A DNA stretch of 64,000 bases, taken from Marinicella sp. Its GTDB lineage: Bacteria > Pseudomonadota > Gammaproteobacteria > Xanthomonadales > Marinicellaceae. Shown piece after piece: positions 1-64,000 of the stretch. The DNA lies in assembly GCA_028284365.1 (NCBI GenBank), contig JANQRW010000025.1:1-64000 (forward strand), read 5' to 3'. The notes beneath the pieces were generated by a model. The model had not been told where the DNA came from. It saw nothing but the letters and a program-made list of their open reading frames with translations, and made no database searches. A program made the position numbers and the translations under genes. Position 1 is the first letter of the stretch; each line of letters opens with the position of its first letter.

Positions 1-49
1 AGGAATACTGTTGGGTCTTCATTCATTTTTGTTCCCGACAAAAATGAAA
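1..49 (-). repeat. Structured intergenic repeat, copy R1 (cut by window edge)
   Basis: Read on the minus strand, this stretch is a perfect 11-bp inverted repeat (22-32 against 38-48, loop of five) followed by GAAGACCCAA and then a tail ending ATTCCT. The same tail follows hairpins near 34471-34487 and 60373-60389, and the loop region carries GGGAAC, close to the GGAACA core of those copies. The element probably continues beyond base 1. Its function is unknown. Confidence 0.5.
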
Positions 50-130
50 ACGACCACGGCCAGTATAGCTGGTAACCTCGGGCTTACCCTCTCTGATTCG
101 GCTTTGCCTCACCAACCGAGTGCGCCGGTC

Positions 131-147
131 GAACTGATCATCAGTTC
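131..147. other. 17-bp palindrome
   Basis: Two 8-bp arms, GAACTGAT and ATCAGTTC, surround a single C. It lies in the otherwise featureless stretch 50-264, downstream of the leftward gene ending at 265. It could be a short hairpin in that transcript or a protein-binding site; nothing in the sequence decides between these. Confidence 0.3.
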
Positions 148-264
148 TCCGTAGGTGGTACCATCTTACTCAAAAAACAGTTTAGGGTAAAACATGAAAT
201 AATATTTCATTGATGTGGTTGAAAGAAAGAGGGGCTGAAATATTTCTGAGCAATAAACCCTGAA

Positions 265-876
265 CTAATTTCTGCGATTAAATGACCTGTGTGTTTTTGT
301 TGAAAGCACAACGAGGAAAACAATTAATATGATCAGCCCCATGATGCTTGTCGTAGGAACCTGGGCAGGAACCAAACCAAATAAAAAACTGGCGCTGTTA
401 TTACTTTTATCAGGATCAGTATCAAACTGGCTACTTAATGACCAGCTGATTGTTAATTCCCCAGATGTTATGTTCACTGTATAAAAACCAGCGCATTCAA
501 TGCTTTCGCCCACATCTAGGCTAGGAACTTCCACAAAAAAACCAAACCTGGCTGGGTCGAATGGACTGGGTTCACTGATGGCAACTGCGAAGCCACATCT
601 AGGGTCATCATTGTCATCAGGTAAAAAATCAATCGCTGGTCCACCTTCGACCAGAGGAATTGGGCTTGATATCGCTGTAATTGGTACACCAGCTATTCCT
701 TCAGCAGCAATATCTGGGCCATTGTTGGTTATGGTTACTGTGTATGTCCCTTGTTGACCACCCTGAACGCCATTTTCGATGCCATTGATTTGCATTGAAA
801 GGGCTAGGTCAGCCACACCTGCATGGATTTGAAATGAAATGAGCGAGCTTAAAAAGATGATGAGAGGTGCTTTCAT
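265..876 (-). CDS. Small exported protein with DUF11-like fold and IPTL-like C-terminal anchor
   Basis: A 203-residue protein. Residues 1-19 form a signal peptide ending IHA. Residues about 44-54 (TYTVTITNNGP) and the following beta-rich stretch resemble DUF11/CARDB-type surface domains. The last 31 residues begin VPTTSIMGLIIL, continue as a hydrophobic helix and end in a basic tail (KTHRSFNRRN). That layout matches the IPTL-CTERM class of sorting signals, here with a degenerate first motif. It lies 12 bases downstream of the metalloprotease gene on the same strand, so the two are probably one transcript. The ligand and function are unknown; a surface-attached partner of the protease is a guess. 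Confidence 0.7.
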   Translation of the reverse strand: MKAPLIIFLSSLISFQIHAGVADLALSMQINGIENGVQGGQQGTYTVTITNNGPDIAAEGIAGVPITAISSPIPLVEGGPAIDFLPDDNDDPRCGFAVAISEPSPFDPARFGFFVEVPSLDVGESIECAGFYTVNITSGELTISWSLSSQFDTDPDKSNNSASFLFGLVPAQVPTTSIMGLIILIVFLVVLSTKTHRSFNRRN

Positions 877-888
877 TTTTTCACCAGT

Positions 889-2310
889 TCACTCAAATCC
901 GTTGATAAATATCACGTCAGGACGTGCCCTGAAATTAGATACTACTGGTGATAAATCATCAATCACTTTTGCATTGTTGGCATTGGCTGTTGTACCAATA
1001 GGGGCTCCATCAACCACAACATTTGGGTTCGAAAAATACAATCTTCTGGCGGTGGTTGGGTTGGATGTCGTATTGAATATGGACATGATCGATTTGAATC
1101 GTGAACTTCTGAAGCCAAAGGCATCTGGATAATTGTTGTTGATGACGGCGTTTTCAAAAGCTGCACCGGATTCACCAAGGACATGGTTTGCACCTAAATT
1201 GTGCCCCAGTTCATGGGTGAATGTGTCATCCCATATGGCGCAAAACTCTGTTGTTATTGAGTAGGCTGAACTGTTAAAAGCAGGACCAACATTACAACCA
1301 GGTACAGGAACTTCATCACTGCAGGTTGGATAGGTTTGGACGTATGCCACGCCACATGCGCTGAAAAGTGTAAAATTATTGCCAACAACAGCGACCACCA
1401 CATCAGCTCCCACTAAGTTTCTAGTTATTTGCACAGTGGTGTCATTTTTTAGGTTTCTTAAATCTTGAAATTCTCCATCAACTCCCGAGTATTGAAAACC
1501 AATGTATTGAGCTGTGTGAAATCGGGTGATTCTGGTGTTCATTTGGCTGTTTGTAAATGCTTCATTGGCATGGTTTGTTGCAAACATCATCAAGGTGTCG
1601 ATATCAGCCGTGTCGTCAGGGTCAGCAGGGTTGCCTCCTGCTTCGACCCTGGCTTCCTCAGTCCATAAAATGAGTACATCTATGTTGGTGGTGTTTGAAT
1701 TTCTTGTTTCATTTATATCATAGGCCGTTTTGTTAAATGATTTGATTGTTCCGATGCTGGTTTGGTTATCGGAAAAGGGCTCACCCTCTTTAACCATGTT
1801 TTCGTCAAGGCCAATGGTGTCTGTTGGCGGAAAGAAATTTAAATTAAATTCATCCATCATGTAAGTTGTATTATCTGAAGCCAAGTAAATTCCGTAACGT
1901 GTGTCATTACTGGTTATCAGACCCATCAGTTGCCCCCTGTTAAAAGTAAGCAGCACATCGTATTTATCTGAACTTCCAGACCATTTATAACTTATTTCGT
2001 TTATAGGCGTGCCTGTTGGAATCCAAAACGGAGGGGTACCAGGCGGATGTTCTTCTTCATCATAATATTCATACCCCTCTCGCGGATAAAAACTGTTTTT
2101 TTGAATGGTGACTACATCTTCATTCGGTAATGAAAAAGTTATGGCAGGAGGTCCATCTTGTAAATCACCAAGATTGAGCGAAACCTCATATGAATTTAAA
2201 ATCGTGGGTGGTGGTGATGCTGTTCCAGACGGTTCAATCGATACAAAAAAATCGATCGAGAGGGCCTTAAATGCATGGGCTAAAAAAACAATGGTAACTG
2301 CTATTTTCAA
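889..2310 (-). CDS. Secreted reprolysin-like zinc metalloprotease with C-terminal GFE tail
   Basis: A 473-residue predicted extracellular protease. The start is TTG (2310-2308), preceded by GGAG seven bases upstream. Residues 1-18 look like a signal peptide. The zinc site is HELGHNLGANH at 366-376, the HExxHxxGxxH pattern of metzincins; a Met-turn candidate (SIMS) lies near 407-410. Six cysteines between about 319 and 357 could form disulfides, as expected outside the cytoplasm. The C terminus ends VIFINGFE, a short tail I associate with exported proteins of some gammaproteobacteria, of unproven role. Family assignment to the M12B-like bacterial reprolysins rests on the motif; the substrate is unknown. 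The next gene on the strand is a small surface-anchored protein. Confidence 0.85.
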   Translation of the reverse strand: MKIAVTIVFLAHAFKALSIDFFVSIEPSGTASPPPTILNSYEVSLNLGDLQDGPPAITFSLPNEDVVTIQKNSFYPREGYEYYDEEEHPPGTPPFWIPTGTPINEISYKWSGSSDKYDVLLTFNRGQLMGLITSNDTRYGIYLASDNTTYMMDEFNLNFFPPTDTIGLDENMVKEGEPFSDNQTSIGTIKSFNKTAYDINETRNSNTTNIDVLILWTEEARVEAGGNPADPDDTADIDTLMMFATNHANEAFTNSQMNTRITRFHTAQYIGFQYSGVDGEFQDLRNLKNDTTVQITRNLVGADVVVAVVGNNFTLFSACGVAYVQTYPTCSDEVPVPGCNVGPAFNSSAYSITTEFCAIWDDTFTHELGHNLGANHVLGESGAAFENAVINNNYPDAFGFRSSRFKSIMSIFNTTSNPTTARRLYFSNPNVVVDGAPIGTTANANNAKVIDDLSPVVSNFRARPDVIFINGFE

Positions 2311-2540
2311 TTGATTTCTCCTTGCTTTCTTTATTTTTTATCTTACATTATATTTGTTCAATTTTGATTAAATAACAACCAAAATTACCTGATTCGAAGG
2401 GAAGCTGCTCAATGGCTTTCGGGTGAAATGAAACATTTTTTCATACCAAGGTTGTTTTATATAAAGTAGAATCGGAGTTTCTGGACAGTATCTTTTAATG
2501 ATAATCACTCCAGATGAGAAATAAGACTAAATAATTGAAT

Positions 2541-3017
2541 ATGAAAGAAAAAATCTCAATTTTATTTATCTGTATGGGCAATATTTGTCGATCGCCATCG
2601 GCTGAAGCTGTATTTACGCAAATGGTTAAGGAAGCTGGTTTAGAGCAAGAATTTGTTATAGATTCAGCCGGGACTCATTCATATCACATTGGATCAAAAC
2701 CTGACCAAAGATCGATTCGAGCAGCAAAAAAGCGTGGCATTGAGATGCAACATTTACGCGCTCGACAAGTGGTGATTGAAGATTATGAGCGATTTGATTA
2801 TTTGATCACCATGGATGAGCTTAACCGCGAAAACTTGGCTGCGATGTTTCATGGACAGGATCAAAGTAAAGTTCATTCTATGATGTCTTTTGTTGAAAAC
2901 AAGGCATACGATGAGGTGCCAGATCCCTATTATGGTACCGACGATGGTTTTGAATTGGTGTTGGATTTGTTAACAGATGCGAATATGGGTTTGCTTAGAT
3001 ATTTAAGAAAGTCATAA
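2541..3017 (+). CDS. Low-molecular-weight protein-tyrosine phosphatase
   Basis: A 158-residue cytoplasmic phosphatase. The N-terminal P-loop is CX5R-S, with nucleophile Cys11 and Arg17 (CMGNICRS). The general acid is Asp128 in DPYYG near the C terminus. Length and both motifs are standard for the LMW-PTP family, which removes phosphate from protein tyrosine. An in-frame TTG six bases upstream (2535) is possible; ATG at 2541 is preferred because it puts the P-loop at the usual distance. No polysaccharide kinase or export gene is near, so a Wzb-type role is not indicated. tgt follows after 42 bases and may share the transcript. Confidence 0.88.
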   Translation: MKEKISILFICMGNICRSPSAEAVFTQMVKEAGLEQEFVIDSAGTHSYHIGSKPDQRSIRAAKKRGIEMQHLRARQVVIEDYERFDYLITMDELNRENLAAMFHGQDQSKVHSMMSFVENKAYDEVPDPYYGTDDGFELVLDLLTDANMGLLRYLRKS

Positions 3018-4181
<1,164 letters not shown>

Positions 4182-4198
4182 ATTTAACTGGTGACTTG

Positions 4199-4242
4199 TT
4201 AAAAGCTAAAAGGCTTAATTTAAAGGCTTTTAAGCAATTTTT
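4199..4242 (+). terminator. Possible AT-rich terminator after tgt
   Basis: TTAAAAGC (4199-4206) and GCTTTTAA (4226-4233) are perfect 8-bp inverted arms with a 19-base AT-rich loop, followed by GCAATTTTT. The stem is weak, so this is a tentative call. Confidence 0.3.
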
Positions 4243-4317
4243 GTCTTTGAAAGCTATAAATGCATGGCTTTTATACAATTTCTTTATGTTGGGCTTTAAA
4301 ATCGCATTTAAGTGATT

Positions 4318-4347
4318 TTGTTACAAATCTGAACCTGTTTTTATGTT
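4318..4347 (+). promoter_or_regulatory. Candidate gyrA promoter
   Basis: TTGTTA (4318-4323) and TATGTT (4342-4347) are separated by 18 bases, about 40 bases before the gyrA ATG. This is a sigma70-like pattern in AT-rich DNA, so chance is a real alternative. Confidence 0.25.
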
Positions 4348-4388
4348 ACAATTTCGTGCTTGTTATTATGAAGCAGTGACTTTGATTT

Positions 4389-6950
4389 ATGGCTGAAAAT
4401 TCAAGCGATATCATTAAGATAAATATCGAAGATGAAATGCAAAAATCATACCTCGATTATTCGATGAGTGTGATTGTTGGCAGGGCACTGCCAGATGTCA
4501 GGGATGGCCTGAAACCGGTGCATCGCCGGGTTTTATATGCCATGAATGTACTGGGTGTTAGTTGGAATAAAGCACACAAGAAATCAGCCCGTGTGGTTGG
4601 TGATGTGATTGGTAAGTATCACCCGCATGGTGATACTGCTGTTTATGACACCATTGTCAGAATGGCACAGCCTTTCTCAATGCGGTATATGCTGGTTGAT
4701 GGTCAGGGTAACTTTGGTTCAGTCGATGGTGATTCACCCGCAGCCATGCGTTATACCGAGGTTCGAATGGCAAAAATCTCACATGAGATGATGGCTGACA
4801 TTGATAAGGACACGGTTGATTTTATTCCCAATTATGATGAAACCGATACTGAGCCAGAAGTGCTGCCAACGCGAGTGCCTGCCTTATTGGTTAATGGTTC
4901 ATCTGGTATTGCCGTGGGTATGGCAACGAATATCCCTCCACATAACTTGTCAGAAGTGATCAATGCAACCATAGAACTGATCAAAAACCCACAAGCTGAC
5001 CTGGATGACTTGATGGTGCATTTACCTGGTCCGGATTTTCCAACAGCTGCATTTATCAATGGTGCTGAAGGTATCAAGGAAGCCTATGAAACGGGTCGCG
5101 GCAAAGTGTATATGCGTGCCAGGACTGAGATTGAAACCGATGAAGCATCTGGTAAACAAACCATTGTGGTCACAGAAATCCCTTATCAGGTTAATAAAGC
5201 ACGCCTGATTGAAAAAGTGGCCGAGTTGGTTAAGTTAAAGAAAATTGAAGGCATGACTGCCATCAGGGATGAATCTGATAAAGACGGTATGCGTATTGTG
5301 TTTGAATTGCGCCGTGGCGAAGTGGCCGAAGTGCTGTTAAACCAATTGTTTAAGTTAACCCAATTGCAAACCGTATTTGGTATTAATATGGTGGCCTTAA
5401 TCAACGGTCAACCCAGAACTTTGGGGTTGATTGACATCCTGACTGAATTCGTTAAACACCGCCGTGAAGTGGTGGTGCGCAGAACCATATTTGAGCTGCG
5501 CAAAGCCCGTGATCGTGCCCATGTGTTAGAAGGTTTGGCGGTTGCTTTGGCGAACATAGAAGAAGTCATTGAGTTAATCAAAAAATCTAAGAACCCTGCT
5601 GAAGCCAAAGAAAAATTATTAGCTAAAAAGTGGAACTCTTCTTTAATCACTGCATTGTTGGATAATGATGCGCACTTGTGTCGTCCAGAAGGCTTGGATG
5701 AGCAATATGGCTTTTTTGATGATGGTTATCAATTGTCACCAGTCCAGGCAAAAGCTATTCTGGATTTACAGTTACACCGTTTAACTGGCTTAGAACAAGA
5801 TAAGATTACCGATGAATTCAAGGAAATCATCGGCCACATCAAAGAATATTTGGAGGTCCTGACTAACCCAGATCGTTTAATTCAAGTTGTTACTGAAGAG
5901 CTTGAAGAAATCAGGAATAACTTTGGTGATGAGCGTCGTACAGTGATCATGAATCGTCAGCGCCATTTGACTATGGAAGATCTGATCATTGAAGAAGACG
6001 TGGTGGTAACTTTGTCACATGAAGGCTATGCCAAGATGCAACAGGTAGATGTTTATCGTGCACAGACCCGTGGTGGCAAAGGCAAGTCTGCCACAGCAAT
6101 GAAAAATGAAGACTTCATTGAACAATTGTGGATTGCTAATACCCATGATACTTTGTTATGTTTCAGCAATCAGGGGCAGGTCTATTGGTTAAAAGTTTAT
6201 GAGTTGCCAATGGCCTCTCGTACTGCTCGTGGTAAACCGCTGGTTAATCTTTTGCCACTGGATAAAGATGAAAAAATCACTGCAATATTACCAGTACGTG
6301 ATTACGATGAGGATAAGTTTGTTTTCTTCGCTACTGCAAAAGGCGTGGTTAAGAAAACACCACTGTCAAATTTCTCGAGACCACGAGCCAATGGCATCAT
6401 CGGTTTGGGGCTGTTGGATGGTGATCACTTGGTGAATGTTGAGCTTACAAATGGTTCACAGGATGTATTCCTGTTTTCAAGTTCGGGCAAATGTATTCGT
6501 TTTGATGAGAATGATGTGCGCTCTATGGGCAGGACAGCGCGTGGTGTTCGTGGTATCACCCTCAAAGATAACCACAAGGTGGTTTCTATGTTTGTTGCTG
6601 AAGAAGGCAATGTGCTGGTTTGTACAGAAAATGGTTTTGGTAAACAAACTAAATTAGAGGAATTTTCTAAGATCAGGCGTTCAGGTCAAGGTGTGATAGC
6701 AATTCAGACCAGTGAGAGAAATGGTGCTGTGGTAGGTGCTTGTCAGGTGTTGCCAGAGGATCAAATTATGTTGATCAGTGATGGTGGGACTTTGGTAAGA
6801 ACCGCAGTAGATGGTATCTCAACAGTTGGCCGCAATACCCAAGGCGTCACTTTGATTCGCTTGGCAGATAAAGAAAGTTTGGTTGGTATTGCTAAGGTCA
6901 TCAACTTAGATGATGGTGAAACAGCTGGTGAAGGTGATACTGAGTCATGA
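4389..6950 (+). CDS. gyrA: DNA gyrase subunit A
   Basis: Breaks and rejoins DNA within the A2B2 gyrase that introduces negative supercoils. The 853-residue protein has the winged-helix breakage domain first, with the active-site Tyr122 (AAMRYTE) in E. coli numbering, then the coiled-coil gate, then the C-terminal beta-pinwheel including the GyrA-box candidate QTRGGKG near residue 558. The tail is acidic. The quinolone-determining stretch [10 protein letters not shown] has Thr at position 83 and Asp at 87; Thr83 is the natural residue in some gammaproteobacteria, so it is not by itself a resistance mutation. Its stop overlaps the tpiA start (ATGA). Confidence 0.97.
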
Positions 6951-7717
6951 ATCGTAAATTATTAGTGGCAGGTAATTGGAAGATGCATGGTTCTTTGACT
7001 TTTGTCAGAGAAATGATGGCTGATTTTAATACAATGTTGCCAGTTGGAATAAATTATGATGTAGCGGTTTTTCCGGTGTACATACATTTATATGAAGTTA
7101 TCAATAAAAAACCCGAACAGGTCATGTGTGGTGCTCAAAACCTGAGTGAATATGATGATGGTGCTGTTACTGGTGAAGTCAGTGGTGGCATGTTATCTGA
7201 TTTGGGTTGTGATATGGTTTTGGTTGGGCATTCAGAACGTCGCATTAAAAACAATGAAGACAATACCGAAGTGGCAAAAAAGTTTGCTCAGGCATTGAAG
7301 TATGGTTTGCAGCCGATCTTGTGCGTGGGTGAATCTGCTGTACAGCGCCAAAGTGAACAAACATTCACTGCGGTCTGGGCACAAATTCAAGCAGTCATTG
7401 ATGAAGTGGGTATTGAAAAACTGGGGCGCGGAATCATTGCCTATGAGCCTGTTTGGGCCATTGGAACAGGAGAAACGGCGACCTCTGAACAAGCTCAAGA
7501 AGTTCATCAATTTATCCGTTCTCAATTGGCGTTAAATGATGATACAATAGCGCGCCGCATCCGCATCCTCTACGGAGGAAGTTGTAAAGGTTCTAATGCA
7601 TACGAACTTTTTTCGATGCCAGATGTTGATGGAGGATTGATTGGAGGTGCTTCATTAACAGCCCAAGATTTTATGGCAATTTGTCAACAAGCAGACATTT
7701 TGTCGCAAGGAGTATAA
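6947..7717 (+). CDS. tpiA: Triosephosphate isomerase
   Basis: Interconverts dihydroxyacetone phosphate and glyceraldehyde 3-phosphate in glycolysis and gluconeogenesis. The 256-residue TIM barrel shows Asn10 and Lys12 (AGNWKMHG), the electrophile His95 (VGHSERR), catalytic base Glu167 ([11 protein letters not shown]) and the phosphate-binding loop (LYGGS). The start overlaps the gyrA stop by four bases, implying translational coupling. secG follows after four bases, preceded by a GGAG that lies inside the end of tpiA. Confidence 0.97.
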
Positions 7718-7721
7718 TTAA

Positions 7722-8237
7722 ATGACTGAAATAAACTTTTTGAACATCATTCAAGTGTTGGTTGCCATTGCTTTGATTGGTTTTATTTTGATTCAACGTG
7801 GACCTGGTGCTACTGCTGGTTCAGCTTTTGGTGGCGGCGCCTCGGGTACTGTATTTGGTGCCAAAGGTTCAGGTTCATTTTTGACCAAAAGTACGGCTAT
7901 TTTGGCCACTTTATTTTTCATTATCACTATGTTGATTGCGATTGATGCAAGTGAAACTTTTTCATCGGTTGATGCTGCCAGTGGTGAACAGGATCTAGGC
8001 GTGTTTGGCACTTTGGAAGATGTTGACAGTGGGCCTTCAGTTACACCGGTTGGTGGTACTGATGAAGTTACCTCAAATGAAGCCTTGAATGACGTGCTTA
8101 ATACAGCCGAAGAACAAGTTGCTGAGACAGTTGATGCAGTTGAAGCGGCTGGTGAACAGGTAGAACAAGCAGCTGAAAAGACTGCCGAAGAAATTAAAAA
8201 AGCCACTGAGTCAGAAGATTCAGATGGTAATAACTAA
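7722..8237 (+). CDS. secG: Protein translocase subunit SecG
   Basis: Accessory subunit of the SecYEG channel in the inner membrane. The first 80 residues carry the two membrane helices and the Gly/Ala-rich loop after QRGPGA that typify SecG. The protein is 171 residues, longer than the usual 75-110. The extra C-terminal part (from about residue 85) is acidic and rich in Ala and Glu, probably a disordered or helical cytoplasmic tail. The order tpiA-secG-tRNA-Leu-nuo is common in proteobacteria and supports the call. Confidence 0.93.
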   Translation: MTEINFLNIIQVLVAIALIGFILIQRGPGATAGSAFGGGASGTVFGAKGSGSFLTKSTAILATLFFIITMLIAIDASETFSSVDAASGEQDLGVFGTLEDVDSGPSVTPVGGTDEVTSNEALNDVLNTAEEQVAETVDAVEAAGEQVEQAAEKTAEEIKKATESEDSDGNN

Positions 8238-8299
8238 TAATAAATACTGAGTTAATTAATCCTGGCAATCATCGTTGGTTGTTATGATTAGAAATATGT

Positions 8300-8385
8300 G
8301 CCGAAGTGGTGGAATTGGTAGACACGCTATCTTGAGGGGGTAGTGGCCTTCGGTCGTGCCGGTTCAAGTCCGGCCTTCGGCACCA
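8300..8385 (+). tRNA. tRNA-Leu (anticodon GAG)
   Basis: The acceptor arms GCCGAAG (8300-8306) and CTTCGGC (8375-8381) pair perfectly. Discriminator A8382 is followed by an encoded CCA (8383-8385). The anticodon stem is CTATC/GGTAG with loop TTGAGGG, so the anticodon GAG is at 8334-8336. A long variable arm (class II) and the T loop GTTCAAG are present. It decodes CUC and CUU. It sits between secG and nuoA, a conserved place. Confidence 0.97.
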
Positions 8386-8424
8386 ACTAAATAGAGTTTA
8401 TAGAGCAAACAGGGGTTTGGCTAA

Positions 8425-8781
8425 ATGATAGCTTCTTACTTTCCAATATTATTGTTCTTAGCAGTATCTACCGGTTTAGGTATTGCTTTGATGTCTCTGG
8501 GATTACTGTTCGGTACCCGCAAAACCAATGACGAAAAAATTTCAGCTTACGAATGTGGCTTTGAGGCTTTTGATGATGCCCATATGAAATTTGATGTCAG
8601 ATTTTATTTGGTCGCCATACTGTTTATTATCTTTGATTTGGAAATTGCATTCTTATTTCCGTGGTCAGTGGTGCTAGATGAGTTGGGTGGCTTTGGTTTG
8701 GTGTCGATGTTTATATTTTTATTCTTGCTGGTCATAGGTTTTATCTATGAGTGGAAGAAAGGAGCATTGGAATGGGAGTAG
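8425..8781 (+). CDS. nuoA: NADH-quinone oxidoreductase subunit A
   Basis: Small membrane subunit of respiratory complex I, near the quinone-binding junction. The 118 residues form three transmembrane helices. The conserved loop between helices 1 and 2 reads [12 protein letters not shown], and the second helix begins [15 protein letters not shown], both family signatures. AGGGG lies ten bases upstream of the ATG. It is the first of 14 nuo genes, and its end overlaps the start of nuoB by ten bases. The promoter may lie with or before the tRNA-Leu gene. Confidence 0.96.
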
Positions 8782-9284
8782 TTGATAACATCATTCAGCC
8801 AGTTGAGGATCAAGGCTTTGAGAACAAAGGGTTTGTGACAACCACGGTTGATGCTTTACTTAATGGTGCCAGGACTGGTTCGTTGTGGCCAATGACATTC
8901 GGTTTGGCCTGCTGTGCAGTGGAAATGATGCAAGCAGGTGCTTCACGTTATGATTTAGATCGTTTTGGCGTGATATTTAGACCATCTCCAAGGCAGTCTG
9001 ATGTGATGATTGTGGCTGGTACGCTGGTCAATAAAATGGCTCCAGCACTGCGTAAAGTTTATGATCAAATGCCTGAACCCAAGTATGTTATTTCAATGGG
9101 TTCCTGTGCCAATGGTGGTGGTTACTACCATTATTCTTATTCGGTGGTTCGTGGTTGTGACAAAGTGGTACCGGTTGATGTGTATGTACCCGGTTGTCCT
9201 CCAACAGCAGAAGCGTTGATTTATGGTATTTTGCAATTACAGAAGAAAATCAAACGCACCAATACAATTTCCAGAACATCATGA
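8772..9284 (+). CDS. nuoB: NADH-quinone oxidoreductase subunit B
   Basis: Carries the terminal [4Fe-4S] cluster N2 that hands electrons to quinone. The ATG at 8772, preceded by AAAGGAG, gives 170 residues. Ligands are Cys47, Cys48, Cys112 and Cys142 (GLACC, MGSC, PGCPP), the expected CC-x63-C-x29-C pattern. The reading frame stays open upstream to a GTG at 8751, but the ribosome site fits 8772. The stop overlaps the nuoC ATG (ATGA). Confidence 0.97.
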
Positions 9285-9988
9285 GTAATTTCAAATATCA
9301 AATCAGTAAAGACCTTTCGGATAAACTAACTGATGTCGACATCATTGAATCAGATAATGGAGTTACCTGTGTAATTCCTTTGGAATCATGGGTAGAAACG
9401 GCCAAACTGCTCAGAGATGATGAAGTCTTTCAATTTGAGCAATGTGTCGATGTGTGTGGTGTTGATTACTTCACATACGGCGAAGCCGAATGGCAAACTG
9501 ACGGTGTTTCATCAACTGGTTTCAGTCGTGGCGTTAAAGCCAAAGGTCCTGGTCGATTTTCATGGTATGAACGCCGTGAAGAAGAGATGACCAATCGATT
9601 TGCAGTTGTTGCTCAGCTACTGTCTATTAAACTAAATCACCGTTTGACAATTAAATGTTTTGCACCGGATGAAGGCATGTTAATGGTACCGTCATTGATT
9701 GATGTTTGGCCAAGTGTGAATTGGTTTGAACGAGAAGCATTTGATTTATTTGGTATTATTTTTAAGGGACATCCAGACTTGCGCAGAATTTTGACCGATT
9801 ACGGTTTTATTGGATACCCATTCAGGAAAGACTTTCCACTCATTGGCAATGTTGAAGTTGCTTATGACGAAGAGCAACAGCGTGTGGTCTATCAACCCGT
9901 TTCAATTGAACCACGTGTGCTGGTGCCCAAAACCATTCGTCGTGATTCCAGATATGTTGAAAATATGAATGATCAGGAGGCTTCATAA
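9281..9988 (+). CDS. nuoC: NADH-quinone oxidoreductase subunit C
   Basis: Peripheral-arm subunit of complex I (30-kDa subunit). From the ATG at 9281, which overlaps the nuoB stop, the protein has 235 residues. The frame is open further upstream inside nuoB, but that extension has no homology I recognise. The family signature [13 protein letters not shown]...HPFRKDFP-like ending appears here as [12 protein letters not shown]. It is separate from nuoD, unlike the fused nuoCD of enterics. Its TAA shares one base with the nuoD ATG. Confidence 0.96.
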
Positions 9989-11241
9989 TGCCTGAAATTA
10001 AAAATTACACCATGAACTTTGGACCGCAGCATCCGGCTGCCCATGGTGTGCTTCGTTTGATTTTAGAATTGGACGGAGAGGTGGTTGAACATGCTGACCC
10101 ACATGTGGGTTTGTTACATCGAGGCACAGAAAAACTGGCTGAATCAAAGCCATTTAACCAATCGATTGGCTACATGGATCGTTTGGATTATGTGTCTATG
10201 ATGTGTAATGAGCATGCTTATGTTCGTGCCATTGAACAGTTATTGGGCATAGAAGCACCTATCAGGGCGCAATATATCCGTACTATGTTTGATGAAATTA
10301 CCCGGGTCAGAAATCACTTGATGTGGATTGGTACGCATGGATTGGACTTGGGGGCCATGGCCTTGTTCTTATATGCTTTTCGTGAGCGCGAACATTGTAT
10401 GGACATGTATGAAGCCGTTTCTGGTGCCAGAATGCACGCCACTTATTACCGGCCAGGTGGTGTTTACCGTGATTTACCCGATCGCATGCCTCAATATGAA
10501 GAAAGTAAATGGACTAAGGGCAAAAATCTGGAATATGTTAATGAATGGCGTCAAGGCTCTTTGTTGGATTTTATTGATGCTTTTGCAGATGATTTTCCTA
10601 ATAAAATCAATGAGTACCGGACTTTACTTCAAGACAATCGTATATGGAAACAAAGGACAGTAGGTATTGGTGTGGTTTCACCAGAACAGGCCAAAGCCTG
10701 GGGTTTTACTGGTCCTATGCTGCGTGGCAGTGGAGTGGCTTGGGACTTGCGCAAAAAGCAAACCTATGCAGCCTACGATAAAGTAGACTTTGATGTGCCA
10801 GTTGGCGTCAATGGTGATTGTTATGATCGCTACTTGGTGCGTATGGAAGAAATGGTGCAATCAACCCGCATCATTAAACAATGTGTCGAATGGCTGAGGA
10901 ACAACCCTGGCCCTGTGATGGTTGATGATTATAAAGTAGCACCACCGAATCGTGAAATGATGAAAGAAGACATGGAGTCCATGATTCATCACTTTAAATT
11001 ATTCACTGAAGGTTATACCGTTCCTGCTGGTGAGGTTTATACCGCAGTTGAGGCACCCAAAGGTGAGTTTGGCGTTTATATGATATCTGATGATTCAAAT
11101 AAACCATTTAGATTAAAACTCCGGGCACCAGGATTTGCACACCTATCGGCCATGAATGATATGGTTAAAGGCCACATGTTGGCTGATGTGGTGGCAGTGA
11201 TTGGAACGATGGATATTGTATTTGGGGAGATCGATAGATAA
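9988..11241 (+). CDS. nuoD: NADH-quinone oxidoreductase subunit D
   Basis: The 49-kDa subunit of complex I, related to hydrogenase large subunits, which forms the quinone cavity with NuoB. The 417 residues begin with the conserved [15 protein letters not shown] motif and contain the [12 protein letters not shown] stretch, both near the quinone site. Length and ending (VFGEIDR) match the family. The start and stop each overlap the neighbouring gene by one base (TAATG). Confidence 0.97.
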
Positions 11242-11765
11242 TGTATCAAGTCAATCCACAACAAACTGACAAAGCACTGGCAATGACCTTGCTGACTGAG
11301 AAAACACGTAATACCATTGATCAATGGTTGACCAAGTATCCCCATGACCAAAGACGTTCGGCAGTTATCGGTGCATTACATGCTGCACAAGATCAGAATC
11401 AAGGTTGGTTAAGTGAAGAAATCATGAAAGCAGTCGCTGAGTATTTGGAAATTCCACCAGTTTGGGTCTATGAAGCCGCCAGTTTTTATTCGATGTTCTT
11501 TACTTCTCCAGTGGGAAAAAACAAAGTGGCGATTTGTACCAATATTTCTTGTATGCTCAGAGGAGCGGATAAGGTGGTCAAATATGCTGAGTCTAAATTA
11601 GGTATTAAACTAGGAGAAACCACTGCTGATGGCCAGATCACACTGATTAAAGAAGAAGAATGTGTTGCTGCTTGTGTCGGTGCTCCAATGATGATCATCA
11701 ATGGCCATTATCATGAAAATCTGACCGAAGAAAAAATTGATGAATTGTTAGGAGGGTTGGCGTAA
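11241..11765 (+). CDS. nuoE: NADH-quinone oxidoreductase subunit E
   Basis: The 24-kDa thioredoxin-like subunit carrying the [2Fe-2S] cluster N1a in the NADH module. The 174-residue protein has cluster ligands Cys99 and Cys104 (CTNISC) and Cys141 and Cys145 (CVAAC). It is coupled by one-base overlaps to nuoD upstream and nuoF downstream. Confidence 0.96.
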
Positions 11766-13042
11766 TGGCTGTACATAACGTGTGTTTAAACCCGGACAAA
11801 GATCATTCTTTACAGAGCTATTTAGAGAAAGGTGGTTATCAAGCCTGGAAAAAGATTCTGGCTGAAAAAACTGATCAGAATGAAATCATTGATACCGTAA
11901 AAGCATCAGCTTTACGGGGTCGAGGCGGTGCAGGTTTTCCAACCGGTTTGAAGTGGAGTTTCATGCCGAAGGATGCACCTGGGCAGAAATATGTCTTGTG
12001 TAACTCAGATGAATCAGAGCCAGGCACATGTCATGATCGCGATATTCTGCGCTATAACCCACATGCAGTAATTGAAGGTATGGCCATTGGTGGTTATGCG
12101 ATGGGAGCAACTATTGGTTACAACTATTTACGCGGAGAGTTTCACCATGAACCTTTTGAAAATTTTGAAGCAGCATTGAAAGAAGCTTACGCTGCGGGTT
12201 TACTGGGCAGAAACATCGGTGATTCTGGGATTGATTTTGATTTGTATGGCGTACATGGAGCAGGTGCTTATATTTGTGGTGAAGAAACGGCATTGATGGA
12301 ATCTTTAGAAGGTAAAAAAGGGCAACCACGTTTTAAACCACCATTTCCTGCTAACTTTGGTATCTATGGTAAACCAACCACCATCAATAACACTGAATCT
12401 TTTGCTTCAGTGCCAGCCATCATGCGTAAAGGTGCAGAGTGGTTCTTAGAGCTGGGTAAACCGAATAACGGTGGCGTTAAAATATTTTCTGTTTCCGGCC
12501 ATGTTAATAAACCAGGTAACTACGAAATTCCTTTAGGTACGCCATTCAGTGATTTACTTGAAATGGCTGGTGGTGTGTTAGGTGGTAAAAAACTCAAAGC
12601 AGTGATACCGGGTGGATCTTCAATGAAAGTACTGCCTGCCGAGGTAATGATGGGTCTGACTATGGATTTTGATGCCATTGGGCAGGCTGGTTCTGGTTTA
12701 GGTTCTGGTGCAGTGATTGTCATGGCTGAAGGGACTTGTATGGTTGAAGTGTGCCAACGTTTATCACGTTTTTATTACATGGAATCGTGTGGACAGTGTA
12801 CGCCGTGTCGAGAAGGGACTGGTTGGATGTACCGGGTACTGACTCGTATTTTGGATGGTAAGGGAGAGTCTCAAGACATTGACATGTTAAAGCAAGCAGC
12901 AGGACAAATCGAAGGGCATACCATTTGTGCTTTTGGTGAAGCAGCTGCCTGGCCAGTTCAAGGCATATTGAAATACTATTGGGATGAGTTTGAATATTTT
13001 GTGGAACACAAAAAATCAATGAATGAGAGGTTAACTTCATGA
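11765..13042 (+). CDS. nuoF: NADH-quinone oxidoreductase subunit F
   Basis: The NADH- and FMN-binding entry point of complex I. The 425-residue protein has the glycine-rich nucleotide site [10 protein letters not shown] near 51-61 and the second site [13 protein letters not shown] near 165-177. The [4Fe-4S] cluster N3 is held by Cys342, Cys345 and Cys348 (SCGQCTPC) with Cys388. The stop overlaps the nuoG start by four bases. Confidence 0.97.
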
Positions 13043-15372
13043 CCGAAACCACCAATAAAGTGGCAGATAATGCGGTCACCATCGAAATTGATGGTCAAGC
13101 CGTTCAGGCCGAAAAAGGTAGCATGATAATAGAAGCTGCGGATAAACAAGGTATCAAAATACCACGCTTCTGTTACCACAAAAAATTATCGATTGCTGCT
13201 AACTGCCGCATGTGTATGGTTGATGTTGAAAAAGCACCTAAGCCATTGCCTGCCTGCGCCACTCCAGTAATGGATGGTATGAAAGTATATACCAAGTCGA
13301 AACGTGCCACTGAGGCACAGCGTAATGTCATGGAGTTCTTGTTAATCAATCACCCACTTGATTGCCCTATATGTGACCAAGGTGGTGAATGTGAGTTACA
13401 AGACGTGTCAATGGGCTATGGACGTGATGTTTCGCGTTATGTTGATTCTAAACGCGTGGTCAAAGATGAAAATTTAGGGTCTTTAATTGCTACTGACATG
13501 ACACGTTGTATTTTGTGTACGCGCTGTGTCAGATTTTTGAATGAAGTGGCTGGTACTGATGAGTTAGGTGGCATGGGTCGGGGCGATCGCACCAACATCA
13601 GTACAGCAGTGGGCAATTCGGTGAAATCTGAAATGTCTGGTAATGTGATCGATTTGTGCCCAGTTGGTGCTTTAACCAATAAACCTTTTAGGTATAAGGC
13701 CCGGGCTTGGGAATTGATGGCAACATCTGGTGTTTCAATGCATGACGGTGTTGGTTCAAATTTGTTTTATCACACACGTAATGGCGATATTTTAAGAACT
13801 GTACCACAAGATAATGAGGCCATTAATGAAGCCTGGTTGGCTGATCGTGACAGGTATGGTATTCATGGTTTGAAAGAGCAAAGTGATCGTGTCACTGAGC
13901 CTATGATCAAAGAAAATGGACAGTGGCGTGAATTATCATGGGAAGATGCGCTAGCCACTTTGGTTGATCAACTGAAAAAATACGATGGTGAGGATGTGGC
14001 TTTATACACATCAAATTATGCCACCACAGAGGAATATTATTTATTAAAGCAGTTGTTTAACCAATTGGGTAGTAAGCAACATGAGCATCGCATTGATGTA
14101 ACAGATTTTTCTGCTGTAGATCGTTTGCCAAGGGTTGATGTGAAACTGGCCGATGTCAGTAAAGAGCAAAAAGTGGTCATTGTTGGTGGGCACATTCGTC
14201 ATGAGCAGCCTATATTGAACCACAAGATCAGACAAGCTTGGTTGGCAGGTGCTGAAGTGTCTTCATTTGGACCAAAAACATTCGAGCAAACCTATGATTT
14301 GGTACATGATTTTGTGGGTAACCAAGTCAGCTGGGTTAAACAATTTGCCTCATTAGCCAAAAGTGTGGCAGAAATCAAGAAAGAATTTCCAAGTGGTGAG
14401 TTGGGTGAGTGGGTCAAGGCTCAAAGTACTGATGAAGACATCAATCATTTGGCCAAACAATTATTAAAAGACAGTACGAATGCCTTGTTTGTTATAGGTC
14501 ATATCAGCCAATCACATCCGCAAGCAGCTGTAATCAAGGCTTTAACAGCTTGGTTGGCACAGGTCACAGCTGGAAAAGTGAATGAAATTGTGGCTGGTGC
14601 GAATTACTCAGGTGCGTGTTTGGCGGGTTTACATGCTGATGCGGACATTAAGCACAATGAGCATCGTTTGAATGTGGTTTATCAAGCAGAGCTACAAGAT
14701 TTTGCAGACCAAGCATCAATAAAAAACACCTTAACTAACAGTGATTTTTCAGTTGTTTTTAATGCTTACTGTGATGATTCTTTGAGATCTAGAGTGGATT
14801 TGATTTTACCAATTGCCTTACTGCCTGAGATCACAGGATCAGTGATGAATAATTATGGTGATCGACAAATATCCACAGTGGCACAAAAGTCTCCAGAGGC
14901 GACTAAACCAGGCTGGAGAGTGCTGCGTGTTCTGGGTGATTTGTTGGGTTTCAATGGTTTTGAATACAATGACATCAATGAAGTGATGGCCAAAACCGAA
15001 AAAATGAACTGGTCAGATTCGGTGATACCACAGGATACTGTGGTTGCGGACATTAAAGTAAAAGGTTTGGCTTTGTATCCGCATCGCAGTATTTATGATA
15101 CCGATTGTTTAACTCGTCGATCAGCCCCATTGCAGAACAGTCCATTAGCCAGTTCAGATACAGTTTATGTGAATGAAAAAGATTTATTATCGATTGGTTT
15201 TTCGGCTGGTGATTTGGTTTCGGTCGAACAAGAAGGTCGTTTCTCGGAGTTAACTTTAGCTGTTTCTGATGAAATACCTGAAGGTTCTGCTATGGTTCAT
15301 CTGGGCCGTGACTCAACCTTAAGTTTGGACAGTTCAAACTTCAATGTCAGTATCATTGGAGCGCAGTCATGA
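13039..15372 (+). CDS. nuoG: NADH-quinone oxidoreductase subunit G
   Basis: The 75-kDa electron-wire subunit, 777 residues. The N-terminal ferredoxin domain binds [2Fe-2S] through Cys45, Cys56, Cys59 and Cys73. The His-Cys [4Fe-4S] site is His105, Cys109, Cys112 and Cys118. A further [4Fe-4S] site is Cys157, Cys160, Cys163 and Cys207. The remainder is a molybdopterin-oxidoreductase-like domain without an evident cofactor role. The extra N7 cluster cysteines found in E. coli are absent after residue 207. It overlaps nuoF and nuoH by four bases each. Confidence 0.96.
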
Positions 15373-16382
15373 TTGAAACCTTGAAATTTCTGATATTTGA
15401 TAACCTGGTTTATATCCTCGCGATTGTTTTAGGTGTGATTCTGACAGTTGCGTACCTGACTTATTTTGAACGCAAAGTGATTGCTTTTATGCACGTACGA
15501 ATGGGCCCCAATCGTGTGGGTCCGCGCGGTTTGCTTCAACCCTTTGCAGATGTGCTGAAACTACTGACTAAAGAAATTATTTTTCCAAAAAATGCCAACA
15601 AGTTTCTGTTTTTAATTGCACCAATCATTACTTTAGCCACCGCCTTTGCAGCTTGGGCAGTGGTACCATTTGATGATGGTTGGGTGCTGGCAGACATCAA
15701 TGCCGGCCTGGTTTATGTGCTTGCCATGACTTCTTTGGGTGTTTACGGTGTGATTATTGCAGGTTGGGCTTCGAATTCCAAATATGCACTATTGGGTGCA
15801 CTTCGTTCAGCAGCACAAATCGTATCTTATGAAATTGCCATGGGTTTTGCGCTGGTTGGTGTTTTGGTTGCAGCGGGTACTTTGAATCTTTCTGACATTG
15901 TGCGTGCTCAGGAAGGTGGTGTTATTAACTGGTATTTATGGCCACTGTTACCTTTATTTGTTATTTACTACATTTCAGGTGTGGCTGAAACCAACCGTGC
16001 GCCATTTGATGTGGCTGAAGGTGAATCTGAAATTGTGGCGGGTTTTCATGTTGAATATTCTGGGGCTGCCTTTGCGCTGTTTTTCTTAGGTGAATATGCT
16101 AATATGATCATCATATCGGCCTTGACCGCCATCATGTTCTTAGGCGGGTGGTATTCACCATTCACCGGTGACAGTTGGATTGCTCAGCCGAGTATCTTTT
16201 GGTTTTTAGCCAAAACATCTATTTTCTTGTATGCCTATTTTTGGTTCAGGGCTTCATTACCGCGTTATCGTTATGACCAAATCATGCGTTTAGGTTGGAA
16301 AGTGTTTATTCCAATCACCATCGTGTGGATCATGGTGGTTGCTGTGATGAAGGTATACCATGTTGGCCCTTGGTGGAATTGA
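15369..16382 (+). CDS. nuoH: NADH-quinone oxidoreductase subunit H
   Basis: Membrane subunit that shapes the quinone chamber and links the redox arm to the proton pumps. The 337 residues form about eight helices. Signatures include [21 protein letters not shown] near 34-54 (first half shown only by its ends) and the acidic loop [15 protein letters not shown], typical of the family. The start overlaps the nuoG stop; nuoI follows after 17 bases. Confidence 0.96.
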
Positions 16383-16399
16383 TTGTTTAGAGAATTAAA

Positions 16400-16888
16400 A
16401 TGACCAAAGTATTCAAATATTTAAAAAGTTTAACTCTGAATGAGATCAGAAAGGGCTTGTTACTGACCCAAAAGTATTTCTTTAAAAGAAAATTCACGGT
16501 GCGGTACCCAGAAGAAAAAACCCCGAAATCATCACGTTTTAGAGGTTTGCATGCATTGCGACGTTACCCCAATGGTGAAGAACGATGTATTGCTTGCAAG
16601 TTGTGCGAAGCTGTTTGTCCCGCGGCAGCGATTACCATTGACTCTGATGTGCGTGAAGATGGTTCCAGAAGAACCACCAAATATGAAATTGATTTATTCA
16701 AGTGTATTTATTGTGGTTTTTGTGAAGAATCATGTCCAGTTGATTCAATTGTTGAAACCGATATTCACGAATATCACTTTGAGTCAAAAGGCAAAAATGT
16801 CATGACCAAAGAACAGTTATTAGCCGTTGGTGATATGTACGAAGAACAAATTGCCAAAACCAAACAACAAGATGCGAAGTACAGATAA
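16400..16888 (+). CDS. nuoI: NADH-quinone oxidoreductase subunit I
   Basis: Ferredoxin-like subunit holding clusters N6a and N6b between NuoG and NuoB. The 162-residue protein has two classic [4Fe-4S] motifs: Cys63-66-69-73 ([12 protein letters not shown]) and Cys102-105-108-112 ([12 protein letters not shown]). The amphipathic N terminus rests on the membrane in this family. The stop shares its last base with the nuoJ start. Confidence 0.97.
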
Positions 16889-17538
16889 TGATTATTAGTC
16901 CTGAGTTATTTCAACAAATCATTTTTTATTTGTTTGCCACTTTCACCATAGGTTCTGCCATGGCTGTGGTCACGGTAAAAAATACCATTTATTCAGCCTT
17001 ATTCTTGGTTTTATGTTTCTTTAACACAGCGGTGCTGTGGTTGCTGATTGAAGCGGAGTTTTTGGCCATCACCTTGGTGTTGGTTTATGTGGGGGCAGTG
17101 ATGGTGTTGTTCCTGTTCGTAGTGATGATGCTTGATGTCAAGCAAGTCAAAGCTTCTCAGCTAAAACAATCTTATACCAAAGCTGCATTATTGATTGCGG
17201 CGGCGATGTTGGTGCAATTGATGATTTTATTTGCTTACAAATTAAGCGACCAAATCCCCAGCAACGAATTAGTCAGGCAAGAACAAGGTTACAGCAATGT
17301 GGCTGAAGTTGGTGCAACCTTATTTACCCAATATGTTTACCCATTTGAAATTGCTGCAGTGATTTTATTGGTTGCGATAGTTGCAGCCATTATGTTGACC
17401 ATGCGTAAAAGAGAAGGTAACAAACAGATAGATGCATCGAAACAAATTAACATCAATCCGGCAGAGCGTTTGCGAGTGGTTTCAATGAAAGCAGAGAAAG
17501 CCACGACCCAAGCTCAAAATGAAGAGGAAGAATCATGA
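16888..17538 (+). CDS. nuoJ: NADH-quinone oxidoreductase subunit J
   Basis: Membrane subunit with five helices next to NuoA and NuoK. The 216 residues include the conserved helix 3 segment [18 protein letters not shown], whose pi-bulge matters for coupling in studied complexes. The C-terminal 45 residues are hydrophilic and charged, longer than in many relatives. It overlaps nuoK by four bases. Confidence 0.95.
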
Positions 17539-17837
17539 CGTTACAACATTATTTGATTGTTTCAGCCATTTTATTTGTCATCAGTATGGCTGGCATATTT
17601 GTGAATCGCAGAAACGTTTTAGTGGTTCTGATGTCGATTGAATTGATGCTGCTGGCCGTTAATACCAATTTAATTGCGTTCTCAAAATACCTGGATGATG
17701 TACAAGGTCAGGTATTCGTATTTTTTATTCTTACTGTAGCTGCTGCTGAGGCTGCTATTGGTTTGGCCATCTTGGTGGTGCTGTTCAGGAATAAGAAAAC
17801 CCTTGAAACAAAAGAAATCAACGAGTTGGAAGGGTAA
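17535..17837 (+). CDS. nuoK: NADH-quinone oxidoreductase subunit K
   Basis: Small antiporter-related subunit (100 residues, three helices). Two membrane glutamates important for proton transfer in the family are visible, in [11 protein letters not shown] (about residue 36) and in [11 protein letters not shown] (about residue 72). Overlaps nuoJ; nuoL begins two bases after its stop. Confidence 0.96.
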
Positions 17838-17839
17838 TC

Positions 17840-19801
17840 ATGGATATGAAAACAACTTTAATGGTCATTGCTTTTGCACCATTGGCAGCCGCCGCTATAG
17901 CTGGCTTGTTTGGAAGACAAATTGGTCGCATCGGGGCACATACGATTACCATCGGTGCAGTGGCGCTTTCTTGTGTGTTGTCAGTTCGGGTGTTGTTACA
18001 GTTTATTAATGGTGAAACCGCAGCGTTTAACGAGAATTTATATACCTGGATGGTGACTGGTGACTTATCCATGCATGTGGGCTTTATGGTGGATTCATTA
18101 ACAGCCATTATGATGACAGTGGTTACGTTTGTTTCCTTGATGGTACATATTTACACCATTGGTTACATGAGTGAAGATCCAGGTTATCAACGTTTTTTCA
18201 GTTATATATCACTTTTTACCTTTGCCATGTTGATGTTGGTCATGGCCAATAACTTTATGCAGCTGTTCTTCGGTTGGGAAGCAGTTGGTTTGGTGTCTTA
18301 TTTGCTCATTGGGTTTTGGTATAAAAAAGAAACTGCTATATTCGCTAATATGAAAGCTTTCTTGGTCAACCGTGTGGGTGATTTTGGATTCTTATTGGGT
18401 ATTGGTGCGGTTTTGATGACTTTCGGCACCTTAGATTACGTTGAGGTGTTTAACCAAGCACCACAAATGACAGATAAAACCATTAAAATCATTGGTGACA
18501 ATGAATGGTCTGTGATGACAGTGATTTGTATTTGTTTGTTTATTGGCGCCATGGGTAAGTCTGCCCAAGCCCCATTGCATGTTTGGTTGCCTGATTCGAT
18601 GGAAGGCCCAACGCCGATTTCAGCTTTAATTCACGCGGCGACCATGGTAACGGCTGGTATCTTTATGGTTTCCAGAATGTCACCATTGTTTGAAATGTCT
18701 GATACAGCTTTGAGTTTTGTTATGCTGATTGGTGCTTTTACTGCCTTCTTTATGGGCTTGATTGGTATTGTTCAAAATGACATCAAGCGTGTGATTGCTT
18801 ACTCCACCTTATCACAATTAGGTTATATGACTGTGGCATTGGGCGTTTCAGCTTATTCAGCCGCTATATTCCACTTGATGACCCACGCATTCTTTAAAGC
18901 CTTGTTGTTCTTAGGTGCTGGTTCTGTGATTATTGCCATGCACCACAAGCAAGACATGCAAGAAATGGGTGGTTTGAAAAAATACATGCCCATCACTTTC
19001 ATTACCGCGTGGGTAGGTACCTTGGCTTTGGTTGGTTTTCCAGGGTTATCTGGTTACTTCTCTAAAGATGCCATTATTGTGGCCACCGGTCTTTCAGATC
19101 GTTGGGGTTCTGATGTTGCATATATAGCTGTGTTATTAGGTGTTTTTGTAACCTCTTTATATAGTTTTAGGCTGTTGTATCTGACCTTCCATGGTAAAGA
19201 ACGTATGGATCAACACACCAAGGAACATTTACATGAATCGCCGTGGGTGGTAACCATGCCTCTGATTCTGCTGGCCATACCATCGATATTTATTGGTTGG
19301 TTAACCATCGAGCCGTTATTATTTGGTGGCTTTATGAATGATGCCATTCATGTCAACCCAACCAATGATGTGGTGAAAGAGATAGGTTTATATCATTTTG
19401 ATGGTGCGGCTGGGTTTGCCTTACATGGTTTTGTTGGATTGCCGTTTTATCTGATGCTGGCAGGTTTTGGAGTTGCTACGTACATTTACATGAGAAACAG
19501 GTCATTGGCTGGCAAAATCAAAAAACAACTTGCTCCAGTTCATAGAATTCTGGATAACAAATATGGTTTTGATGCATTCAACCAAAAGTACATTGCTGGT
19601 GGCAGTGTTAAATTAGGCGAGGTTTTGTGGAAATGGTCAGATGCTAAATTGATTGATGGCTGGATCGTCAATGGCAGTGCCAAACTTGTTAACAAGGTCT
19701 CTGCATTAATCAGGTCAGTCCAATCCGGTTATGTCTTCCATTATGCTTTGGTGATGGTGGTCAGCGTTATTGTTTTCATCGGTCTTTACATTTTTAAATA
19801 G
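17840..19801 (+). CDS. nuoL: NADH-quinone oxidoreductase subunit L
   Basis: The distal proton-pumping, MrpA-like antiporter subunit, 653 residues with about 16 helices. Recognisable segments are FFGWEAVGLVSYLLIGFW (the helix 5 glutamate), the helix 7-8 lysine-histidine region (HAATMVTAGIFM), and the C-terminal lateral helix after residue 500. GGAAGGG inside the end of nuoK serves as ribosome site. A second ATG two codons in is equally possible. Confidence 0.96.
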   Translation: MDMKTTLMVIAFAPLAAAAIAGLFGRQIGRIGAHTITIGAVALSCVLSVRVLLQFINGETAAFNENLYTWMVTGDLSMHVGFMVDSLTAIMMTVVTFVSLMVHIYTIGYMSEDPGYQRFFSYISLFTFAMLMLVMANNFMQLFFGWEAVGLVSYLLIGFWYKKETAIFANMKAFLVNRVGDFGFLLGIGAVLMTFGTLDYVEVFNQAPQMTDKTIKIIGDNEWSVMTVICICLFIGAMGKSAQAPLHVWLPDSMEGPTPISALIHAATMVTAGIFMVSRMSPLFEMSDTALSFVMLIGAFTAFFMGLIGIVQNDIKRVIAYSTLSQLGYMTVALGVSAYSAAIFHLMTHAFFKALLFLGAGSVIIAMHHKQDMQEMGGLKKYMPITFITAWVGTLALVGFPGLSGYFSKDAIIVATGLSDRWGSDVAYIAVLLGVFVTSLYSFRLLYLTFHGKERMDQHTKEHLHESPWVVTMPLILLAIPSIFIGWLTIEPLLFGGFMNDAIHVNPTNDVVKEIGLYHFDGAAGFALHGFVGLPFYLMLAGFGVATYIYMRNRSLAGKIKKQLAPVHRILDNKYGFDAFNQKYIAGGSVKLGEVLWKWSDAKLIDGWIVNGSAKLVNKVSALIRSVQSGYVFHYALVMVVSVIVFIGLYIFK

Positions 19802-19810
19802 GCAGAAAAT

Positions 19811-21319
19811 ATGTTATTTGAAGGTTCAATTTTAAGTGTACTTATTTGGCTGCCTATTCTGGGCGGTTTGGCCTTGTTACCATTGGGGCAGGGGCGTGCA
19901 GGATTGGTGAAAATGCTGTCACTGATCATCACTTTGCTGACATTTGTCATCAGTATTCCATTATGGACAAATTTTGATGTTGGTACGGCACAACTGCAAT
20001 TTGTAGAACAAACTTTATGGGTGGAAGCCTTTAATATCTATTACCATTTAGGTGTGGATGGTATCGCATTACCACTGGTGGTATTAACCACATTTGTTAC
20101 GGTATTGATTGTGCTTTCTGCGTGGCAAGTGATTAAGGTCAACGTGCATCAATACATGGCGGCCTTCTTGATACTTGAGGGCATGATGATTGGTGTGTTT
20201 ACAGCCCAAGATGCTTTGTTGTTCTATATATTCTTCGAGGCCATGCTGATTCCAATGTTTGTGATCATTGGTATTTGGGGTGGGCCAAATCGAGTTTATG
20301 CCACCATAAAATTCTTTTTGTACACCTTTTTAGGGTCGGTGTTCATGTTGATTGGACTGATTTATCTATACATGAAAGCAGGTAGCTGGAATTTAACTGA
20401 TCTGGCTATGGAACCATTATCTTTACAAGAACAGAGTTGGTTGTTTTTCGCCTTCCTGGCTGCATTTGCAGTAAAAATACCGATGTTTCCCGTACATACC
20501 TGGTTGCCTGATGCGCATGTTGAAGCGCCTACAGGAGGTTCAGTGGTGCTGGCAGCCATCATGTTGAAAATTGGTGGTTATGGTTTCTTGAGGTTTTCTT
20601 TGCCAATTACGCCAAATGCGAGTTCAGAGTTTACGTGGCTGTTAATCACCTTATCGCTGATTGCTGTGGTTTATATTGGTTTGGTGGCTATGGTTCAAAA
20701 AGACATGAAGAAGTTGATTGCTTATTCATCCATTTCACACATGGGTTTCGTGACGCTGGGTTTGTTTTTGGTGTTCATGCTCATCAAAAATGGTGGTAAC
20801 AGCCAATTGGCGGTTGAAGGAGCCATGGTACAAATGATTTCTCATGGTTTCATATCTGCTGCCATGTTCCTCTGTGTGGGCGTACTTTATGATCGCTTGC
20901 ATTCTAGAATGATTAAAGATTACGGTGGGGTGGTGAACACCATGCCTTGGTTTGGGGCCTTCTTTGTGTTCTTTGCCATGGCTAATTCAGGATTACCTGG
21001 AACCTCAGGGTTTGTCGGTGAGTTCATGGTTATTTTAGCCAGTTTCCAAGCCAATTTTTGGATCGCCTTTTTGGCTGCCATTACCTTAATAGTGGGTGCG
21101 GCCTATTCATTGTGGATGGTGAAACGCGTGGTGTTTGGCGCCATCACCAATGACTCAGTGACATCTTTGAAAGATGTAAGCAGTCGTGAATTTTTCATAT
21201 TGGCGGTGTTGGCCTTTATGGTGTTGTTAGTGGGCGTTTGGCCTGAGCCGTTGATTGAAGTGATGAGTGCTTCAGTTCGACAAGTCATTGAATACGTATC
21301 TGTCAGTAAGGTGATATAA
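19811..21319 (+). CDS. nuoM: NADH-quinone oxidoreductase subunit M
   Basis: Second antiporter-like proton pump of complex I, 502 residues and about 14 helices. The helix 5 glutamate lies in FFEAMLIPMF, and the helix 7-8 motif is HTWLPDAHVEAPTGGSV. It starts nine bases after nuoL, and nuoN starts directly after its stop. Confidence 0.96.
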   Translation: MLFEGSILSVLIWLPILGGLALLPLGQGRAGLVKMLSLIITLLTFVISIPLWTNFDVGTAQLQFVEQTLWVEAFNIYYHLGVDGIALPLVVLTTFVTVLIVLSAWQVIKVNVHQYMAAFLILEGMMIGVFTAQDALLFYIFFEAMLIPMFVIIGIWGGPNRVYATIKFFLYTFLGSVFMLIGLIYLYMKAGSWNLTDLAMEPLSLQEQSWLFFAFLAAFAVKIPMFPVHTWLPDAHVEAPTGGSVVLAAIMLKIGGYGFLRFSLPITPNASSEFTWLLITLSLIAVVYIGLVAMVQKDMKKLIAYSSISHMGFVTLGLFLVFMLIKNGGNSQLAVEGAMVQMISHGFISAAMFLCVGVLYDRLHSRMIKDYGGVVNTMPWFGAFFVFFAMANSGLPGTSGFVGEFMVILASFQANFWIAFLAAITLIVGAAYSLWMVKRVVFGAITNDSVTSLKDVSSREFFILAVLAFMVLLVGVWPEPLIEVMSASVRQVIEYVSVSKVI

Positions 21320-22765
21320 ATGTTTGGTTGGTCAGAATTAGTCCCGGCATTACCGGAAATTTTAGTTCTAAGTATGGCTTGTGTTGTCCTGCTTGTGGGT
21401 TTATTTACTGATAAAAGCAAAGGTGGTTTTATTGTTTTTTTATCAGTTATTACTATGATATTTGCTGCCATCTTGACTTTAAAAGATCATGTGGCTGGTG
21501 TTGAGTTCACCAGAGATGTTGTTTTTAATGGCACCTTCGTACGCGATGAATTTGCTGATATGCTGAAAGTGGTGGTCTATTTACTGATGATTTCAGTATT
21601 TTTCTATGCCAAACAGTATTTAAGACAACACAATAATTTACAAGGCGAATATTTTGCTTTATTGTTGTTTGCCACTTTAGGTATTATGGTCATGATCAGT
21701 GGCTATAACTTTATTGCTTTGTACTTAGGTTTAGAGTTATTGGCTCTGAGTTCTTATGCCTTGGTTGCTTATAACCGCAGAGACATCAACAGTAACGAGG
21801 CAGCCATGAAGTATTTTATTCTGGGCGCACTGGCATCAGGTATGTTGCTTTATGGAATGTCCCTAATATACGGTGCTGTAGGTACTTTGCAAATCAATGA
21901 AATCTCACAAGCAATCGCTGGTCAAAACAATGATATGTTTTTGCTCTTAGGCTTGATTTTTGTGATTGTGGGGATTGGTTTTAAACTGGGCGCAGCTCCA
22001 TTTCATATGTGGGTTCCCGATGTTTATGAGGGTGCGCCAACTGCAACCACATTGTTCATAGCATCAGCACCAAAGATAGCCGCCTTTGCATTGGCTGTGC
22101 GCATTTTAGGTCAGTCATTGGACGTTTTGATGATACATTGGCAATCGATGTTAGCAACTTTAGCCATTGTTTCAATCATCGTTGGTAACTTATTTGCACT
22201 ACAACAAACCAATCTGAAAAGACTGTTTGCTTATTCTACGATTTCACACATTGGCTTTATGTTGCTGGGTCTGGTTGGGGGTGCTGATGGTATTGCCGCA
22301 TCCATGTTTTACATCATTGTATATACCATTATGGCTGTAGGTGGTTTTGGGATGATTGTATTGTTGTCCAATAAAGGTATGGAAGCAGATCAAATCGCAG
22401 ATTTTAAAGGTTTGAATCAACGCAATGGCTGGTATGCATTTTTAATGCTGTTATTGGTTGCTTCAATGGCTGGATTTCCACCATTGATTGGTTTCTTCTC
22501 CAAACTGTATGTACTGAAAGCCGTGATTGATCAAGGTTATATTTTATTAGCTGCTGTGGCTGTTATTTTTGCAGTGATTGGTGCATTCTATTACTTGAGA
22601 ATTATCAAGGTGATGTATTTTGAAGAATCGGAAACCGATCAGGCCATTGATGCCAGTTTTGATGTGAAAACAGTTTTGAGTATCAATGCTCTGGCACAAT
22701 TGGGTTTGCTGGTGTTATTACCAGTGTTGTTTCAATATTGCATCATGGTCACAAGTTCGCTGTAA
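21320..22765 (+). CDS. nuoN: NADH-quinone oxidoreductase subunit N
   Basis: Third antiporter-like subunit and last gene of the complex I set, 481 residues. The helix 5 glutamate is in YLGLELLALSSYALVAY, and the FHMWVPDVYEGAPT motif near 230 is the NuoN version of the family signature. No terminator is evident after its stop; purE starts three bases later, so purE and purK may be read from the nuo transcript. Confidence 0.96.
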   Translation: MFGWSELVPALPEILVLSMACVVLLVGLFTDKSKGGFIVFLSVITMIFAAILTLKDHVAGVEFTRDVVFNGTFVRDEFADMLKVVVYLLMISVFFYAKQYLRQHNNLQGEYFALLLFATLGIMVMISGYNFIALYLGLELLALSSYALVAYNRRDINSNEAAMKYFILGALASGMLLYGMSLIYGAVGTLQINEISQAIAGQNNDMFLLLGLIFVIVGIGFKLGAAPFHMWVPDVYEGAPTATTLFIASAPKIAAFALAVRILGQSLDVLMIHWQSMLATLAIVSIIVGNLFALQQTNLKRLFAYSTISHIGFMLLGLVGGADGIAASMFYIIVYTIMAVGGFGMIVLLSNKGMEADQIADFKGLNQRNGWYAFLMLLLVASMAGFPPLIGFFSKLYVLKAVIDQGYILLAAVAVIFAVIGAFYYLRIIKVMYFEESETDQAIDASFDVKTVLSINALAQLGLLVLLPVLFQYCIMVTSSL

Positions 22766-22768
22766 ATC

Positions 22769-23263
22769 ATGACAGAATCAAAACCACAAGTTGGGTTAAT
22801 CATGGGGTCTCAATCAGATTGGGCCACCATGGAAGCGTGTGCTGAGTTATTGCAACAACTTGATGTACCATTTGAGACAGAGGTGGTTTCAGCCCATCGC
22901 ACTCCTGATAAAATGTTCAGCTATGCAGAATCAGCAGCAGATCGAGGCATCAAAGTAATCATCGCCGCTGCTGGAGGCGCAGCACATTTACCTGGTATGG
23001 TTGCAGCCAAGACTCACTTACCAGTCATTGGGGTTCCAATTCAATCAAAAGTACTTAATGGTATTGACTCGTTGTTGTCAATTGCACAAATGCCGGCTGG
23101 GGTGCCTGTACTGACCATGAGCATTGGCTTGGCTGGAGCAAAGAATGCCGCATTATCTGCGGCATCAATCTTATCCATTCAAGACGACACCATTGCAGCC
23201 AACCTCAAAGCTTTTCGTGACAACCAAACCAAAGCTGTATTAAACAACTCAAAACCAAATTAA
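22769..23263 (+). CDS. purE: N5-carboxyaminoimidazole ribonucleotide mutase
   Basis: Moves the carboxyl group from N5-CAIR to C4 to give CAIR in purine synthesis. The 164-residue protein starts with the [10 protein letters not shown] nucleotide site and contains SAHRTPDKM (His near 45) and the [11 protein letters not shown] loop, all class I PurE signatures. It is paired with purK, three bases downstream, its usual partner. Confidence 0.97.
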
Positions 23264-23266
23264 TTT

Positions 23267-24364
23267 ATGAATCCCAGAATTGGCATACTTGGTGCTGGAC
23301 AATTAGCTCGAATGTTGGCTTTATCAGGTTATCCATTGGGGTTTGAGTTTGTGTTTTATGACCCGACACCAGATGCTTGTGCTGGTCAAGTGGGTGAACT
23401 GATGACAGCAGAATACCACAATGAAGTGGCTTTAGAAGAATTTTGCCAAAAAGTCGATATTGTGACTTTAGATTTTGAGAATGTACCGGTCGATACACTG
23501 AAGTTTGTACAAAAGAAAAAACCGGTCTTTCCAAGTCCAGAGGTTTTGGAGATTGCTCAAGACAGGCTGTTGGAAAAGCAATTTTGTCACAAATACGGTA
23601 TTCCTACTACGGACTTTGAAACAATTAATAGCCAGTCAGAATTAAAATTTGGGGCAAAGAAATTTGATTACGATGCAATATTGAAAACCAGACGGTTAGG
23701 CTATGATGGGAAAGGACAGTACCGCATCAGCCAAGCGTCTGACATCAACCAGATTCCTGATAATTTGTTTGAACAAGATTTAATACTGGAAAAAAGAATT
23801 GCGTTTAAACGTGAGGTTTCAGTTATCGTGGCTCGAAATGGATTGGGTGATTTAAAAACCTGGCCTTTGTGTGAGAATAAACACAAAGATGGTATTTTGA
23901 CCACAACCATTGTACCTGCAAAAGCATCGGAGCTTGATGAACTTACCATTGATTACGCCAGACAATTGGCAGTTGCGCTGAATTATGTGGGTGTGTTGGT
24001 GGTGGAGTTTTTCCAAACGGATGATGCTGTGTATGTCAATGAAATGGCACCACGGGTCCATAATTCTGGACATTGGAGCATTGAAGGAGCTTTCACCTCA
24101 CAATTTGAAAACCACCTGAGGGGAGGGTTGAACTTGCCACTTGGTTCAACCAAAATGGAAGGTATGGCAGCGATGCTGAATTGGATTGGAGCTTTTCCAG
24201 ATAATATACTCCACCTTAACGAAGAACAATTGTATTGGCATGTTTATGGCAAAGAACCAAGGCCAGGACGCAAGATTGGTCACTCCACTTTATTGGCTGC
24301 GACACCACAGGAATTGCATGATAAAATTGTTGCGTTAGTAAAAAAATTAGGTGTTCAGCTTTAG
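23267..24364 (+). CDS. purK: N5-carboxyaminoimidazole ribonucleotide synthase
   Basis: ATP-grasp enzyme that uses ATP and bicarbonate to carboxylate AIR, feeding PurE. The 365-residue protein starts IGILGAGQLARML. It contains the central ATP-grasp part (TRRLGYDGKGQ near 143-153) and the metal-binding end VNEMAPRVHNSGHW near 257-270. Hydrophobic start and length fit the family. Follows purE by three bases. Confidence 0.97.
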   Translation: MNPRIGILGAGQLARMLALSGYPLGFEFVFYDPTPDACAGQVGELMTAEYHNEVALEEFCQKVDIVTLDFENVPVDTLKFVQKKKPVFPSPEVLEIAQDRLLEKQFCHKYGIPTTDFETINSQSELKFGAKKFDYDAILKTRRLGYDGKGQYRISQASDINQIPDNLFEQDLILEKRIAFKREVSVIVARNGLGDLKTWPLCENKHKDGILTTTIVPAKASELDELTIDYARQLAVALNYVGVLVVEFFQTDDAVYVNEMAPRVHNSGHWSIEGAFTSQFENHLRGGLNLPLGSTKMEGMAAMLNWIGAFPDNILHLNEEQLYWHVYGKEPRPGRKIGHSTLLAATPQELHDKIVALVKKLGVQL

Positions 24365-24381
24365 CTAAAAACAAATTAAAA

Positions 24382-24398
24382 ATCTGAACGATTCAGAT
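24382..24398. other. Short inverted repeat between purK and hemA
   Basis: ATCTGAA and TTCAGAT flank the loop CGA in the 53-base gap. It is followed by CATTGTTTTTAT, so it could end the purK transcript or bind a regulator of hemA. The stem is only seven pairs. Confidence 0.3.
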
Positions 24399-24407
24399 CA
24401 TTGTTTT

Positions 24408-24413
24408 TATAAT
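24408..24413 (+). promoter_or_regulatory. Consensus -10 box directly before hemA
   Basis: A perfect TATAAT ends four bases before the hemA ATG. No convincing -35 lies 16-18 bases upstream, and there is no ribosome-binding site. If used, the message would be leaderless. Chance in this AT-rich gap is a strong alternative. Confidence 0.25.
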
Positions 24414-24417
24414 TATC

Positions 24418-25665
24418 ATGGCCATTTGCGTACTTGGAATCAATCACAAAACTGCTGAACTCGATATCAGAGAGCGGTTTTCTATTCCTGAAACAGAATA
24501 TCAACTTAATCTGAAATCTCTTAAAAAGAATGAATTAATTGATTCAGCGGTGGTGATCAGTACTTGTAACCGCACCGAATACTACCTTTCAGTGAAGTCA
24601 ATCGACTCATTCAATAAAAAGGCCAGTAAAATTTTAGGGTTTCCGCCACAAGCTGATTATGTTTACACCAAAATCGGTCATGCTTGTGCGGCTCACTTAT
24701 TTGCTGTAACTGCAGGGATTGATTCGCAGGTGTTGGGTGAAACTCAAATTCAGGGGCAGGTCAAACGTGCTTTTGATGAAGCTTCAAAGTTAAGCCTTAA
24801 TGGTGAAATCAATAAGCTGTTTCAGATGGCATTCAAAACCGCAAAATTGATACGCTCAGACACAGAAATCGGACGCAACCCTGTTTCTGTTGCACATTGT
24901 GCAGTCCAGCTTGGGCGCCAAATTTTTGGATCTTTAAGTCAACAAGAAATATTGATTATTGGTGCAGGTGAGACTGCAGAATTATTGATACGCTACTTGG
25001 TTAATCATGATGCTAAAGACATAGTTATAGCGAATCGCACATTTGCAAATGCCAAAAAGTTAGCCAATGTGTTCAAGGCACGAAGCGTTGAGTTATCGAG
25101 CGTTGAAACGCACTTAGCGGACTATGATTTGATATTCACGGCGACTGCTTCGAAAGAATATTTGGTAACATATCAAGCCACTAAGAAAGCATTGAAACAG
25201 CGTAAGTTCAAGCCAATGGTGATGATAGATTTATCAGTACCACGAGACATCGATGAAGAAATCAAACAATTGGATGATGTTTTTCTGTATGCAGTTGATG
25301 ATTTACAAAAAGTCATTACTGAAAACATGCAGCGCAGGGAGAGTACTGTTGAAGAGGCGACACGTATCATAGAAGCCGAAGCAGAATTATTAGACCAGTG
25401 GGTTAAAAGCCAACAACATCATAATTTACTGAAACAATATCAACAAAAGGTAGATGCCGTTAAGCAAGATGTGTTGTCGCGCCAAATCAATGCCACCATG
25501 TCTGATGAAGAAACCAAAAAACTGAATACCATAGCACATCAAGTGAGTAAGAAACTTTCGCATGATAACATCAGTGGTATCCGGAAAATCATTGAATCCG
25601 GTAATGAAGAGCACATTAAGCTTATTGCTGAGTTGTTTAATTTGGACTTAAATACTGATAAATAA
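24418..25665 (+). CDS. hemA: Glutamyl-tRNA reductase
   Basis: First committed step of C5-pathway tetrapyrrole synthesis: NADPH reduction of Glu-tRNA to glutamate-1-semialdehyde. The 415-residue protein has GINHKTAELDIRE at the N terminus, catalytic Cys50 in STCNRTE, the Rossmann start IIGAGETAELL near 181, and a C-terminal dimerisation helix. The start fits the E. coli protein, although no Shine-Dalgarno is present. prfA follows after three bases, as in many proteobacteria. hemN of the same pathway is at 32654. Confidence 0.97.
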   Translation: MAICVLGINHKTAELDIRERFSIPETEYQLNLKSLKKNELIDSAVVISTCNRTEYYLSVKSIDSFNKKASKILGFPPQADYVYTKIGHACAAHLFAVTAGIDSQVLGETQIQGQVKRAFDEASKLSLNGEINKLFQMAFKTAKLIRSDTEIGRNPVSVAHCAVQLGRQIFGSLSQQEILIIGAGETAELLIRYLVNHDAKDIVIANRTFANAKKLANVFKARSVELSSVETHLADYDLIFTATASKEYLVTYQATKKALKQRKFKPMVMIDLSVPRDIDEEIKQLDDVFLYAVDDLQKVITENMQRRESTVEEATRIIEAEAELLDQWVKSQQHHNLLKQYQQKVDAVKQDVLSRQINATMSDEETKKLNTIAHQVSKKLSHDNISGIRKIIESGNEEHIKLIAELFNLDLNTDK

Positions 25666-25668
25666 ATA

Positions 25669-26745
25669 ATGACACCTGAAATTGAAATTAAATTGGATCA
25701 TGCGCAAGACCGGTACGATGAAATTGGCTTGTTGTTGTCAGACCCTGATGTGATGGCCGATCAAAACAGGTTCCGTGATTTATCCAAAGAATATGCACAA
25801 ATAGAACCACTGGTGTTGAACTTCAGATCTTATAAAGCTGCTCAAGAAGACTTGGCGGAAGCTCAGGAGATGTTGGAAGATGAAGAAATGGTAGAATTGG
25901 CTAAAGAAACCATTGCTGAATCTGAAAAAGTCATTGCGCAGTTGGATGCTGAACTCAAGATATTGCTGATTCCTAAAGACCCTAATGATGACAGCAACAT
26001 TTATCTGGAGGTCAGGGCTGGTACAGGCGGCGATGAAGCGGCTATCTTTGCTGGTGATTTATTTCGTATGTATACGCGTTATGCAGAAAAACAGCATTGG
26101 AAAGTTAATGTCATCAGTGTTAACGAAGGAGAGCATGGGGGTTATAAAGAAATCATTGCTTTGGTTGAGGGGAATGGCGCATTCTCTAAGTTTAAGTTTG
26201 AATCAGGGACACACCGAGTACAAAGGGTGCCAGAAACGGAATCGCAGGGCAGGGTTCATACCTCAGCATGTACAGTGGCAGTGTTACCCGAGGTAGATTC
26301 TATTGATGCGGTTGATATCAATCCCAGTGATTTGCGCATTGACACGTTTCGTTCATCTGGTGCTGGTGGACAACATGTGAACACCACTGATTCTGCTGTA
26401 CGGATCACCCACATTCCTACCAACACTGTGGTTGAGTGCCAGGATGAAAGATCTCAACACAAGAACAAAGCCAAGGCCATGTCGTTGTTATCAGCGAAAA
26501 TTCTAGATGCTGAACAGGCTAAAATCAAAGCCGAACAATCAGAAGCCAGGAAAATTCAGGTCGGGAGTGGAGATCGTTCACAAAGAATCAGAACTTATAA
26601 TTATCCTCAAGGTCGAATATCTGATCACCGCATTAACTTGACATTGTATAAATTGAATGAAATCATAGATGGAGACTTGGATTTAATAGTCGTACCATTG
26701 ACAGAAGAGTCGCAAGCAGAACTGCTAACCCAAATGAGCCAATAA
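25669..26745 (+). CDS. prfA: Peptide chain release factor 1
   Basis: Ends translation at UAA and UAG. The 358-residue protein has the codon-reading tripeptide at 188-190 (Pro-Glu-Thr, a PxT form that fits RF1 rather than the SPF of RF2) and the peptidyl-hydrolysis GGQ at 233-235. The usual next gene, the methyltransferase prmC/hemK, is absent here; a TPR lipoprotein follows after 14 bases. Confidence 0.97.
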
Positions 26746-26759
26746 TTTGACCTACGATA

Positions 26760-28229
26760 ATGAAAAAAATAATCATCAAAAAACCATACTTTCTATTCAT
26801 CGCCATGACACTGGTTGGCTGCCAGTCTAACCCCAATAAACCACCTCACGAAGAACCAACATATGATGAAGTTTTGGATATCGAAACCATGGCTATGGGT
26901 TGGACACAATTACAACAAAACACCCTAAATAACTTACGTGAAAAAAATTTTGGTCAAGCTCATGTAAACATTAAACAAATGATGACGTTTGCTGGAAAGG
27001 ATTCTGAAAAGTGGGAATACATTCGCATGGCTCTGGTTTCAATGCCCAGCGATTTAGCTTTGGAGTTGATTGATCAGGCGTTGGACAAGCCTTTTATCAA
27101 ACAAAGCCTTGCCGAACAATTTGCCTTTACCCGTGTGCTTACACAGCTGAAAGCTGAAGACAAAGCCCTGGAAGTTTTAAATCAGGTCATTAAGGAAGAT
27201 AAAACACCAGAGTTTGTTTATTGGCGTGCGCGTTTGTATTTATTGATGGAGCAGGAAGATTTGGCTGAAAAAGATTACAAGTGGTTATTAAAACAAGAGC
27301 CAAAGAACACAGATTATCTAAGCCAATATGTTACTTTATTGAACTTTTTAGGACGCAATGATGAGGCCATGTCTTTGTTACAGGATAACGAAGAAGATGT
27401 GGATTTACTTTTTAGGCAAATCATTCTTTTGATCCAAAAAGATCAAGAGAATTTGGCAGTAAAAAAACTTGGGCATTTAAAAGTTTTGGCCAAAGATGTC
27501 GAATTAACAGCTGATCAGAAACTGGAAATTGGCGAGTTGGCTTTTTGGTTGAAAGATTATGATTACAGCATGGCTTTATTACAAGAGGTGAAATCAGGTG
27601 AACACATCAACAAAGCTAAACTATTAATGGCAAATGTGTTGGTGGAACAAGGACAATATGATCGTGCTTCGGTGATGTATCACCAAGTTCAAAATGGTCC
27701 AGAAGAACATGCCATTACAGCTTATCAGTTGGAAATCGAGCTTTATCGAAAACAAGGTGACATGCAAGCAGCGATGGCTACAGCCAATTCAGGCTTGCGT
27801 ATGTTCAAAAATGATACTGATTTGTTGTACAGCCGTGCTATGTTGCATGGCGCACTTGATGACATTCATGCTTTAGAAAAAGATTTACAAAAAATCTTAC
27901 AAAGCGACCCACAAAATCCAGACGCAATGAATGCATTGGGCTACACCTGGGCTGATAATGACATCAATCTTGATCAAGCTTATGACTACATCAAGCAAGC
28001 ACATGAACAGAAACCCAATGACAAAGCTATTTTAGATTCTGTCGGTTGGATCTATTACAAAAAAGGCGACTTAGACAAAGCTGAGAAATACCTGCGTTTG
28101 GCGATTGAGAATAATACCCGAGATGCTGAGTCATACCATCATTTGATTGAAGTTTTGGAAAAACAAGGTAACAATTCTGAAGCTGGTAAACTTAAAGCAA
28201 GAGTTAAAGAACTGTTTCCGGAGATGTGA
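26760..28229 (+). CDS. TPR-repeat lipoprotein (PA4667-like)
   Basis: A 489-residue predicted lipoprotein. The signal peptide ends in the lipobox LVGC with acylated Cys21; the following Gln suggests outer-membrane sorting. The rest is helical and made of tetratricopeptide repeats, clearest at the C terminus (DAMNALGYTWAD, AILDSVGWIYYKKGDLDKAE, each about 34 residues apart). In Pseudomonas a similar TPR lipoprotein lies beside hemA, prfA and lolB, which supports orthology. A scaffold role in the periplasm is inferred; no enzymatic motif is seen. Confidence 0.75.
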   Translation: MKKIIIKKPYFLFIAMTLVGCQSNPNKPPHEEPTYDEVLDIETMAMGWTQLQQNTLNNLREKNFGQAHVNIKQMMTFAGKDSEKWEYIRMALVSMPSDLALELIDQALDKPFIKQSLAEQFAFTRVLTQLKAEDKALEVLNQVIKEDKTPEFVYWRARLYLLMEQEDLAEKDYKWLLKQEPKNTDYLSQYVTLLNFLGRNDEAMSLLQDNEEDVDLLFRQIILLIQKDQENLAVKKLGHLKVLAKDVELTADQKLEIGELAFWLKDYDYSMALLQEVKSGEHINKAKLLMANVLVEQGQYDRASVMYHQVQNGPEEHAITAYQLEIELYRKQGDMQAAMATANSGLRMFKNDTDLLYSRAMLHGALDDIHALEKDLQKILQSDPQNPDAMNALGYTWADNDINLDQAYDYIKQAHEQKPNDKAILDSVGWIYYKKGDLDKAEKYLRLAIENNTRDAESYHHLIEVLEKQGNNSEAGKLKARVKELFPEM

Positions 28230-28360
28230 TTAACTTTATATTGCATAAAATACTCGCAAAGCTTTGGAACTTAATCCACAATAGACAGTCACAATATGAT
28301 AGGCGACTGTGGTTTCATCATGAGTCGTGTGTTTAAAATCCATGGCAACCGGATAAATTG

Positions 28361-28403
28361 TGAAGCCTTATTCATGTTAACAGATTCCCGCAGTAAGGCT
28401 TCA
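28361..28403 (+). other. Hairpin in the leader of the DUF4407 gene
   Basis: TGAAGCCTTA (28361-28370) and TAAGGCTTCA (28394-28403) are perfect 10-bp inverted arms with a 23-base loop. The AGAGG ribosome site of the next gene starts nine bases after the stem, at 28412. The hairpin could terminate, protect or regulate the message, or be an operator. Confidence 0.4.
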
Positions 28404-28423
28404 AAGAAAAAAGAGGCTTAATC

Positions 28424-29851
28424 ATGAGTGAATCTTCAGCAACCAAAGAATCTATTTGGTTTAAGTTATGCGCATTCCTTTCTTTGACTGATACCGAAAT
28501 TTTGGCTGAAAGTGGTCGCTATGATCGCATGTTGGCTTACGCGATGGTATTCAGACAATTGGTCACTTTTGCGTTTACCTTTTTACTGTTTTCATATGGT
28601 GTTTCTATCTTTCTCAGTCCAGTTGCTGCATATACCATTGGTTTTGTGTTTGCTCTAACACTGTTCTTTTTAGATCAGGCCATTATTGGTTCAGACTGGG
28701 CACTGCGCAATCCTTTTAAACGTGGTTTACCGATGCGGCAACTTTTTGGTTTAATTCCTCGGCTGATTTATTCATTGATTATAGCGATTGGACTGGCTAC
28801 CCTTGCTGAAATCAGCTTGCAGTCTGATGCCATTGATGAACAAATCCAAAAAGATGTGGCCATAAATAATCAAGAATACTTTGCTCGCATGAGTGAATAT
28901 GAGCAAGAACTGGACACAACAGTTAATGCCACTGAAAACAAAATAGGGCAGTTACAACAAGAAATACTTAATCTGCGCACCACTCAAGAACAAATCAAAA
29001 ACACCGATGAATCATATGACCAAGACACGGTAGCAAACAGCATAGACAATTATCAGGTCACATTAGAAGAGCTACAACGTGATCAAAAGAACACCATTAA
29101 TACCATTGGCTCGTTAAACGAAAGGTTGACACAAACTCGTGCCGATTATCAATATTGGTTCAACGAATCCATACTCGAGCGAACCGGCCAGGATGGTAGG
29201 CCAGCCACAGAAGGTCCCAAATACGATCGTGCGGTAAAAACCTACACACAATTGGCTGAGATGATTCCGATGATAGAGGTTGAAATTGAAGACACCAAAG
29301 CCCGATTGGCCACAATTGAACAAAACATTTTAGCTACCACCAATACACTGAATGAGTTTCAATTAAAGAGCAACACATTGAGTGAGAAAACCGCCACCTT
29401 GACCATCAATGATGAACGTTTAAATCAACTTAATGCTGATTTACAAAAAGAACAGTTGTTATTAACTGAGCAAATTGATGACAAACAAAATAAATTGGCT
29501 GCTTACAAAACCAAGCTCATCAATGATGGTCTGTTTTACGAACAAAAATCTGGCATGTTGGTCAGATATTTAGCTTTGAATAAAATTCATGCTGATCCAG
29601 AACTGGGTCAGGCAGCGGTTTTATTCAGTTGGATGTTGAAGATTTTTTTCATTGCGATTGAACTGATGCCAGTCATTATCAAGTTGTTTTTCAGTCCGTT
29701 CAGTTTTTATTCTTTAAAAATGTATCGCAAAATGCACATCGCCCTGATGGAAGAGCAAGCAAAACTAGAAGCTGCTACCGAGGCATATAAAAAACAAAAG
29801 GCAGAAGGTCGTATTGAGCCTGAAATGCCCACGGTGACTCAGCAGATTTGA
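28424..29851 (+). CDS. DUF4407 membrane protein with long coiled coil
   Basis: A 475-residue protein of the DUF4407 family, whose function is unknown. Three predicted membrane helices lie at about 44-60, 68-85 and 112-132, with the family-like LDQAIIGSDW between helices 2 and 3. Residues about 138-370 are a long charged coiled coil rich in Gln, Thr and Glu. A further hydrophobic segment is at about 393-425, and the tail is basic. The coil therefore sits between membrane anchors. It has its own AGAGG site and a leader hairpin, and no obvious operon partner. I can place the family but not the role. Confidence 0.8.
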   Translation: MSESSATKESIWFKLCAFLSLTDTEILAESGRYDRMLAYAMVFRQLVTFAFTFLLFSYGVSIFLSPVAAYTIGFVFALTLFFLDQAIIGSDWALRNPFKRGLPMRQLFGLIPRLIYSLIIAIGLATLAEISLQSDAIDEQIQKDVAINNQEYFARMSEYEQELDTTVNATENKIGQLQQEILNLRTTQEQIKNTDESYDQDTVANSIDNYQVTLEELQRDQKNTINTIGSLNERLTQTRADYQYWFNESILERTGQDGRPATEGPKYDRAVKTYTQLAEMIPMIEVEIEDTKARLATIEQNILATTNTLNEFQLKSNTLSEKTATLTINDERLNQLNADLQKEQLLLTEQIDDKQNKLAAYKTKLINDGLFYEQKSGMLVRYLALNKIHADPELGQAAVLFSWMLKIFFIAIELMPVIIKLFFSPFSFYSLKMYRKMHIALMEEQAKLEAATEAYKKQKAEGRIEPEMPTVTQQI

Positions 29852-30163
29852 TCTTTATTAACCGCATCGCTTTGACTACACGAGTCAAAGCGATATTCAC
29901 ATAAGCGTTTTGTTTTACAAGTCCTGAATAGTGAACCGTCACCACCGTTCACCATCATTGCATTGTGTGGTTGCCCCATTGCATTGGCGTAACTGATCGC
30001 AAGCCTTTAAAGGTTGGTTTATATTTTTCTTTGTTATACAACACCAACTCTCCTAAAATCTTTGTTTTAATTGACCGTTTATTAGGTTTGGTAATGTGTC
30101 AGATAACTTCCTAAAAAGTCAGTACAATGGCTTGTTAACTTTACTGCTGTACAGATTTAGCGC
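29852..30163. other. Intergenic gap with two inverted repeats
   Basis: No gene is visible in these 312 bases. A perfect 12-bp hairpin (ATCGCTTTGACT at 29866-29877 against 29883-29894, loop ACACG) lies 14 bases after the DUF4407 stop and may end that transcript, although no T run follows. A second inverted repeat, GTGAAC/GTTCAC, is at 29931-29936 and 29947-29952. The rest is AT-rich and should hold the promoter of the next gene; I found no convincing one. Confidence 0.5.
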
Positions 30164-31309
30164 ATGAAACTTTTGACTGATTTTATATTGGTAAGTGGCA
30201 TCATCATGAATTTGATGATTTTGTTTCTCTTGTTTAAAAAACAAAATAAACAATTATCCACTCTGGTCTTGCTGTTGATATTTGGGTTTATGTTGGCTGT
30301 GAATATCAATACTTATGCTAACTTACATGAACTAAAGTGGTTATTTATCAGTTCATTTGTTCTAGATGATATGGCGGTTTGGGTCTTAGGTCCGTTATTA
30401 GTTATCTACATTAAATCATTGTTTCTCAATGGAAAAGATTTGTTCATAAACCATTGGCAGCACTTTATTCCTGCGATGGTTTATTTCATTGTGGTCTCAT
30501 TACCCATTTTTATTTCATTTCTGATCGGGGGTTATGTTTTTAGATACTTGTCAATCATAGGTGATTTTAGCTACCTCTATGTACTGATACGTGATGTATA
30601 TATGTTGTTGTATTTGGGGTACTCGCTTAAGTTGTTTTACGACTTAAGAACGGTTATGAAATCTCAGGTCTCTACCTTTACTCAAGAAAATATTGGGTGG
30701 ATTAAACATTTAATTTATGGATGTACATTGTTAATTTGTGTTGATATTTTGACAGAGATTTATGAATTAATCTTCGGCGAAGTAAATTTCAATACGGGAT
30801 ACATCACCGTAGTTTTAATGGTGATTTTTGTGGCTTATTTGGGTTATTATGGAACATTACGCAGTGAAATTTTGTTACCACTGCCGATTCAAGTGAACAA
30901 CAGCCTTGAGGTGAATGGCAGAAATAAGAGCACACTTTCAGTCAGTGATAGACAGTTATTGCAGGGTAAGTTGAATGCTGCTTTGGTCAATGAAAAGCCG
31001 TATTTGGAGGAAAAGCTGACTTTAACTATGTTGGCTGATTTGATTGAGACAACAGACAAAAAACTCTCAACACTGCTTAATCAACATCTGAATAAATCTT
31101 TTTATCAATTAATCAATGAACATCGAATCAAACATGTTTGTGAACAACTGGTCGATCCAAAGTTTAAAAAGTCAGGAATCATGACAGTGGCTTATCAGTC
31201 TGGTTTTAATTCCAAAACGACTTTTAATCGATTGTTCAAAAATGCCACTGGCCTCTCACCTTCTCAATATCGAAAACAGGGGCTTGATGTTCAATTTGAA
31301 GGTAAGTAA
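30164..31309 (+). CDS. AraC-family regulator with membrane N-terminal half
   Basis: A 381-residue protein. Residues 1-235 contain about seven hydrophobic helices, so the sensor half is embedded in the inner membrane. The last 100 residues form an AraC-type double helix-turn-helix, clearest in MTVAYQSGFNSKTTFNRLFK and ATGLSPSQYRK. This layout (7TM plus AraC) is known in gammaproteobacteria and Bacteroidetes, but the signals are mostly unknown. The serine hydrolase gene 108 bases downstream is a possible target; this is inference from position only. Confidence 0.85.
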   Translation: MKLLTDFILVSGIIMNLMILFLLFKKQNKQLSTLVLLLIFGFMLAVNINTYANLHELKWLFISSFVLDDMAVWVLGPLLVIYIKSLFLNGKDLFINHWQHFIPAMVYFIVVSLPIFISFLIGGYVFRYLSIIGDFSYLYVLIRDVYMLLYLGYSLKLFYDLRTVMKSQVSTFTQENIGWIKHLIYGCTLLICVDILTEIYELIFGEVNFNTGYITVVLMVIFVAYLGYYGTLRSEILLPLPIQVNNSLEVNGRNKSTLSVSDRQLLQGKLNAALVNEKPYLEEKLTLTMLADLIETTDKKLSTLLNQHLNKSFYQLINEHRIKHVCEQLVDPKFKKSGIMTVAYQSGFNSKTTFNRLFKNATGLSPSQYRKQGLDVQFEGK

Positions 31310-31417
31310 TTCGAACCATTGCTTCTATTGGCACCTTTATGATTCCTAAAAATATTATATTTCGATTCGTACTATTATTTTAAATTAGAGTTATTTAACC
31401 ACTGAGAAAATTGAATT

Positions 31418-32605
31418 ATGCGAATTAGATCTTTATTTTCAGCAGCCGTGATTTTAACAACGGGCTGTGCCAATGTTACCGTCAAAACAGACATTGAAAT
31501 GAATCATAAAACCGATATAACAACCCAACTGAAGAATATTTATACCCGATCAGATCTTCCTGGTTTTGCAGTGGTGGTTGTTGATAATCAAAGAATTATC
31601 TATCAAAACATACAAGGATATGCTGATCTGGCTGAACAGAAACCCTTTACCGCCCAAACTGTGCAGAATATTGGCTCAGTTTCAAAGACTGTGATTGCTT
31701 TTGCGATCATGAAAGCGGTTGAGTTGGGCCATTTGAAATTAGATGATCCGATCAATCAATATCTGGAATATGATGTAATTAATCCACATCACCCAGATAA
31801 AGCCATAACCGTTCGTCACTTGACTACGCATACCAGTGGAATCAGTGACAGTGATGCTGTTTATGCCAGAAGTTATGTTTTAGCAGACCCTGAAATTGAT
31901 GTGGTTGATGAGGAGTTAGCAGCATACATCAATCCACTCAGGGGTAATGAATTGATTGATGATGCTGAATTCCTAAAGCGTACTTTATCAAAGAATGGTA
32001 AGTGGTTCACAACCAATAGTTTCATCAAAGATGCACCAGGTGAAACCTATCACTACAGTAATATAGGTGCGGCTTTAGCAGCGCATGTGGTTGAACGAGC
32101 AGTGGGCATGAGGTATGAGACATTCACTGAGAAGTATTTGTTCGGACCCTTGCTGATGAAACAAACAGGCTGGGATGAACAGGCATTCTTGAGTGAAAAT
32201 TTTGCTCAAAGGTATTATCCTGGTGACGTAGAAGTGCCTGATTATTGGCTGGTTACCAGAGCTGATGGTGGACTGTATACCAATGCGAATGACTTTGCTC
32301 AATATATGATAGAAATGCTCAACGGAGCCCAGGGTCATGGTGAGTTATTATCATCTGATTCTTACCAGGAGATGTTTAGGCGTGTTGTTTTTGACAAGGA
32401 ATCCAGTGGTGTCTTTTGGAGCATCAATGACAAATTACAACCCAATCATTCCGGCGGTGATCCTGGCATTCTTACTGTTACGTCACTCAGACCAAAGCTA
32501 AATCGTGCTTTCTTTTTTATGACAAATATCAGTGCTGATGAAGACAAACGATTGATGAAATCAGTTAAGAAGGTGCTCAAGGCTGTCTCTAATCACTTTA
32601 AATAA
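31418..32605 (+). CDS. Serine hydrolase lipoprotein, class C beta-lactamase fold
   Basis: A 395-residue predicted lipoprotein (lipobox LTTGC, acylated Cys17). The beta-lactamase-like motifs are Ser87-Val-Ser-Lys90 (nucleophile in GSVSK), Tyr213-Ser-Asn215 and His344-Ser-Gly-Gly (third motif). The family includes peptidases, esterases and PBP-like enzymes, and most members are not true beta-lactamases. A role in peptide or ester hydrolysis at the envelope is inferred. It lies downstream of a membrane-bound AraC regulator and converges on hemN. Confidence 0.85.
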   Translation: MRIRSLFSAAVILTTGCANVTVKTDIEMNHKTDITTQLKNIYTRSDLPGFAVVVVDNQRIIYQNIQGYADLAEQKPFTAQTVQNIGSVSKTVIAFAIMKAVELGHLKLDDPINQYLEYDVINPHHPDKAITVRHLTTHTSGISDSDAVYARSYVLADPEIDVVDEELAAYINPLRGNELIDDAEFLKRTLSKNGKWFTTNSFIKDAPGETYHYSNIGAALAAHVVERAVGMRYETFTEKYLFGPLLMKQTGWDEQAFLSENFAQRYYPGDVEVPDYWLVTRADGGLYTNANDFAQYMIEMLNGAQGHGELLSSDSYQEMFRRVVFDKESSGVFWSINDKLQPNHSGGDPGILTVTSLRPKLNRAFFFMTNISADEDKRLMKSVKKVLKAVSNHFK

Positions 32606-32618
32606 CATGACTTTTGTT

Positions 32619-32653
32619 TCAGCATACTTGGCATGGACGGTCAGGTGTGCTGA
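32619..32653. terminator. Hairpin between convergent genes
   Basis: TCAGCATACTTG (32619-32630) pairs with CAGGTGTGCTGA (32642-32653) over 12 positions, with two G-T wobbles and an 11-base loop. It fills the gap between the serine hydrolase and hemN stops. Neither side has a long T run, so termination is only likely. Confidence 0.4.
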
Positions 32654-34075
32654 TTAAATGACTTTCGAAAACCTTTTCTGCGTTTGTTCTCTGAGGTGAT
32701 AATCAAACACCATGCAGATGTTTCTGATCAACAACCGACCTTTGGGGGTGACAGTGATGGTGTTACTTGAAATATCCAGTAAACCATCATCGGCCATCAT
32801 CATTAATTGAGGCTGTTCATGTTGAAAGTATTCATCAAAACATATACTGAATTTGGACTCAAGATTTCCTACATCCAGAACAAAGTGACACGACAGATTT
32901 TGTATGATCTGTTTTCGAATTGAGTCATCTTGATTTAAAGCATACCCTTTCACCACTGGGATATGGCCTTGATCTAATTGGGCATAATAAGTATCTAAAG
33001 TTTTTACATTTTGACTGAAACTGTTATTAATCAAACTGATGGCACTCACACCCATGGCCAGTAGGTCACATTCAGCGTGGGTGGTGTAACCTTGAAAGTT
33101 TCTTTGCAGCTGGCCATTTTGTTGGGCAATGGCTAATTCGTCATCAGGCTTGGCAAAGTGATCCATACCAATGTAAACATAACCAGCAGCATTTAAGTTT
33201 GTGATGGTCATTTTTAAGATGGCCAGTTTTTCATCAGCACTGGGTAAGTCACTTTCAAGTATGCGTTTCTGTGGTGAAAACAAGTGTGGCATATGTGCAT
33301 AATTAAAAACTGAAAGGCGATCAGGTGATAATGTGATCACTTGTTTCAGGGTGTCTTTAAATGAAGACAATGTTTGATGTGGTAGGCCATAAATCAAGTC
33401 TATGTTGATTGATTTGGCAGCATTGGCTCGACAAATTTCAATGACATTTTGGGTTAATTCAATGGGTTGTATCCGATTGACGGCCTTTTGTACCTTTTCT
33501 TGCACATCTTGGACGCCCATAGAGAACCTGTTAAAGCCAAGGTCTGTTAACAATTGTATGGTTTCTGGAGTGGCAGCTCGTGGGTCAATTTCAATCGAGT
33601 AATCTCGACGGTCATCATGCAGTAAGTTGAAATTGTTTTCAATCATGGCCATCATGCGACGTAATTGTTCATGCGTTAAGAATGTCGGGGTACCACCACC
33701 AAAATGCATTTGTTCAACGATACGTGATGCTGGAATCAGTGCAGATTGTAACTTAATCTCTTTTTCCAAATAATCTAAATAAACATCTGCTTTACTGCGG
33801 TTTTTGGTGGCGATTTTGTTACAGGCACAAAAGAAGCACAAAGTGTCACAAAAAGGAATATGAAAATACAAGGACAACGGTTTATTGTGAGTGGTATCAA
33901 AACAACTCAATAAGTTTTTTCGATGATTGGCTGTTGTGTATTGCTCATTAAAAACGACAGCTGTTGGGTAAGAAGTGTAGCGGGGACCACTCAAGTTGTA
34001 TTTTTGGATAAGATCCAGATCGAAAACAATGTTATCGTGGGTGTTTTGTTGGTTGTTGTTTTCGTTATTATACAT
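32654..34075 (-). CDS. hemN: Oxygen-independent coproporphyrinogen III oxidase
   Basis: Radical-SAM enzyme converting coproporphyrinogen III to protoporphyrinogen IX without oxygen. The 473-residue protein has PRYTSYPTA near 31-39 and the cluster motif Cys76-xxx-Cys80-xx-Cys83, with the further Cys85 typical of true HemN (CDTLCFFCAC). The C-terminal HemN domain is complete. Upstream lies an FNR/Anr-type box with ideal class II spacing, so anaerobic induction is expected. An upstream leader of about 22 bases lacks a clear Shine-Dalgarno. Confidence 0.95.
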   Translation of the reverse strand: MYNNENNNQQNTHDNIVFDLDLIQKYNLSGPRYTSYPTAVVFNEQYTTANHRKNLLSCFDTTHNKPLSLYFHIPFCDTLCFFCACNKIATKNRSKADVYLDYLEKEIKLQSALIPASRIVEQMHFGGGTPTFLTHEQLRRMMAMIENNFNLLHDDRRDYSIEIDPRAATPETIQLLTDLGFNRFSMGVQDVQEKVQKAVNRIQPIELTQNVIEICRANAAKSINIDLIYGLPHQTLSSFKDTLKQVITLSPDRLSVFNYAHMPHLFSPQKRILESDLPSADEKLAILKMTITNLNAAGYVYIGMDHFAKPDDELAIAQQNGQLQRNFQGYTTHAECDLLAMGVSAISLINNSFSQNVKTLDTYYAQLDQGHIPVVKGYALNQDDSIRKQIIQNLSCHFVLDVGNLESKFSICFDEYFQHEQPQLMMMADDGLLDISSNTITVTPKGRLLIRNICMVFDYHLREQTQKRFSKVI

Positions 34076-34103
34076 TTTGATGATGTGGTTTCAATTCGGG
34101 CCT

Positions 34104-34145
34104 ATTTTAGGTTTTTGTTATATATTGGGGTTTGACCTACATCAA
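34104..34145 (-). promoter_or_regulatory. FNR/Anr-type class II promoter of hemN
   Basis: TTGAC-CTAC-ATCAA (34132-34145) matches the FNR consensus TTGAT-N4-ATCAA at nine of ten positions. On the minus strand a -10 hexamer TAAAAT occupies 34109-34104. A start near 34097 would place the box centre at about -41.5, the class II activation position. The hemN ATG is 22 bases further. hemN is a classic FNR/Anr target in other gammaproteobacteria. Confidence 0.7.
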
Positions 34146-34324
34146 GTTGCGCAGAAGTAAAGTCTGGGTGAAATGCCTGATTAACTGTGAGTGGTATTAT
34201 TTGAAAACCTGCTGAACAGCTTGATCCGTCGAGCTCGTTAGGCAGACCATGTAATCATTGTGGTTTGATTTCAGTCAAAAAACCTTGTGAGAATGGCGTT
34301 ATTTCTGCGAGGTTGACATTATGA

Positions 34325-34487
34325 ACGCCTATAGGGGCAGCAGTTTTCCAGAAAACTGTTCTGCATTTCCTACTTCCATGTGGGTCATATAGGTGTTAGA
34401 GTCGAGTCTGGAACAGAGACCGACGCCTATAGGGATATAGGTGTTAGAGTCGAGTCTGGAACAGAGACCGAAGACCCAAGACATTCC
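34325..34487 (+). repeat. Structured intergenic repeat, tandem copy R2
   Basis: Within the 496-base gap between hemN and hisC, a 35-base unit starting TATAGGTGTTAGAG is present twice without change (34388-34422 and 34436-34470). Each unit is preceded by ACGCCTATA, which pairs with TATAGGTGT: in the second copy the loop is GGGA (34432-34435), in the first it is a 54-base insert that itself folds (CAGTTTT-CCAG-AAAACTG at 34341-34358). The block ends with AAGACCCAAGACATTCCT. Outside it, 34146-34324 and 34488-34571 show nothing I can name except a presumed hisC promoter region. Confidence 0.7.
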
Positions 34488-34571
34488 TTATTTAATTGAA
34501 ACAACTGCTTTGCTTGCTTTATAAGTGCTGAATAGGCAAAATATTGACTTTCCCAATCAGCCCATACTTGC

Positions 34572-35687
34572 ATGACAGATTTCAAGAAAATGGCCGTGCC
34601 CGGCGTTCAAAAATTAAATCCTTATATCCCAGGAAAACCAATCTCCGAATTGGAACGTGAATTGGGTATAGAGAATATCATTAAACTGGCTTCTAATGAA
34701 AATCCTTTGGGCCCCAGCCCCAAAGCCATGGAAGCAATTAAAACTGAGATGGGTGAATTGGCTCTGTATCCAGATGGTAATGGTTTTGAATTGAAAAAAG
34801 CGCTGTCTAAGAAACACGGTGTTGATATGGATTGTATTACTTTGGGGAATGGATCAAATGATGTTTTGGTGCTTTTAGCTGAGGCTTTTTTAACGCCAGA
34901 ACACAATGCCATTTATTCACAGTACAGTTTTGCGGTTTACCCCATTGCGATTCAAGCAGTTGGAGCTGTTCACCAAATGATTCCAGCCTTGCCTTGGCAG
35001 TCAAATACACCGCTTGGTTGTGATTTGGATTTGATGCAAAGTGCCATCAATGAACAAACCCGCATGATTTTTATAGCCAATCCCAATAACCCCACAGGTT
35101 CATTTTTGGGTAGGGAAGAGTTGTATGATTTCATCAGGCAGGTCCCTGAACATGTGATCGTGGTATTGGATGAAGCCTATCTTGAATATTCGCCAGTTGA
35201 TGAGCGTGTGGATGGGACTCAATGGTTGAAGGAATTTGATAATTTAGTCATTACTCGAACTTTTTCTAAAGCCTATGGTTTGGCAGGTTTCAGGGTAGGG
35301 TACTGTCTAAGTAATCCTGATATCGCAAATGTTTTGAACCGCATCAGACAACCTTTTAATGTTAACTCTTTGGCTTTGGCTGCAGCTACCGCGGCTTTGG
35401 ATGATGAAGAATTTTTGAAAAAATCCATGCAAGTTAATGCAACCGGTATGCGGTTGTTGGAGGATAAATGTCAAAACTTGGGCTTGCGTTATGTGCCATC
35501 TAAAGGTAATTTTATCTTGGTTGATTTCGGACAAGATGCCATGCCGATTTATCAACAAATGTTGGAATTGGGAGTGATTACACGGCCAGTAGCTAACTAT
35601 GGTTTGCCGAATTGTTTGCGCATTACCATCGGCAATGAAATTGAGATGAAGCGAATGATTGATGTGATGGAACAGGTTTGTGGCTGA
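34572..35687 (+). CDS. hisC: Histidinol-phosphate aminotransferase
   Basis: PLP-dependent fold type I aminotransferase of histidine synthesis; such enzymes also serve aromatic amino acids. The 371-residue protein has ASNENPLGPSP near 40-50, the NPNNPTG motif near 170, and the PLP lysine Lys233 in RTFSKAYGLAG. It overlaps by eight bases the aroA-cmk gene, an aromatic-pathway gene, and no other his gene is near. A role as aromatic aminotransferase beside or instead of histidine synthesis is possible. Confidence 0.9.
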   Translation: MTDFKKMAVPGVQKLNPYIPGKPISELERELGIENIIKLASNENPLGPSPKAMEAIKTEMGELALYPDGNGFELKKALSKKHGVDMDCITLGNGSNDVLVLLAEAFLTPEHNAIYSQYSFAVYPIAIQAVGAVHQMIPALPWQSNTPLGCDLDLMQSAINEQTRMIFIANPNNPTGSFLGREELYDFIRQVPEHVIVVLDEAYLEYSPVDERVDGTQWLKEFDNLVITRTFSKAYGLAGFRVGYCLSNPDIANVLNRIRQPFNVNSLALAAATAALDDEEFLKKSMQVNATGMRLLEDKCQNLGLRYVPSKGNFILVDFGQDAMPIYQQMLELGVITRPVANYGLPNCLRITIGNEIEMKRMIDVMEQVCG

Positions 35688-37665
35688 AATTAACTCAAAA
35701 GATGTCTTCAATCTTAGATCAACACCACAAATAACTGGTCGATTCACAGTTCCAGGAGACAAATCAATATCGCATAGGTCGATCATTTTTGGGGCCATTG
35801 CAGAGGGACAGACCCGAGTTGGTGGTTTTTTGCGTTCCGAAGATTGTTTGGCTACATTGAAAATCATGCAAGATTTGGGCGTTGAAATTGATGATACTGG
35901 TGATGAAGTTTTAATTGATGGTGTCGGGTTACATGGCTTGAGGGCGCCGAATGGTGAATTAGACTGCGGTAATGCAGGAACAGCCATGCGCTTATTATCT
36001 GGCTTGATGGCTGCACAAAAATTCAACAGTGTTTTGATTGGTGATGAATCACTGTCATCACGCCCCATGGGTAGGGTGATTAAACCACTAACAGCTATGG
36101 GTGCGCAGATTGATTCTAATGGATTCAAAGCGCCGTTAAAGTTTTCTCCTGTAGATGGTATGAATGCGATGACCTATAACAGTCCAATTGCAAGTGCTCA
36201 AGTTAAGTCTGCGGTGTTGATTGCAGGTTTGTATGTAGATGGTCAAACTTCAGTGAGTGAACCGAAAAAATCCAGAGACCATACCGAAACCATGTTACAA
36301 GGCTTTGGTGCTGAAGTACAAACCAATGGTTTAACCGTCACTGTTACTGGTCAACCTAAATTAAAGGGACAAAACATTCAAGTACCTGCCGATATTTCAT
36401 CAGCGGCATTTTTTATGGTGTTGGGTCTGTGCCACCCCAATGCTGATTTTGTCATTGAAAACGTCAGCATCAATCCAACCAGGGATGGTGTTATCAAAAT
36501 CCTACAAGCTATGGATGGTCAGTTGTCTTTGGATAACATTCGAGATCAAGCTGGTGAGCCTGTAGCAGATATTAGGGTTCAATCATCTGCTTTAAAAGGT
36601 ATAGAAATTCCACATGACTTGATTCCAAGTGCAATTGATGAGTTTCCAGTGTTATTTATTGCTGCCGCATTGGCAAAAGGCGAAACCCGACTTACCGGTG
36701 CTGAAGAATTGCGTCATAAAGAATGCGATCGCATCACAGTGATGCTTGATGGTCTGAAACTTCTGGGCATTACTTGTGAGGAATTAGTTGATGGTGCGGT
36801 TATTCAGGGTGGTCAACTAGGTAGTGGTTTGGTAGACGGTCATGGTGACCACCGTTGTGCTATGAGTTTTTTATTGGCTGGTGTGTTGAGTCAGGATCGA
36901 ACAATTTCAGTCCGAGGCTGCCACAACATTGGCACTTCTTTTCCTGAATTTTTTGAATTGGTACAGTCTCTAGGTATCCAAGTAAAACAACCTGTTTCAG
37001 TGATTGCTGTTGATGGTCCTTCTGGTGTGGGAAAAGGCACCATCAGTGCGCTGCTAGCCAGAGAGCTAGGCTGGCATTTATTGGACTCAGGAGCGATTTA
37101 TCGTTCGTTGGCTCTGAAAGCCATGAAAGTGGGTGTGTATGCTGACGAGGAATCAAAACTGATTACATTGGCAGAGAATCTCAATTTGAATTTTTCTGTC
37201 GATTCAAAGCAAGGCACACAAATCTTATTGGATGATGTGGTTGTGAACAGTGAATTACGCAGTGAGGCTTGTGGTGTGATGGCCTCAAAAGTGGCTCCAA
37301 TTCCGGCAGTAAGGACTGCTTTAATGCAACGCCAAAAAAACTTTCAAAAAGCACCAGGCCTGGTGGCTGATGGCCGTGATATGGGTACTGTGGTGTTTAA
37401 ATCAGCGCCTTTGAAGGTGTTTTTAACTGCAAATGCAGAAGAAAGGGCGAAAAGGCGTCATAAACAATTGCAAGAACGGGGTGTGGATGTTAAAATCCGC
37501 GACCTTTTAGAGGACATAGAAGCCCGGGATTACAGGGATTCTACTCGAAAAGTGGCGCCGTTGGTGCCAGCAAAAGATGCTCATGTTATTGATACCAGTG
37601 AATTGAGCATTGATGAAGTTTTTGCCCAAATCATTGAATTGGTTGAGCAATTTTTAAACGTTTAG
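35680..37665 (+). CDS. aroA-cmk: Fused EPSP synthase and cytidylate kinase
   Basis: A 661-residue bifunctional protein. Residues about 1-438 are 3-phosphoshikimate 1-carboxyvinyltransferase: PGDKSISHRS, SSRPMGRV, SAQVKSAVL, RDHTE and NPTRDG are all present, the set typical of class II AroA. The inhibitor-site loop reads GNAGTAMR, with Gly where glyphosate-tolerant CP4 has Ala. Residues about 440-661 are CMP kinase: P-loop GPSGVGKGT near 446, GRDMGTVVF, and the RDYRDSTRKVAPL lid. The start is GTG inside the hisC end. Fused forms are annotated in some beta- and gammaproteobacteria. rpsA follows, keeping the ancestral aroA-cmk-rpsA order. Confidence 0.95.
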   Translation: MAEINSKDVFNLRSTPQITGRFTVPGDKSISHRSIIFGAIAEGQTRVGGFLRSEDCLATLKIMQDLGVEIDDTGDEVLIDGVGLHGLRAPNGELDCGNAGTAMRLLSGLMAAQKFNSVLIGDESLSSRPMGRVIKPLTAMGAQIDSNGFKAPLKFSPVDGMNAMTYNSPIASAQVKSAVLIAGLYVDGQTSVSEPKKSRDHTETMLQGFGAEVQTNGLTVTVTGQPKLKGQNIQVPADISSAAFFMVLGLCHPNADFVIENVSINPTRDGVIKILQAMDGQLSLDNIRDQAGEPVADIRVQSSALKGIEIPHDLIPSAIDEFPVLFIAAALAKGETRLTGAEELRHKECDRITVMLDGLKLLGITCEELVDGAVIQGGQLGSGLVDGHGDHRCAMSFLLAGVLSQDRTISVRGCHNIGTSFPEFFELVQSLGIQVKQPVSVIAVDGPSGVGKGTISALLARELGWHLLDSGAIYRSLALKAMKVGVYADEESKLITLAENLNLNFSVDSKQGTQILLDDVVVNSELRSEACGVMASKVAPIPAVRTALMQRQKNFQKAPGLVADGRDMGTVVFKSAPLKVFLTANAEERAKRRHKQLQERGVDVKIRDLLEDIEARDYRDSTRKVAPLVPAKDAHVIDTSELSIDEVFAQIIELVEQFLNV

Positions 37666-37762
37666 GCGAATAGGTCGCATAAGCAATTATTAACGAGCAT
37701 CAGGCAAGCTGGTGCAGATGACTTAGACAAACTCATCCAATTTGTTTGTCGGAAATTAAATA

Positions 37763-39412
37763 ATGAGTGATAATTTTGAAGCAATGCTCGAATCCGAGCT
37801 GTCCAGTAAGAACATCATCCCAGGTACAATTGTAAAAGGTACTGTTGTCGATATTGAGAACGGTTTTGCTGTTGTTGATGCAGGTTTGAAATCTGAAGGT
37901 GTGATTCCTTTAGAAGAATTCGGCAATGAAGTTGAAATTGATGACGTTGTTGAAGTGGCGCTGGAAAAATATGAAAATGGTTTTGGCGAAACCGTATTGT
38001 CTCGTGAAAAAGCCAAACGTATGTTGGTATGGGATCAATTGAAAATCGCTATGGATACAGACCAAATTGTTATTGGTCAAATCACATCTAAAGTTCGCGG
38101 TGGTTTCACTGTTGAATTAAAAGACATCAGGGCTTTCTTACCAGGTTCTTTGGTTGACGTACGACCAGTTCGCGATCCAGGTTATTTAGAAGGTAAAGAC
38201 TTGGAATTTAAAGTCATTAAATTAGACCAAAAACGCAACAATGTTGTGGTTTCACGACGTGCTGTGGTTGAATCTGATTACTCTGAAGATCGTGATAAGT
38301 TGCTTGACTCATTAGAAGATGGCGTCATCGTTAAAGGTATTGTTAAGAACTTGACTGATTACGGTGCTTTCTTAGACTTAGGTGGTATTGATGGCTTGTT
38401 GCACATCACTGATATGTCTTGGAAACGTGTTAACCACCCTTCAGAAGTGGTTGAAATCGGGCAAGAGCTTGAAGTGCGCGTATTGAAATTCGATAAAGAG
38501 CAACAACGTGTATCTCTTGGCTTGAAACAATTGGGCGAAGATCCATGGAAAGACTTGTCAAGACGCCACCCTGTTGGTTCACGTCACTTCGGTAATGTGA
38601 CTAACATCACTGACTACGGTTGTTTTGTTGAAATCGAAGACGGCATCGAAGGTTTGGTTCATGTTTCAGAAATTGACTGGACCAACAAAAACATTAACCC
38701 TGCTAAAGTGGTTCAACCTGGTGACGAAGTTGAAGTTTGCATCTTGGAAATTGAAGAGAACAAACGCCGCATTTCTTTGGGTATGAAACAATGTAAGCCT
38801 AATCCTTGGGTTATCTTTTCTGAAAATGCACAGAAAGGTGATGTCATTGAGGGCAAAATCAAATCCATTACTGACTTCGGTATCTTTATCGGTTTGGAAG
38901 GTGGTATTGATGGTTTGGTTCACTTATCAGATATTTCTTGGAATGAACCGGGTGAAACGGCTATCAGAAATTACAAAAAAGGTGATTTAGTCAAAGCAAC
39001 TGTATTGATCATTGATGCTGAAAGAGAGCGTGTTTCTTTGGGTATTAAACAATTGGCACAAGACCCGTTTGGTTCTTATGTGGCTAATAACCCAAAAGGC
39101 TCTTTGGTTACAGGTAAAGTCATCGAAGTTGACGAGAAAGAAGCCATTGTTGAATTGGAAGAAGGCGTTAATGGTTTAATCAAAGCATTTGATGTAGCAA
39201 AAGAGCGCACTGATGATGTGAGCGCTGTATTATCTGTTGGTGATGAAGTTGAAGCTAAATTTGTTTCAATGGATCGTCGTAAGAAAATGTTGGTACTTTC
39301 AATCAAGGCCAAAGAAACTGATGAGTTGAATGATGTATTGAATGAATACAAAAAAGGCAGCTCAGGCACAACCAGCCTTGGTGATCTATTAAAAGAAAAA
39401 TTGGATGATTGA
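37763..39412 (+). CDS. rpsA: 30S ribosomal protein S1
   Basis: mRNA-binding ribosomal protein that helps start translation on structured messages. The 549-residue protein has six S1 repeats; the later ones are recognisable by [35 protein letters not shown] and [18 protein letters not shown]. The 97-base leader lacks a strong Shine-Dalgarno (only GGAA at about ten bases), as in E. coli where S1 controls its own translation. Codon use is more regular than in its neighbours, as for abundant proteins. A strong terminator follows. Confidence 0.97.
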
Positions 39413-39440
39413 TATTTAACATCTCTCTTTTAAAAGAACA

Positions 39441-39477
39441 AAAGGAACCGAGTTAATTTGATTCGGTTCCTTTTTTT
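39441..39477 (+). terminator. Intrinsic terminator after rpsA
   Basis: AAAGGAACCGA (39441-39451) and TCGGTTCCTTT (39463-39473) form a perfect 11-bp stem with an 11-base loop, followed by a T run to 39477. It lies 28 bases after the rpsA stop and separates rpsA from ihfB. Confidence 0.92.
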
Positions 39478-39519
39478 ATTTTCATGGAAAAATTATCTTT
39501 TCATTTTCAATACTTTAGT

Positions 39520-39525
39520 TATAAT
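39520..39525 (+). promoter_or_regulatory. Consensus -10 box before ihfB
   Basis: A perfect TATAAT ends eight bases before the ihfB ATG at 39534. It lies after the rpsA terminator, where a promoter is needed. No good -35 at normal spacing and no Shine-Dalgarno are visible, so a nearly leaderless message is suggested. Confidence 0.4.
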
Positions 39526-39533
39526 TGGTGTTA

Positions 39534-39842
39534 ATGAAAGATTCAATCACACGTTCCGAACTTATCAATATTCTGGCTGCACAATTCGAGGGCAGTGAAT
39601 TATCAAAGTCTGATATCAGTTTATCTGTCAGGGAAATCATTAACCACATGAGTTCTACCATTGCCAATGGTGACCGCATTGAAATACGTGGCTTTGGGAG
39701 TTTTACACTCAGACAAAGAAATCCACGTATGGGTAGGAATCCAAAAACTGGGGAACCAGTCCCTTTAGGTGCTAAATATGCCCCTCATTTTAAACCGGGT
39801 AAAGATCTAAAAGAACAGGTTAAAGATAAGGTTGGTACTTAA
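39534..39842 (+). CDS. ihfB: Integration host factor subunit beta
   Basis: DNA-bending nucleoid protein that works as a heterodimer with IhfA. The ATG at 39534 gives 102 residues starting [12 protein letters not shown]. An upstream in-frame TTG (39525) overlaps the -10 box and is less likely. The DNA-intercalating arm contains [20 protein letters not shown] with its conserved Pro, and the end [12 protein letters not shown] is typical of IhfB rather than HU. It follows rpsA as in most gammaproteobacteria. Confidence 0.95.
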
Positions 39843-39853
39843 TCTATTGTTGG

Positions 39854-40531
39854 TCATTCACTGAAATTTCTGGTTTTTTCAATCACTAGTTCCAGTTGAG
39901 ACATGTCCACTGAGTCTAATTTTTGATGATTACGTAATTGTTTTTTTGCTGCTTTAATCGCATTGATTAACAAACTGGCAGCACAAACTTTAGCGGACCC
40001 CATCAGTTTGTGCAGCATATCATCCATCTTTTGCCAATCCTCATCAACAAATACTTTCTGTAAATTCAGAAGATCATTGGGTAATTGATTAAGCAGTAAT
40101 GCCCTGAGTTTTTGTACAATTTTTTCATCGTAATGAGAAACTTGTAATGCCTCTTGGTGGTCAAATATAAGTTCAGTGTCTAGATATTTACTCAGTGCTT
40201 TTTGTAACAGATCTTGGCCAATAGGTTTGAGTAAGCTTCCCACAAAATCATTATGATTTGTACAATCAAAATGTTCTGCTGAAATTGCAAAAATAGGCGT
40301 TTTGCTGTGTTGTGGGAGCTGTTTGATGGCAGAAGCAGTTTGAATACCATCCATACCGTTCATACGGATATCCATAAGTATTAAATCATATTGCTTTGAC
40401 TGACAAAGTGTTACTGCTTCAAAACCATCTTTAGCCAAAGTCACAGCAAATGACAGCTTTTTAATTGACGATTCAAAAAAAAGTCGATTGATGTGGTTAT
40501 CATCTACCACTAGAATGTGTTGTTTATCCAT
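39854..40531 (-). CDS. Orphan receiver-Hpt phosphorelay protein
   Basis: A 225-residue protein. The N-terminal receiver domain (about 1-120) has the acidic pair in VVDDN, the phosphoacceptor Asp in LMDIRMNGMDG, and the LLKP lysine. The C-terminal domain (about 140-225) resembles Hpt, with the candidate phosphohistidine in LHKLMGSAKV. The arrangement is that of the C-terminal half of BarA-type hybrid kinases, but without kinase or sensor. The start is ATG at 40531 with GGA six bases upstream; an in-frame extension to 40588 lacks homology. No kinase or regulator is near, so partners must be elsewhere. Its 5' end lies just before a divergent gene. Confidence 0.78.
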   Translation of the reverse strand: MDKQHILVVDDNHINRLFFESSIKKLSFAVTLAKDGFEAVTLCQSKQYDLILMDIRMNGMDGIQTASAIKQLPQHSKTPIFAISAEHFDCTNHNDFVGSLLKPIGQDLLQKALSKYLDTELIFDHQEALQVSHYDEKIVQKLRALLLNQLPNDLLNLQKVFVDEDWQKMDDMLHKLMGSAKVCAASLLINAIKAAKKQLRNHQKLDSVDMSQLELVIEKTRNFSE

Positions 40532-40567
40532 AAAGAATCCAAATTGTCCTTGCTCCCAAAGAATAAG

Positions 40568-42529
40568 TTGATTGAATATAAATTGCAAGTTCTTTGTAAT
40601 AAGTTATCCGTTTGTTTGGTGGTGGCGTTATTGATGCCTTCATCACCCAGCCAATCTGAAACGTGGCAGTTGAGTGGGCTGAATATCAAAACACAACAGC
40701 AAGGGGTGAAGTTAAAACTAGAATCCGTCGATCTGCCAGGGGATTATCAATTACAAAATATTGATTACTACTGCCCGAATGAGTTGCATATTTATCCCCA
40801 CCATCAGTGCGAGCGAGCAACGTTATCTTTTAATTATAATAAGCAAAATTATCGAACCGTTTTGGACAGTCAGTTTGATTTTCGCAACAATGCTTGGCAA
40901 GTTGGTTTAGACAGCACCAACAAGCAATTACAAATCCATGCCAACGCCAACTCTCGAAGTATTGAGCTAAAACTTAATGAACTGATTTTAAAAGACTTTG
41001 TTGGGCAATACTCACAAGATACTGATGTTACTACAATGCCCGAAATAAAGCTCAGCGGAGATTTTGCTTTAGGTACTGATGATTTGGTTTTTCAATCATC
41101 ATCACCGGTTAAATTCAGTGGTTTAACTTATGAATACTCTGATGATGTCATTATCGCTGAACTACAAGGCGATGTTTCATTTGTATTAGATATCAATCAG
41201 CAGGTATTGCAATATGATGTACACATTGGTGGTGGTGAAATGTTGTTGAATGAACTTTATGTTGATTTTTCTGCTTATCCGCTGACTGCTAATGGTGAGG
41301 TGATTTGGCAATCAAATGGATGGTATACAGTTAGTGCTTCATTAAAGAATAAACAGTCTTTAAATCTAGAAGCGCAATTTGAGTTCGATGATTCACTGTC
41401 TTGGCGGAAATTATCATTTATGGCACATGTTGTTGATGCCTTTCATTTCAATCAAAACATCCTTGGAGGCATCCTTGGAATCTATGGGTTTGGTGGAACT
41501 GAAATGTCTGGCCAATTCACCCTCTCTGTTCAATCAGTCGCAAATACCTTGGATCAGTGGTCAATAGAATTTGATGATTATTATTTTTTAAATGAGCGAC
41601 GTAAAATTACCGCTGAATCTTTGTCAGGTATCTTGAATTGGAATGAGCAAATTAGAGCTGAAAATTCACAATTACACTGGCAAGCTTTAGAGTTGGCTGG
41701 TTTGCCGATTAATAAGTCGACAGCATTATTCAATTTAACTGCTGATGAATTTAATTTAGAGGGTGAACACAGTTTTCCTGTGTTCGATGGTGCCATTGAC
41801 ATTTCACAGTGGCAAATGAGTGCTTTATTTTCTGAATCATTGGATATGAGTTTGAATGCCGATATCTCGCCAATTTCATTGCGTTTGATCACTGAAAAAA
41901 TGGGGTGGCCACTGATGGCAGGAAAGATAAGCGGTAATATTCCAGGGATGGTTAAAAAGGATCAAGTCATTGAATTTTTAGGTGCTTTGAATTTGGATGT
42001 CTTTGAAGGCAGCATGCTGGTTGATAATTTATCCATGGAGCGTTTATTTGGGGTTGCACCAGTGATAGCTGCGGATGTTAAGTTTGAAGGATTTGACCTA
42101 TCGTTGTTAACAGAAACCTTTGGTTTTGGTTTAATCACTGGTAAATTGCATGGCGTAATTGACGGGTTAAGAATAACCAATTGGAAAACAGATCGCTTAG
42201 ATGCTGAAGTTTATACTGTTAAAACCAAAGGCATCAAACAAACCATCAGTCAACGCGCTATTGATAACATCTCATCATTAGGAGGAATTCAAGGTGCCAT
42301 TTCGAAAACATTCCTGCGGTTTTTTGATGATTTCAGATACAGCAACATAAAGTTGAGCTGTAAATTACATAATTCAGTTTGTGAAATTGGTGGGATTAAA
42401 AACACCAGTAATCAATTTACCATTGTTGAAGGTGGTGGGATACCTAATATTAATATTGTAGGCTATGTTCGTTCAATTAATTGGGATGAATTTATCAGTC
42501 GATTGTTGAATGCCAATTACGAAGGGTAA
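40568..42529 (+). CDS. YdbH-like AsmA-family envelope protein
   Basis: About 653 residues. A signal or anchor segment (LSVCLVVALLM near 13-23) precedes a long beta-rich region. The last 200 residues fit the YdbH / DctA-YdbH family: GFGLITGKLHGVIDG, the SQRAIDNISSLGG segment, FFDDFRYSNIKLSC and IVEGGGIPNINIVG. In E. coli YdbH is one of three AsmA-like proteins thought to carry phospholipids between membranes; that role is transferred by family. The start is uncertain: TTG at 40568 is chosen for a normal signal peptide, but TTG 40583 or GTG 40517 (which would overlap the divergent gene) are open. A YdbL-type gene follows. Confidence 0.75.
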   Translation: MIEYKLQVLCNKLSVCLVVALLMPSSPSQSETWQLSGLNIKTQQQGVKLKLESVDLPGDYQLQNIDYYCPNELHIYPHHQCERATLSFNYNKQNYRTVLDSQFDFRNNAWQVGLDSTNKQLQIHANANSRSIELKLNELILKDFVGQYSQDTDVTTMPEIKLSGDFALGTDDLVFQSSSPVKFSGLTYEYSDDVIIAELQGDVSFVLDINQQVLQYDVHIGGGEMLLNELYVDFSAYPLTANGEVIWQSNGWYTVSASLKNKQSLNLEAQFEFDDSLSWRKLSFMAHVVDAFHFNQNILGGILGIYGFGGTEMSGQFTLSVQSVANTLDQWSIEFDDYYFLNERRKITAESLSGILNWNEQIRAENSQLHWQALELAGLPINKSTALFNLTADEFNLEGEHSFPVFDGAIDISQWQMSALFSESLDMSLNADISPISLRLITEKMGWPLMAGKISGNIPGMVKKDQVIEFLGALNLDVFEGSMLVDNLSMERLFGVAPVIAADVKFEGFDLSLLTETFGFGLITGKLHGVIDGLRITNWKTDRLDAEVYTVKTKGIKQTISQRAIDNISSLGGIQGAISKTFLRFFDDFRYSNIKLSCKLHNSVCEIGGIKNTSNQFTIVEGGGIPNINIVGYVRSINWDEFISRLLNANYEG

Positions 42530-42619
42530 AGGTTAAACTGGTTATTTGTCTAAAAGATTCAGATTAGATTAATCGTGCCAATGTATAATGGGCTCAATTT
42601 TTAAACAAAGGTCATGATG

Positions 42620-43225
42620 ATGAATAAATGGTCAAAATCAATGTTGCTCAGTTCATTTGTATTTGTTGCTGCGTGCGTTACTATCAATGTTTATTTTCCT
42701 GCGGCAGAGGTTGAATCAGCGGCGGAAAAAATCGTAAAAGACGTTTTGAGCGATGAAAATGCAGAAAATAGTACAGATGAGCAATCCAATATTTTGGATG
42801 GTGATAATATCAGGTATTTGGCACGGCAGATAAATCCACTCAATTGGTTCGTTTCCTCTGCTCATGCACAAGTTGACATTACTTTATCGTCACCTGCGAT
42901 CAATCAAATCACAGCGAAACTGAAAGACAGGTTCAGTGTGTCTCTTAAAACGTATTTAAACAGCAATGTGATTGGTTTTACCAACGATGGTCTGGTTGAA
43001 ATCGTTGATGCCAGCACATTAGGTTTAAAAGACCGCCAAGCCCTGAAAAAGATTGTGGCTGATGAAAACAGAGATCGTTTGGCCTTGTATCGTGAAATGG
43101 CGATCGCCAACAATCACCCAGAGTGGGAAGCACAAATAACTGATGCCTTTGTTAAACAATGGATCGCACAGGCCAAAGCAGGTTGGTCATATCAAAACAG
43201 TACTGGACAGTGGGTCAAAAAGTAG
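42620..43225 (+). CDS. YdbL-family (DUF1318) lipoprotein
   Basis: 201 residues from the third of three tandem ATGs, chosen because AAAGG then lies eight bases upstream. The signal peptide ends in lipobox VAAC with acylated Cys20, followed by VTINVYFPAA. The DUF1318 part covers about 90-201, ending LYREMAIANNHPEWE and AGWSYQNSTGQWVKK. E. coli has the set ydbH-ynbE-ydbL, with a small lipoprotein YnbE and a soluble YdbL. Here only one gene is present, and it has a lipid anchor, so it may combine both roles. It follows the YdbH-like gene by 90 bases. Confidence 0.75.
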   Translation: MNKWSKSMLLSSFVFVAACVTINVYFPAAEVESAAEKIVKDVLSDENAENSTDEQSNILDGDNIRYLARQINPLNWFVSSAHAQVDITLSSPAINQITAKLKDRFSVSLKTYLNSNVIGFTNDGLVEIVDASTLGLKDRQALKKIVADENRDRLALYREMAIANNHPEWEAQITDAFVKQWIAQAKAGWSYQNSTGQWVKK

Positions 43226-43231
43226 TCAATC

Positions 43232-44557
43232 ATGGGCAGAAGATCAAGGAATAAATTACCACAAGAACCGGTGGAATTAAGTATTGGTGACCTCAGTCAT
43301 GATGGCCGTGGTGTGGCTAAGTGGAATGAAAAAGTGGTGTTTGTGCAGAATGCTTTACCTGGTGAAGTAGTCATGGCTAAGCTTAACCGGAAAACCCGAA
43401 ACTACAATGAAGCTTTGGCTGTTGAAATCCTTCAGACCTCTGCAGATCGTGTTGAACCTAAATGTGAGTTTTACACAGTTTGTAATGGCTGTTCGATGAT
43501 GCATTTAGATGAATCAAAGCAAATTGATTTTAAATTCAATACTTTAAAGAATAATTTTCACAAAATGTCTCATGTTGAACCAAAGCAATGGTTATCACCA
43601 CTGACTGATTCGCATTGGAGCTATCGGCGTAGGGCAAGGCTCAGTGCGAAATGGGTCAATGCCAAGGACAAAATGCTGGTTGGCTTTCGTGAAAAGAATG
43701 GTCGTTTTGTGGCGGATATGAACCAGTGTCAAGTGCTCGAAAAACCTTTGGCAGATTTGCTTCAGCCTTTGGCGGATTTATTTGCACAAACTTCAATCAA
43801 GCAATTCATTCCACAAGTTGAATGTTCTATGGGTGATAATGTGACTTCATTGATTATCAGGCACATGAAACCATTTAACAGTGATGATGTGATGTTACTT
43901 AAAAACTTTGCTGACCAACATCAGTTACAAATTTATTTACAATCGAAAGGGCCAAAAACTGTTGTTGGGTTAGAATCTTATGCTGAATCGTTGAATTTTA
44001 AACTGGTTAATCATGATTTAACTTATGAGTTCTTGCCTAATGACTTCATTCAAGTCAATCGTCGCATGAATGAAAAGATGATTCAGCAAGCCATTGATGC
44101 GATGCGGTTACAAACAGATGATGTGGTTTTGGATTTATTTTGCGGTTTAGGTAATTTTACTTTACCCATGGCACAAAAAGCTGCACAGGTTATTGGGGTG
44201 GAAGGTGATGAACAATTGGTTGAAAGGGCTAAGCACAATGCTGAGTTAAATCAATTGAACAACGTGGCATTTTTTAAAGCCGATTTAACTCAAGATCAGG
44301 ACAACAGTGTCTGGTTTAAACAAAACTTCAGTAAGGTGTTGATTGACCCGCCGCGCAGCGGGGCTTGGGAAATATTGCCATTGATAGCCAAAACTTCTGC
44401 CAAAACTCTGGTTTATGTTTCATGTCACCCTGCGAGTTTGGCCAGAGACACAGATCGTTTAGTCAATGACCTGGGTTTTTGTTTAGAAACCGCAGGGGTG
44501 ATGGATATGTTTCCACATACTTCACATGTGGAATCGATGGCTATATTTTCCAGGTAA
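43232..44557 (+). CDS. rlmD: 23S rRNA (uracil-1939-C5)-methyltransferase
   Basis: SAM-dependent methylation of U1939 in 23S rRNA. The 441-residue protein starts with a TRAM domain (about 12-68). An iron-sulfur site follows at Cys78, Cys84 and Cys87, with a fourth Cys near 172. The SAM motif is VLDLFCGLGNFTLP. The catalytic Cys398 is in YVSCHPASLARD, after DPPRSG. It lies six bases after the YdbL-type gene and may be co-transcribed. Confidence 0.95.
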   Translation: MGRRSRNKLPQEPVELSIGDLSHDGRGVAKWNEKVVFVQNALPGEVVMAKLNRKTRNYNEALAVEILQTSADRVEPKCEFYTVCNGCSMMHLDESKQIDFKFNTLKNNFHKMSHVEPKQWLSPLTDSHWSYRRRARLSAKWVNAKDKMLVGFREKNGRFVADMNQCQVLEKPLADLLQPLADLFAQTSIKQFIPQVECSMGDNVTSLIIRHMKPFNSDDVMLLKNFADQHQLQIYLQSKGPKTVVGLESYAESLNFKLVNHDLTYEFLPNDFIQVNRRMNEKMIQQAIDAMRLQTDDVVLDLFCGLGNFTLPMAQKAAQVIGVEGDEQLVERAKHNAELNQLNNVAFFKADLTQDQDNSVWFKQNFSKVLIDPPRSGAWEILPLIAKTSAKTLVYVSCHPASLARDTDRLVNDLGFCLETAGVMDMFPHTSHVESMAIFSR

Positions 44558-44593
44558 AATGATGGAAAGTGTTGAATCTTGATTTGTGAACAA

Positions 44594-44630
44594 GTGTCAA
44601 TTGGGGTGCAAGTTTGCAACCAATTGGCAC
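44594..44630. other. Long imperfect hairpin after rlmD
   Basis: GTGTCAATTGG (44594-44604) pairs with CCAATTGGCAC (44620-44630), with one G-T wobble. Inside, TGCA/TGCA can extend the stem around loop AGTT. No T run follows on the plus strand. It may end the rlmD transcript or be a stable 3' structure. Confidence 0.45.
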
Positions 44631-44739
44631 AAAATAAGTCAAATATTACAATTGAGTCATCAAATAAATTGAGTGATTTAGAAAAAAAATAAACACACTT
44701 CACTGATTTGGCTTTTATTTGGTGCTAAAGTTATGTATG

Positions 44740-44781
44740 TATGTATGGTATTGAATATTTTATGTATGGTATTGAATATTT
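44740..44781 (+). repeat. Perfect 21-bp tandem duplication before the DUF4124 gene
   Basis: TATGTATGGTATTGAATATTT occurs twice head to tail (44740-44760, 44761-44781), ending 11 bases before the ATG at 44793. It is preceded by a short run of TATG repeats. A TTGGCT (44708-44713) and TATGTA (44732-44737) pair with 18-base spacing suggests the repeats lie in the leader or early transcribed region. Confidence 0.9.
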
Positions 44782-44792
44782 AAGGTAAAACT

Positions 44793-45470
44793 ATGAAATT
44801 ATTCCAAAGTTTAATGATGTTGATGTTGGTTATGGCTTTTACGGCTGAGGCTAAACTGTATAAATGGGTTGATGAAAATGGTAAAGTTCATTACAGCGAC
44901 AAGGTTCCACCAGATCAGGTTGAATATGCTCGCGAGCGTTTAAGCGAAACTGGAGTGGTTCAGGAAAAGGTTAAGCGTGCTTTGACTGAAGAAGAAAAAA
45001 AAGCTTTGGTATCGGAGTTAAAAAAGCAACAAGAAGATGCTTTGAAAGCAAAAATTGCTGAAGAAAATGAAGCCAAAGAGCGTAACAAGATTTTGATGTC
45101 TTATACAAGTGCAGATCAAATCAAGCGCCTTAAATCTGAACGGGTTTCGGCTTTGGTGCGTAACATTGAAACAGCTAAGGGCAATTTAGCCATTCAAGAA
45201 AAAAATCACGATGATTTGATGAAAAGAGCTGCTGACAAGGAGAGAAATGGTGAAGTGGTTTCAGAAGCGTTTTTAAACCAGATTCAACAAGTCAAGGAGC
45301 AAATAGACTTTCAAAAGAAATTTATTGCTGATAAAACGGCTGAAATTGAAACAACGGAAACCAAGTATGACAGCGATCTTGAAAAATATTACAAATATTC
45401 AGGTGAAGAACCAGCTGTGGACGAAAGTGTAACGCAGGCCGAGGAAGTCATTGAAGAGGTCATAGAGTAA
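44793..45470 (+). CDS. DUF4124-domain exported coiled-coil protein
   Basis: A 225-residue protein with a signal peptide (1-20, ending AEA). The DUF4124 segment KLYKWVDENGKVHYSDKVPP at 21-40 is characteristic. The rest is a charged helix with strong coiled-coil character (about 60-200) and an acidic end. The domain is widespread in exported proteobacterial proteins, of unknown function. AAGGT lies six bases before the ATG, and an intrinsic terminator follows, so it is a single-gene unit. Confidence 0.82.
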   Translation: MKLFQSLMMLMLVMAFTAEAKLYKWVDENGKVHYSDKVPPDQVEYARERLSETGVVQEKVKRALTEEEKKALVSELKKQQEDALKAKIAEENEAKERNKILMSYTSADQIKRLKSERVSALVRNIETAKGNLAIQEKNHDDLMKRAADKERNGEVVSEAFLNQIQQVKEQIDFQKKFIADKTAEIETTETKYDSDLEKYYKYSGEEPAVDESVTQAEEVIEEVIE

Positions 45471-45495
45471 GTAGACTCATCCAAGTTTTTATTTT

Positions 45496-45528
45496 CGCCT
45501 CAAGACATAACATCTTGGGGCGTTTTTT
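45496..45528 (+). terminator. Intrinsic terminator after the DUF4124 gene
   Basis: CGCCTCAAGA (45496-45505) pairs with TCTTGGGGCG (45513-45522), one wobble, loop CATAACA, followed by six T. Clear rho-independent form. Confidence 0.88.
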
Positions 45529-45620
45529 ATTGAAACAACCGTTATAAATTTAATACCTACACTATCCCTGACTATGACAGTCGAGTAGAATATTTCTTTT
45601 TATTCTGTACGGGGATACAT

Positions 45621-46787
45621 ATGTCGTCAAGAATCGACAAACTAGATATTTTTGATATCAAATCACAACTCTCGGAGGAAGAGTTGATGGTGCAAGAGTC
45701 CATAGGCCGTTGGGTTGATGATCGCGTTTTACCAGTCATTGGACCAGCTTTTGATAAGCACGAATTTCCAATGGATCTTATTCCAGAAATGGCCGAGTTG
45801 GGTTTGTTTGGTAGCACCATTCAAGGCTATGATTGTGCTGGGTTAAATTACACTTCATATGGGTTGATTTGTCAGGAATTAGAACGTGGTGACAGTGGTT
45901 TACGTAGTTTTGCCTCAGTACAAAGTTCATTGTGTATGTTTCCGATAGATGCTTTTGGTAATGAAGAGCAAAAACAACGTTGGCTACCTGACATGGCCAA
46001 AGGTAAAGTCATTGGTTGTTTTGGTTTAACCGAACCGCATGCCGGCTCTGATCCGGCTTCGATGAAAACCCATGCCAAAAGAGATGGTGGTGATTGGATT
46101 TTGAATGGCTCAAAAATGTGGATTACCAATGGCTCCATTGCTGATATTGCAATTGTCTGGGCACAAACTGATGACGGAATCCAGGGTTTTATTGTTGAGA
46201 AGAACATGCCTGGTTTTGATACAGAGTTGATTCACCGTAAAATGTCCTTGCGAGCATCTGTTACATCAGCTTTGTTTTTTGATGATGTGCGTGTGCCTGA
46301 AGCAAATCGTTTACCGAATGTGAAGGGATTGAAAGGGCCCTTAAGTTGTTTGTCTAATGCGAGATATGGCATTTCTTGGGGACCAATTGGTTCAGCACAA
46401 GCATGTCTTCAAGAAGTTCTGGATTACACCGAAGAGCGTGTGTTGTTTGATCGCACTTTGAATTCAAATCAAATCGTACAACAAAAACTGGCAGATATGT
46501 CTCGTAGAATCACCACGGCTCAGCTGTTGGCGTTGCGTTTAGGACAATTAAAAGAAGTGGGTGAATTACAACCAACACAAATCTCCATGGCCAAATGGAA
46601 CAATGTTCGCATGGCGATAGATGTCGCTCGTGAATGTCGTGATATGTTAGGTGGTGCTGGTATCACCACTGAGCATGTGGCGATACGCCATATGTTGAAT
46701 TTAGAAAGTGTGATTACTTATGAGGGCACCGAAACCATCCATCAGTTGGTGGTGGGGCGTGAATTAACTGGTAAGAACGCTTTTTAG
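45621..46787 (+). CDS. Acyl-CoA dehydrogenase, glutaryl-CoA dehydrogenase-like
   Basis: FAD enzyme of the acyl-CoA dehydrogenase family, 388 residues. The FAD/substrate motifs FGLTEPHAGSDP and KMWITNG are present. The catalytic base is Glu368 in TYEGTETIH, the position used by glutaryl-CoA and medium-chain enzymes. The segments SLRASVTSALFFDDVRVPE and GRELTGKNAF resemble glutaryl-CoA dehydrogenase more than fatty-acid enzymes. If so, it turns glutaryl-CoA into crotonyl-CoA in lysine or tryptophan breakdown. An E1 2-oxoacid dehydrogenase gene starts two bases after its stop. Substrate assignment is by similarity only. Confidence 0.8.
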   Translation: MSSRIDKLDIFDIKSQLSEEELMVQESIGRWVDDRVLPVIGPAFDKHEFPMDLIPEMAELGLFGSTIQGYDCAGLNYTSYGLICQELERGDSGLRSFASVQSSLCMFPIDAFGNEEQKQRWLPDMAKGKVIGCFGLTEPHAGSDPASMKTHAKRDGGDWILNGSKMWITNGSIADIAIVWAQTDDGIQGFIVEKNMPGFDTELIHRKMSLRASVTSALFFDDVRVPEANRLPNVKGLKGPLSCLSNARYGISWGPIGSAQACLQEVLDYTEERVLFDRTLNSNQIVQQKLADMSRRITTAQLLALRLGQLKEVGELQPTQISMAKWNNVRMAIDVARECRDMLGGAGITTEHVAIRHMLNLESVITYEGTETIHQLVVGRELTGKNAF

Positions 46788-46789
46788 CC

Positions 46790-49030
46790 ATGAGCAACAA
46801 ATTAAGTAAAGTGATTAATCGCGCGGTTGTGGTTGATCAAAATTTTATTGATTTCGTCGAATCTTACCACCCGGAGTCACCAAAACAAGCACTTGAAAGG
46901 AGCCACCTGAGTGCCAACAAATTGCTGGAGTTATTCGAGTCACAAATCCGTTCTCGTCAACTGGATTTAATGGCCAGAGCACTGAAGCTGGAAAACAAAG
47001 TGTTTTACACCATCGGCTCATCTGGCCATGAAGGTAATGTGATGTTGGGTGATCTGGTCAGGCACACCGATCCTGCATTTTTACATTACCGCAGTGGTGG
47101 TCTGATGATGGAACGCTCTCGGAAAGTGGCTGAGATTGATCCAGTTTGGGACACCTGTTTGTCATTCGCTGCGAGTAAAAATGACCCGGCATCTGGAGGC
47201 AGGCATAAGGTTTGGGGTTCAAAACCACTGTGGGTGATACCGCAAACCAGTACCATTGCCAGCCATTTGCCAAAGGCTGTTGGTTGTGCTTTAGGTATCG
47301 AATTGGCACAGCGTTCAAAAGTAGACATGCCAATTCCTGATGATTCTATTGTTTTGTGTAATTTTGGAGATGCCAGTACCAATCATTCAACCGCTCAAGG
47401 TGCATTTAATGCTGCCAGTTGGTCAGCCTTTCAAGGTTTGAAAACGCCAATATTATTTGTTTGTGAGGACAATGGTATAGGTATTTCAGTGAAAACACCG
47501 GAGAATTGGATCAGCGAGAACTTCAAACATCGCCCAGGCATCCAATATTTTTATGCCAATGGTTTAGATTTGGAAACTGGCTATCAACAAGTTAAAAAAG
47601 CTGTTGATTACTGTCGCCAAGAACGCAAACCCGTATTTTTACACCTAAAAACAACACGCCTCATGGGTCATGCAGGCACAGATTTTGAGGTGGACTATCG
47701 TAAGATGGCAGAATTAGAGGCCTGTGAAGCACAAGATCCATTATTAAAGTCCGCTGCATCAATAATGAACCATAATATTATGAGTTCATCACAAATCATT
47801 GATATATATAAAGATATATTTGATGAATGTATGCAGAAAGCGAACCACGTACACACTGATACTAAACTCACAACACTTTCAGAAGTGATGGCACCTTTGG
47901 CACCCGAATCCAGAGATGCAGTTCATCAAGAGGCCGCTCGTGCCATTGATTCTGGTGAGCGCGTTAATTTTTTTGGTGAAAAATCATTGCCAGAAAATCA
48001 AGCGGCCAAGCACATGGCCATTTTGATTAACAAGGGTTTGCATGATTTGATGCTGAAGTACCCTGAAACCATTATGTTTGGTGAGGATGTCGCGCAAAAA
48101 GGTGGGGTGTACACCATCACCAAACAATTACTAAAAAAATTTGGTCCCAAGCGAATTTTTAACACCTTGCTGGATGAACAAACCATTTTAGGCTTGGCAC
48201 AAGGTTATGCCACTTTAGGTATGATGCCGATTCCAGAGATCCAATATTTGGCTTATTTTCATAATGCGTGCGATCAAATCAGGGGAGAAGCTGCAAGTTT
48301 ACAGTTTTTTTCAAATGGCCAGTTCAATAATCCAATGGTGGTTAGAATTGCCGGTCTGGGCTATCAGAAAGGTTTTGGTGGCCATTTTCATAACGATAAT
48401 TCAATCGCTGCGATCAGAGACATTCCAGGGGTTATCGTGGCCTGTCCTTCTCGTGGTGATGATGCGGTCAAAATGATGCGCACTTTGGTGGCCTTATCCA
48501 AAGTAAACCACCGTGTGTCCTTATTTATCGAGCCTATTGCGCTGTATATGCAAAAAGATTTGTATACTGAAGGCGATGGTTTGTGGAACAAAATATACCC
48601 AAAACCAGATCAATATACACCTTTGGGCTCACCCAGAATTTATAATAACAAAGCAAAAGATGTGCTCATTATTACTTATGGTAATGGTGTTTTGATGAGT
48701 TTAAGAGCTGCCAAAGATTTTCAAAAAAAATATCAATCGCGGGTTAAAGTGATGGATTTGCGCTGGTTGCAGCCGCTGAATGACAAAGCCATCAAGAAAC
48801 ACGTTGAAAATTTTGATAGAATAATCATTGTGGATGAAGGTCGTCGTTCTGCATGTGTTGGTGAGGGTATCATCACCATTTTGGCAGAACTGGATAAACA
48901 ACCTAATTACTTAAAATTAATCACTGGCGCTGATACTTTCACGCCTTTGGCAGATGCAGCAAAGCTGGTTTTGCCAGATGAAGATGTGATTTTGAAAACT
49001 TTAATTGATTCAGAGAACACCATTGACTGA
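46790..49030 (+). CDS. Fused E1 alpha/beta 2-oxoacid dehydrogenase
   Basis: A 746-residue single-chain thiamine-diphosphate E1. The alpha half (about 40-370) has the ThDP motif starting Gly193-Asp194 and ending at Asn228 (CEDNG), and HYRSGG. The beta half (about 405-740) has FGEDVAQKGGVY and the transketolase C-terminal domain (VMDLRWLQPL). Such fusions belong to the branched-chain or acetoin-type E1 group. Local E2 and E3 genes are absent, so it must borrow them. With the upstream glutaryl-CoA dehydrogenase-like gene, 2-oxoadipate is a conceivable substrate; 2-oxoisovalerate is the default. The cyclase gene overlaps its end. Confidence 0.85.
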   Translation: MSNKLSKVINRAVVVDQNFIDFVESYHPESPKQALERSHLSANKLLELFESQIRSRQLDLMARALKLENKVFYTIGSSGHEGNVMLGDLVRHTDPAFLHYRSGGLMMERSRKVAEIDPVWDTCLSFAASKNDPASGGRHKVWGSKPLWVIPQTSTIASHLPKAVGCALGIELAQRSKVDMPIPDDSIVLCNFGDASTNHSTAQGAFNAASWSAFQGLKTPILFVCEDNGIGISVKTPENWISENFKHRPGIQYFYANGLDLETGYQQVKKAVDYCRQERKPVFLHLKTTRLMGHAGTDFEVDYRKMAELEACEAQDPLLKSAASIMNHNIMSSSQIIDIYKDIFDECMQKANHVHTDTKLTTLSEVMAPLAPESRDAVHQEAARAIDSGERVNFFGEKSLPENQAAKHMAILINKGLHDLMLKYPETIMFGEDVAQKGGVYTITKQLLKKFGPKRIFNTLLDEQTILGLAQGYATLGMMPIPEIQYLAYFHNACDQIRGEAASLQFFSNGQFNNPMVVRIAGLGYQKGFGGHFHNDNSIAAIRDIPGVIVACPSRGDDAVKMMRTLVALSKVNHRVSLFIEPIALYMQKDLYTEGDGLWNKIYPKPDQYTPLGSPRIYNNKAKDVLIITYGNGVLMSLRAAKDFQKKYQSRVKVMDLRWLQPLNDKAIKKHVENFDRIIIVDEGRRSACVGEGIITILAELDKQPNYLKLITGADTFTPLADAAKLVLPDEDVILKTLIDSENTID

Positions 49031-49910
49031 ACTGTGCATTTTATTTGCTGATATTGCTGAAAGCACCTCTTTGTTTGAAAAACATGGGGATGAAGCTGCG
49101 CGTGAAGCAATTTCTTCGGTACTTGATGTGTTGGTGTCAGAGGCTGAGAAACACCAGGGTCAATTGGTTAAAACCATTGGCGATGAAATCATGTGTACGT
49201 TCCCCAAAGCCAATCATGCTTTGCTGGCTGCAGTAGAAATGCAAAACACTGTCAGTGGGAATTTTGTGCTGGGCAATCATCCGATTGCTATACGCGTTGG
49301 ATTTCATTTTGGTAAGGTCATTGAAGAAGACAGTGATGTATTTGGTGATGCTGTGAATGTGTCAGCCAGAATGACTGGTTATGCCAAGAAAGGACAAATC
49401 ATAACCAACTCGATCACTTTTAAGCATTGTTTAATGCCGCCATTCCTAACCCATCGCTCCTTAGGTAAAACCAAAGTCAAAGGTAAATTATTACCTGTAG
49501 AAATCATTGAAATATTGTGGCAACAAGATACCAGCCAAGTAACACGTGTGACCTCAGCTCTGGATATAAAGGCACCGGTTACAAAGTCACAGTTAAAACT
49601 GGAGTTGAATGGTCGCCAGCAGATGATGACAGACCAGTCACCTACCAAAACCATTGGCCGAGGGGATGATTGTGATTTGCAAGTATCGATGTTGATGGCA
49701 TCGCGCCATCATGGCGAAATTCAATATGTAGGTGGCCATTTCAAATACACCGATGAGAGTACCAATGGTACTTGGATATTGCAAAATGGCGCAGAGTCCA
49801 TACGTATACATAGAGATTCTATGTTGTTACAGGGGGAAGGGCAGATCACTTTTGGTGAACCTGATTTTTCTAATGTTCAGCAACTGTTGCAATATAGAAT
49901 CCTCAAATAA
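49023..49910 (+). CDS. Soluble class III nucleotide cyclase with FHA domain
   Basis: About 295 residues from TTG at 49023, which overlaps the E1 stop; a TTG at 49005 is the alternative. The cyclase domain (1-165) has both metal-binding Asp (Asp10 in LFADIAES, Asp54 in IGDEIM), Lys50 in the purine-selecting position, and Asn112/Arg116 in GDAVNVSARM, so it looks catalytically complete. A C-terminal FHA domain (about 205-290) has TIGRGDDCDL, the SRHHGEI segment and ESTNGTW, which bind phosphothreonine. No membrane helix is present. Product is probably cAMP, and control by a phosphorylated partner is inferred. No Ser/Thr kinase is in the window. Confidence 0.82.
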   Translation: MTELCILFADIAESTSLFEKHGDEAAREAISSVLDVLVSEAEKHQGQLVKTIGDEIMCTFPKANHALLAAVEMQNTVSGNFVLGNHPIAIRVGFHFGKVIEEDSDVFGDAVNVSARMTGYAKKGQIITNSITFKHCLMPPFLTHRSLGKTKVKGKLLPVEIIEILWQQDTSQVTRVTSALDIKAPVTKSQLKLELNGRQQMMTDQSPTKTIGRGDDCDLQVSMLMASRHHGEIQYVGGHFKYTDESTNGTWILQNGAESIRIHRDSMLLQGEGQITFGEPDFSNVQQLLQYRILK

Positions 49911-49929
49911 TTAATAACTGATTAAAAAT

Positions 49930-50010
49930 ATGCTTGAATTTATGAGAAAACTGGCTGGATTTGGACTGTTAACTATTTCACTGGTTTATGTCGCGGTGAG
50001 GATGATTTGA
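49930..50010 (+). CDS. Candidate 26-residue membrane microprotein
   Basis: An ORF with ATG at 49930 (or 49942) encodes a short hydrophobic helix (LAGFGLLTISLVYVAV) bracketed by basic residues. Its TGA overlaps the ATG of the next gene by one base (TGATG), the usual sign of translational coupling. No clear Shine-Dalgarno precedes it. It could be a real small membrane protein of the XpaC-TelA unit or merely a coupling leader ORF. Confidence 0.4.
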   Translation: MLEFMRKLAGFGLLTISLVYVAVRMI

Positions 50011-50843
50011 TGCCAGTAAAATACCGTGAGAAAACCCAACGATCTTTATTGAAGTTTCATTCGACAGCTTGGTTGTTATATCTTTACAGTGTCGTATTCT
50101 TAGTAGCTACTTTCGCACAATTAGCGAAAGGCAACGTTTTTAGTTTTCTGATCAGTGGTGCTGTGTTTTTTGGTGTTTTATTGTCAGCTGTTTGGATGAG
50201 CAATGGACGCAAAAACAAATTTCACTATCGCCAGCGTAAGTTTGTGATTCAAAAACCATTTCCATTGATGATGCTGTCGTCACTAACCTTAGGTGTTTGT
50301 TCATTTGTTGGTTCATGGATGGTTGCAGGCATGAGCTTGTTTGAATCTCTTGCTTATGGGTTGGCTGCTACGGTGGGCTCAGTACTTTGGTACGGATTGG
50401 ATGAAGTGACATCGTCCTCATTTGGTGCGGTTAGAGATCAAGATTCTAAAGAAATTTTGGCATTGAGTGAACAATCAATTGTAAATATAGAACAAGCCAA
50501 CAAGCACATAGCGAATAGGGAATTATCTGGTTATTTAACTAAAATTGTTAATACCAGTCGTGAAGTGGTAAATACTTTAGTTAATCACCCTGAAAAGATT
50601 CCACAGGCCAGGCGTTTTCTACATTCTTATCTAGGTGCCACTGAAAGTGTGATTAAAAGATATGCTGATACGCATAAGCTGGTGGATGATGAATCTTTAG
50701 AGAAAAATTTTAAGAACGTATTGCAAAATATTGATAGCGTTTTTGAAGAACAGAACCAAAAACTATTGGAGAATCAAGTATTTGATTTAGATGTGGATAT
50801 TGAAGTATTGAATACTTTGATGGAAAAACAAGGCATTAATTAA
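50010..50843 (+). CDS. XpaC-family membrane protein
   Basis: A 277-residue protein of the XpaC family (named for 5-bromo-4-chloroindolyl phosphate hydrolysis; biochemical role unclear). Four hydrophobic helices lie between about 15 and 125, in two pairs. The remainder is a cytoplasmic helical domain (about 135-277), with SVIKRYADTHKLVDDESLE and an end rich in acidic residues. ATG at 50010 is used; an upstream TTG adds one residue. The next gene encodes TelA after nine bases, a known conserved pairing. Confidence 0.8.
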   Translation: MPVKYREKTQRSLLKFHSTAWLLYLYSVVFLVATFAQLAKGNVFSFLISGAVFFGVLLSAVWMSNGRKNKFHYRQRKFVIQKPFPLMMLSSLTLGVCSFVGSWMVAGMSLFESLAYGLAATVGSVLWYGLDEVTSSSFGAVRDQDSKEILALSEQSIVNIEQANKHIANRELSGYLTKIVNTSREVVNTLVNHPEKIPQARRFLHSYLGATESVIKRYADTHKLVDDESLEKNFKNVLQNIDSVFEEQNQKLLENQVFDLDVDIEVLNTLMEKQGIN

Positions 50844-50852
50844 GAGAAGAAC

Positions 50853-52025
50853 ATGAGCGAAGAAGAAAATAAAACAATTGTAGAGAGCAAAACGGACGAA
50901 TTACAAGGCACCATTGAGGGAGAAATTGTACCTGGTGTGATGAATGAAATGGTTGCTTACAAAGATGTTGATGAAGAAGAAAAACAGCGCATCGATGCTT
51001 TGATGGCTGAGATTGATATGAATGATGCCAATTCAGTGATATTTTTTGGTAGCAAAGCCCAAGAGAAAGTCACTGAGATTTCCGATAAAATGCTTGAAGG
51101 CGTTAAAAACAAAGATTTGGGTCGCTCAGGAGAGGCTTTGAATGAAATGGTTGCAACCATTCGTGGTTTCGATATTGATGAGCTGGATCCGAATAAAAAG
51201 CCCGGTTTTTTTGCTCGCCTGTTTGGTAGAGCCAAACCTTTGGTTAAATTTCTGCAAAGGTATGAAGAGGTCAAAAAACAAATTGATAAAATAACTAACA
51301 AGCTGGAAGCACATAAGACCACTTTGTTAAAAGACATCACCAGCTTAGATCGTTTGTATGTTGCTAATCTGGAATATTTTCACACGCTTGAGGATTATAT
51401 CAAAGCTGGTGAAGAAAAGATCAATCAACTACACAACGAAGTGATTCCGAAGTTAGAGAAAGAGGCCGATGGCAGTGATGACATGCTATTGGCACAAAAC
51501 TTGCGAGACATTCGTTCGTCTACGGCCGATTTAGAGCGTCGTGTACATGATTTGCGCCTGACCAGACAAGTAACCCTACAAAGCTTACCAAGCATCCGTT
51601 TGGTACAGGAGAACGATAAAGGTTTAATTAACAAGATCAATTCCACCATTGCCAACACCGTACCATTGTGGCGCCAACAGCTGGCACAAACAGTTACTAT
51701 CTGGCGTTCAGAACAAGCTGCAGACACGCTTAAAGATGCCACTGACTTAACCAATGAAATGTTAGCAGCCAATGCAGAAAACCTTAAAATTGCCAACCGC
51801 AAAGTTCGTGAACAAATGGAGCGTGGTGTATTTGATATTGAAGTGGTCAAACAAGCTAATCAGAAATTGATTGAAACCATTGATGACAGTTTGCGCATTG
51901 CTGAGGAAGGCAAGGTCAAACGTGAAGAAGCAGTGGTTGAGTTACAACAAACTGAAGAAAAATTACGTGATGCTTTGATGGCGGCTAAAGCCCGGTATAA
52001 AGACATCAATAAAGCAACAGACTGA
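50853..52025 (+). CDS. telA: TelA-family toxic anion resistance protein
   Basis: A 390-residue cytoplasmic protein, mostly alpha-helical and coiled. The segment GFFARLFGRAKPLVKFLQRYE near 118-139 and the following TLLKDITSLDRLYVANL fit the TelA (toxic anion resistance) family. Members are linked to resistance to tellurite and some antimicrobials, by unknown mechanism. Strong neighbours: XpaC upstream, kefG downstream after eight bases. A general membrane-stress role is inferred. Confidence 0.88.
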   Translation: MSEEENKTIVESKTDELQGTIEGEIVPGVMNEMVAYKDVDEEEKQRIDALMAEIDMNDANSVIFFGSKAQEKVTEISDKMLEGVKNKDLGRSGEALNEMVATIRGFDIDELDPNKKPGFFARLFGRAKPLVKFLQRYEEVKKQIDKITNKLEAHKTTLLKDITSLDRLYVANLEYFHTLEDYIKAGEEKINQLHNEVIPKLEKEADGSDDMLLAQNLRDIRSSTADLERRVHDLRLTRQVTLQSLPSIRLVQENDKGLINKINSTIANTVPLWRQQLAQTVTIWRSEQAADTLKDATDLTNEMLAANAENLKIANRKVREQMERGVFDIEVVKQANQKLIETIDDSLRIAEEGKVKREEAVVELQQTEEKLRDALMAAKARYKDINKATD

Positions 52026-52033
52026 ACTCAGCA

Positions 52034-52687
52034 GTGAATCAAACTGCAGTCCAAAAGACAGAACCAGTTAAACAAAAAATTCTGGTTCTGTTTGCTCATC
52101 CTGTATTCCAAACATCTTTGCTGAATAAATCCTTATTGGCTGCGCTACCAGATGAATCTGAGATAACATTACATGATCTGTATGAATGCTATCCTAATTT
52201 CATGATTGATGTGGCTCATGAACAAGAGTTATTGCGAAACCATGATGTGATTGTTTTTCAGCATCCATTGTATTGGTATTCTTCGCCAGCCATTTTAAAA
52301 GAATGGATGGACTTGGTTTTAGAACATGGTTTTGCCTATGGTTCTGAAGCAACTGCATTAAAAGGTAAAAAGTTTATTTCGGTGGTTTCATCAGGTGGTG
52401 ATGTACAAAATTACCAAGGAGAGCGGGATATCAGGAGTTTATTGAAACCTTTTGAGATGACTGCCAAACTTTGTAACATGGACTTTTTACCACCATTTAT
52501 AACCTTTGCTGGTTTGAAGATTAAAGCCAATAATTTTGATGATGGAGTTTCTGAAAACTACTTGCAGCAGCAAGTTGAATTGTATCGGCAATTGATCGAC
52601 GATTTGTTAAATAACCAAATTGACTCAAGTGGCTTATCGAATCTTAATATAATCAATGAACACTACCAGAACTTAGGTCATGACTGA
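52034..52687 (+). CDS. kefG: Kef system ancillary NAD(P)H oxidoreductase
   Basis: A 217-residue flavodoxin-fold protein. LVLFAHPVFQ begins the fold; HDLYECYPNFMIDV and VIVFQHPLYWYSSPAILKEW are close to E. coli KefG, which binds KefB and raises its activity. The start is GTG at 52034, giving a 13-residue N-terminal extension before the fold. The stop overlaps the kefB ATG, so the two subunits are coupled. Confidence 0.9.
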   Translation: MNQTAVQKTEPVKQKILVLFAHPVFQTSLLNKSLLAALPDESEITLHDLYECYPNFMIDVAHEQELLRNHDVIVFQHPLYWYSSPAILKEWMDLVLEHGFAYGSEATALKGKKFISVVSSGGDVQNYQGERDIRSLLKPFEMTAKLCNMDFLPPFITFAGLKIKANNFDDGVSENYLQQQVELYRQLIDDLLNNQIDSSGLSNLNIINEHYQNLGHD

Positions 52688-54599
52688 AGCTTTTGTTATT
52701 GCCAGTTTGTTCTTAGGTCTGGCTGTGTTGTTGGTGCCACTGGCCAATCGACTGAATTTAGGTTCGGTATTAGGATACTTAATTGCAGGGGCTTTTGTTG
52801 GTGGCATTCTCACTTGGGTAGCCCCCATGATGGGTATGGATACTGATCATTTACTTGAACAACTCAATCATGCCACTGAGTTTGGAGTGGTTTTGATGCT
52901 TTTTATCATCGGGTTGGAAATACAACCAAGTCATTTGTGGCGCATGAAAACCACCATACTCAGTGCAGGCGGTTTGCAGGTCAGTCTTACCGCTTTGTTG
53001 ATTATGGCTGTGGCCATGTTTGGTTTTAAACTAAGTTGGCAAATGGGCATGGCAATTGGTTTAACCTTGGCGCTGTCTTCCACAGCTATTATCATGTCAA
53101 CTTTGAATGAAAAAGGCTGGCAGAACACCGTTGGTGGCAAAGCTTCATTTTCAGCTTTATTATTTCAAGACATCGCCGTAATTCCGATCATAGCTGTTAT
53201 TCCTTTATTGGCTGTGAGTGTGCCTGAGGCCACAGAACATACAGCTCATGGTATAGATATCACAGCTCATTTACCCACTTGGCTCAAACCATTGGTGGTT
53301 GTGGGGGCAATTGTGGTGGTCTATGTTCTCTCGAGATATTTAATTAATCCTTTGTTTGATTACATTGCCAGGGCGCGTCAAAAAGAAATTTTTACCACAG
53401 CTGCATTGGGTTTGGTGACTTTAATTGCTGCATTGATGTCGTTGATCGGATTGTCTCCGGCTTTAGGGGTATTTGTTGCTGGAGTAATTTTGAGTGAAAG
53501 TGAGTATCGTCATGAATTAGAAGCTGACATTGAACCGTTTAAGGGTTTGTTGTTGGGGGTGTTCTTTATGACGGTAGGCGCGGCCTTTAACTTTGCACTT
53601 TTTGCGGCCGAATTTGGGCTGATTGTTGGTTTGACTTTAGGGTTGATTGTCTTGAAAGCTTCGGTACTGTATGTGGTTGGGCTGGTGCTTAAGTTACAGC
53701 GAGTAGAGCATGCTTTATTTTTTCTGGCATTGGCACAAGGTGGTGAATTTGCATTTGTATTGCTGACGTTAGCTGTTGGTAATCATGTCATAGATACTTC
53801 AATTGCAGATACTTTACGTATTGTGGTGGCGTTATCAATGGCCATTACGCCTTTGTTGTTCTTGTTTTATGAGAAAGCGGTATTGGCTCAGATGAATAAA
53901 ACAGAGGAAAAGTCACGCCAAGCGGATGATATCGATGAAAGTAATCGGGTTATCATTGCTGGTGTTGGCAGGTTTGGTCAAATTGTTGCTCGATTATTAC
54001 AATACAATCAGTTTGGTGTTACCGCAATCGATAACAACCCAGATATGATTGATACCCTGCGAAAGTTTGGTTGGAAAGTCTTTTATGGTGATGCCACTCG
54101 TATGGATTTGTTGCATGCGGCAGGCATAGAATCAGCCACAGCAATGGTCATTGCCATGGATGATGCTGATAAAGTAGTGGATTTGGCGGCGTATCTAGTG
54201 AAACACCATCCCGATTTGAAACTCTTTGTGCGAGCCAAAGATCGAACCATTGCTTATCAGTTAAAGCATATGGGTATTGAAAGCGTTTACCGGGAAACAT
54301 TTGAATCCTCAGCAACCATGGGTGAGCAGGTTTTGAGACACCTCGGCATGCGGGCTTATCAGGCCAAACGTTCTAAGCTCAGATATCAGCAGGAAGATGA
54401 AATTTTAGTCAAACAATTAGCAGCATCTTACATGGAAGAAGATGAGAGCGGTCATGTCTTGCGAGTACAAGAACAACTAGATAATTTGGCTCAAGTGCTA
54501 TCCAATGATCAACATGTCAAACAGTACAGTTTGGGCAATGATTCAGGTTGGGATGAAAGCACTTTAATTGAAGATTTAGGTAATAAACCTCAAGATTGA
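52680..54599 (+). CDS. kefB: Glutathione-gated K+/H+ antiporter, KefB type
   Basis: CPA2-family exchanger that exports K+ and acidifies the cell during electrophile stress. The 639-residue protein has about 12 helices (to residue 400), with the inner-helix stretch LFQDIAVIP. A RCK/TrkA-N domain starts IIAGVGRFGQIVARLL near 425 and continues with YGDATRMDLL. The tail is acidic. KefG next door supports the KefB name over KefC. Gating by glutathione adducts is expected from family. Confidence 0.9.
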   Translation: MTEAFVIASLFLGLAVLLVPLANRLNLGSVLGYLIAGAFVGGILTWVAPMMGMDTDHLLEQLNHATEFGVVLMLFIIGLEIQPSHLWRMKTTILSAGGLQVSLTALLIMAVAMFGFKLSWQMGMAIGLTLALSSTAIIMSTLNEKGWQNTVGGKASFSALLFQDIAVIPIIAVIPLLAVSVPEATEHTAHGIDITAHLPTWLKPLVVVGAIVVVYVLSRYLINPLFDYIARARQKEIFTTAALGLVTLIAALMSLIGLSPALGVFVAGVILSESEYRHELEADIEPFKGLLLGVFFMTVGAAFNFALFAAEFGLIVGLTLGLIVLKASVLYVVGLVLKLQRVEHALFFLALAQGGEFAFVLLTLAVGNHVIDTSIADTLRIVVALSMAITPLLFLFYEKAVLAQMNKTEEKSRQADDIDESNRVIIAGVGRFGQIVARLLQYNQFGVTAIDNNPDMIDTLRKFGWKVFYGDATRMDLLHAAGIESATAMVIAMDDADKVVDLAAYLVKHHPDLKLFVRAKDRTIAYQLKHMGIESVYRETFESSATMGEQVLRHLGMRAYQAKRSKLRYQQEDEILVKQLAASYMEEDESGHVLRVQEQLDNLAQVLSNDQHVKQYSLGNDSGWDESTLIEDLGNKPQD

Positions 54600-54607
54600 A
54601 TTAAGTG

Positions 54608-56200
54608 TCAATGCTGGTTGACTACATGTGCCGCAAACCCGGCGCCAGCTTCGGTAAAAATATTAAATACAGTATCAACGCCAATTTCATTTAGTCGCTC
54701 TATTTCATCTGAAAATTTAGCGGTGGCGGCTATGTGTCCTTTAAAACCAGTCTCTTTTAACTGTTCAATCACTGCTAAGGTGGTATTAAATCTGGGTAAT
54801 GTCAAGAGCACCAAATTGATTTGATGTTCCTGGTTCACCCGGTCCCAAAAATCGGCATCGCTTGGGTCCCCCAGGATAACATTGCGGTTTGCTTTGATTT
54901 GATTATCGACAGTATCAGCGTATATGTCCACACCAACCACTTTGTCTCCATATTTTTTTATCAATTGATCATACGCACCAGTGCCAACAGTGCCCATCCC
55001 AATGACAGCTACATGGGCATCGCCCATATCCAGCAGTTTGTCATATGGTAATCTTTTTGTGAGTTCTAATTTTTTCCAGCCATCACGGTATTTAGTGTAA
55101 ATGGTGTTGCCATATTTGTTAATGATGGCAGAAATCACAAAACTGAAAGCCAAGGCCAAGGTCATGGCTATGAGCCAAGATGCATCTATCCAATTGTTAA
55201 CCACCCCGATGGCCATGACTATCAACCCAAATTCACTGTAATTACTGAGACTTATGGCTGATAATAAAGAAGTTCGCGCTCTTAGTTTGAATTTAACAAA
55301 GAGTAATAAGAACAGGGCACCTTTTACTAAAATAAATGGTGTCATGATTAAAGCCAGAGTCAATGTCTCAAGCGTTGGTTGCCCATACAGTCCAATGGTT
55401 AAGAAGAATCCAAGCAGGAACAAATCTTTGAAACCCAACATGTTTTTGACTAACTCTTCAGCTTTAGGGTGGTTTGCTACGATCATGCCGATGATCAAAG
55501 CACCTAAATCTCCTTTAATACTGACAATTTCAAATATTTCTGCACCACCTATGGCCAACAAAAATCCATACAACACCAATAGTTCTCCACGCCCTACCTT
55601 TTGTAAAATGGCGTAAAGTATATGCCTGAGTGGTATCAGTAAGACCAAAGCAAAAGCCCAAACAGAAGGTATTTTATTGTCTGAAATGGCTAAAAATAGC
55701 ACGGCAAAAATATCTTGAAAAATAAGTACGCCTAATGCCATTCGTCCATGCAGCGAATCCATTTCACCTTTGTCTTCCATTGATTTAACGACAAAAACAG
55801 TGCTTGAAAAACTGAAAGCAAAAGCAATCAACAAAGCTGTTTCTAAACTCAAGTCAGTAAATTTCGGCAAACCAATGGCGGTAAAAGCAAAAAACAATAA
55901 ACTGAAGAATGTCATTATCACTGAAGTGTGAATGGTGGTGACAGCCCAAACTTGAGGACGCAGTAAATTTTTAACTTTTATTTTTAAGCCGATGGTGAAC
56001 AACAATAAAGTGATCCCCATATCAGCCATCTTTTCCAGCAAATCATGATCAACTATATTTTGGGTGCTGAGTATAAAACCTGAAACCAGAAAACCCAGCA
56101 TCGGAGGTAAGCCAACTTGTTTTGCCATTAAACCCAAAGCAAATGTCAATCCAATCCACAAAAAGTCATTCAGTGCAATCGCAACCCAAGCAAAGTCCAT
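54608..56200 (-). CDS. Second CPA2 cation/proton antiporter with RCK domain
   Basis: A 530-residue relative of Kef/YbaL. Twelve or so helices cover residues 10-380, with LLLFTIGLKIKV and LIFQDIFAVLFLA. A TrkA-N-type domain begins VAVIGMGTVGTGAYDQL near 402 and contains GDPSDADFW. The glycine pattern GMGTVG fits NAD(H) or nucleotide binding. It converges on kefB with an eight-base gap. No ancillary protein is adjacent. The transported ion is unknown. Confidence 0.85.
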   Translation of the reverse strand: MDFAWVAIALNDFLWIGLTFALGLMAKQVGLPPMLGFLVSGFILSTQNIVDHDLLEKMADMGITLLLFTIGLKIKVKNLLRPQVWAVTTIHTSVIMTFFSLLFFAFTAIGLPKFTDLSLETALLIAFAFSFSSTVFVVKSMEDKGEMDSLHGRMALGVLIFQDIFAVLFLAISDNKIPSVWAFALVLLIPLRHILYAILQKVGRGELLVLYGFLLAIGGAEIFEIVSIKGDLGALIIGMIVANHPKAEELVKNMLGFKDLFLLGFFLTIGLYGQPTLETLTLALIMTPFILVKGALFLLLFVKFKLRARTSLLSAISLSNYSEFGLIVMAIGVVNNWIDASWLIAMTLALAFSFVISAIINKYGNTIYTKYRDGWKKLELTKRLPYDKLLDMGDAHVAVIGMGTVGTGAYDQLIKKYGDKVVGVDIYADTVDNQIKANRNVILGDPSDADFWDRVNQEHQINLVLLTLPRFNTTLAVIEQLKETGFKGHIAATAKFSDEIERLNEIGVDTVFNIFTEAGAGFAAHVVNQH

Positions 56201-56249
56201 AAGTTCAGTCGTTCACTCCGCAGTGTTTTAAATAACAAAGCATATCAGC

Positions 56250-56270
56250 ATCACATTAAACTTGTGTGAT
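56250..56270. other. Inverted repeat ATCACA-N9-TGTGAT
   Basis: Six-base perfect arms in the 85-base gap between the AraC gene and the antiporter, both leftward. It may be a weak terminator of the first or an operator of the second. The arm order is opposite to the CRP consensus. Confidence 0.3.
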
Positions 56271-56285
56271 ATTTATTACTTTTTT

Positions 56286-57140
56286 TTATGATGATGCATT
56301 GCGTGCTTTGCCAGGAGTTATACCGAAGTGTTTTTTGAATACTTTTATGAAGGATGCTTCTGATTGATAACCACAGGACAAAGCCACGCTGTATACTGAT
56401 TCACTGGTGCTTTCAAGCATGTGTTTGGCTTGTTGCATGCGCCAATAAGTCATGTATTTAAGTGGTGTCACACCAAGAAGTTCACTGAATCGGTTGGCAA
56501 ATTTGGAGCGGGATATCAGTGCCTGTTCTGCCAGCGTATCTAAAGTCCAGGCTTGATCGAGGTTACCATGAAATGCCAATAAACTGCGCGCAATAGCAGG
56601 GTCTGATAATCCTTTAAGTACCCCGTGTTTTTTTGAAGCCTGATGTGAATCTGAATTTAAGTAGTACCTTACAATGTAGATAAACAATATTTCTGCCAGT
56701 TTATCCAGCACCAATTGTCTGCCATCACCATTATTCTCAGCTTCGTTGATTATTTGTTGAAACAAGGACTTTAGCCACGGATATTTATCCATGGCATTGG
56801 CTTTAATATGTAAATACCTTGGTAGGCCCATCAGAATGGGGTTGTTCCTGTTATCAAATGACAAATTACCACAAATTAAAGTGGTTGAAACCTCAACATC
56901 TTCATTGGGGTTGATGAGTCGATGTGGGGTGTTTTGAGCAAAAAAAATCAAATCCCCAGCGCTGAGATAAATAACTGGTTTGTTTTCAATGTGCAACTCA
57001 CAATTACCATAAGCAATGACGTGAAAACTACTTAGCCCTGGATTATTAGCCTCAACACCCCAAGGTGAGCAAAACTCAGAATGCAAATATATACTGGCAT
57101 CAAATTTAATTGACCTAAAAATGCTGTGAATGATATCCAT
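56286..57140 (-). CDS. AraC-family regulator with cupin sensor domain
   Basis: A 284-residue transcription regulator. The N-terminal half (about 15-110) is a cupin-type sensor (HVIAYGNCELHIENKP, AGDLIFFAQNTPHRL), resembling the AraC_binding / Cupin_6 group. The C-terminal 100 residues hold two helix-turn-helix motifs (LAEQALISRSKFANRF; ALSCGYQSEASFIKVFKKHF). It is divergent from the small exported protein gene at 57247 across a 106-base gap, the natural candidate target. Confidence 0.9.
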   Translation of the reverse strand: MDIIHSIFRSIKFDASIYLHSEFCSPWGVEANNPGLSSFHVIAYGNCELHIENKPVIYLSAGDLIFFAQNTPHRLINPNEDVEVSTTLICGNLSFDNRNNPILMGLPRYLHIKANAMDKYPWLKSLFQQIINEAENNGDGRQLVLDKLAEILFIYIVRYYLNSDSHQASKKHGVLKGLSDPAIARSLLAFHGNLDQAWTLDTLAEQALISRSKFANRFSELLGVTPLKYMTYWRMQQAKHMLESTSESVYSVALSCGYQSEASFIKVFKKHFGITPGKARNASS

Positions 57141-57246
57141 TGGACGAATTAACTATTTATATATACTTTATGACATGTATCGTATCATTATAGTGCATAA
57201 AATACACTCACTAACTAATTATTTATTTTATATATAGGAGAATATC

Positions 57247-57639
57247 ATGACACACATTAAAAACACATTCACTCTTTTAGTATTGTTCTTGTCTTTGACA
57301 GTTGCTTTTTCAAGCCAGGCAGAATTGGCCAAACAGGTTGATGGTGTGACCACCATTCACTTGGATCAATATGGTGGTTATTTTGAGGCCAAAGAAACTT
57401 TGGCAGGCCTAAAAGCAGGTACTTATGAATTTGTCATCACTAACAAAACCAATAAATTAGTGGGTTTCCAGATTCAAAACAACAAAACACGAGTTCAATT
57501 GGACAAATTTCCACTTGAGCCCAATGAAACTCGAGTTTCACGCGTTGAAGTCACCAGTGATGGCTTTCGTTTCAGATGTCCTATTAATCCGACACCTTGG
57601 TATGAAATCGATGGTGTGAAAGCAGTCGATAAAAAATAA
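57247..57639 (+). CDS. Small exported beta-sandwich (cupredoxin-like) protein
   Basis: A 130-residue protein with a signal peptide cut after Ala25 (FSSQA). The mature part is beta-rich: LKAGTYEFVITNKTNKLVGF and FPLEPNETRVSRVEV look like the strand pattern of cupredoxin-fold domains. A single Cys111 (FRCPINPTPW) lies where a blue-copper Cys would be, but no matching His or Met ligands are obvious, so copper binding is doubtful. The ribosome site AGGAG is strong. Divergent AraC regulator upstream; terminator downstream. Function unknown. Confidence 0.6.
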   Translation: MTHIKNTFTLLVLFLSLTVAFSSQAELAKQVDGVTTIHLDQYGGYFEAKETLAGLKAGTYEFVITNKTNKLVGFQIQNNKTRVQLDKFPLEPNETRVSRVEVTSDGFRFRCPINPTPWYEIDGVKAVDKK

Positions 57640-57660
57640 ACCATTAAGTTAATCAATGCA

Positions 57661-57685
57661 AAAGGCTCCTTTTGGAGCCTTTTTT
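57661..57685. terminator. Terminator, probably bidirectional
   Basis: AAAGGCTCC and GGAGCCTTT form a perfect 9-bp stem with loop TTTT, followed by T to 57685. A run of A on the other side makes it usable by the convergent xthA as well. Confidence 0.88.
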
Positions 57686-57700
57686 GTTTCTGTAAAAAAA

Positions 57701-58468
57701 TTACAAGTCATATTCGATGATTAAGGGGGCATGATCAGAAAAACGTTCTTCCTTGTATATTTCAGCTGCGATGACCTTACCTTTAAGATCTGATGAAGTG
57801 ATGTGATAGTCGATACGCCATCCGGTGTTATTGGCCCAAGCTTGGCCTCGGTTTGACCACCAAGTGTACTGTTCTTCACGTTTGTCAATTTCACGGAATG
57901 CGTCTAGCAAATCAAAATCATCAAACAGCTTTGTTAACCATTCACGTTCTTCAGGTAAAAAACCTGAATTTTTTTGGTTACCACGCCAGTTTTTAATATC
58001 AATTTTTTTGTGTGCAATGTTCCAATCACCACATACAACAAATGGCTTGTCAGCTTTTTTTAGATTGTTCAAAATTGGTTCTAACCGTTCCATACAAACA
58101 TATTTGAAATCCTGACGTTCTTCTTTGGCTGAACCGGAAGGCAGGTACAATGAAACCACAATCAAATGCCCTAAATCAACTTGTAACCAACGACCTTCGG
58201 AATCAAACTCAGCCCAATCAATGCCATACTGAACACTTTTGGGTTCGTGCTTGCTGTAAATCGAAACACCTGAATATCCTTTTTTAACTGCATCGGATTG
58301 ATAAAAATGATAACCTTGTGGGATAAATAATTCAGGGTCTAATTGTTGTAATTGTGCCTTGGTTTCCTGAATACATAAAACATCGGCCTTTTGTTTTTTA
58401 AACCATTCAAACAGGCCTTTGCGTTGTGCAGCTCTGATGCCATTGGCATTCAAGGTGATGATTTTCAT
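57701..58468 (-). CDS. xthA: Exodeoxyribonuclease III
   Basis: AP endonuclease and 3'-repair exonuclease of base excision repair. The 255-residue protein has TLNANGIRAA (Asn at 7), the metal ligand Glu35 in IQETKAQ, the GDWNIAHKKID catalytic loop near 147, and FSDHAPLI with Asp245/His246. Length is slightly below the 268 of E. coli. It is divergent from pyrE, with 98 bases between, and converges on the small exported gene. Confidence 0.96.
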   Translation of the reverse strand: MKIITLNANGIRAAQRKGLFEWFKKQKADVLCIQETKAQLQQLDPELFIPQGYHFYQSDAVKKGYSGVSIYSKHEPKSVQYGIDWAEFDSEGRWLQVDLGHLIVVSLYLPSGSAKEERQDFKYVCMERLEPILNNLKKADKPFVVCGDWNIAHKKIDIKNWRGNQKNSGFLPEEREWLTKLFDDFDLLDAFREIDKREEQYTWWSNRGQAWANNTGWRIDYHITSSDLKGKVIAAEIYKEERFSDHAPLIIEYDL

Positions 58469-58566
58469 AAGCTTCTTCCAAAAAACGAAAAATTATACCA
58501 CTTCAAGACTTGATAATTGCGTGCCATTCTCCGAAGATAAGCAGCTCATTCTTAGCATACCTCGAT

Positions 58567-59196
58567 ATGGATACAGCACAACAGTTTATTACTTTAGCGG
58601 TTCAAAAAAACGTTTTAAAATTTGGTGAATTCAAACTTAAATCCGGGCGGATGAGCCCTTACTTTTTCAATGCAGGTTTGTTTGATGATGGCCATTCGTT
58701 AGCACTGCTTGGAACATACTATGCCAAGACCATCAAAGCCAGTGGTCTTGAGTTTGATATGCTTTATGGCCCAGCTTACAAAGGCATCCCATTGGCAACT
58801 GCAATTGCTGTGGCCTGGTATCATTTGTTTGACGAAAATTTACCGGTGGCATTCAATCGCAAGGAGGCCAAAATCCATGGTGAAGGTGGACATCTTATTG
58901 GTGCACCAGTCTTTGGTAAAGTTTTAATTGTTGATGATGTGGTTTCGGCTGGCACTTCTGTCAGAGAATCCATCCAGTTAATTGCTCAGGAAGGTGCACA
59001 AGCAGTGGGCATTGCGGTGGCTTTGGACAGACAAGAGAAGGGTGCTGGTAATGAATCGGCGATGCAAGAGTTGGCCACTGAGTTTAAATTGCGAACCATC
59101 AGCATTGCTGACTTGGATGCCTTATTTGAATACCTCAGTAATGACCAGGAAAATTTAGCTAAAGTAGCTGCTTATCGAGCACAATACGGAGTTTAA
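58567..59196 (+). CDS. pyrE: Orotate phosphoribosyltransferase
   Basis: Joins orotate and PRPP to OMP in pyrimidine synthesis. From ATG 58567 the protein has 209 residues starting MDTAQQFITLAVQ; the frame is open upstream to 58510 but the extra residues have no family match. KSGRMSPYFFNAGLF near 24-38, FNRKEAKIHGEGG, and the PRPP motif VLIVDDVVSAGTSV are present. apaH follows after five bases. Confidence 0.95.
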   Translation: MDTAQQFITLAVQKNVLKFGEFKLKSGRMSPYFFNAGLFDDGHSLALLGTYYAKTIKASGLEFDMLYGPAYKGIPLATAIAVAWYHLFDENLPVAFNRKEAKIHGEGGHLIGAPVFGKVLIVDDVVSAGTSVRESIQLIAQEGAQAVGIAVALDRQEKGAGNESAMQELATEFKLRTISIADLDALFEYLSNDQENLAKVAAYRAQYGV

Positions 59197-59201
59197 AGGT
59201 T

Positions 59202-59987
59202 ATGGCCACTTATGCCATCGGTGATGTACAAGGTTGTTTCGATCCCTTGATGAAGTTGCTTAAGGTGATTGGCTTTAACCCTGGAGAGGATCGATTGGTA
59301 TTTTGTGGTGACTTGGTCAATCGAGGTGGGCAGTCTTTAGATGTATTGCGTTGGGTGTATGCACATCAGAACAGCTGTCTTACCGTTTTAGGTAACCATG
59401 ATTTGAGTTTGTTAAGTAAATATTATTTAAAAAAATTCCGCACCAAAAATACAGAATTCCAAGCCATTTTCAATGCACCAGATGTTTCTTTACTGATGAA
59501 CTGGTTACTCCATCAGCCATTATATATTCAACACCAGGGCAGTTTAATTATCCATGCGGGTTTTTATCCTTGGTGGCGTATCAAACAATTCAAACAATTG
59601 GCCACAACAACCGAAAAGACCATGCAAGAAGACCCACCCAGATTTTTTAAAACCATGTACGGCAATACCCCAAAGAAATGGTCTGAAGATTTGGAACCCC
59701 ATTTAAAATGCCGCTTTGTGATCAATGCCAGTACCCGCATGCGTTTTGTTAAAAAAGATGGTTCATTAAACCTCAATCAAAACGGCCGCCAATCCACAAT
59801 TAAAAGTCTCCAGCCCTGGTTCAATCACTTGCCTCAGAAGGGTTTTAAGAAACACATAGTTTTTGGTCACTGGTCGGCGCTGGGCCTGTTTCAAGATAAA
59901 AATGTGACATGTTTAGATACTGGTAAAGTGTGGGGTGGTCAATTGACTGCATTGCGGTTGGATGACCAGCAGATATTTCAGGTATGA
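59202..59987 (+). CDS. apaH: Symmetrical bis(5'-nucleosyl)-tetraphosphatase
   Basis: Hydrolyses Ap4A to two ADP and can remove Np4 caps from RNA. The 261-residue metallophosphatase has the metal motifs GDVQGCFD (7-14), GDLVNRGG and LGNHD, and the later HAGFYPWW and GHWSALG. Full length against the family's about 280. It lies after pyrE rather than in the enteric ksgA-apaG-apaH order. Confidence 0.94.
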   Translation: MATYAIGDVQGCFDPLMKLLKVIGFNPGEDRLVFCGDLVNRGGQSLDVLRWVYAHQNSCLTVLGNHDLSLLSKYYLKKFRTKNTEFQAIFNAPDVSLLMNWLLHQPLYIQHQGSLIIHAGFYPWWRIKQFKQLATTTEKTMQEDPPRFFKTMYGNTPKKWSEDLEPHLKCRFVINASTRMRFVKKDGSLNLNQNGRQSTIKSLQPWFNHLPQKGFKKHIVFGHWSALGLFQDKNVTCLDTGKVWGGQLTALRLDDQQIFQV

Positions 59988-60123
59988 ATGCCATATCGGG
60001 TTTATTTTTGTCCTGTCCAGTGCCCAGATAAGCGGTTTTCTCGATTTTGAGGTTATTTAAAAGAATTACCTTGATGTCAGTCATACTGATTTTGGTACAG
60101 TTCAAACAGTTACGGCTACCAGG

Positions 60124-60150
60124 CGTTCGGTGAATTCGATTACCAGAACG
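60124..60150. other. Hairpin in the 59988-60519 gap
   Basis: CGTTCGGT (60124-60131) pairs with ACC-A-GAACG (60142-60150), one bulged A. The 532-base gap after apaH has no gene I can support; it also holds the palindrome ACTGAGCTCAGT (60247-60258) and repeat R3. A 118-codon minus-strand ORF crosses it but looks accidental. Confidence 0.35.
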
Positions 60151-60303
60151 GTACCATTGAGAACAATTACTTTTAGTTATCAAAATTGCAGGGCGTTTCA
60201 TAGCCTAATGATTATTGGTGTTGTTATCACTGTGGCCAACACTTCGACTGAGCTCAGTGCAACGCAAAAGTGAATGACGACTGCAAGGATGCAGGAGGTA
60301 GCC

Positions 60304-60389
60304 TCGAGTTTGGAACAGAGACCGACGCCTATAGGGATATAGGTGTGCTGCGTGAGCTTGGAGCGCAAGCGTAAGACCCAAGATCATTC
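60304..60389 (+). repeat. Structured intergenic repeat, copy R3
   Basis: Bases 60304-60346 match 34402-34444 (copy R2) at 42 of 43 positions, including ACGCCTATA-GGGA-TATAGGTGT. The one change (C to T in GAGTCTGG) keeps pairing as a G-T wobble. The following hairpin differs in sequence, GCTTG-GAGCG-CAAGC (60356-60370), but occupies the same place as GTCT-GGAACAG-AGAC in R2. The tail AAGACCCAAGATCATTC closes the element. Confidence 0.75.
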
Positions 60390-60519
60390 GTTATGTTTGT
60401 TATAGGCTGTTCAGAGTGTGTCCGTTGTAAATAAAAAGGCTAAACAACTGCTTATACTTTAAATTTGATACACAGCTAGAGTTAAGTTAATCTATACCAT
60501 TTTTAAAAGGGCACAAAAC

Positions 60520-61674
60520 ATGTTGGGTCAAAATAGGTTGGTTGCAGTTCAAAATAAGCAGTCGGCTTTGAAGCTGCTGCTATGGTTGTTGGTTTTTATT
60601 TATGTTGTACCTTTACAAGCAAAAACAAATCAAGCTGAAAATCGTTTTGGTTCAAAAAGACCTTTTCAAGAAGCTCATCAATTAATGATGCCAAATGTCT
60701 ATACGGGCATTGATTCAATGCTGGTTTATCAAAACGATAAACTTGTCAGTGAACATTACTATGGGGATTTCTCTGCTGAAACCAAACACCGCACTCATTC
60801 AACATTCAAAAGTATCACGGCATTGATCGCTTTGATAGCAATAGATCAAAAATTACTCACACCAGATGAGCCTATCATGTCATTGCTCAACTTGTATGAG
60901 TCAGCTGATGCAACAGATACGGGCAAACAGCGGATTCGTGTCATAGATTTGTTGAATATGACATCTGGACTTGATTGTAATGAAGCACCTGGAATGGATG
61001 GTCCAAATCACGAGTGGGGGATCGATGAGGGGCCTGACCCGTTGAAGTACAGCTTGAATATTAAGATCATTTCAGAACCTGGTGAAAAATGGCAGTATTG
61101 TAATGCCAACAGTTTCCTCTTAGCTGCCACCATCTCTGGAGCTTTAAAAAGAGCAGGGCGAGAAAACATTTTCCAATTTGCTGACAAGTTTTTGATGCAG
61201 CCTTTGAACATCGAAAACTATCGATTTACCAAGAGTGAAGATGGGCAGTTCCTCAATGGACAGGGTAATGCGTACTTTCTCCCTCAAGACTTGGCTAAAC
61301 TGGGTTTGCTTGTTCTAAAGAAGGGGCAGTGGCATGGCAACAAAATCGTTTCTCCGGAGTTACTCGAACCGATTTACCAATCAAATCAGAAGATTAACTG
61401 GTCATTTGCTTATGTTCAAGATCAAGTCCCACAGATCAAAACCACATATGCTCACCAATGGTATAAAACGGTTTTTTACCTTGGAAAAAGCAAAACAGAC
61501 GTGTTACACAGCTGGGGTAATGGGGGACAGTTCATTTTTGTGGTTCCTGAAGCGCAAGCTGTGGTGGTATTTACAGGTAGCAACCAGGGCAACTTCCCCA
61601 AACAAAAACAAGTTTTTGAGATCATGCTTAAATATGTTTTGCCAGAACTCTTGGCTATGATTGATAAAGAATAA
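60520..61674 (+). CDS. Exported serine hydrolase, beta-lactamase class C fold
   Basis: A 384-residue protein with a signal or anchor segment (about 16-34). The catalytic motifs are Ser94-Thr-Phe-Lys97 (HSTFKS) and Tyr193-Cys-Asn195 (YCNANSF), with HSWGNGG near 327 in the third-motif place. The pattern resembles 6-aminohexanoate-dimer hydrolase-like and esterase members of the family. The substrate is unknown. It is distinct from the lipoprotein hydrolase at 31418. It stands alone downstream of repeat R3. Confidence 0.82.
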   Translation: MLGQNRLVAVQNKQSALKLLLWLLVFIYVVPLQAKTNQAENRFGSKRPFQEAHQLMMPNVYTGIDSMLVYQNDKLVSEHYYGDFSAETKHRTHSTFKSITALIALIAIDQKLLTPDEPIMSLLNLYESADATDTGKQRIRVIDLLNMTSGLDCNEAPGMDGPNHEWGIDEGPDPLKYSLNIKIISEPGEKWQYCNANSFLLAATISGALKRAGRENIFQFADKFLMQPLNIENYRFTKSEDGQFLNGQGNAYFLPQDLAKLGLLVLKKGQWHGNKIVSPELLEPIYQSNQKINWSFAYVQDQVPQIKTTYAHQWYKTVFYLGKSKTDVLHSWGNGGQFIFVVPEAQAVVVFTGSNQGNFPKQKQVFEIMLKYVLPELLAMIDKE

Positions 61675-61792
61675 AAAATAAGAAAGAACATCAATAAACA
61701 AAAAGAACTTTTGGTGAGCTGGATTATTAACTCGGTACCATCGAATACTTGTAGTTGTCTAACCAACTAGCAGTATGGTAGTTATGTCAGGT

Positions 61793-61821
61793 TTTACTAT
61801 CTGGGGGCCGAATATTATAAT
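61793..61821 (+). promoter_or_regulatory. Sigma70-like promoter of the lipoprotein gene
   Basis: TTTACT (61793-61798) and a perfect TATAAT (61816-61821) are separated by 17 bases. Start would be near 61828, about 37 bases before the ATG at 61865. This is the best-formed -35/-10 pair I found in the window. Confidence 0.5.
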
Positions 61822-61864
61822 TCAGTGGTAAGTTGGTTTCGGAATATAGATAGGATATAGGTTT

Positions 61865-62902
61865 ATGAAAAAAAAATGTAAGGTTATGCTGATAGGTTTT
61901 ATCAGTTTTATGATGCTGTTTAGTTGCAGTAATCAAAAGCGAACCGGCTTGAATAATCCCGCATCGGTGATTGGTTTAAAAGAATACAAATTAGTTGATA
62001 AAACAGCCGTATCATACTGTTCATTCTATAGAACAAAATATAAAAGCTCTGACTGTGAAGAAAAAAACCTCTCAGGTATTACATTTAGACCCAAACAAAA
62101 AGCAGACGATCATGATTTATTGGTTGTGGTTGGGAATCGGCCAGCTTCAATTGGGTTATTGGATCTGGATGGAAATGTAACTGATTTCAGGTTGTTTGCT
62201 GATTACACAAAAGCTTGTGACATGGATAAAAATGGTGGTCATACCCTTGAATGTATCAGGGATTCGGAAGGGATTACATACATAAATGGTTCAGAGTTCG
62301 TTATAGTTGAAGAAAGAAAGAATGCACTGACAAAAATAAAACTATCCATTAAAAATAAAACCATTGAGAGCATTGAGTACCTTGAGTCAGTCAAATTAAA
62401 AGGTGATGACCTTGCAGCAAAAAAAAATAGTGGACCGGAAGGTATAGCTTACCTGCCAGAATCAAGAGAATTGTTGGTTGTTAAAGAAAAAAAACCAAAA
62501 AGGATTTGGAAAATTGGCAGTGATTTAAAGCTTGTACCACCGTCACTTGAGTGTGTGGGACCAAACTTTCTTTCAGACTGGGCAGGAGTCAGTTCAATTC
62601 AGGCTGATAACAAAAACTCACATTGGTTATTAATAAGCAGTACATGGGGATCAAAATACATTGCTGAAATTGATGATCAATGTCGGGTGGTGGAGAAACT
62701 GGAACTTACCGGTCTGGACACCCATGCCAATAAAACCGAATGCAGTGAAGAGGTAGATGAAGTCCGCAGTGAAAACGATATAGACTGTATACCTAACCCA
62801 GAGGGTGTGATTTTTGTGAATCAAGTCCCTTCAACTGGCAGCAAAGGAGCTGCCATTTATGTACTAAGCGAACCTAACTTTCTTTACAGGTTGGAAAAAT
62901 AA
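61865..62902 (+). CDS. SdiA-regulated-type (YjiK-like) lipoprotein
   Basis: A 345-residue predicted lipoprotein (lipobox LFSC, acylated Cys21). The mature part looks like a beta-propeller of the SdiA-regulated / phytase-esterase-like group: LSGITFRP, LLVVVGNRPASIGLLDLDG, DSEGITYINGSEFVIVEERKN and GPEGIAYLPESRELLVVKEK are the repeated blade signatures. Several Cys pairs could form disulfides. The function of the group is not established. Own promoter upstream; no partner gene. Confidence 0.72.
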   Translation: MKKKCKVMLIGFISFMMLFSCSNQKRTGLNNPASVIGLKEYKLVDKTAVSYCSFYRTKYKSSDCEEKNLSGITFRPKQKADDHDLLVVVGNRPASIGLLDLDGNVTDFRLFADYTKACDMDKNGGHTLECIRDSEGITYINGSEFVIVEERKNALTKIKLSIKNKTIESIEYLESVKLKGDDLAAKKNSGPEGIAYLPESRELLVVKEKKPKRIWKIGSDLKLVPPSLECVGPNFLSDWAGVSSIQADNKNSHWLLISSTWGSKYIAEIDDQCRVVEKLELTGLDTHANKTECSEEVDEVRSENDIDCIPNPEGVIFVNQVPSTGSKGAAIYVLSEPNFLYRLEK

Positions 62903-63099
62903 ATCAGGCGCTGAAAAAAATAAAGTGAAGTGTAACAAAATCAGTTAGCTATGTGCCTTTGGATTCCAGCTATAAAGCTAGAGTTTACAATGAACCAAAA
63001 GTGTCTCTTAGCAATTCAGTCTATTTGGTTCACATGCTGCTGACGGGATACAATGTTAATAAAACACACGACAATAGGAAGTCCAATGTCATTTACATC

Positions 63100-63312
63100 A
63101 TGGAAGACAAACTTGAAAACATTTTGTTAAAGCATCTTGACCTTCTACAACAGTCTAGAGATTGGTGGACACCATTAGGTCTGTTTTTATCTAAGCCCAA
63201 AGAGTTTGGGGAAATGTGTTTTATTTTTGTTGGAATGATATCCTTTGCTTGGCTGGTAGTATCAGTAATTAGGGCAATAGCTATTAAGAATACCAACTCT
63301 GACGATCAATAA
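63100..63312 (+). CDS. Small membrane protein, unrecognised
   Basis: 70 residues from ATG 63100: a charged N terminus (MEDKLENILLKHLDLLQQSRDWW), then one hydrophobic helix (about 42-61, FIFVGMISFAWLVVSVI) and a polar end. The frame is open back to a GTG at 62953 but those codons look non-coding. The nearest good ribosome site (AGGAAG, 63076-63081) serves a different ATG at 63086 whose 14-codon frame overlaps. I do not recognise the protein. Confidence 0.4.
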   Translation: MEDKLENILLKHLDLLQQSRDWWTPLGLFLSKPKEFGEMCFIFVGMISFAWLVVSVIRAIAIKNTNSDDQ

Positions 63313-63349
63313 AATATTGTTTTTGTTTGGTAGGGTTTAAAGGTGATTT

Positions 63350-63583
63350 TTGTCCTTAGCGTACATTTTCTGCAAATTGGACTTCAAATCCCAACACCAA
63401 TTATCGTCAAATGAAAACACGTTTTCTGAAATGATTCCTGAAGATTTTTTCATTGTTCAGAAAGATAAACGAAAGACGAGAATAAAATACACATGCCCAA
63501 CCTGTGAAGTAAAAGTTTACGGCAAGCCAAATTTGAATATCAGATGTGAGGGTTGCGACCAACTCTTTGTAGATGAGTCATGA
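63350..63583 (+). pseudogene. Remnant of a SprT-like protein (zinc ribbon only)
   Basis: The last 35 codons read KYTCPTCEVKVYGKPNLNIRC..C, the C-terminal CxxC...CxxC zinc ribbon of SprT-like metalloproteases found on plasmids and phage-like elements. The HExxH catalytic domain that should precede it is absent, and only about 77 codons are open (TTG 63350; ATG 63431 possible). The likely reading is a decayed or truncated mobile-element gene; a small stand-alone zinc-ribbon protein is the alternative. Confidence 0.5.
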
Positions 63584-63787
63584 AAAGTTACTTTTGCAAA
63601 TTAACTCAAAACTCAAATACAAATATCAATTTTACATTTATCTATCCTTCTGCATACCAAGGAGAATGGGTATTGCGTATTCCGGTCGCGAATAAGTTTG
63701 AAAGCAGCAATAGCAGATGGCCGTTAACATTTGCTGTTATTTCATTTCACAGCTAAAATTTGAATTAATTCAATTACAGTAATCAAC

Positions 63788-64000
63788 ATGCGTCACCATT
63801 TACCCAATGGCACTTTTAGGAACACTGCTGATATTGAAGAACCCAAACTGCGAAATCCGCAAACGCGTTTATCGGATTTGGTTCGATGGAAGCTAACAGC
63901 ACCAAATGCCAAACCATTAACCCAGCCAGTGGTATCTCCTGATATCGATTCGTTTAATAATGACCAAGATGCGCGCACAAAAATAATTTGGGTTGGTCAT
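63788..64000 (+). CDS. MBL-fold hydrolase, NAPE-PLD/UlaG-like (5' part only)
   Basis: ATG 63788 opens 71 codons running off the window. The start HHLPNGTFRNT, the LVRWKLTAP segment and the end TKIIWVGH match the N terminus of MBL-fold hydrolases related to N-acyl-phosphatidylethanolamine phospholipase D, where the sequence W(I/V)GHA begins the metallo-beta-lactamase core. The zinc motif HxHxDH should lie beyond the edge. Bases 63584-63787 upstream hold no gene I can see. Confidence 0.7.
   Translation, partial: MRHHLPNGTFRNTADIEEPKLRNPQTRLSDLVRWKLTAPNAKPLTQPVVSPDIDSFNNDQDARTKIIWVGH

Follow-up and report, generated by a model that had tools for sequence, protein, structure and literature searches.

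What does it mean that two neighbouring genes, presumably of one operon, end in two different C-terminal tags? The question is raised by a locus within the window, by which we mean the whole stretch of 64,000 nucleotides of Marinicella sp. DNA analysed here (contig JANQRW010000025.1). Its features are the following.

889..2310, minus strand: M12B reprolysin-like metalloprotease of 473 aa, with a TTG start and a signal-peptide-like start as judged by eye
1183..1215, minus strand: zinc-binding motif HELGHNLGANH, residues 366-376 of the protease, from the sequence
892..918, minus strand: GFE tail DVIFINGFE of the protease, from the sequence and motif counts
877..888, minus strand: gap of 12 bases between the protease and DUF11 genes, from the sequence
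265..876, minus strand: small DUF11 protein of 203 aa, with a signal-peptide-like start as judged by eye
268..360, minus strand: IPTL-like tail (VPTTS, helix, basic residues), the last 31 residues of the DUF11 protein, from the sequence

The protease matches Reprolysin_3 (PF13582, E 1.3e-13, 51.9 bits for a cutoff of 22.4) and displays the HExxHxxGxxH motif as HELGHNLGANH, which together place it among the M12B reprolysin-like proteins; H366, E367, H370 and H376 are all kept in the relative L320. Its C-terminus reads ...RARPDVIFINGFE, the last ten residues being PDVIFINGFE. A sequence search of the PDB returned two weak matches only, Atragin (E 0.34) and thymidylate synthase (E 0.75), and a structure predicted from two sequences was unusable (mean pLDDT 35). 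The DUF11 protein (PF01345, E 4.8e-9), encoded 3' of the protease on the same strand, has the C-terminus VPTTSIMGLIILIVFLVVLSTKTHRSFNRRN. An earlier sequence-only reading of this DNA had described a metalloprotease ending in VIFINGFE followed by a gene ending in VPTTS, a helix and a basic tail, and the translated minus-strand frames bear out both endings. It had also pointed to two different C-terminal tags in one presumed operon, an arrangement that turns out to be conserved. The pair is present four times in the genome, at C66 (the window copy), C4, C52 and C21, and the genes at the last three are spaced by fewer than the 12 bases of the window or overlap. Pairs with a GFE-type protease end and a helix-basic DUF11 end were also found in the relatives G400, G375, G370 (twice) and G434, where the protease ends in GFES and GFEQ for the two G370 pairs and in GFETQ for G434. 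Full-length protease homology adjoins DUF11 in G329 and G315 as well, and partial homology in G429, G449 and G350; relatives of the DUF11 protein occur in 15 of the 33 family genomes, several without a neighbouring protease. In the C21 copy (L109, 1892-5017), only the last 108 aa of the protease are left, with an intact tail, and the DUF11 partner follows; upstream lie RHS-like (by eye) and small genes.

Judged by eye, the tail of the DUF11 protein is like the IPTL-CTERM consensus. It resembles the IPTL-CTERM/XrtH system (PF18203, TIGR04177) in its architecture, a V-P-x-x signature, then a helix, then basic residues at the C-terminus, and in the presence of XrtH in the genome; it differs in that PF18203 does not call it, no match being obtained at C66 at E <= 0.001 or at E <= 5. 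PF18203 does match elsewhere in the same genome (C15, 21.6 bits for a cutoff of 20.8), and at E <= 5 it also matches in 7 of 14 control genomes. The midcut-by-XrtH model NF033207 scored the DUF11 tail at 16.7 bits, below its cutoff of 45. Tails of DUF11 homologues begin with VPTTG, VPVNS, VPSLS or VPTFN, and the C52 copy differs, with VSVNN. Exosortase XrtH was recognized in the genome by TIGR04177 (156.3 bits, cutoff 86) and in 32 of the 33 family genomes, in 31 of them above cutoff: the match in G405 is short, partial and under cutoff, and only G292 has none. Since XrtH is present, a known route is available to the DUF11 tail, and its sorting via XrtH appears plausible. Clear IPTL-type tails are seen in the relatives L325, L326, L328, L337, L354 and others (VPTLSxWA, IPTLSTWALLLL); some sit on open frames of more than 3000 codons and possibly belong to giant surface proteins.

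The GFE tail shares nothing with IPTL-CTERM. In the 3.11-Mb genome, FxxGFE followed by TAA, TAG, TGA or TGG gave 21 matches against 2 for the reversed pattern, and at least 16 of the 21 end sizeable ORFs. With the same endings IFxxGFE gave 17 matches and its reverse none; DxxFxxGF[ED], which required no stop, gave 35 and again none reversed. The loosest pattern returned 75 matches, all of which were inspected, against 19 reversed. In 30 distinct ORFs, each 100 codons or longer, the core lies at most five residues from the end, and most remaining loose-pattern matches, in short frames or ordinary proteins, are taken as chance. The GFE tail itself is not a chance pattern. The sequence-only reading would have been refuted if no other exported protein of this genome carried such a tail, which is clearly not the case; the xIFxxGFE endings that it also ascribed to related bacteria are of a kind seen on dozens of unrelated exported proteins in this genome and in relatives.

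The tail has a sharp consensus of 9-10 residues, [SPND]-D-[LIV]-I-F-x-[ND]-G-F-[ED], followed by 0-3 residues. Positions left free in the search pattern are conserved nevertheless, D at -2 in 28 of the 30 ORFs, L/I/V at -1 in 29 and N/D at +3 in 27, and residues upstream of -3 (-14 to -4) display no clear conservation. GFE or GFD are the very last residues in 21 of the 30. The motif also occurs about 12-40 residues from the end (L083, L119, L081 and L134), internally in exported-looking proteins (L098, L096 and L125), and just after the signal peptide of a Lcl_C protein (L114, G000:C31); Legionella Lcl is reported as a T2SS substrate (PMC6617341). In another genome (L054, G297:C13) it directly follows the signal peptide of a DUF1800 protein, and the preceding gene ends in VFGNGFE. 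Tandem doubling of the tail was noticed in L222 (DLIFKNGFESDIIFKDGFE) and L268, among others, and in four genomes two matches start 27-36 bases apart (G365:C3:9229/9262, G308:C1:871659/871695, G343:C1:1302955/1302982 and G429:C106:6085/6112). No curated NCBIfam or Pfam model covered the tail of the window protease and no NCBIfam model covered six tail fragments, in a search that may miss very short models. Literature searches, read to the depth of the top-ranked papers, found none on the tail, and the papers listed for literal tail sequences matched by unrelated words.

Carriers of the motif are many, unrelated and apparently exported. Nearly all bear it at the C-terminus; a position directly behind the signal peptide, or one separating two domains, is rare. 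Among 20 carriers scanned for domains (19 from this genome and one from a relative; 3 gave no match and in 5 the motif is not terminal), M12B, M14, S8, Endonuclease_1, Exo_endo_phos, FG-GAP, beta-propeller, GSDH, Big, cadherin and DUF1501 were recognized. They appear to include both Sec- and Tat-type proteins, the DUF1501 protein of this genome carrying TAT_signal. A scan of named genomes gave at least 115 stretches with a terminal motif match. In 80 of these, a crude heuristic of our own called signal-peptide-like starts in 55 of the 58 ORFs (200 codons or longer) that end in the motif, versus 130 of 235 other ORFs, and an internal membrane segment in 1 of the 58 versus 43 of the 235. Among closed ORFs of 150 codons or more in the 115 listed stretches, the nine-residue motif occurs 87 times, never with more than 12 residues following, and its reverse not once; this placement is partly built in, the stretches having been chosen by terminal match. 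Named sources among the matches listed are Marinicella species, Dokdonella, Pseudofulvimonas and a Rudaea MAG, besides numerous MAGs assigned to Lysobacterales or named only loosely as proteobacterial. Single MAG contigs with tail matches are labelled outside the order, as Sedimenticola (L266), Bacillota (L267) and Planctomycetales (L298); the L267 frame is 13 residues long and probably chance, and L266 is a real-looking ORF of 440 aa.

Does the tail have a partner next door? The IPTL-like neighbour is not a general one: it stands beside 3 of 28 tail genes of this genome (C66, C21 and C79) and 0 of 85 in named loci, in counts by a strict regular expression that overlooks C4 and C52. Such neighbours being rare, the protease/DUF11-type pairing is no general rule for tail genes. 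Across 125 loci (621 ORFs), tail-bearing families apart, the most recurrent family beside tail genes is found at 5 loci only and others at 3-4. A dedicated neighbour gene was thus rejected. A large protein family lies near tail genes at five loci (L144, L234, L235, L268 and L278).

The tail is distributed unevenly. Across 275 further genomes of the class, 11 matches were obtained, one each in 11 genomes, against 5 reversed, which is about chance level. Within the order (398 genomes), it is abundant in parts only. Genomes of the Marinicella family hold 11-80 motif matches each, except G292 with 1 strict match (and 1 reversed). In family f168, four genera have 18-150 and the others 0-2; up to 150 matches were counted in one relative, G550. 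Family f2 shows 0-2, apart from G363 (6), G508 (4) and G559 (3), and f164, f165, f160 and f167 are intermediate. G292 belongs to genus g218 of the Marinicella family and is near-closed in 2 contigs; with no T2SS secretin or XrtH match and one GFE match, it is a natural comparison genome.

Type II secretion was considered across the order, together with XrtH. The Marinicella genome itself holds the T2SS that any T2SS substrate would need, and indeed two of them, a long operon at C31 and a GspC-D-E-F set at C45; in G336 the latter type of set adjoins ftsE/ftsX. The general GspD model TIGR02517 matches above cutoff in 115 of 121 genomes of the order, and G292 alone has no match at all. The others under cutoff are G010, G374 and G383, which have no tails, and G385 and G386, two fragmented assemblies with 38 and 6. 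A profile of seven GspC-D-E-F-type GspD sequences was searched against the 398 genomes of the order; all seven come from tail-bearing genomes, which may favour the association, and presence was set at E <= 1e-140, whereby some fragmented assemblies were scored absent. Within the Marinicella family this profile matches every genome but G292 and G449, the latter fragmentary; in four to six further fragmented assemblies the match is weak or partial. In f168 the GspC-D-E-F secretin is found in 20/20 tail-rich genomes versus 4/105 others. Among 102 genomes of the order outside the Marinicella family, 31 have at least 5 tails, and 27 of these contain it; of the 71 that have fewer, 25 do (odds ratio 12.4, p 1.1e-6, statistics that ignore phylogeny). 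A tree of 46 secretin rows groups those of the f168 tail-rich genomes in a single clade of 19; on it the tail label has to change 7 times, and at least 4 of these changes are forced. Thus f168 amounts to about one event, and the p-values overstate independence.

This secretin is not sufficient, as the f165 g226 genomes mostly have it with only 0-2 tails, nor strictly necessary, as G335 (10 tails) and G369 (6) lack it; G335 has the other, long-operon T2SS. The presence of a GspC PDZ was rejected as a discriminator, a PDZ-like end (by eye) being seen in tail-poor genomes too. Family f2 (genus g252 and others) contains an intermediate secretin class, with profile E of about 1e-128 to 1e-138 and almost no tails.

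Exosortase presence depends on the model used. A provisional view from PF09721, that exosortase does not track the tail, was rejected because this model misses XrtH: it matched in 10 of 19 genomes of the Marinicella family, and TIGR04177 in 18 of the same 19, all but G292. With XrtH missed in 8 of these 18, surveys based on Pfam alone will undercount exosortases. Outside the family, even the insensitive PF09721 detects exosortase in 20 of 31 tail-rich genomes versus 23 of 71 others (odds ratio 3.8, p 0.004). By the same model, at least 5 tails are found in 3/16 genomes with exosortase alone, 10/25 with the secretin alone, 17/27 with both and 1/34 with neither. G292, nearly tail-less and devoid of both T2SS secretin and XrtH, makes XrtH as good a partner candidate as T2SS within the family, and a single genome cannot separate the two. 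The association of the tail with T2SS or with XrtH is a correlation, proof of neither. As to the co-occurrence with a secretion or peptidase gene that the sequence-only reading proposed to look for, tails track both the GspC-D-E-F T2SS and XrtH, and neither is sufficient. Its interpretation is supported in part: of the two sorting routes it suggested, that of the second tag finds XrtH in the genome, and that of the GFE tail has the co-occurrence just described, whereas processing of the GFE tail, surface placement by it and cooperation of the two proteins are suggestions.

The GFE tail is very probably a real targeting-type motif. Its carriers appear to be of both Sec and Tat type and many are enzymes, and tail number tracks the GspC-D-E-F T2SS, which makes this system the best candidate. 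The tail is best read as a short motif, not described before, for export or surface targeting, with the T2SS pathway as its most likely reader. The tail would act on proteins already brought across the inner membrane by Sec or Tat. Its consensus could form a tiny beta-hairpin, with DLIF as one strand, x-N/D-G as the turn and FE as the second strand. As a linear signal it may recruit the folded protein to the GspC-D-E-F T2SS, or hold it at the surface afterwards, and GspC with its PDZ-like end and the N-domains of GspD would be candidate readers. In the window pair, export of the soluble protease would follow this tail-read route, and the DUF11 partner would be held in the membrane by the IPTL-type C-terminal helix and may be cut by XrtH. 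Taken whole, with a portable targeting motif and T2SS recruitment or surface holding, this explanation may in our view equally well prove right or wrong. That type II secretion is the direct reader of the tail is a serious possibility, if short of probable; we estimate that what remains falls mostly to another step of the same surface route. More tentatively still, D-[LIV]-I-F-x-[ND]-G-F-[ED] might be a portable linear signal read directly by T2SS, via the GspC PDZ and/or the GspD N-domains, one code for dozens of folded substrates.

The main rival to T2SS reading is surface retention: the protein would be secreted in an ordinary way and its tail would then bind a surface receptor or matrix protein, perhaps one placed by XrtH. 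XrtH is matched in each of the 32 tail-rich family genomes (in G405 partially, under cutoff) but not in tail-poor G292; the tail-positive G335 and G369, which lack the GspC-D-E-F secretin, have an exosortase match, and the excess of exosortase in tail-rich genomes outside the family points the same way. A docking peptide could, moreover, lie at either end of a protein, internally or in tandem, as this motif does. Yet exosortase without the secretin goes with few tails (the 3 of 16 genomes above), and no receptor family was found; we regard docking as rather unlikely. Alternatively, the tail could be a processing signal, a peptidase or transpeptidase cutting at or near the N/D-G bond and joining the protein to the surface, by analogy with GlyGly-CTERM/rhombosortase and PEP-CTERM/exosortase; the chemical lability of NG and DG bonds would suit this. 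However, the tail has neither a membrane helix nor a basic end, no dedicated enzyme adjoins tail genes at the 125 loci, and with the motif forming the very C-terminus in 21 of 30 ORFs cleavage would remove almost nothing; such processing is improbable. A structural cap or degradation guard with no sorting role, spread by gene-end shuffling, would suit a hairpin-like consensus able to cap beta-rich domains, several carriers being FG-GAP, propeller or Ig-like proteins, but the tail follows unrelated domains after an unconserved stretch (-14 to -4) and tracks whole-genome traits, which makes this the least credible proposal, and a very improbable one.

Among known systems, the T2SS-read tail that we favour comes close to GlyGly-CTERM. 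This short C-terminal signal is carried via a linker by exported enzymes of unrelated kinds, proteases and a DNase among them, and is described as giving membrane association, with export requiring a second signal (PMC13393428). Species with GlyGly-CTERM/rhombosortase are reported generally to have a T2SS as well (PMC3237569). The GFE tail is likewise a short C-terminal signal on unrelated exported enzymes, but it spans about ten residues without the glycine-rich, helix and basic architecture, and it is sometimes N-terminal or internal. The C-terminal signal of the T9SS in Bacteroidetes, also common to many proteins, is described as a conserved beta-sandwich domain (PMC4804311), whereas the GFE tail has only ten residues. 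T2SS recognition is thought, according to PMC7949064, to rest on structural, composite signals, and the nine-residue loop 3 of PelI is reported there to act through GspC and GspD; the Ig fold of VesB carries a graftable PDZ-dependent signal (PMC12369372). With these the tail would share an exposed element thought to be recognized after folding through GspC/GspD. They are, however, loops or domains of single substrates, and GFE is a shared linear motif whose link to T2SS is statistical only.

How the T2SS recognizes folded substrates has been called elusive (PMC7949064) and poorly understood (PMC12369372). If our reading is true, there would be a shared code in a pathway supposed to lack any signal common to its substrates, and a tag on 30 ORFs of one Marinicella genome, with up to 150 matches in G550, would make the recognition question directly testable. 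Even with another reader, the GFE tail would be a secretion or surface tag lying outside the curated models reported in the searches made, and would serve to recognize exported proteins in Marinicella, Dokdonella and related bacteria.
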